Of a stretch of 24,305 nucleotides of DNA, positions 1 through 24,305 are shown piece after piece. The DNA lies in IMG/VR virus record IMGVR_UViG_3300046006_005339, positions 1 to 24,305 of that record; one strand, written 5' to 3'. The translations under genes and the position numbers were made by a program. The notes beneath the pieces are model-generated. The model saw nothing but the letters and a program-made list of their open reading frames with translations. It did not search any database and was not told the origin of the DNA. Origin of the DNA: a virus. Positions within the stretch are counted from its first letter, which is position 1; every line of letters begins with the position of its first letter.

Positions 1-3000
1 CTCTTCAATCGTGCCTTGGCCAAGGCCGGCTTTAAGGGCGGCAATTTGGCCCTGCTGATAACCGGATTCATCCCAACCGGCCATCTGCCGGCGGACTTCC
101 AGCATGGATCCTGTCAGACTTTCACCGAGCTGTTTTAAGCTGTTAAACAGGCTTTCAAACTTGGTTTTAAGGGCTGACAATTCCTGCTCAGCTTTGCTGT
201 TAATCGCCGCCAGTTGCTGATCAAACAGTTCCTGGCGTTTACGGCCATAAAGGCGTTCCAGAAATACAGTATCGGCGCCGACTTCTTCAGCGGCCTTTTT
301 CTGCTCTTCAAACCAGGCATTGAGATCAAACAGTGACTTCTGCACATCAGACATGCCCATTTTGGCGAGCTGATCTGCAAAGGATTTCTCCAGGTTGGCT
401 TTGTCCTGCAGGCGCTGTTTTTCTTCCTCGGCGGCACGCTCTGCCGCGTCATAGAATTCATCCATCATCGGCACCAGCTTCATCAGGGTCGCGAACATCG
501 CCTGGCCGGCGTCGGTGGTCAGGTCCAGACCGTCAATCAAGTCTTTAAAGCCATCACGGCTTGCCGGCATCGCCATACCGAGCGATGTGAACTGTGTCTG
601 CAGGTTTTTGGTAATGGCCTGCAGCTGTTCGGACTCGTTATAAAACTCGCTGAAATAAGTGCTGGTCGCGCTCTGGAATTCCTCAATCCCGCCCATGAGT
701 TCAATGAGCGCCTGGGCAACTTCTAGCTCCACAGCCTTGGTCACGCCGGAGAACCGGCTGAGCTGCAGGCCCAAATTACTCATGGCCGCGTTAAACACTG
801 CCTGTTCCTGGGCAACCCGGATGAGCGTGTCATAGAGGCCCTCACCCATTTTCTGGAACTCAGCAATGCCAGGCACCAGATACTGGACCATCAAATCGCC
901 CTGCTGGCTGAACATAGCCTGCAGCTCTTTTTCGATTTCATCGCCTTTGAGATCTTTAAACGACAGCGCCGGCAGGTTGATGACAAACGATTCCAACGTC
1001 TTGTTGGTTTCTAAACCAAGCAGACTTACGGCTTCAGTCACAGACTCGCCCATGTGGGCAAAGATGCGGGCAAACTCGGTCCGAAGTGCGTTATCAATGG
1101 CGCGATATTCGGTGCTTTCCGAACTGGATTTACTCAGGCCAAACAGTTTCTTTTTCGTGGTTTTAATCACGTCATAAACCGTGGCATTCATCAGGCCCGT
1201 GCTGATGATATCGCCCAGTTCCTGTGCGCCAAACGAGAGACCACTGTCGACCAACTCTTTTTTGGTCGAGCCAAACAGGCCGCCAAGTAGTTTGTTGGTA
1301 AGGCCACCCACAAGACCGCCCAGTAGCTTATCGGCGACCAAGCCAATCACACCGCCGCCCACCATCGACGCGAGGCCGCTGCCTAATTGCAGGTTGTAGT
1401 CCTTGCCCAATTCACCAGGGTAATTGGACTCATTGAAACGGCCGTAACTGGCGACAAGGCTCACCGCCAAGTTCTTAATGCCGGCAGAAAGTTCGCGGAT
1501 ACTGCCGTTAATCGAACGCAGCTCGGCGTACTGGTCCAGTTCCAGATCTTCAATGCGGCCAAGGGCATTGGCGATAGAGTCGGATTTAGCGCTGCTATCG
1601 CCAAGCACAGTGCCGGTGCTCTGTGTTTCCTGGCGCTGGGCTGCACTTGGCGCGCTGCCGGATACGGAGCCGCTAAAGACGCCAAGACCGGCCATCAGTG
1701 CGGCCATTGCGGCAATCCGGGCAAATGCCGTGTATGGATCGCCATTACCTTGGTTGGTGATGGCGGCCAGCGCATTGGCTGCAGCCTTTTGAATGGCCAG
1801 GGCAATTTCTGCAGCAGTGAAGACCATTTCCATACGGTGCAAGGCTTCACGGCCTTTGCTGTTCTCACTGAACATCTTGCTGGCCGCGCCGGCAATGCTG
1901 GCATAACTGCCAAGCTGTGCCTGGGTTTGCTTGCGCATTAAATCTTGTTCAGTGGCCGATACTTTTTTAAGGGCCGCTTCTTTTTTGGCAGGGTCGTCCA
2001 GTTTGCTGGCTTTGGCGCGCTCTTCACTGAGTTTAATAAAGGCTTTGGTGAAATCATCCTGCTGCTCGGTCATGTGCTCCAGCACATTGGCCAAGTCGCC
2101 AAAGGAATCAATCAGGACATTGCCGACTTCACCGCCAATCCGGCCCATTTGGGTCAAACTATCTAACGCCGCATCAAAGCCGCCATCTTTAAAATACTTC
2201 TGCAGCTCTAATTGTTCGTTCAGCTCTTTTTGCCGGGTGATTTCCTTTTCAAGCGCGGCAATAAAGACCGGATCGTCTGCCTTTAATTGGCGGATAGCTT
2301 TTTGTAGCTGATATTCCTGTTCGCCCTTTTGAATGCGGACCACCAACAAATCATTTTCTTGCTGGATATTCTTTAGATAGTCCTGCTGCTCTTTGATTTG
2401 ATTGAGCGACATCTGCAACTGCAGTTCCTGGCGAAGGGCTGCTAATAGTTTCTCCGGCGCGCCCTGGTATTGGCTCAGCGCTTTGGCAATTTGATAGGCC
2501 CGCTCGCCTTCCGAGTTTTTGAGTTTGAGCAGGCTGTTTTCAGTGCGAAGACTGGTCAGTGCTTTGGATAAATCAAGTGTTGTTGCCGCGTTTTTGGCGG
2601 CCTGGGCGAATTCACGGATAGCCGCGGCCGCCTCTTTGGGCAGCTCTTTGGCTTCTACGAACTGCGCTTTAAAGAGTTCTAAATCAACGCCGGCCAGTGC
2701 CCGGCCCTGTGCATCCACCGCCTGAGCGGACAGCATCTGTGCGTTGTAGAGTTTGAGCATATTGTCGGCGCTGGAAGCTGACTGCGCGCCAAGATTGGCG
2801 GTAGCTTCCGCCATCGCATCAGCGTCGGCTTTCCCGGCTTTTTGCGCTGTGCTCAGCGCTTCAATGGTGCTTTTCAGTTCTGCTTGTTTGGCTTTTAACT
2901 CAGCCACTTTGGCGGAATGACCAGCGAGGTCGCCAAAGCCACCAAACTGACCGGTGGGTGCTTTGTTCATGGCGCTTTGCAGCTCTTTTTGCGCCTCGGC

Positions 3001-4497
3001 AAGCATCTGCTGAACGTCCTGCAATTGCTGCTTGTACTGCGAAATCGTGTTTTCCTGGGCAGCAGCAGTCAGGGTTTTAAAGCTGGCTGTCAGCTCTGCA
3101 TTTTTCTGTGCAGTTTCTGCGGCCAGGTCTTTATAAACCCCAAAGGCAACTGCCAGCGCACTGATGGCGGTAAGGCCTAAACCCACCGGGCCAAGCAGGA
3201 GGCGCTGCGCCATCGCCAGAGCATTGGTCGCGACCGTTGCGGTGCCGGTGACTGTGGTTACCATCCCAAGCGCGGACACTGTGCGGATGGCTTGCGTGTT
3301 GGCCAGTAGCTGTGCCTGCACACTGGCAATCACTGACGCAACATAGCGCCCCATAGCCACCACTGCAGCAGTGCCCAAGATGTAAATCAGCAGCTCTGAG
3401 GTCTCAATAGTCGCCTGCATGGTTGGCGATAAATTATCTAAATCGCCGGTGCTAAACGCATCCAGCTCTTTGGAGATTTGCTGGAAAAGCCCGGCCATGC
3501 TGGTAGAAAGACCGAGCATTAAATCAAGCTGTACGGCGGCTTTTGACCAGCTGTTCTCCATCATCTGAGACGCACGGCCTAGGCTGACCGGCATCTGTTC
3601 AAACTCAGCGCGAATTTGTGGCAACTGCACCAGGATACTGTTTAAGACATCTTTCGACAGCAGTTCGCCGGCCAGCACCATCTTGCGAAGGTCGCCAAGG
3701 CCCAGCTCTTTGCTGCTTTTGCCGATATCATCCATGCCAGCACCGATGCGAACGGCAAGCTCCGGGATGTTTTCGAGGATTGAGTTGAATTCTTCGGCGC
3801 GCAGAATGCCGCCTGATAAGCCCTGGCTTAACTGCATCAGGCCATTGGCCATGGCATCGTTGCTGCTGCCACCAATGACGCCAAGCTTTTGCACCGCATC
3901 TGAAAACTGCAGCATCTGGTCATTCGTGGCTTTGAGATCTTTTCGACTGGAACTTAAGCGCTGAAACAGCTCAACGGTCGACTGCAACTCTGCGCCATTA
4001 TGCTGGGCAATCGCATACATCTCGGCGGAGACCTGATTGTAATCGTGGGTCTCTTTGGTGGCCGTCTTGATGCGCTGTTGCAATGTGTTGAAATCGTCGG
4101 CCAGATAAGCAAAATCGACCAGGCCAGAGCCGGCAGCCAGTGCACCGTAAAAGGCGGCACCAATACCGACCATGGCCAGCATTTGACCGCGCAGACTGTT
4201 TAAGTCCGCATCGGCTTGTTTTGCCTGGCGACTTAAAGCATCCGCACCTTCGCTGGTTTGTAAAAGACCACGTTTGGCTGCAGCTGCAGCCTCACCGGTT
4301 TGCTTCAGGCTTTGTGCGCCGGCTCTGCCGCTTTTGGCAGTCTGATCTAAGCCCTCGCCGGCTTCGGTGCCGGCCTCGCCAATGCCATCCAGTGAGACCG
4401 CTGCTGACTTTGCAGCCGCGTTGATTGAGGCAATATCCTTAACCACCACCTGGCCACCGGTTGTGGTCAATTTGATCGCTAAGGTTAAGTCACTCAT
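1..4497 (-). CDS. Tail tape measure protein, C-terminus beyond the left edge
   Basis: Sets tail length and helps DNA ejection. The minus strand is open from 4497 to base 1 without a stop, giving 1499 residues so far. The N-terminal third (about residues 65-245) has the lambda gpH/TIGR02675 tape-measure pattern: ADDFNTLQQRIKTATKE, then VELFQRLSSSRKDLK, LGVIGG, GLSGGILRAEEFNSILE. After it come hydrophobic stretches near residues 367 and 444, long Gln/Lys/Glu-rich helical segments, and a glycine-rich hydrophobic segment near 1055 (LVADKLLGGLVGGL). Two ATGs stand in tandem at 4500 and 4497; the second is preferred because AAGGA lies 6 nt before it. It directly follows the G/GT chaperone pair, as in lambda. 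Helix-rich composition and length fit a tape measure; long siphovirus tails use proteins of this size. The length of the missing end is unknown. Confidence 0.93.
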   Translation of the reverse strand, partial: MSDLTLAIKLTTTGGQVVVKDIASINAAAKSAAVSLDGIGEAGTEAGEGLDQTAKSGRAGAQSLKQTGEAAAAAKRGLLQTSEGADALSRQAKQADADLNSLRGQMLAMVGIGAAFYGALAAGSGLVDFAYLADDFNTLQQRIKTATKETHDYNQVSAEMYAIAQHNGAELQSTVELFQRLSSSRKDLKATNDQMLQFSDAVQKLGVIGGSSNDAMANGLMQLSQGLSGGILRAEEFNSILENIPELAVRIGAGMDDIGKSSKELGLGDLRKMVLAGELLSKDVLNSILVQLPQIRAEFEQMPVSLGRASQMMENSWSKAAVQLDLMLGLSTSMAGLFQQISKELDAFSTGDLDNLSPTMQATIETSELLIYILGTAAVVAMGRYVASVIASVQAQLLANTQAIRTVSALGMVTTVTGTATVATNALAMAQRLLLGPVGLGLTAISALAVAFGVYKDLAAETAQKNAELTASFKTLTAAAQENTISQYKQQLQDVQQMLAEAQKELQSAMNKAPTGQFGGFGDLAGHSAKVAELKAKQAELKSTIEALSTAQKAGKADADAMAEATANLGAQSASSADNMLKLYNAQMLSAQAVDAQGRALAGVDLELFKAQFVEAKELPKEAAAAIREFAQAAKNAATTLDLSKALTSLRTENSLLKLKNSEGERAYQIAKALSQYQGAPEKLLAALRQELQLQMSLNQIKEQQDYLKNIQQENDLLVVRIQKGEQEYQLQKAIRQLKADDPVFIAALEKEITRQKELNEQLELQKYFKDGGFDAALDSLTQMGRIGGEVGNVLIDSFGDLANVLEHMTEQQDDFTKAFIKLSEERAKASKLDDPAKKEAALKKVSATEQDLMRKQTQAQLGSYASIAGAASKMFSENSKGREALHRMEMVFTAAEIALAIQKAAANALAAITNQGNGDPYTAFARIAAMAALMAGLGVFSGSVSGSAPSAAQRQETQSTGTVLGDSSAKSDSIANALGRIEDLELDQYAELRSINGSIRELSAGIKNLAVSLVASYGRFNESNYPGELGKDYNLQLGSGLASMVGGGVIGLVADKLLGGLVGGLTNKLLGGLFGSTKKELVDSGLSFGAQELGDIISTGLMNATVYDVIKTTKKKLFGLSKSSSESTEYRAIDNALRTEFARIFAHMGESVTEAVSLLGLETNKTLESFVINLPALSFKDLKGDEIEKELQAMFSQQGDLMVQYLVPGIAEFQKMGEGLYDTLIRVAQEQAVFNAAMSNLGLQLSRFSGVTKAVELEVAQALIELMGGIEEFQSATSTYFSEFYNESEQLQAITKNLQTQFTSLGMAMPASRDGFKDLIDGLDLTTDAGQAMFATLMKLVPMMDEFYDAAERAAEEEKQRLQDKANLEKSFADQLAKMGMSDVQKSLFDLNAWFEEQKKAAEEVGADTVFLERLYGRKRQELFDQQLAAINSKAEQELSALKTKFESLFNSLKQLGESLTGSMLEVRRQMAGWDESGYQQGQIAALKAGLGQGTIEE

Positions 4498-4511
4498 CAT
4501 CCATCCTTACA

Positions 4512-4877
4512 TCAGTCTTTGTTGCGCCAGACTTCCAGCGCGGCTTTTTCCATCCGCTGCAGCCCTGACCAAATCAGGTTCTGCTCATCCAGATCTAATT
4601 CCTGGTAATCAGGCATCACGCGGCATCTGGCTTCGATCGCTGGGTAGTTCAAGCCGACCCGAACGCCGGACATGCCGGCATGCACCCACTGAGTCGACAC
4701 GGCAAAAAACACCTGCACGGTCATCAAATTTCCCGGCTGAATATCCGGGGTCGAATCAATTCCGGTCGTAGCGGCCTCGATGGCGTCCGGTGGCGCTCCC
4801 ATGGCTTCCATGCGCTCCCGCACCAGGCTTGCCTTGCTGGTTGCACCGCCGGCCCACCAGGTCGCTACTTCTTCGAG
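4512..4877 (-). CDS. T-like part of the GT tail chaperone (DUF1799-like), made by -1 frameshift
   Basis: This is the second half of the tail assembly chaperone. An ATG exists at 4823, but protein-like sequence continues upstream of it in the same frame to the slippery site: LEEVATWWAGGATSKASL precedes RERMEAMGAPPDAIEA. The WW-x-GG start and the overall pattern fit the DUF1799/lambda T family. A -1 slip at 4877-4883 joins the first 138 residues of the G-like protein to 121 residues from this frame, giving a product of about 259 residues. In lambda the GT protein binds the tape measure and recruits tail-tube subunits; the same role is inferred here. The tape-measure gene begins about 12 nt after its stop. 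Separate initiation at 4823 cannot be excluded, but it would remove the conserved tryptophans. Confidence 0.85.
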   Translation of the reverse strand, partial: LEEVATWWAGGATSKASLVRERMEAMGAPPDAIEAATTGIDSTPDIQPGNLMTVQVFFAVSTQWVHAGMSGVRVGLNYPAIEARCRVMPDYQELDLDEQNLIWSGLQRMEKAALEVWRNKD

Positions 4878-5290
4878 TTTTTTGCGAGGACATCTCCAGA
4901 GCGCGCATTGTTAAAGGCGTCCTGAATGGCTTCGCGTACTTCTTTGATATCCAAGAGCGCCTTGATGCTGTCCGGGGTGCAGGTAATCGGCTCGTCACCG
5001 TCTAAGAATGGGAAGTCATGCGCAGGGTGCTTTTCAAAACCGATAAAGGCATCGTCCAGCTGCTTAGCGGCCAGCGCCAACGCGCCTTTGGTATCGCCAC
5101 TTTCACGGAGGTCTTCGAGCTTCTCGAACTGCTCACGGGCAAACGAAATCGGCTGGGTCTTAAACAGACCAATGAAATGGGCTTTACCAACTACGGTTTC
5201 GCCTTTGTCATCAATCTGGTCCGTCGGAATACGGGCACAAATCGCGGCTTTGAATTGCTGTTGTTTTAAAGCGGTCAGTTGAAATTTCAT
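4865..5290 (-). CDS. G-like tail assembly chaperone
   Basis: A 141-residue protein starting MKFQLTALKQQQFKAAI, lying between the tail-tube and tape-measure genes, where lambda-like phages encode gpG. It is mostly helical and acidic in the middle (FEKLEDLRESGDTKGALALA). These proteins coat the tape measure during assembly and are not part of the finished virion. The last codons are GCA AAA AAC TCG AAG AAG TAG, which contain the heptamer A AAA AAC, so a minority of ribosomes should continue into the T-like frame. The Shine-Dalgarno is weak (GAG about 10 nt before the ATG), and the gene lies just behind a terminator-like hairpin. The function rests on position and the frameshift rather than on a strong family signature. 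Confidence 0.85.
   Translation of the reverse strand: MKFQLTALKQQQFKAAICARIPTDQIDDKGETVVGKAHFIGLFKTQPISFAREQFEKLEDLRESGDTKGALALAAKQLDDAFIGFEKHPAHDFPFLDGDEPITCTPDSIKALLDIKEVREAIQDAFNNARSGDVLAKNSKK
4877..4883 (-). promoter_or_regulatory. Programmed -1 ribosomal frameshift site, A AAA AAC
   Basis: Six adenines followed by C lie in the zero frame as GCA AAA AAC, four codons before the G-like stop. Both tRNAs can re-pair after a -1 slip (AAA to AAA, AAC to AAA). The new frame reads CTC GAA GAA GTA and stays open into the DUF1799-like reading frame. A short inverted repeat, CTGGT (4860-4856) and ACCAG (4841-4837) on the minus strand, could form a downstream stimulatory hairpin around a GC-rich loop. 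Such frameshifts are conserved in tail genes of many long-tailed phages. Confidence 0.85.
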
Positions 5291-5318
5291 GGTTTAAATC
5301 TCGATTAAAAGGTGGTTT

Positions 5319-5340
5319 AAAAAAGGGGGCATCCGTGCCC
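5319..5340 (-). terminator. Rho-independent-type terminator behind the tail-tube gene
   Basis: Read leftward, GGGCA-CGGA-TGCCC is followed by CC and six T residues. It lies 26 bp after the tail-tube stop and before the chaperone gene, inside the late unit. The stem is only five G/C-rich pairs, so partial termination is likely. It would lower transcription of the chaperones and tape measure relative to the abundant tail-tube protein. Confidence 0.6.
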
Positions 5341-5366
5341 ACGACTCCAGGGAAACTGCAGCGGGT

Positions 5367-6314
5367 TTACTTGGTAACGATGGTGTAATCGCTGTTTTTG
5401 GCTGTAGGCACGATGCTGAGCTTGATGTCCAGGAACAACTTGCCGGCTTCTTTTCGGCGGGTGACACCCCCGAGCTGCAGGTTTGGAATGTTGGCTAACA
5501 GGATGTTGGTTACATCGGCAGTTTTACCGCGCTGATACACCAACGCTCCCTGGTCACCGGCTCGCGATTTGTTCCACCAGTTAATGGTGGTCGGGTTCGG
5601 CTCAACGATTGAGATATCCACCGAGCCTTCGCGACTTTCAAAGGCGATTTCTTCTTCACCGGTGACATGTATGTGGCTGAACTTGTTGCCAAGCGTGATG
5701 GTCATGTTGGCCATCCCGACAGCCTGACCAAACAGGGTCATGGTTTCCACCGTCGCAGCAGCGGTGTGCATCGGCGTAGAGAGGCCAACCCAGCTCACGG
5801 CTGGCAAGGTGCCGGCGGCAACAGGGCCAGCATCAAGGCCCATGAATTCGAACTCGTAATAGTCCAAATCACCGACTTTACTCACCAGCTTCGCACTACC
5901 GCGGACACCGGTCATTTTGTGCAGCACACCACTTGCACCACCGACGTAGTAGTAAATGATGCCGTGCTCAAAGTTGTCGGTCGCCGGCGCATAGGTTACG
6001 CTGGAGGTCGCCGTGATGGTTTCGCTGTTACCACATAAGCGCAGCAGCTTGCCGTTAATGGTTGGGACATCTTTGGCAGATGAGCCACGAATGTAGGCTT
6101 TAAAGGTCAGCTTCTGATAGCCGCCAGTGACTTTGTCAGCAGCGCCACCTGGGAAGCCACGGGCTTCTTTCATCGTGGTTTTGCTGTACTCAGGGCTGTA
6201 CTGCACATCAAACACAGGCACTGCATCTGCAGCGACCAGCGCCTGGTCGAGGCCATAGGCAGCAGAGCTGACTTTGACCAGGATATATTCTTCTTCGGCA
6301 CGTAATGCAGGCAT
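5367..6314 (-). CDS. Major tail tube protein
   Basis: A 315-residue protein of mostly beta-strand character, starting MPALRAEEEYILVKVSS. The ATG at 6314 has GGAGAG five bases upstream. Position supports the call: it follows the tail terminator and a small linker gene and precedes the G/GT chaperones and tape measure, the slot of the tail-tube subunit in siphoviruses. The N-terminal part (about residues 20-200) contains repeated strand-rich segments such as YYEFEFMGLDAGPV. The C-terminal part (about 200-315) continues strand-rich, for example SVDISIVEPNP and LFLDIKLSIVP, and could be a second, tail-decorating domain. A terminator-like hairpin directly behind it fits high expression. I do not recognise a specific named family. 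Confidence 0.8.
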   Translation of the reverse strand: MPALRAEEEYILVKVSSAAYGLDQALVAADAVPVFDVQYSPEYSKTTMKEARGFPGGAADKVTGGYQKLTFKAYIRGSSAKDVPTINGKLLRLCGNSETITATSSVTYAPATDNFEHGIIYYYVGGASGVLHKMTGVRGSAKLVSKVGDLDYYEFEFMGLDAGPVAAGTLPAVSWVGLSTPMHTAAATVETMTLFGQAVGMANMTITLGNKFSHIHVTGEEEIAFESREGSVDISIVEPNPTTINWWNKSRAGDQGALVYQRGKTADVTNILLANIPNLQLGGVTRRKEAGKLFLDIKLSIVPTAKNSDYTIVTK

Positions 6315-6316
6315 GC

Positions 6317-6457
6317 TTACTCTCCGGTTGGTTGTTCGTTGGCCTGCTCAGCATCAGTTACTGGCTGTGGCACACCGTCAATCAGTTGATAACGACCACC
6401 GCCACCTGGCGGGGTAAACTCTGCCGGTTCGGCCGGCTGCTCTTGTTTCTTGGCCAT
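6317..6457 (-). CDS. Small 46-residue protein between tail terminator and tail tube
   Basis: A short gene: MAKKQEQPAEPAEF, then TPPGGGGRYQLIDGV, ending NEQPTGE. The start is well supported by AGGAG six bases before the ATG, and its stop TAA ends 2 bp before the tail-tube ATG. It is rich in Pro, Glu and Gln and probably largely disordered. Small proteins with a glycine-arginine-aromatic centre between terminator and tube genes are common in phages with lambda-like tails. Its function is unknown. It shares the Shine-Dalgarno quality and spacing of its neighbours, so I regard it as a real gene. Confidence 0.75.
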   Translation of the reverse strand: MAKKQEQPAEPAEFTPPGGGGRYQLIDGVPQPVTDAEQANEQPTGE

Positions 6458-6466
6458 TTCAGGCTC

Positions 6467-6898
6467 CTATTTCGTTAACACGATGCGTAGCACGGCGTAA
6501 TGCACCAACACATTGGCAAACATGGCGGGTTCATTGCGCATCAGCTCAAATCCATAGGCGTCACTGTTGATACAACTCCAGTCGCCCACGCGATGATCGT
6601 TTTCAAAGGCGGCTTGGAGTTGTTCGATGGACTGGTCAAATACCAGCTGGCTTTGTTCGTCATCATTCCAACCACGGACCAATACCAGCTCAAACACATG
6701 GCGCCGCTCAAAAGCACCCAGAGCGTACATATTGGTTTTGGCTGCCGACCAGCGCAGAAACCCGCCGGCCACAATGCCGTTCAGGCTGTATAACTTCGCG
6801 AGATCGCTGGTATTTTTGCTATAACGCTCAAACTCATGCAGTTGGCCAAGCGCATTTAGCAGCTTCAGGCGCTCTATCAGTTGGGTCCGAACACTCAT
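6467..6898 (-). CDS. Tail terminator-like protein
   Basis: A 143-residue protein starting MSVRTQLIERLKLL. It fits the gpU-type tail terminator that caps the tail tube and joins it to the head: similar length, a helical N-terminus, then strand-rich sequence (RHVFELVLVRGWNDDEQSQ) and a C-terminal NVLVHYAVLRIVLTK strand pair. Its ATG overlaps the stop of the upstream gpG/HK97-gp10-like gene as ATGA. Order (connector, closure protein, terminator, tube) supports the role. Assignment is by size, layout and position, as no diagnostic motif is visible. Confidence 0.65.
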   Translation of the reverse strand: MSVRTQLIERLKLLNALGQLHEFERYSKNTSDLAKLYSLNGIVAGGFLRWSAAKTNMYALGAFERRHVFELVLVRGWNDDEQSQLVFDQSIEQLQAAFENDHRVGDWSCINSDAYGFELMRNEPAMFANVLVHYAVLRIVLTK

Positions 6899-7407
6899 TG
6901 GCCACCACCTTCCGCACCAGCGAGATGGTTGCGAATATTGGCCAGTGCTTGGCGAAATTTACGTTTGATGTAGTCTTCATTGGCGGCAAAGCCATCCCGG
7001 AACATATAGGCGCCGTCGGTGCCTTTCTTGGCGATTTTGCGGGCAATAGCCCATGCGGCTTGCTCCGCGTCCTTGCCTTCCAGCCCCAATACGACCTCTA
7101 CCCACTCAACTAACGGTTGTACCGGCGGCATATGAGCCTTCGTGCCAATCTCGACGGGCTCTGCATATGCCAGGCTGGTCCCGACAATACCCATCACTCC
7201 ACCAGGGATCACTACAGGCTCAAGTGCGGCGATACTCATGGCCAGAAAGCCGTTCGCGCCTTTGGGTGTGCGCTCCCGGACTTCACTCTCAATACGCAAA
7301 CTGGAAGCCCAGGCAGCACTGGTCATTTCCCGCTGCACCAGCTCTGGTGCCTGACTCCACAAGTTCACCAGCTCATCAAAGCCTTTTAGTGCAAGTTCAA
7401 CTTTCAT
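6895..7407 (-). CDS. HK97-gp10 / Mu gpG-like virion morphogenesis protein
   Basis: A 170-residue protein starting MKVELALKGFDELVNLW. The pattern is typical of the HK97-gp10 or Mu gpG family: an N-terminal amphipathic helix, then VRERTPKGANGFLAMSI, a strand pair GGVMGIVGTSLAYAEPVE, and EIGTKAHMPPVQPLVEWV. Members act as head completion or tail-joining factors. The ATG overlaps the stop of the upstream gene as ATGA, and its own stop overlaps the next ATG, so the three genes are probably translated together. The glycine-rich end (AGAEGGGQ) is unremarkable. Confidence 0.8.
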   Translation of the reverse strand: MKVELALKGFDELVNLWSQAPELVQREMTSAAWASSLRIESEVRERTPKGANGFLAMSIAALEPVVIPGGVMGIVGTSLAYAEPVEIGTKAHMPPVQPLVEWVEVVLGLEGKDAEQAAWAIARKIAKKGTDGAYMFRDGFAANEDYIKRKFRQALANIRNHLAGAEGGGQ

Positions 7408-8006
7408 CTGCGCCTCCGACTGCCCCAGCCTACAAACACACCTGCAGCAGTGCTACCAGGTGTTTTGGTGCCGATGTGGGACTGATAGCGGGCGCGATAG
7501 GCGTTTGCCTGCTTGCGGTACTCGCTACTTTTTGATTGATGCGCGGTGGTATCCACATTGAGTGTGCTGTTGGCTTCGTTGATGTAATAAGCCGCCAGCT
7601 GGTCGCAGCAAACGGCCGCGGTATAACAGGCCAGCGCTTCCATATCGCCGTAATAGACGGTGTCTACTTGCTCACTGAGTTCGTGAGCAACAGAGAACTG
7701 CAGCCGCAGTTGCCCAGTGAAATACCGGCCAAGTAGCAGCAGATCGCCCTGCTGCGTGACATCAGGTGTCGAACCGCCGGTCAACGCCACCGCACCTTTG
7801 ATCTGGCTAAAATTGGATTGCCATTTCGAAGGCAGTGGCGCCAACAGCCCATCACAAGCAACGGCTTCAGTCATGAGATAAGGCGCGTCCTGGCTGTAAC
7901 GCTGCAAAGCCGTCAGTGCGGCATTGTCCAAATCCAACGGGCTTAACACCGCAGATTCGTCCCGCACCAGGGCTGCAACTAAATCAATAAAACCGGAAAG
8001 CGTCAT
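7404..8006 (-). CDS. Putative head-tail connector (adaptor) protein
   Basis: About 200 residues from the ATG at 8006 (MTLSGFIDLVAALVRDE). An in-frame ATG at 8045 would add 13 residues, but neither start has a strong Shine-Dalgarno site; 8006 is preferred because the extra residues look unstructured. The gene lies right after the capsid gene and before the gp10-like gene, the usual place of a gp6/gp36-like adaptor. The sequence is mostly helical: LDLDNAALTALQRYSQDAPY near the N-terminus, then MEALACYTAAVCCDQLAAYY, a pattern common in connector proteins. The arginine-rich C-terminus (GWGSRRRR) is notable. The function is inferred from position and helical layout. Confidence 0.6.
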   Translation of the reverse strand: MTLSGFIDLVAALVRDESAVLSPLDLDNAALTALQRYSQDAPYLMTEAVACDGLLAPLPSKWQSNFSQIKGAVALTGGSTPDVTQQGDLLLLGRYFTGQLRLQFSVAHELSEQVDTVYYGDMEALACYTAAVCCDQLAAYYINEANSTLNVDTTAHQSKSSEYRKQANAYRARYQSHIGTKTPGSTAAGVFVGWGSRRRR

Positions 8007-8078
8007 AGCTAAAATCTCATTACTGTGTGTAGAGGGGCCGTCCATGGCCAGCTTGTCGAACTCGATTGAGGCGAGGTG

Positions 8079-10307
8079 TTACGGCACAACGGCCTTTTGC
8101 ACGCCCCGGAAGTCTTTCACCACAGCGCCGTAGATATGCCGGATCTTGTAAGTGAGGTTGTCGTTATTGAACAAACTGCCTACTGTCGGGTTGTCCTGGA
8201 CAAACATTTCCGGCTCTTCGTTGCCATCAAGGAAGCCCACTTCAATCGACGGCACATCGCTTGGATCAGCCATCGCGACCCAGTCATTGGCATCCGTCCA
8301 GTACCATGGCACCAGAATTTCCGGTACCTGCGTCTGAATAAAGGTCGGGTCGTTGTTGGTATTGCGTTGGAACAAATCAAAAGCGATCGCTTCAAGGTCT
8401 GCCGGCACCAGCAGCAGCCGTGGCGAAATCCCCAAAGGCTCGGTTGAACCAAATTCGGTTTGTTTCAACATTCCAAGGCGCGCTGCAGACCAGCTGGCGG
8501 AGGATAAAGCAGCAGTCAGCAGGTTGTTATGGGTTGCATGTGCCAACGCCAAGGTGTCGTAAATGACAGGGTTGGTGCGCAGAAAATCCAGTACAAACTT
8601 GCCCAACGTGCGCTTGGCCGCGCTGGATAATTTGTCCGGGATCTGCAGGATGGCGCCGATGTCGTCGTTCTTAATCATTTCCAACGTGATGGTTTCGATA
8701 CCACCGCGTTTAGACACGCTGTAGGACGCTTTTTGGTCCGTTGGGCTGGTCAGTGCCAGGTATGAACCAGATTCGGCCACTTGCGGTAAATCGCCATAGC
8801 CACCAAAGCGAACCCGATCTTGCGTGCGGAAATCATTCACCGGCACCACTTTGGCAATACGACGCCAGATGTCGTATTGATTCGGTTTGTTATAGTTTTC
8901 AATCAGGCGTCGATTCATGACATTACCCAGCACCGCCGGGAAGCTGCCGGAATTGAGCGCTTCAACCATTCGCGTACGCGAACAGTCTTCTAAACGGCCT
9001 GTTACTTTATGGTCGCCGGTCAGGTCGATGTAACATTCACGGAAACTCTGCACGTCGCGATTTTTCGGGTCGAAAAATGCACTCAGCATTTCTTCGCCAT
9101 TGGGTGTATCGCGGTATGCCGCACCGCCAGCAGGCATTTGTACTTTGCCGCCTTCAATAAACTTCGCCAAGTAATCGCGTTCGCCTTTAATGGCATCATC
9201 GACTGCGGCTTCGGTAAAGTTATCCAACGCCCCAAACTGGCTTTGCAGGCGGTCAATCGCCGGCTGTGGCAACTTACTGGCAGCGATAGTTGCACGGGCA
9301 TAAGCGCGGGCCTCTAACATTTTGATGGTCTGGTCCAGCTCAGTTTTCGTCACGCCAGCCACTGGAGCGACTGGTGCTGAAACCGCTTCACGAAATGCCT
9401 GCAGCACCGCTTCTTCGTTGGTTTGGTCAAGGCCAACTAGCATGGCGGGTTTTGCCTGGCGAATGGCTTCGATAAGTTTGCTTAACATAGAGTTTTCCCC
9501 AGTGGTTTGCTTAGCCTCGACCATGCGGATCACACGTCCGCCGGCGCCGGGCTCAATGATTAAATCGACAGAATTCACGCGCAGAATGCTTTGCGCTTCA
9601 CGCAACTTGCCGGCGGTTTTTGCATTGCCGTCACAGTCGATAGAAAAGCCAAACAAGTCAGTCATATCGCGCTCAACCGCTTCGCGCAGTTTGACGGCGG
9701 TATCACCGGCAGATTTGAGAACCAGCAATGTGGCCTGAATAGCGCCTTGTTTTTTGGCACCCGCGCTTTCCACAAAGCGCGGTTTCGACAGCTGGCCAAT
9801 CAGGTTGGTGAAGGATTTACCTTCGCCTTTAATGTGCTCCGCATCCGTCTTCACAAAGACACGGGCACCATCAAATAGCGGCGCAGCTTCACGCAGGACT
9901 TTGGCGGGATAATTGACGTTATTGAGGCTAACACCCGCTTCAATCACGGTGATAAGAAACTTGGTACCAGTATCATCAGCGCCTTCAATAAAGATGCTAT
10001 TGGCGTCCCAGGCTTCTTTCAGCTCAGTGACTGCAACCGGTGTGTACTCGCGCACCACTTCAGTAAAATCACCAATCACAATCTGGTTTTGGTCATTCAG
10101 GGTGTAGCCGTAGGCATAGTGGCGGCCTTCACGCTGAATAACGGCAACGTCGGCATACAGCGCAACAAGGTCAATCCAGTCGCGACCGACGTGCTTGGCC
10201 AGTGCGCCGTTTACCAGCGTCATAATGTCGCGGTAATCCCCGGCTTTTGCTTCACGCAATGCCAGATTACCGCGAATGCCCTGCTCCGGGCGCAGCCGCA
10301 AAGTCAT
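8079..10307 (-). CDS. Prohead protease - major capsid protein fusion (gpT-like)
   Basis: A 742-residue polypeptide combining three parts. Residues 1-95 resemble the short strand-rich domain found upstream of such proteases (VAVIQREGRHYAYGYTL). Residues 105-290 form a serine-type prohead protease: candidate catalytic residues are His158 (KTDAEHIKGEG), Ser222 (DLFGFSIDCDG) and Asp248 (VNSVDLIIEPGAGG). A helical linker, about 290-400, could serve as scaffold. Residues 405-742 look like a HK97-fold, Mu gpT-type major capsid protein, with RMVEALNSGSFPAVLGNVMN and a C-terminus IYGAVVKDFRGVQKAV. Mu itself encodes the protease/scaffold and capsid separately. The protease presumably frees itself and the scaffold by self-cleavage. 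The ATG lies 2 nt after the upstream stop without a clear Shine-Dalgarno, suggesting coupled translation. Confidence 0.85.
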   Translation of the reverse strand: MTLRLRPEQGIRGNLALREAKAGDYRDIMTLVNGALAKHVGRDWIDLVALYADVAVIQREGRHYAYGYTLNDQNQIVIGDFTEVVREYTPVAVTELKEAWDANSIFIEGADDTGTKFLITVIEAGVSLNNVNYPAKVLREAAPLFDGARVFVKTDAEHIKGEGKSFTNLIGQLSKPRFVESAGAKKQGAIQATLLVLKSAGDTAVKLREAVERDMTDLFGFSIDCDGNAKTAGKLREAQSILRVNSVDLIIEPGAGGRVIRMVEAKQTTGENSMLSKLIEAIRQAKPAMLVGLDQTNEEAVLQAFREAVSAPVAPVAGVTKTELDQTIKMLEARAYARATIAASKLPQPAIDRLQSQFGALDNFTEAAVDDAIKGERDYLAKFIEGGKVQMPAGGAAYRDTPNGEEMLSAFFDPKNRDVQSFRECYIDLTGDHKVTGRLEDCSRTRMVEALNSGSFPAVLGNVMNRRLIENYNKPNQYDIWRRIAKVVPVNDFRTQDRVRFGGYGDLPQVAESGSYLALTSPTDQKASYSVSKRGGIETITLEMIKNDDIGAILQIPDKLSSAAKRTLGKFVLDFLRTNPVIYDTLALAHATHNNLLTAALSSASWSAARLGMLKQTEFGSTEPLGISPRLLLVPADLEAIAFDLFQRNTNNDPTFIQTQVPEILVPWYWTDANDWVAMADPSDVPSIEVGFLDGNEEPEMFVQDNPTVGSLFNNDNLTYKIRHIYGAVVKDFRGVQKAVVP

Positions 10308-10309
10308 GT

Positions 10310-10582
10310 TCAGGCAGCCAGGTTGCCGAGCAGCTTCTGACCGTCAACAGTGACCACAGTCACTTCGTTGCCACGCACCGCAAAGGCCAGCACTTCATCT
10401 GCTTTGACTTCAATTTCCACGGTTCGGGTGACTGGGCGCTTATGCTCATCCAGTTTTGGTTGTTTGGTTTTGGGGTCGATAATGACTTCCACCACTTCAC
10501 GTTTGACCAGTTTGGCCACGTCAGCATCGGTAAACTTCGGTTGTTCTGCGGTTGTTTCAGTAGATTGGTTTTGCTCTGCCAT
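10310..10582 (-). CDS. Small acidic protein upstream of the capsid gene
   Basis: A 90-residue protein starting MAEQNQSTETTAEQPKF, with a good GGAGAG Shine-Dalgarno before the ATG. After a disordered, Gln/Glu/Thr-rich N-terminus come a lysine-rich stretch (VEVIIDPKTKQPKLDEHKRP) and strand-like segments ending VTVVTVDGQKLLGNLAA. Its stop is 2 nt before the protease-capsid ATG, so expression of the two is probably coupled. A capsid assembly or decoration role is conceivable from position alone. I do not recognise the family. Confidence 0.6.
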   Translation of the reverse strand: MAEQNQSTETTAEQPKFTDADVAKLVKREVVEVIIDPKTKQPKLDEHKRPVTRTVEIEVKADEVLAFAVRGNEVTVVTVDGQKLLGNLAA

Positions 10583-10642
10583 TGCAGCTCTCCGGTTAGT
10601 GGATCAGCGAACAATGGCAGTTTGGAATAGCGGGGATTCAGT

Positions 10643-10661
10643 TGAAATTAAAGGGTTTTAG
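10643..10661. repeat. 19-bp cassette-boundary repeat, copy 1
   Basis: The plus strand reads TGAAATTAAAGGGTTTTAG. It differs by one base from the copy at 18334-18352. It lies 6 bp beyond the stop codon of the AbiGi-like gene, on the side facing the resumed capsid genes. A second loose match nearby (GGTTAGTG and ATCAGCG near 10594-10609) resembles GGTTAAGTG and TTCAGCG beside the other copy. Confidence 0.45.
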
Positions 10662-10666
10662 GAATT

Positions 10667-11437
10667 TTAGTGTTCGATTAGCGTTTCCCATGGCACAATT
10701 GGAGCTTCAATCTCTCGTCCAAAATAGCTATTCAATCTATCGTAATGCCCGCCAGCCTTTGGTAAAACGATAAGCTCAATATCTGAATACTGGAAACCGA
10801 AATTTCCAACTTTCCGCCATTCCCTCTCGCAATAAATTGAATGAAATTCTGATTCAGAGAACGTTTTCACCCAAGAAAGTACAGATAAGGCGCGCTCTTC
10901 ACTCTCTTCGGCTAAACGAATAAGCTCTTCACATTGCGCGTGATTTTCCCAATCAAAGTACTTATTTGATTGGCGTAACTCAGAATGTAGTTTATGCAAT
11001 ACTCTATTTAGCTCCGAGTTCTCGAGTGTATACAGGACTGGATTGAACAACTCCCTGAGTATCGCTTCACGCTTAAAGCCTATAGCCATTCGACCATAAC
11101 GTTTTGCGTGGTAATGAAGATGCTGAATAGGTATATCTGCAACACAAACTACATTGCTCGTAGGTTTAAAACTTATCAGCGACATGCCTTCTAAATCTTC
11201 GCCAGATGCCGCAAGAATGGGGTCTTCGCTAGCTGGCCTTTGTGTCTTAAAAATCTCCTCCGATTTGCCTGCAAGGACCACTTTGCTTTCAAGTATTGCC
11301 TTCAATGCTCGATATGAGTCTTTAACAGGCTTTGGTCTGTCGTTCTGCCTGCGAGTCTGGGGATTCCAAACGGGCCCCCCCGTAAAATGCCACAAAATCT
11401 TCGAAACGGTACCAGGTGTTTTACTCATCCCACTCAT
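10667..11437 (-). CDS. AbiGi-like putative abortive infection protein (moron)
   Basis: A 256-residue protein inserted between the gpF-like and capsid genes. It resembles the AbiGi family (PF10899, putative abortive phage resistance). Features fitting it are KILWHFTGG (13-21), a core VADIPIQHLHYHAKRYGR then MAIGFKRE (99-124), NPVLY (132-136), and the late motif YCEREWR (202-208). Lactococcal AbiG has two proteins, AbiGi and the nucleotidyltransferase AbiGii; no AbiGii partner is visible here. The gene is visibly AT-richer than the surrounding structural genes, with codons such as ATA and AAA, which suggests separate acquisition. It starts inside the end of the gpF gene (ATG 11437, or 11428 in frame). 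The likely role, inferred, is to protect the lysogen or exclude other phages. The family assignment was made by eye. Confidence 0.65.
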   Translation of the reverse strand: MSGMSKTPGTVSKILWHFTGGPVWNPQTRRQNDRPKPVKDSYRALKAILESKVVLAGKSEEIFKTQRPASEDPILAASGEDLEGMSLISFKPTSNVVCVADIPIQHLHYHAKRYGRMAIGFKREAILRELFNPVLYTLENSELNRVLHKLHSELRQSNKYFDWENHAQCEELIRLAEESEERALSVLSWVKTFSESEFHSIYCEREWRKVGNFGFQYSDIELIVLPKAGGHYDRLNSYFGREIEAPIVPWETLIEH

Positions 11438-12233
11438 CCATAAAAGGCACCATCATGCAACCGCAGCGGATCACCTCACTGGCGGGCGCTTTGGGGTCAT
11501 GCGGGTGCATCATTAACACTGTCCCGATAATAAAAGGTTTATCAACTGGTTGCACCTGATTGTTAGCAACCGCATGGCTTAAGCGAGGTTTGCGGCGATT
11601 ACTACGTTTCCATTGCTTACTAAGGGCCGGCACAAACTCGCTGGCTTGCTCCAGACGTGCCTGGCTGGACATGCCGTACAATCGGCCGAGTTCGGTTTGG
11701 GTGATAGTTTTGGCGCGATAATCCGCATTGTCGGTTAACTGACTAGCGATGCCGGTACGAAGCTTTTGCAGGTCAATAGCCCCCATCGCAGCTAGCGACA
11801 GCTGCTGGCCAATCGCTTTTGCAGCGTCACTGGCCACGTCTTTGATTTTGTCGACCATAAAAAAACGCACCGCTTCCAGCTGTTGAATGTTGAGCGCCGG
11901 AGCCAAACCAACATACTCAACTGCTGCGGCTGCCAGAGGTTTATCAATCAAATCAATACCGGCTTGCCAGGTGCGGTTGGCCACATTAATCACCTGAGAT
12001 TCGGCTTTTACGCCCATAGCCGTCAGCAGACGATCAACTTCAGATCTCAGTTTGCGCAGATGCCAGGTTTGCCAATCATTGGGATTACCCTGCATTTGCG
12101 CCAGGATCTCGGTTTCTGTTTGCTTCAACAGCTCTGACAACTGGCCATATAACTCTTCCTGCAACAACTTGCGCTGTTTCACCTGGCGCGCCCGCTCTGC
12201 GTTAAACGCTTTACGTTTTTCCGCCCCAGTCAT
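11421..12233 (-). CDS. gpF-like head morphogenesis protein (SPP1 gp7 family)
   Basis: A 270-residue protein starting MTGAEKRKAFNAERARQVK. It matches the Mu gpF/SPP1 gp7 group of minor head proteins that associate with the portal. A long helical N-terminal half contains YVGLAPALNIQQLEAVRFF. The conserved C-terminal region begins AKTITQTELGRLYGMSSQ, continues with KQWKRSNRRKPRLSHAVANN, and ends with MMHPHDPKAPASEVIRCGC. Its ATG overlaps the portal stop as ATGA, the usual order in Mu-like phages. The last residues (PFMDEWDE) lie under the start of the AbiGi-like gene, so that insertion left this gene intact. Confidence 0.88.
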   Translation of the reverse strand: MTGAEKRKAFNAERARQVKQRKLLQEELYGQLSELLKQTETEILAQMQGNPNDWQTWHLRKLRSEVDRLLTAMGVKAESQVINVANRTWQAGIDLIDKPLAAAAVEYVGLAPALNIQQLEAVRFFMVDKIKDVASDAAKAIGQQLSLAAMGAIDLQKLRTGIASQLTDNADYRAKTITQTELGRLYGMSSQARLEQASEFVPALSKQWKRSNRRKPRLSHAVANNQVQPVDKPFIIGTVLMMHPHDPKAPASEVIRCGCMMVPFMDEWDE

Positions 12234-13717
12234 GCAGCCTCATCCTGTTCGGCTGGATCAACATCAGGGTCAACAAAAGCATCTTTTTCGGCTTGCTTGG
12301 TTTTGTTATCCTGCTCACGTTTTTTCCTTTCCGTGGCCGCTTCACGGGCTTTCGCCAATTCGTCGACCGCATCAAAGGCCACGCCTAATTGACCGCAGAC
12401 GCTGCTGATCACCTGCAGCGCTGTCTCTTCGCTGATGAGCGTTGCTTCTATCATCAGGATCATCGCGCTGCAAACCTGCTGAAGGGCGGCAGCATATTTA
12501 GTCGTGTCCTTGGCAGTGATCTCCGGAAAGTTTACTTCGGTGTAATAAGCATAACTTTCCAGCTCTGGCTCGCGCTGCCCGTGTGCTAATTCATACTGAC
12601 GGATCACATAAGTCGCCATGCTATGCAGCATAAACTTGATATGACGCTGGCGCATGGTCAGCATCTTCAGCGTCGGCTCGCCCATGCTCTCGCCGTTCGC
12701 CCGGTTCACGTCGCCGGCGTCAGCGAACCAGTGAGGCGGCATGGTGGCGCCGGACAGGATATGATTGCGAAATAGCTTGCCGATCACTTCAGTATCGCCA
12801 CTGTTCAGCTGCGGGCTTTGCGCTTCCCACGTTTCGCGGTCGTTGTGCACGTTCACTGAGTTGGGTGCCGGCGGCTTAATTTCACCCGCTCGCCGGTTCA
12901 CTTCGGCTTGGTCGGCACCGACTAATGTAACATCCCAGACAAATGCCCGCAGCGCCTGGGCACGCTCGCCTTCACCGAACAGGAATTCATCGTAGAGGTC
13001 CAGAAAATCCGCCTGCGCCGTTAAATCTCCATGACCCCGGCCCTGATGGCAAAAGGCGTTGATGTTGAAATAAAAGATGTCGCCGTCGGTAAAACTGGCC
13101 CGGATGCCCTGAGTACGTTTGGTAAACACATCCTCTGGGCCATTAATAATCACCCGGTATTTTTGATAGGTTTGTTTGGTGCCGCGCTTTTTGGTGATGA
13201 CGCCAATTGGCTGCTCGGAATTGTCCGGGTCAAACACAACTTCGGCCACCTGGTTGGGGTCGAGATACCCCAGTCGAACATGACCGTTTAATGGGTTCAC
13301 AAAAGCCGGATAGAACTGTTCGCCAAACAGCGCCAACTCCCGAACTTTCTTTTCCAGCTTGATATCCATGTTGTTGATGGGATCGCGCCAGAAGCGGTCC
13401 AGCACTTTCTGGTAGTCGTCCTCTTCATTGACCAGCTTGACCCCTTCCGCCAGCAAGTAAGCGACTGGTAGTTCAATTAGTCGGTTAGCGATTAAGTTCG
13501 CTTGCCACAGCCAGGCAGACATTTTCACCATACGCTGCCGCTGCACCGGGTTTAAATCTCGCCCGGTGTCGCTACTAAGTCGCGTCCAACCGGTCATATC
13601 TTCCTGTACATTGGTGCCAGCAGACTCCCGCAATGGCACTGTTTGGTCTTTTTGTGGTTCATCTGATTGAGCCGGTTCTGCTTTGAACCAGTTTGTTACT
13701 GCTGCCCATAAAGCCAC
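12230..13717 (-). CDS. Portal protein, DUF935 (Mu gp29-like)
   Basis: About 495 residues. An ATG at 13750 extends the frame, but the real start is most likely the GTG at 13717 (ALWAAVTNWFKAEP), because a strong AGGAGG lies 5 bases before it. The protein forms the dodecameric DNA gate of the head. Family features include TGRDLNPVQRQRMVKMSAWL (near 55-75), IELPVAYLLAEGVKLV, and FADAGDVNRANGESMGEPTL in the latter half. The C-terminal tail is highly charged (AREAATERKKREQDNKTKQA) and acidic at its end (DPDVDPAEQDEAA), which is common in this family. It follows the large terminase and precedes gpF with an ATGA overlap. Confidence 0.92.
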   Translation of the reverse strand: MALWAAVTNWFKAEPAQSDEPQKDQTVPLRESAGTNVQEDMTGWTRLSSDTGRDLNPVQRQRMVKMSAWLWQANLIANRLIELPVAYLLAEGVKLVNEEDDYQKVLDRFWRDPINNMDIKLEKKVRELALFGEQFYPAFVNPLNGHVRLGYLDPNQVAEVVFDPDNSEQPIGVITKKRGTKQTYQKYRVIINGPEDVFTKRTQGIRASFTDGDIFYFNINAFCHQGRGHGDLTAQADFLDLYDEFLFGEGERAQALRAFVWDVTLVGADQAEVNRRAGEIKPPAPNSVNVHNDRETWEAQSPQLNSGDTEVIGKLFRNHILSGATMPPHWFADAGDVNRANGESMGEPTLKMLTMRQRHIKFMLHSMATYVIRQYELAHGQREPELESYAYYTEVNFPEITAKDTTKYAAALQQVCSAMILMIEATLISEETALQVISSVCGQLGVAFDAVDELAKAREAATERKKREQDNKTKQAEKDAFVDPDVDPAEQDEAA

Positions 13718-13764
13718 GGCGGCCTCCTTTTGAAATCGGACGTAAAGCATTTACGATTATTTAG

Positions 13765-13783
13765 AAGGCCGCAGAGCGGCCTT
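13765..13783. other. Perfect 8-bp hairpin between terminase and portal genes
   Basis: AAGGCCGC and GCGGCCTT flank a three-base loop (AGA). It lies in the 124-bp gap that separates the terminase stop from the portal GTG, 48 bp before that start. No T-tract follows in either direction, so it could be an mRNA-stability or processing element rather than a terminator. It is one of the strongest stems in the window. Confidence 0.55.
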
Positions 13784-13820
13784 AGTAACCCATTGCCACG
13801 GCAAATTAGCCTTAGGCGCT

Positions 13821-13844
13821 TAAAATCGCGCACAGCGCGTTTTA
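13821..13844 (-). terminator. Weak terminator-like hairpin at the terminase stop
   Basis: Reading leftward, the TAA stop is followed by CGCGC-TGT-GCGCG and then ATTTTA. The A residues before the stem also pair with the T residues after it. The short U-run makes partial termination more likely than full termination. Confidence 0.4.
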
Positions 13845-15284
13845 GCGAACACGGCGGAATAAGCCACCAGCGGTCTGCCTTAAACGCATTTTTTCTGGTT
13901 TGAATGTTTCGCGGATTGACTGAGTAAGGACTTGCACACCGGCCGCTGGCGCACCCAAGCTATTAGCGGCATGGATGGCAAGACCCAACGCCCAGAAGTG
14001 GTCGGCATGACCGTCTACTGTGCGTTCAGCGGTAAAGCGCACATTGCCGGCGGCCGTAATTTGTTTGGTGACCATTCGAAGGTCTGCCCGAATTTTTGGG
14101 TCATGTGGAATACGGAGTTTTCGATCTTCCATTGCGCCGCGAATGGGGTAAGCCAGCGCTTCTTTGACCTTCGGTGTAAAGGTCACCGCCTCGACCCGAT
14201 GTTCGCCCAGCGCATCCTGCGCATCATCAGCCCAGCCAATCCCCAAACCAGTTGCATCGATACAGACACGCTCACAGCGCTGGAACCACGGCCATAGAAT
14301 GGCTTCCTGCTCGCCTTTGCGCATGTTTTGCAACCGTTCGATGTGGCGGGTATAAATCACATCCCCCAGCAGCTCAACGACCCACAGCACGGTTAAGTCG
14401 TGCTTGCGGCCAATGTCGACGCCAGCGAACAACCTTCCACCTTCAATTTGTTGCCAGGGCAGATGGCTGGGGAATTCAGCCGAAGCAATCAGATCGTATT
14501 CAAGGAAGGCAACGTCATCGTCGGCTGGATTGCACATGTACTCTTGTTGAAACGACTCTTCGTCGGCACAGCCAGAACGTACAAACTCAAAATAGGCAGC
14601 CTCGTCCATGACCTGGCGCTCATCGTCGGCTGGCAGCATTTGCTGCAGCTTAAACAAAAAACCCTGGTCCAGAGCATCTTGCAGCGTGATCCGATGCAGG
14701 CTGATCCCCTTGGGATTACCATTCTCGCGAACTTCCCGGATCAACTGGTTAAAAAAGTTATGACTGCCCCGGTGAGTAGAAATGATTTCCATACTACCGC
14801 CCCAGGTAATACCCGGATAAGCAATGGACCACAGCTTGCGAGGATCCGGATGCAATGCAAATTCATCCAGAATACGGCCACCGCGTTTACCGGCTTGCGC
14901 GTCCGGATTGGAGCTCATGGAATGAATGCGTTTGCCGCTGGCGAACTCCAACACGTAAGCTGAGATCCTATCTTTTGGATCGAGGACGATTTCGCCAAGG
15001 TCTTTGGCGGCCAGATTCATGATAGTTGCCCACATCTTACAGTCTTCGATAAATAGCCTGGCTTGCAGGTCATCCCGACTGCTGACCCACTGGTCATGGC
15101 GGGCGCCTTGAGCAGAAGTTCTTTCATCCGCTGCATATGCCGTCGACCAAGACAATCCGATTTGCCGGGATTTTTCCATCAGCTTTAAGCGGCTGTTATC
15201 TTTAATCCAGGCCGCCTGAAACGGCAGAAAAATTCCGTCGGTATTGGCCGGAACAACCTTGGCATTTCCCTTTGTCTTGGCCAT
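13842..15284 (-). CDS. Terminase large subunit (Mu gp28-like)
   Basis: A 480-residue DNA-packaging motor. The ATPase domain shows SRQIGLSWS (39-47) at the Walker A position, ILDE (138-141) as Walker B with catalytic Glu141, and MEIISTHRG (165-173) as coupling motif. The nuclease domain has the RNase H-like acidic residues Asp290 (FAGVDIGRKHD), Asp343 (CIDATG) and Asp428 (GHADHFWALGLA). The ATG shares a base with the stop of the DUF3486 small-subunit gene (TGATG), so the two are translationally coupled. The length is normal. All visible key residues are intact, so the packaging motor looks functional. Confidence 0.95.
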   Translation of the reverse strand: MAKTKGNAKVVPANTDGIFLPFQAAWIKDNSRLKLMEKSRQIGLSWSTAYAADERTSAQGARHDQWVSSRDDLQARLFIEDCKMWATIMNLAAKDLGEIVLDPKDRISAYVLEFASGKRIHSMSSNPDAQAGKRGGRILDEFALHPDPRKLWSIAYPGITWGGSMEIISTHRGSHNFFNQLIREVRENGNPKGISLHRITLQDALDQGFLFKLQQMLPADDERQVMDEAAYFEFVRSGCADEESFQQEYMCNPADDDVAFLEYDLIASAEFPSHLPWQQIEGGRLFAGVDIGRKHDLTVLWVVELLGDVIYTRHIERLQNMRKGEQEAILWPWFQRCERVCIDATGLGIGWADDAQDALGEHRVEAVTFTPKVKEALAYPIRGAMEDRKLRIPHDPKIRADLRMVTKQITAAGNVRFTAERTVDGHADHFWALGLAIHAANSLGAPAAGVQVLTQSIRETFKPEKMRLRQTAGGLFRRVR

Positions 15285-15844
15285 CAGACAATCCCCAGCG
15301 CTTCGCGGATAGCTGCCTGAGTTTCAGCGGTTACACCGCCTTTGGTGCTCAGCGTATCCAGTTTGGATTTTTGTTCTGCCAGCAGTTCTTCTTTGAGTTG
15401 TTTCTTCAATACTGCGCTAGAATTTGCCGTGCGCTGCAGGCGCTGGATACTTAGCACCAAATCGCCCAAAGTCTCTATATCAACCGGGGCGTCGTCCGTC
15501 GCCTTCGACATCGCATGTGCAGTCGTTTTGAACATCGCGCTCATCAGCATCGACTGCAGCAACATGCCTTGCTCACCCAAGCTCGACAGGTCCAGCTTGT
15601 CCGCCATGGCCGTGGCATAGTCCTGGCAGCGACGCATGTCATTGGCCACTTCTTCCATCTTTTTGGCTTCGCGCCAAACCAGATTCTTGGATATTTGCTC
15701 AACATCAGAGTTGCCGGCATAGTTCGCCAGTTCAGTGTTAACCATGTCAGCAATGTCCTGACTGGTGTAGCGCTTGCTGTCTATCAGCCGGTGTAAAAGC
15801 GCCCTAATATCTTCGGGCAACAAGTCAACTTTGGTGCCTTTCAT
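15284..15844 (-). CDS. DUF3486 protein, small terminase subunit (Mu gp27-like)
   Basis: A protein of 186 residues from the ATG at 15844, MKGTKVDLLPEDIRALLHRL. The frame is open further upstream, but this start has GGAG 6 bases before it and gives the usual DUF3486 beginning (xDLLPxxIRxxL). An N-terminal helix-turn-helix-like region (SKRYTSQDIADMVNTEL) would bind the phage DNA, and the rest is helical, ending in a Lys/Glu-rich segment (KKQLKEELLAEQKSK). It recognises phage DNA and hands it to the large subunit. It sits directly ahead of that gene with a one-base overlap, as in Mu-like phages. Confidence 0.85.
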   Translation of the reverse strand: MKGTKVDLLPEDIRALLHRLIDSKRYTSQDIADMVNTELANYAGNSDVEQISKNLVWREAKKMEEVANDMRRCQDYATAMADKLDLSSLGEQGMLLQSMLMSAMFKTTAHAMSKATDDAPVDIETLGDLVLSIQRLQRTANSSAVLKKQLKEELLAEQKSKLDTLSTKGGVTAETQAAIREALGIV

Positions 15845-15845
15845 A

Positions 15846-16139
15846 TCAAACTCCGGGAGCTGGTCGTTTAACACCATCGACCCGCGCCCGGCCATTGGCC
15901 ACATCAACACCGCGCTCGGTAATACTGGCCACTAATGTCCGATCACCAATTTTACTGACCGCCAATAACCCTTGTTCTTCCAGCCAGCGCATATGGCTGC
16001 GAACGGCGTCACGACTCACGCTATGGCCAAAGTTATGCAGCACATCATGCAAAATGCTGTCGTTGGCGCTGTAGCCCTGGGTTTCACTCAAGGCCCGTAA
16101 AATGACCAGGCGCTGGTCCGCTTCAAATAACTCACGCAT
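15846..16139 (-). CDS. Winged-helix protein (Mu gp26 / VpaChn25_0724-like)
   Basis: A 97-residue protein that reads as a compact winged helix: LVILRALSETQGYSANDSIL (11-30), the recognition-helix region HSVSRDAVRSHMRWLEEQGL, then the wing AVSKIGDRTLVASITERG. This pattern is common between DUF2730 and DUF3486 genes in Mu-like phages. Its role may be in head or packaging regulation, but it is unproven in the family. The ATG overlaps the stop of the DUF2730 gene (TAATG), and its own TGA is one base before the DUF3486 ATG, so the packaging genes form one translational chain. Confidence 0.75.
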   Translation of the reverse strand: MRELFEADQRLVILRALSETQGYSANDSILHDVLHNFGHSVSRDAVRSHMRWLEEQGLLAVSKIGDRTLVASITERGVDVANGRARVDGVKRPAPGV

Positions 16140-16507
16140 TAATCACTACTCCGGCGGTTTAAGTTGGCTTCCAGCATCAGCTGCAGCGGCCGCTCAATGC
16201 GGTTAATGGTCTCATTGAGGTGCTGGCACTGCGCCTCTACCCTGGCAAGCTGCACTTGGGTTTGCGCAAGCAGGTCGCGATCAGGCAGGTTTTTGATGGC
16301 TTCTTCCATTTGCTGGACACGTAGATTTAATGCAGTCAGCTCACGGTCTTTGGCATAGGTCTGTTCAATAGTTTGCACCCGAACAACCAACGGATTCATT
16401 TGCTCGTGACTGACAAAACTTTTGCGCAGGGAGAATCCAGCAATGGTTATTGCAAACAACAGCACAAAGCTAATCACTGGCCAGTACTCTAGAAACTTAT
16501 CTGCCAT
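16139..16507 (-). CDS. DUF2730 membrane-anchored coiled-coil protein (Mu gp25-like)
   Basis: The start was set to the ATG at 16507 (MADKFLEYWPVISFVLL), with AGGAG 8 bases upstream; the open frame runs further but lacks a site. The 122-residue product has one N-terminal membrane helix (about 9-27), then a long coiled coil rich in Gln, Glu and Leu (RVQTIEQTYAKDRELTALNL, LRVQQMEEAIKNLPDRDLL). DUF2730 proteins regularly lie between the lysis cassette and the terminase genes of Mu-like phages. Their function is not established. The start overlaps the end of the TraR-like gene. Confidence 0.8.
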   Translation of the reverse strand: MADKFLEYWPVISFVLLFAITIAGFSLRKSFVSHEQMNPLVVRVQTIEQTYAKDRELTALNLRVQQMEEAIKNLPDRDLLAQTQVQLARVEAQCQHLNETINRIERPLQLMLEANLNRRSSD

Positions 16508-16736
16508 GCCGCTCACTCCTGCTTTGCCGACCTTCGCATTGAAGGCAATACACTGCATCACAAGCGGCAATTCGCTCTGGTGAAATATCGTCGGCACAGG
16601 TCAGACAAAAGCGCTCACCGTCCACTTCATAAGGCGCCAGCTTCAGTTTTTGCCGAGCTCGTTTTTTATGATTGGCCAGCGCTGCATCGTTAAATACGTC
16701 GGCCAACTCTTGGCCTTGATCAACTACATCAGGCAT
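16497..16736 (-). CDS. TraR/DksA-type zinc-finger protein
   Basis: A 79-residue protein starting MPDVVDQGQELADVFND. The ATG at 16736 shares its A with the upstream Rz stop (TGATG). A helical N-terminal half is followed by a four-cysteine zinc site, Cys44-x2-Cys47 and Cys64-x2-Cys67 (FCLTCADDISPER, VYCLQCEGRQ). Phage and plasmid TraR proteins bind the secondary channel of RNA polymerase and mimic DksA with ppGpp. This one has the typical short length. It could tune host or phage transcription, but the effect here is inferred from the family. Confidence 0.85.
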   Translation of the reverse strand: MPDVVDQGQELADVFNDAALANHKKRARQKLKLAPYEVDGERFCLTCADDISPERIAACDAVYCLQCEGRQSRSERHGR

Positions 16737-17350
16737 CAATTCGTTCCTTGTTGTTCTAAATAATCCAGCAAGTGATTCAACTGGGATTCGATGTTTTGGC
16801 AGTGGGTGCCGTATTGGCCGATGTGCTGCAGGATGTCGGCCCGGTCAATGTCGCTGGGTTGCATTTCGTAGTCAGTAACGGCGGTAGTTTTGGCCGAACC
16901 TTCAACGCTGCCGGCAGGTGCAATGGCTGACATACCGCCGGCACCTGCACTAGTGGTAATGGACTGGTTGTACACGCGCACAAAACCATGGGTAAAAACA
17001 CAAGCAGGCTGCGGCTCAGCCTTCGTTTTGCCTGGTGGCAACCAGTGAGTAGTGACATGGTGGATTTCCTTCTGAAGCGCCGTATTGCGCTCTTCAATGT
17101 TCTGTTTGTCAGAGATGAGCTGGCTAACAGTGCGGTTGGCATCCGCCAGTTGACGTTGGGTTTGTGCCAAAGCGTTATTTGCTGAAGCCAGCATTGCAGC
17201 GTTGGTATCAGCCATACACTGGGTTTTAGCGGTTTGAGCCCCATCTGTTTTGGCTGCGTTTAGCTGATAGTTGTAGGCCCAAAGACCGGCCACACCAAGG
17301 CAACCAATCGCCAATAACAAGATGCGCGCAGACTGCGGGTTAGAATGCAT
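16736..17350 (-). CDS. Rz-like i-spanin
   Basis: A 204-residue inner-membrane spanin. A single N-terminal membrane helix (ILLLAIGCLGVAGLWAYNY, about 10-28) anchors it. The periplasmic part starts with a coiled coil (ALAQTQRQLADANRTVSQLI, QNIEERNTALQKEI). The C-terminus after about residue 105 is longer than in lambda Rz and contains Gly/Ala-rich loops plus a final helix (IESQLNHLLDYLEQQGTN). Spanins bridge the two membranes and fuse them in the last step of lysis. A separate reading frame inside this gene encodes the lipoprotein partner. It follows the endolysin gene directly; the two stretches share a few bases. Confidence 0.85.
   Translation of the reverse strand: MHSNPQSARILLLAIGCLGVAGLWAYNYQLNAAKTDGAQTAKTQCMADTNAAMLASANNALAQTQRQLADANRTVSQLISDKQNIEERNTALQKEIHHVTTHWLPPGKTKAEPQPACVFTHGFVRVYNQSITTSAGAGGMSAIAPAGSVEGSAKTTAVTDYEMQPSDIDRADILQHIGQYGTHCQNIESQLNHLLDYLEQQGTN
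16777..17058 (-). CDS. Rz1-like o-spanin lipoprotein embedded in the Rz gene
   Basis: A 93-residue protein read in another frame wholly within the Rz-like gene. It starts MSLLTGCHQAKRRLSRS at 17058, with AAGGA about 8 bases upstream. A short basic region and hydrophobic stretch (LLVFLPMVLCAC) end at a lipobox-like LCAC with Cys29 as the likely lipidation site. The mature part is proline-rich (PLPLVQVPAV, PKLPPLL), as in lambda Rz1. It would be sorted to the outer membrane and pair with Rz. At about 65 mature residues it is longer than lambda Rz1. The embedded layout, Shine-Dalgarno and lipobox together make this a real gene. Confidence 0.75.
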   Translation of the reverse strand: MSLLTGCHQAKRRLSRSLLVFLPMVLCACTTSPLPLVQVPAVCQPLHLPAALKVRPKLPPLLTTKCNPATLTGPTSCSTSANTAPTAKTSNPS

Positions 17351-17972
17351 AGCACACTCCTATCCCCCAGCCTGCGCTGGCATACAGATGCTGCCAGCGC
17401 TGAACGATCTGTTTTGCGTAATGCCGGTTTTCGCGGTAGCTGGCGAGCGAGCGGCCATTATTGAATTGCTCTGTGCTGCCAAACCAAACCAGCGGATCTG
17501 CCCCCGAAGCAGATGTCAGTTGTTGGTCGCGCTTTAGCCAGGTTAAGCCACCGTTATAGGCGCTTAACGTAAAGGCCCAGCGTTCGCATGGATTGGCCGC
17601 TTTGATTTGCCGGTATAAGTGCCGGTCATACAGCACGAGGGCACTGAGTGCCCAAGCCGGATTAAATGGCTGCGCGCTAGCAAAAGGTGCAGCAAGGTCT
17701 TGCGGGTTCTGTTGATGAAACCACTGCGCTGTTGCCGGCATAAACTGCGCTAGGCCCTGCGCGCCAGCTGGTGAGCGTGCATCTATCCGCCAGCGGCTTT
17801 CCTGATGGATTTGGCCAGCGAACAGAGCAATAGGCGCATCAAGGCCCCATTTGGCGTGGGCCACACGAGTAAGAGTTCGCTGGTGAGATTGTGCCAGTTC
17901 GGGCACTTCAGCGCTGGCAATCAATGGCATCGTGGCCAGTAGGCAGGCAATAGCTAATGATAGTTTCATCAT
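17340..17972 (-). CDS. Sec-exported lytic transglycosylase endolysin (SLT fold)
   Basis: About 210 residues. The start is one of two tandem ATGs (17972, 17969) that overlap the holin stop (TGATGATG). A typical cleavable signal peptide, MKLSLAIACLLATMPLIASA, is followed by EVPE. The domain is a goose-lysozyme/Slt-type transglycosylase: catalytic Glu57 (numbered from the second ATG) in GQIHQESRW, then GAQGLAQFMPATAQW and SAYNGG. It cleaves the glycan strands of peptidoglycan. Because it carries its own export signal, it may reach the periplasm without large holin holes. It forms the lysis cassette with the holin and spanins. Confidence 0.9.
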   Translation of the reverse strand: MMKLSLAIACLLATMPLIASAEVPELAQSHQRTLTRVAHAKWGLDAPIALFAGQIHQESRWRIDARSPAGAQGLAQFMPATAQWFHQQNPQDLAAPFASAQPFNPAWALSALVLYDRHLYRQIKAANPCERWAFTLSAYNGGLTWLKRDQQLTSASGADPLVWFGSTEQFNNGRSLASYRENRHYAKQIVQRWQHLYASAGWGIGVCYAF

Positions 17973-18277
17973 CACAGCCCCAATGTCAGGCCAAGCACGC
18001 ATGCCACAACAACCAAGGCTCGTCGCAGCATAGCAAGACCACGCGGCATAAGGTCTTCACCTGTTTCAAGGTAAGTATGAGGACGGTCATAAGGGAATAA
18101 AGCGCGGTCAACCCAGTAAGCAATCACAACACCAAGGGTGACCAAACTAAGTTTATAAATGACGACGGGCAGCTGGTGGGGACTAAGTAAGCCAATGACC
18201 GGTAAAAGCAGCAAAGCCGTCAGCAACCAGCCAGTTAAGCGAGGGATCTTCGTTCGAATTGATGGTGTTATAGTCAC
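17972..18277 (-). CDS. Holin, three membrane segments (PF16080-like)
   Basis: A 101-residue protein starting at a GTG, with AGAGG five bases upstream. It has three hydrophobic segments: about 12-32 (LTGWLLTALLLLPVIGLL), about 38-57 (VVIYKLSLVTLGVVIAYWV) and about 85-101 (RRALVVVACVLGLTLGL), with a polar linker RALFPYDRPHTYLETGED between the last two. This matches the putative 2/3-transmembrane holin family often found ahead of Slt-type endolysins in Mu-like phages. It times lysis from the inner membrane. Since the endolysin carries a Sec signal, it could be a pinholin that only collapses the membrane potential. Confidence 0.75.
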   Translation of the reverse strand: MTITPSIRTKIPRLTGWLLTALLLLPVIGLLSPHQLPVVIYKLSLVTLGVVIAYWVDRALFPYDRPHTYLETGEDLMPRGLAMLRRALVVVACVLGLTLGL

Positions 18278-18285
18278 TTGGACCT

Positions 18286-18308
18286 CTGATGTGTTAAGGA
18301 CACATCAG
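18286..18308. other. 9-bp perfect inverted repeat upstream of the lysis cassette
   Basis: CTGATGTGT and ACACATCAG flank TAAGG. It ends 8 bp before the holin GTG and touches the Shine-Dalgarno AGAGG. No T-tract follows on either strand, so it is more likely an operator, activator site or translational hairpin than a terminator. It marks the beginning of the late genes. Confidence 0.5.
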
Positions 18309-18333
18309 CAGGTTAAGTGAACGGTTCAGCGGG

Positions 18334-18352
18334 TGAAATTAAAGGGGTTTAG
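18334..18352. repeat. 19-bp cassette-boundary repeat, copy 2
   Basis: The plus strand reads TGAAATTAAAGGGGTTTAG, one base different from copy 1 at 10643-10661. It spans the stop codon of the four-helix membrane protein gene, so the end of the accessory pair coincides with the repeat. Confidence 0.45.
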
Positions 18353-19223
18353 AGAATGGTATCGACACGATATCTTCGTCTTCTATCCGAATGAGTTTGA
18401 TTGGCCCCCCGGCAACCATTTCCTCCAGTTGTACTATTTCATCCAGTAGATCTCCGCGTTCAGCATAGGGGTTTGGTGTATCCTGGTTGATGTAACCGAT
18501 TCGCTTTTGAATGCTATTTATAGCTACTTGAATTTCAGCAACAGATTTTTTCAGGTCAAGACAGTCATTCTGGATTACTCGTTTTACGTCTCGAATTTCT
18601 GTTACGGCTGCAGCCAAAGATGTATCAACTGTTCGTGCTTTTGAGAAAGACAATTTCTCACTTTCAGAGAACTCATCAGCTTTTTCCAATAATTCAAGTG
18701 CTTTTTTACGTCTCTCAGCTTCTTCCTTTTTCTCTGCATCCTCTTTTTCTTTGGTCGCCAAAAATTCTGTAAGATCAGTTATTTCAAAGTCCAATAATTT
18801 TAACAAGAAAAATGACACTAATGATAAAGTTGAAAACACAACAGAATATACGCCGATAAAATAACTACTAGAGTTATAATTTTCGGCCGCAGCAGGGATA
18901 AAAGTCCAAAGCACAATCAGACAAGCACTGAGTAGGTAAATTAGGAAAAAAAAAGCGACTGCTAACTGACGTTTTTTGACAATGGTTCCAAGCTTTTTCG
19001 CATCCTCTGACTTGAGTGCTTTATGGCTAATCAAGCTCTGAAGCGATTTGACCAATCCAATTGCATAACTCAACGGAAGAAGGTAGACGAATGTTATAAG
19101 GTAAGCCTTGGAAGCAATGAGGTTACGTGTCTCAGAATCAAGAAGACCGTAAATAGCCAATAAGCCAACAACGGCAGTTACCGGAGCGACTATAAGTATT
19201 CTTCCAATAATACCTATTTTCAT
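18339..19223 (-). CDS. Four-helix membrane protein with cytoplasmic coiled coil (RexB-like partner?)
   Basis: A 294-residue protein. Four membrane segments lie at about 5-27, 39-58, 87-109 and 121-144. A charged coiled coil follows (DLTEFLATKEKEDAEKKEEA, RRKKALELLEKADEF, about 150-190) and then a helical tail. The ATG lies one base beyond the TGA of the preceding gene, so the two are coupled. Lambda RexB also has four helices but lacks the long tail; KwaA of the Kiwa system is another four-helix partner of a soluble protein. The likely role, inferred, is a membrane effector or sensor that depends on the upstream partner. Base composition is AT-richer than in the structural genes. No established family was recognised. 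Confidence 0.6.
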   Translation of the reverse strand: MKIGIIGRILIVAPVTAVVGLLAIYGLLDSETRNLIASKAYLITFVYLLPLSYAIGLVKSLQSLISHKALKSEDAKKLGTIVKKRQLAVAFFFLIYLLSACLIVLWTFIPAAAENYNSSSYFIGVYSVVFSTLSLVSFFLLKLLDFEITDLTEFLATKEKEDAEKKEEAERRKKALELLEKADEFSESEKLSFSKARTVDTSLAAAVTEIRDVKRVIQNDCLDLKKSVAEIQVAINSIQKRIGYINQDTPNPYAERGDLLDEIVQLEEMVAGGPIKLIRIEDEDIVSIPFSKPL

Positions 19224-19224
19224 A

Positions 19225-20256
19225 TCAAACTTCTAACACTCCATCAAGGACTCTCAGCCTAACCCAATTGTGGACTTTGAGATAAAAGTCTTCCTCATCC
19301 ACCAAGCCATTACAGAATTTCAGACTAATGTCAGCAGACAATATCAGTTTATCAGCTTTTAAAGTACCAGCCCCTTGAAACTCTACCTCGTAGTCTTCGA
19401 TATCAGTATGCCTTAGAGCTTTTGTTAAGTTATTCAATATCTTCTGAGTATCACCTTTAGCAGAATACTTGTAAGAGATTTCGACTCGAACCTCAATATT
19501 TGAGTCCGAGTCGACTCCTTTAGTCAGATCATCAGTTAATGTCCCCTGATTCAGACCAAGCGCTTCCAAAACAGCTCCAGCCCTGCCTGTTTTGAAAAAT
19601 GAGACCTTCTTTGTCTCTGGCACTTTCACCACATGAGAAGGATCTGATTCTGACGCCGCCTTAAGGTCAACCTTGGCATCACTAAAGGGGGCTCCAATTT
19701 TAATAGTTTTTACAGGAGTCTTGACTATCTTGTCGGTAGCTTCCTTAGTTAAGTGTTGCTCTAAAGTAACCCACTGATTGGTGTCAAAATGACCAGTTTC
19801 GACCAGAAGCCAATTTAGGTATTTTTCGAGTTCTTTTGTCCTAAGGCTCGCAGACTGAAGCACCACAAGATGATCGTTGAAAACACCGAAATAAAGAATA
19901 GAATCTAAAAACTCTCTTTGCTTTCCATCAGCTTTAGGCGGAACTATCTGCTCTAAACTCAAAGCGGACGCCGAATCGTCAATCGTCACTATATGTTTAT
20001 TAGCTCCAGCTTCATATCTAAGCAAATTTCCGAAAAACATACCAAAACGTGTTATGTGGGTATTAATAAACTCCTTTTCGACTGATTTTGTTAGTTCATC
20101 ATCATTACCCGTTGATAGCAGCCTATATCTTTCGGAAACTTTGGATCTTGATTTGATTGCGTCTGTAAGCATTGCTTGCAACGTCATTGGCGACGGTTGA
20201 AGATATGATGCATGTCTATAGTGTATTTTTTTTGTTCTGTTTTCTTGTTCTGCCAT
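19225..20256 (-). CDS. Soluble protein with RexA-like layout, candidate phage-exclusion sensor
   Basis: About 343 residues from the ATG at 20256 (MAEQENRTKKIHYRHASYL). A TTG at 20304 extends the frame but seems unlikely. The layout recalls lambda RexA (and loosely KwaB): an N-terminal strand-rich domain with YEAGANKHIVTIDDSA, then a strand-turn-strand-helix DSILYFGVFNDHLVVLQSAS with LRTKELEKYLNWLL, then a region that ends AGAVLEALG. The C-terminal half begins with SNIEVRVEISYKYSAKGDTQ and contains KADKLILSADISLKF. RexA is the DNA-binding sensor of the Rex exclusion system and acts with four-helix RexB. A four-helix membrane gene follows directly. Similarity is by order and spacing, not long identities, so this is inference. 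The gene is AT-rich like its partner. Confidence 0.45.
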   Translation of the reverse strand: MAEQENRTKKIHYRHASYLQPSPMTLQAMLTDAIKSRSKVSERYRLLSTGNDDELTKSVEKEFINTHITRFGMFFGNLLRYEAGANKHIVTIDDSASALSLEQIVPPKADGKQREFLDSILYFGVFNDHLVVLQSASLRTKELEKYLNWLLVETGHFDTNQWVTLEQHLTKEATDKIVKTPVKTIKIGAPFSDAKVDLKAASESDPSHVVKVPETKKVSFFKTGRAGAVLEALGLNQGTLTDDLTKGVDSDSNIEVRVEISYKYSAKGDTQKILNNLTKALRHTDIEDYEVEFQGAGTLKADKLILSADISLKFCNGLVDEEDFYLKVHNWVRLRVLDGVLEV

Positions 20257-20336
20257 TACTGTTTGGTCCAATACATATTCGGATGAGTGCAAAACAGGTA
20301 GCAAATATGCCGTCCCTGACTTATGTACTAGCTAAC

Positions 20337-20759
20337 TTAACGCCGAAAACCGTTGTAGCGCAACAGTTTTCCGTGGGCAGTGATTAGCGCTTCCGCCTTT
20401 TTCTGTCTGGTAAGCCACAAAGCTTCAAAAATAAACACAGGCGATGCCAGAAGCATTGCGACCCACATAGAAATATTTACTGCTTGTTGAAACGTAGGTG
20501 ACCCGAGAATCAGGGCCAGGTACATCCCGCATGCCAGAATGAACAGGGCCAAATAGATATTTGCTGAAATACTGGTGTGATTAATGAGAGTAGCGTTATG
20601 CCGATTGGCACGCACATACTGGAGCTCCTCAAGCTTAGAGCGACGCATAAAAGACCTGAAATGGATGGCTGCGAACTCTGATACTCTCCGGCCAATGTAA
20701 ATTGCACCGGCCCCAAATGTGATCATCTCGCCGATACCAATTGTAAAATCGAATTGCAT
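20337..20759 (-). CDS. Three-helix membrane protein, unknown
   Basis: A 140-residue protein with membrane segments at about 5-23, 63-86 and 95-116, separated by a basic, helical loop (RSFMRRSKLEELQYVRANRH). The ATG at 20759 has AGGAG five bases upstream. It lies 80 bp upstream of the RexA-like gene on the same strand, so it might be a third member of that unit or an independent gene. The divergent region 20760-20974 separates it from the rightward genes. I do not recognise the family; an inner-membrane location is the only firm statement. Confidence 0.65.
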   Translation of the reverse strand: MQFDFTIGIGEMITFGAGAIYIGRRVSEFAAIHFRSFMRRSKLEELQYVRANRHNATLINHTSISANIYLALFILACGMYLALILGSPTFQQAVNISMWVAMLLASPVFIFEALWLTRQKKAEALITAHGKLLRYNGFRR

Positions 20760-20974
20760 AGTTGCTCCTGCAGTTATGAGTTATCTCATGGGAAACTAAC
20801 CGCATCGTCAAATCCGCAAAAGTCCCTTCTGTACAACAAATATACGATTCTAAGAAATATCAAATCTTTATCAGGTAAAAGTTCGTTCGAGCTCGACTAC
20901 TCCTATTTTTCACATGGTCTTTGCTGTGATAACTTCAATGCAACTTTTGGAAAAATATTTTGCAGGGAGCAATG
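20760..20974. promoter_or_regulatory. Divergent intergenic region between leftward and rightward accessory genes
   Basis: It must hold promoters in both directions, but no good -35/-10 pair is visible. An inverted repeat, ATGAG-TTAT-CTCAT (20776-20789), lies 17 bp upstream of the leftward membrane gene and could be an operator. A perfect palindrome TCGAGCTCGA is at 20887-20896. The rest is AT-rich. No further gene is evident. Confidence 0.35.
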
Positions 20975-21256
20975 ATGACCACCATCAATAGTTCGTCGCC
21001 CGCATCGGTCTGGATCCAAGCCCAAACTAAAGTAGCCGACAACACAACGACACAGAATCCAGTTGCGAGCCCAACCACTACACCATCTATAGACTCCGTT
21101 CAAATTTCAGATGCGGCGCAGGAAAAGCTGAAATCAGAAACTGCTGTAAATACAGAGGCGCAGCCTTTACCCGAGCCTATCGACAGTACTGTGATGCCTC
21201 TAGGTAATGGCAGCGGTAATGATCCACCAGTTGACCCACCAATTGTGAGAACCTGA
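20975..21256 (+). CDS. Small disordered Thr/Pro/Ser-rich protein
   Basis: A 93-residue protein from the ATG at 20975 (MTTINSSSPASVWIQAQTK), with AGGGAG five bases upstream; the adjacent ATG at 20972 would add one residue. Low-complexity stretches (NTTTQNPVASPTTTPS, GSGNDPPVDPPIVRT) surround a short ordered-looking helix motif, SVQISDAAQEKLKSE. Motifs of this type (SVxxSDAAxxxL) occur near the ends of small proteins in some gammaproteobacteria. No function can be given. It is the first gene of a rightward trio with two membrane proteins, 14 bp upstream of the next start, so the three are probably co-expressed. Confidence 0.55.
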   Translation: MTTINSSSPASVWIQAQTKVADNTTTQNPVASPTTTPSIDSVQISDAAQEKLKSETAVNTEAQPLPEPIDSTVMPLGNGSGNDPPVDPPIVRT

Positions 21257-21270
21257 GGCAGAATTCGCCA

Positions 21271-21774
21271 ATGCAGTACTCTCATTTCCTGTATGAGTTA
21301 AACAACTATGTCTGGCTGGGCTATGTACTTGCCCTGCTAGCAACATACCTGTTGAACATCGGAAACAGATCCTATTACATCGGCGCTATCATAGTTGTTA
21401 TCTCCACTCTGACCATGTTGGTCATTGAACCCATTTATGTGAGCCTTGGTAAAGACTACCCATGGTTCGTATGGAACTTTTGGTATTTCACCTGGGCTTC
21501 AATAGACATTCTCAGTGCAATACTAATTTACATGCAGCACCGAAAAGAAAGAGTAAGGTTTGGCTTTGTATCCATCAGCTGCATTATTACTTTTGTGGCA
21601 TTGTGTATCGTGCAGTCTTTGCGGCATCTGGACATGGTAGTCATGGGAACCAACTTAATGGCTACCAGTTTTAAAGTGATGGTGAATTCGTTCAGTATCG
21701 GATTTCTGGTGTTGTTACTGCACCCCGCCTACTGCTCCATCAAACATCGCTTTCGCAAGGTAATGATGCAATGA
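21271..21774 (+). CDS. Five-helix inner-membrane protein, unknown
   Basis: A 167-residue protein starting MQYSHFLYELNNYVWLGYVL. Membrane segments are at about 13-31, 35-56, 66-89, 97-116 and 135-153. The third is preceded by aromatic residues (YPWFVWNFWYFTWASIDIL). Charged residues are confined to the short loops (QHRKERVRF) and the basic C-terminus (KHRFRKVMMQ), suggesting a cytoplasmic end. The Shine-Dalgarno is weak. Its stop overlaps the next start as ATGA. Its position beside the repressor on a prophage suggests a lysogen trait such as superinfection exclusion, but nothing in the sequence proves it. Confidence 0.65.
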   Translation: MQYSHFLYELNNYVWLGYVLALLATYLLNIGNRSYYIGAIIVVISTLTMLVIEPIYVSLGKDYPWFVWNFWYFTWASIDILSAILIYMQHRKERVRFGFVSISCIITFVALCIVQSLRHLDMVVMGTNLMATSFKVMVNSFSIGFLVLLLHPAYCSIKHRFRKVMMQ

Positions 21775-22073
21775 ACTGGTTTATGCTCCTGTTCATGGCC
21801 ATCTACGTTATCCTCGGGCTTGCTTTAGTCGTCAAAGCAAAAAGATTCAATTCTATTAACTGCAGTCCAGAACCTGAAATGTCCGCTGAGTTTAATGAGA
21901 AGCTGAATAAACTGGCGTGCCTGCGCATCGAAATTGAAAATATGCCGGCTGGGTACAGGAAGGTAAAGGCGCAAGAGATGTGGTTAAAAGAGCTGAACAC
22001 CTTGATGGCCAGCGACGACCAACACCGGCAGTCCGCAGAAAATGTCGTTCAATTCCGCCACATCAATCGCTAA
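21771..22073 (+). CDS. Membrane-anchored small protein, unknown
   Basis: A 100-residue protein with one N-terminal membrane helix (FMLLFMAIYVILGLALVV, about 4-21), then a charged helical domain (EFNEKLNKLACLRIEIENM, RKVKAQEMWLKELNTLMAS) and a disordered tail. Its ATG overlaps the stop of the five-helix gene, so the two proteins are probably translated together and may work as a complex. The gene ends 4 bp inside the 3' end of the convergent repressor gene. Transcription of this module would therefore run against the repressor transcript. Function unknown. Confidence 0.6.
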   Translation: MNWFMLLFMAIYVILGLALVVKAKRFNSINCSPEPEMSAEFNEKLNKLACLRIEIENMPAGYRKVKAQEMWLKELNTLMASDDQHRQSAENVVQFRHINR

Positions 22074-22477
22074 CCTACTTTAAGGCTATCGTCATCGTCG
22101 GCTACTGGCCCATTTATCCCCGTAACCTTTGTCAGATTCCGCATTAACAGCGTGTGCAGCAAATCATAAGTCTGTTCGCTATCGATATTAATCACTTTGA
22201 TTAGCGCTGCGTCATACAACATGCCGTGACCAGCTTTATCGATATCTTCCCAGGAAAACTGTTGATGGGACTTACTACTTTTTGAACCTGTAATCAGATA
22301 ACCAACATCGACTCCGACTGCCGAAATTTTCTGAAGGTAGTCAGCGTCCGGTGATCTTTCACCAGCTTCATAGTTGACTTGAGCCCGCCGTTGAACCCCT
22401 GCAAGTAACGCAAAATCAGCTTGGTTAAAACCCAACCGAGTGCGCTCTTCTTTGAGCCGCTCACAAAAAGAGTTCAT
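22070..22477 (-). CDS. XRE-type phage repressor (c-like)
   Basis: A 135-residue DNA-binding protein. An N-terminal helix-turn-helix (ERLKEERTRLGFNQADFALL, AGVQRRAQVNYEAGERSP, about 6-43) is followed by DYLQKISAVGVDVGYLITG, the usual continuation in phage XRE repressors. The C-terminal part (about 70-135) is short, lacks the Ser/Lys dyad of a LexA-like self-cleaving domain, and ends acidic (VADDDDSLKVG). It reads opposite to the Ner-like gene across the switch region. A TTGTACACA operator-like site sits immediately before its ATG, so self-repression is likely. It would keep the prophage silent. Confidence 0.85.
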   Translation of the reverse strand: MNSFCERLKEERTRLGFNQADFALLAGVQRRAQVNYEAGERSPDADYLQKISAVGVDVGYLITGSKSSKSHQQFSWEDIDKAGHGMLYDAALIKVINIDSEQTYDLLHTLLMRNLTKVTGINGPVADDDDSLKVG

Positions 22478-22523
22478 TTGTACACACCATTACATTGACA
22501 TGTGCCCATTTGTGCACAATAAT
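22478..22523 (+). promoter_or_regulatory. Early promoter and repressor/Ner operators in the switch region
   Basis: TTGACA (22495-22500) and AATAAT (22518-22523) are separated by 17 bp and read toward the Ner-like gene: a nearly ideal sigma70 promoter. The perfect palindrome TTGTGCACAA (22510-22519) covers the spacer and touches the -10. A similar half-site, TTGTACACA (22478-22486), abuts the repressor start, and ACATGT (22498-22503) overlaps the -35. The shared core TTGTRCACA suggests binding by the repressor or Ner. A repressor promoter was not clearly identified. Confidence 0.65.
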
Positions 22524-22589
22524 CAACTTGCTCTATACCAAAGCAGCGTTGCCGCGCTGCCTCACTCAATCTAAACCAGAGGCCATCTT

Positions 22590-22862
22590 ATGGAAGCCGA
22601 AGCTATTAAACAAGCCTTACGTGCCAAGGGTTTCACCTTTGCATTAGTGGGCGAAGCCATCCAGGTTAACGCCAATGTCGTCAGTGCGGTCTGTTACCGC
22701 CGCACCACCTCTAACCCAGTCGCCCAGGCCATTGCCAAGGCATTGGACAAACCTATCACAGAAGTTTTCCCCGACGTTGTCAGCTATCAGCAACCGCGCT
22801 TACCTCGTGGTGCCGACCGGGCAGCCAAGGCTGCAGAACTACAACAACTGCTGGCCTCGTAG
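22590..22862 (+). CDS. Ner-like DNA-binding regulator
   Basis: A 90-residue protein of the Ner/Nlp (HTH_35) type, starting MEAEAIKQALRAKGFTFALV. The helix-turn-helix includes VGEAIQVNANVVSAVCYRR (about 20-38), followed by VAQAIAKALDKPITEVFPDV, the conserved end of the domain. In Mu, Ner shuts off early and repressor promoters and favours lytic growth. The tail after residue 68 is basic and helical (GADRAAKAAELQQLLAS). It is the first gene of the rightward early operon; AGAGG lies 7 bases before the ATG. The divergent repressor and the TTGTGCACAA operator complete a Mu-like switch. Confidence 0.85.
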   Translation: MEAEAIKQALRAKGFTFALVGEAIQVNANVVSAVCYRRTTSNPVAQAIAKALDKPITEVFPDVVSYQQPRLPRGADRAAKAAELQQLLAS

Positions 22863-22924
22863 GGCCCGAGCAACCAACACAACGCAAATTCAGGCATTGA
22901 TAAAGGGACGACAGGAGTCGGCTT

Positions 22925-23278
22925 ATGTTGAACGCAATAGTTAAACCACCACACCAACTGCTCCAAGACAGCGTCATTGCTGTAGAGCATCACACCAATC
23001 TGCCAGGCTCGGCTGGCTGGGCTCAGTGCAATCAGGGACTGCACCAAGCGGCGTATTTGCACAATATCCAGTTTGTCTGGAGCCCTGCCGGCGACCTCTG
23101 GCAGGCACAACCACAAACGAAGCTGTGCATGTACCGGCAGTTCATCCGGATCTTGTTGTGTCCGCGTCATATGGTCCTCGCTGAGTGTGTGCAAATGAAC
23201 ACCTTCAGCCTGAGCGTGAAGCGCTATCCAATCAATCTGGATTTTTGGATCCACATTCGATCTGGAGTGATCCAATGA
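22925..23278 (+). CDS. Uncertain 117-residue early protein
   Basis: The ATG at 22925 has AGGAG 7 bases upstream, and the end overlaps the next gene as ATGA, both typical of this operon. The product starts MLNAIVKPPHQLLQDSVIAV, is rich in His, Gln and Trp and contains few acidic residues. A competing reading frame on the opposite strand (22787-23356) has a more protein-like composition, so confidence is limited. No family is recognised. If real, the protein is co-expressed with the Ner-like and CII-like regulators. Confidence 0.45.
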   Translation: MLNAIVKPPHQLLQDSVIAVEHHTNLPGSAGWAQCNQGLHQAAYLHNIQFVWSPAGDLWQAQPQTKLCMYRQFIRILLCPRHMVLAECVQMNTFSLSVKRYPINLDFWIHIRSGVIQ

Positions 23279-23760
23279 GCAGATCAAATTGGAACCACCT
23301 GGTGCCACAGTCATTGTCTGCCGCACTGCAGCTGAATAAAGACTTTGCGATATCAACCAAGCAAATGTCTGTGCCGCGCATTGCCGACCGCATCGGTTGC
23401 AGCACTGACAGCCTTTACAAGTACCTGGGCGGCGCCACGATGCCGGCCAACCTGCTGATCCCGTTTATGGAAGCCTGCCACCGGGTGTACCCGCTTCAGT
23501 ACATGGCACATAGCCTGAACCTACTGCTGATCCCGATGCCTCGTGGCCGCAAGGCTGAACATAAAACACTGGTGCAACTGAACATGTTTTGCAGCCAGGT
23601 GATGGCCCTGATGCTGTCGCTGCAAAGCGGCGAAGCCAACAGCAAGGATGTGGTGAATCACCTGACGCTACTGCTGGAAAGCATCGCCTACCACCGCGCC
23701 GAAGTGCAAAAGCAGGTGCAGCCGGAATTAGACCTTTTTGGGGGAAACCACCATGTCTGA
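23275..23760 (+). CDS. CII/CP76-like phage regulatory protein
   Basis: About 161 residues from the ATG at 23275 (MSRSNWNHLVPQSLSAALQL), preferred over upstream starts because GGAG lies 8 bases before it. The central part, VPRIADRIGCSTDSLYKYLG then ATMPANLLIPFMEACHRVYP and HSLNLLLIPMPRGRK, resembles the Phage_CP76 (phage regulatory CII) layout: a helix-turn-helix followed by a short helical segment and an L-x-x-PMP end. The C-terminal half is helical (FCSQVMALMLSLQSGEANSK), perhaps for oligomerisation. It would bind DNA to control early transcription. Similarity is by layout, so the family name is tentative. It overlaps both neighbouring genes. Confidence 0.6.
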   Translation: MSRSNWNHLVPQSLSAALQLNKDFAISTKQMSVPRIADRIGCSTDSLYKYLGGATMPANLLIPFMEACHRVYPLQYMAHSLNLLLIPMPRGRKAEHKTLVQLNMFCSQVMALMLSLQSGEANSKDVVNHLTLLLESIAYHRAEVQKQVQPELDLFGGNHHV

Positions 23761-24064
23761 AAACCAATATCTTTCCAACCAAATTTGCCGCGTGCTCCGG
23801 CTGGTCAAGCTAATGGCCGGCCATGAGACCACCGGCCTGACTCTGACCGAACTGGCTCAACGCCAGGACTGCAGCCCCAGCCAGGTGCTACGTGATCTGG
23901 CCAACCTCAAAGAAGAGGGTTTTGCCGAGCAACTGCCGAATGACGAGAAACGTTGGCGGCTGGGTTTTGCTTGCGCCCAAATCAGCAACCGGGTGCGGTT
24001 GCATCTGGATCAGGCACAGCTGCAACTGCAACAGGACATTACCAACTACAGCAGAATCGTTTAA
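23753..24064 (+). CDS. IclR-type winged-helix protein
   Basis: A 103-residue protein from the ATG at 23753 (MSENQYLSNQICRVLRLVKL), with a strong GGGGGA 7 bases upstream; it starts 8 bp inside the end of the previous gene. The N-terminal domain is an IclR-like winged helix: TGLTLTELAQRQDCSPSQVL (27-46), the recognition helix and LANLKEEGFAEQLPNDEKRW. The usual ligand-binding domain of IclR proteins is absent; only a short helix (RVRLHLDQAQLQLQQDI) follows. Short IclR-like proteins of this kind appear in early operons of Mu-like phages. It probably regulates phage or host transcription. Confidence 0.75.
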   Translation: MSENQYLSNQICRVLRLVKLMAGHETTGLTLTELAQRQDCSPSQVLRDLANLKEEGFAEQLPNDEKRWRLGFACAQISNRVRLHLDQAQLQLQQDITNYSRIV

Positions 24065-24075
24065 CAGGACACACC

Positions 24076-24305
24076 ATGAGCCACAGCAATAATAACGAAT
24101 TGGCGCTCAGCCCAGAGCAACAAAAAGCAGTGATCCAGACCAAGGAAGTGCTGGCTCAGATGGACCAAGTAATGCGCGAAATTGGGCAATTAGAAGCTTT
24201 TGATTTTATCAACAAACTACTGACCGTCAGCAGTTTGAAGATCCTTCAAAAAGTTAAAGAAACCAAGAGTTACAAGGGGTTGATATACAGAGCAGAAGAT
24301 GGAGT
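24076..24305 (+). CDS. Early operon protein of unknown function, cut by the right edge
   Basis: An open frame of 76 residues to the edge, with no stop. It starts MSHSNNNELALSPEQQKAVI; AGGA lies 8 bases before the ATG, 11 bp after the previous stop. The visible part is helical and charged (VLAQMDQVMREIGQLEAFDF, SLKILQKVKETKSYKGL). It continues the early operon, beyond which a transposable phage would carry its transposase genes. No family is recognised. Confidence 0.6.
   Translation, partial: MSHSNNNELALSPEQQKAVIQTKEVLAQMDQVMREIGQLEAFDFINKLLTVSSLKILQKVKETKSYKGLIYRAEDG

Follow-up and report, generated by a model that had tools for sequence, protein, structure and literature searches.

The principal finding of this study is that the junction between the gpF-like head morphogenesis gene and the major capsid protein (MCP) gene of a probable Mu-like temperate phage is a variable, recurrent cargo slot, that the slot is filled here by a gene of the AbiGi family, and that, as judged from sequence comparison, the AbiGi allele has been replaced together with its borders between near-identical phages. 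The window, by which we mean the whole stretch of DNA analysed, is 24,305 nt long (positions 1-24,305 of IMG/VR virus record IMGVR_UViG_3300046006_005339). AbiGi is an abortive-infection protein that has had a name, but no explanation, since the 1990s. We consider it about an even chance (0.5) that the gene in the window is exchangeable cargo, or a moron, of the head operon, and that it encodes a putative ADP-ribosyltransferase-like enzyme made late and used against competitors.

The gene lies at 10667-11437 on the minus strand, encodes 256 aa and belongs by profile match to the AbiGi family (PF10899, E 3.8e-24; PADLOC AbiGi, 3.4e-11). Its PF10899 score of 86.2 bits, against the Pfam curated cut-off of 22.4, bears out the preliminary description, which had made the same assignment from motifs and had proposed this profile as the check. 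The match covers residues 94-219, and no other family scored at E <= 1 in the Pfam profile search. The motifs on which the assignment had been based are all present, with CVADIP at residues 98-103, RYGRMAIGF at 113-121 and YCEREWR at 202-208. Neither a tblastn search of annotated phage records nor a sequence comparison with solved structures found a relative of the protein. Counted from its first ATG, the gene shares 17 nt with the end of gpF (11421-11437, minus strand), compared with 14 nt in relative L002 and 17 nt in relative L074. A further in-frame ATG, at 11428, agrees with the conserved MSKTPG start and is possibly the real one, in which case the overlap shrinks to 8 nt. As had been claimed, gpF is undamaged by this overlap, its length being 270 aa in the window against 269, 270 and 270 aa in L002, L074 and L003, and the gene is AT-richer than its surroundings, with a GC content of ~0.42 over 10501-11250, some 10 points below the neighbourhood (0.50-0.57 across most of the head cluster). 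The possibility that AbiGi is a frameshift fusion onto gpF, as a MuF toxin would be, was rejected, since AbiGi has start codons of its own and a gpF-AbiGi fusion was found in no relative.

The minus-strand order around the gene is that of a head operon. It begins with a Mu gp27-like small terminase, terS (15284-15910; PF11985, E 1.9e-23; phrog_426, E 7.6e-36), followed by the large terminase subunit, terL (13842-15284; PF17289, E 6.1e-19; PF03237, E 2e-10), the portal protein (12230-13750; phrog_10963, E 1.3e-103) and the gpF-like (MuF) head morphogenesis protein (11421-12233; phrog_2468, E 2.5e-27; PF04233, E 8.6e-4, below the cut-off). AbiGi comes next, and after it a conserved 90-aa gene (10310-10582), which forms the downstream border of the slot and of which a homologue stands immediately ahead of the MCP in 29 sampled relatives. 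The last gene (8079-10307) encodes a 742-aa protein in which a head protease region (phrog_15531 at 108-391) is fused to the MCP (PF25209, E 4.1e-51 at 448-738). The preliminary description had placed AbiGi between gpF and a capsid protease; its position between gpF and the MCP stands, but the 90-aa gene intervenes, and the protease downstream is a region of the capsid protein rather than a separate gene. An integrase-core (rve) match was found in 13 of 20 long relatives, mostly in ORFs of 600-850 aa, and a Mu-type DDE_2 match in some long relatives, both of which fit with transposable temperate phages; the rve match is absent from the window record, a 24-kb fragment. Elsewhere in the window, before the holin, a long AT-rich stretch (18250-22500, GC 0.36-0.47) contains ORFs of 294 aa and 359 aa, with a weak match to phrog_16807 and a strong match to phrog_3482, and is possibly further cargo.

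The slot itself extends in the window from 10583 to 11420 on the minus strand, between the gpF stop and the 90-aa gene. A scan with the capsid protein gave 72 relatives, and slot lengths were taken from the 43 non-redundant relatives with both flanks, as the distance between gpF and the 90-aa gene, or between gpF and the MCP where the 90-aa gene was unrecognised. These lengths range from 85 to 2807 bp; seven slots are near-empty (<200 bp) and 14 are at least 700 bp long. Gaps of at least 700 bp are significantly rarer at three control junctions of the same operon, namely dn213-dn170 (0/42, Fisher p 3e-5), MCP-dn213 (1/45, p 1e-4) and portal-gpF (5/41, p 0.036). The filled slots, many of which have a GC content below that of their flanks, carry a two-gene PADLOC defence candidate (PDC-M18A/B, 1e-111 and 9e-70, at 3999-5543 in L048), a Peptidase_M78/IrrE-like protein (L026), an ORF6N protein (L008), a DUF2786/DUF7168 protein (L010), a ParA-like ATPase (L025), and membrane proteins or proteins of unknown kind (L003, L031, L046 and L057). 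In PF10899 searches of 24 records, none but the window, L002 and L074 had AbiGi at the slot, so that the gene is present or absent among relatives at one site, as a moron is. Because the slot is near-empty in seven of the 43 relatives and holds unrelated genes in others, AbiGi is added cargo, as the preliminary description had supposed; what does not hold is its picture of a one-off insertion, since the slot is used recurrently. For the same reason a random single insertion was rejected, many unrelated genes having reused the slot. The preliminary description had also allowed that related phages might always carry the gene. Most relatives do not, and AbiGi was therefore rejected as an essential head gene. 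The slot resembles the anti-phage hotspots of P2 and P4 (PMC9122126) in being a small, high-turnover locus between two conserved phage genes with defence-like cargo, but differs from them in lying within a Mu-like head operon, between gpF and the capsid gene. It is a concrete site at which Mu-like phages can be searched for new defence genes.

The exchange of alleles at the slot is seen in L074. Its terS, terL and portal proteins are 98.6%, 99.8% and 99.6% identical to those of the window, with dS of 0.04-0.06, whereas its AbiGi protein is only 43.7% identical and dS is saturated. The bordering genes are intermediate, gpF with 95.6% identity and dS 0.43 and the 90-aa gene with 80% identity and dS 0.52. 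The AbiGi tree joins L074 to L002 (support 96/97), although the L002 backbone is far more distant from L074 than the window backbone is, and it places the window with the chromosomal gene L078 (support 84/85). A clade uniting the window and L074 alleles was rejected (p-AU 0.003). The near-identical backbones, the 44% identity of AbiGi, the L002-L074 grouping and the rejected window-L074 clade together indicate that the alleles were swapped. Rapid drift in place was rejected as the cause, since dS is saturated in AbiGi against 0.04-0.06 in terL and portal and the allele tree conflicts with the backbone. L074 ends shortly past the 90-aa gene, and the exchange is readable downstream to that point; this allele group is known at the slot from three phages. 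A pair of phages 99% identical in their packaging genes and 44% identical in AbiGi represents a natural experiment on selection for the exchange of defence alleles, and such a difference would be expected of a weapon used between competing phages.

The family also occurs outside these phages. Close relatives of the protein were found in 14 genome contigs as single genes with varied neighbours, and near-identical AbiGi proteins occur in different genera. Several marine bacteria carry homologues in integron-cassette-like arrays, and sequences of the CTAACAA...GCGTTA type, as in integron attC sites, border the gene in L081, L083, L084, L085 and L086, as read here directly from the sequence and not with an attC model. 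These homologues look like integron gene cassettes common to several genera. The family is nevertheless rare, with four occurrences in 299 sampled genomes of one phylum, one of which is the genome on which the search was centred. Among viral contigs, a degenerate DNA pattern for the window subfamily matched only the two known phages, and a looser pattern for canonical AbiGi matched 22 further contigs (L131-L152), all with canonical AbiGi.

With regard to activity, sixteen alignment columns are invariant in 30 homologues, the window included: L15, H17, F18, C98, I102, P103, H110, Y114, G115, P133, Y136, K191, E204, E206, W207 and R208. They define an H-x-T motif (H17-F18-T19, codons at 11381-11389) where the first predicted strand ends, in which T19 is conserved in >90% of the homologues, the CVADIP motif (11129-11146), the H110-x3-Y114-G115 motif (11093-11110) and the EREWR motif at residues 204-208 (10814-10828), which contains a candidate catalytic Glu. 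AlphaFold models built from 15 and 30 sequences reached pLDDT 79 and 86. In Foldseek searches of the PDB, entries for DarT, the DNA ADP-ribosyltransferase of the DarTG defence against phages, were the top five matches of the first model and the top four of the second (best probabilities 0.94 and 0.93); with E ~0.01, TM 0.34-0.36 and rmsd ~16 A, the match to the DarT fold is a lead and not proof. A Foldseek search against viral models returned nothing significant. In DarT, H13 and T15 contact NAD, and E160 and R51 are required (PMC9967889). AbiGi has the same order of an N-terminal H-x-T followed by a late conserved Glu. It differs from DarT in that there is no Pfam match to the DarT profile (PF14487), that HHalign of AbiGi against DarT gives at most 7%, and that the family has no invariant Arg between HFT and the core as a counterpart of R51. 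HHalign of AbiGi against DUF2971 (PF11185) gives 74-84%, with controls at or below 7%; the best alignment, 84%, spans 140 columns with all the main motifs in register, but the value varies with the sub-alignment used from 3 to 84%, the smaller ones giving 3-5%. DUF2971 is itself a function-unknown family, and the window protein has no direct Pfam match to it. Based on the predicted fold, the H-x-T motif, the late conserved Glu and the DUF2971 alignment, we infer that AbiGi may be a stand-alone enzyme, ADP-ribosyltransferase-like and NAD-using, of the DarT/DUF2971 kind, and not an antitoxin. This link gives AbiGi a testable biochemical activity, and it suggests that the 'antitoxin' label is wrong.

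That label comes from the Pfam name, by which AbiGi would serve as the antitoxin in a toxin-antitoxin pair, AbiG, and the Pfam description is all that speaks for it. The lactococcal AbiG system does consist of two genes (PMC3985639), and the window protein resembles its AbiGi in matching the profile far above the cut-off and in the motifs HFT, C-x2-DIP, H-x3-YG, P-x-Y and E-x-EWR. It differs, however, in its length of 256 aa with an insert of ~20 residues after HFT, in its place in a late head operon, and in having no AbiGii partner, its neighbours being the conserved phage genes for gpF and the 90-aa protein. There is no conserved partner gene in the 14 chromosomal loci, no recurring partner in the viral contigs with enough flank, and, among the window proteins scanned, no match to the macrodomain that a DarG partner would have. 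Furthermore, the lactococcal AbiGi and AbiGii components are not toxic in E. coli (PMC3985639). With a partner gene in no locus examined, we rejected the antitoxin reading as highly improbable.

When the gene is made bears on several other explanations. A consensus scan of 10000-12400, which is a weak test, found no sigma-70-like promoter and no terminator, where 2.5 and 3.2 would be expected by chance, so that, by consensus sequence, AbiGi lacks the own promoter and terminator of a classic moron. Taken together with the late strand and the overlap with gpF, this suggests that AbiGi is probably made late, mainly in lytic growth, in agreement with the earlier view that it is read in the late unit. 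That a defence-type gene in such a unit is unusual, as was also claimed, has to be qualified, because there is a precedent in Pseudomonas phage JBD26, where Tab and anti-Tab are located between the genes for the terminase (PMC10884400). Like AbiGi, these defence and counter-defence genes are accessory members of a late operon; unlike it, they are unrelated proteins at a different junction and form two partner genes instead of one. It is unlikely, in our estimate, that AbiGi instead confers superinfection resistance from the lysogen through a weak promoter of its own inside gpF, as classic morons do. Such expression would suit the low GC content and the accessory distribution, canonical AbiGi adjoins CI-like repressors in some other prophages (L137 and L148), and resistance is conferred by prophage hotspots of this type (PMC9122126); but besides the empty promoter scan, AbiGi shares the strand of gpF and overlaps it, whereas Tab, which is expressed in the lysogen, has a promoter of its own and is encoded on the opposite strand (PMC10884400). 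We regard as quite unlikely a counter-defence role, in which a late-made AbiGi would shield the phage from a system of the host or of a prophage directed against late functions, as anti-Tab does. Anti-Tab has the same layout, being on the late strand and overlapping the structural gene upstream of it (PMC10884400), and the swapping of alleles would also fit changing host defences. However, bacterial chromosomes carry the family, including in integron-cassette-like arrays, where phage counter-defence makes little sense, and AbiGi exceeds typical inhibitors in size and its invariant residues are like those of an enzyme.

The position directly after gpF raises the further idea that AbiGi is a virion-delivered effector, made beside the MuF protein, packaged in the capsid, and then injected into the next cell to be infected, where it would act on that host or on its defences. 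In MuF polymorphic toxins (PMC5576092), cargo is likewise tied to the MuF head protein, surveys propose that MuF-fused ADP-ribosyltransferases are packaged and injected (PMC9503650; PMC5576092), and relatives of the window phage have effector domains on gpF, such as the ADP-ribosyltransferase toxin domain fused to that of L035. Yet AbiGi is a separate protein, gpF has no C-terminal extension in the window and no fusion in the window, L002 or L074, a known packaging signal is absent, and the canonical AbiGi of other phages is located elsewhere, for example beside CI-like repressors. We therefore give virion delivery a low probability.

Our preferred explanation remains that of a late-made weapon carried as exchangeable cargo. 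According to it, transcription from the late promoter would run on into AbiGi, with expression coupled to that of gpF as the gene layout suggests, and the protein would be made mainly in the lytic phase of the phage's own cycle, with some leakage possible in the lysogen. The enzyme, by its predicted fold and motifs, would use NAD to modify nucleic acid or protein, and it would disable rival phages that share the cell, or render the doomed cell useless to them. Its specificity may be under diversifying selection, to which the associations of the family and the allele swapping point. The gene may have a phage-resistance role, and exclusion of competing phages appears the most likely one, because the slot holds defence-like cargo, the homologues include possible integron cassettes and the alleles are swapped. 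Several points weigh against this explanation: an enzyme that modifies DNA or RNA and is made late could harm its own phage unless the target is absent or modified, lactococcal AbiGi is not toxic in E. coli (PMC3985639), and the DarT fold match is suggestive, with no sequence support for DarT and no counterpart of R51. We also entertain as a tentative, rather doubtful extension that AbiGi proteins are partnerless DarT-like ADP-ribosyltransferases whose alleles the lineage swaps through the head-operon slot, the enzyme being either a late product or one carried in the virion, each phage being armed with a different, competitor-specific weapon.

Several observations on the relatives deserve mention in their own right. 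In L070, at 4990-5655 on the minus strand, and also in L056, the slot holds a 221-aa ORF on the strand opposite to the late genes, as expected for a lysogen-expressed gene. The slot genes of L031, L046 and L057 encode three divergent membrane proteins with a common GD-[LI]-FGGVNA motif near the N-terminus; those of L031 and L046 have no Pfam or PADLOC match above threshold. Finally, the gpF homologue of L035 (3311-4885) ends in an ADP-ribosyltransferase exoenzyme domain (PF03496, 5e-10), and those of L039 (3952-5289) and L016 (3840-5201) have C-terminal extensions with weak, sub-threshold MuF_C matches, which suggests that MuF-type effectors may exist in these Mu-like phages.
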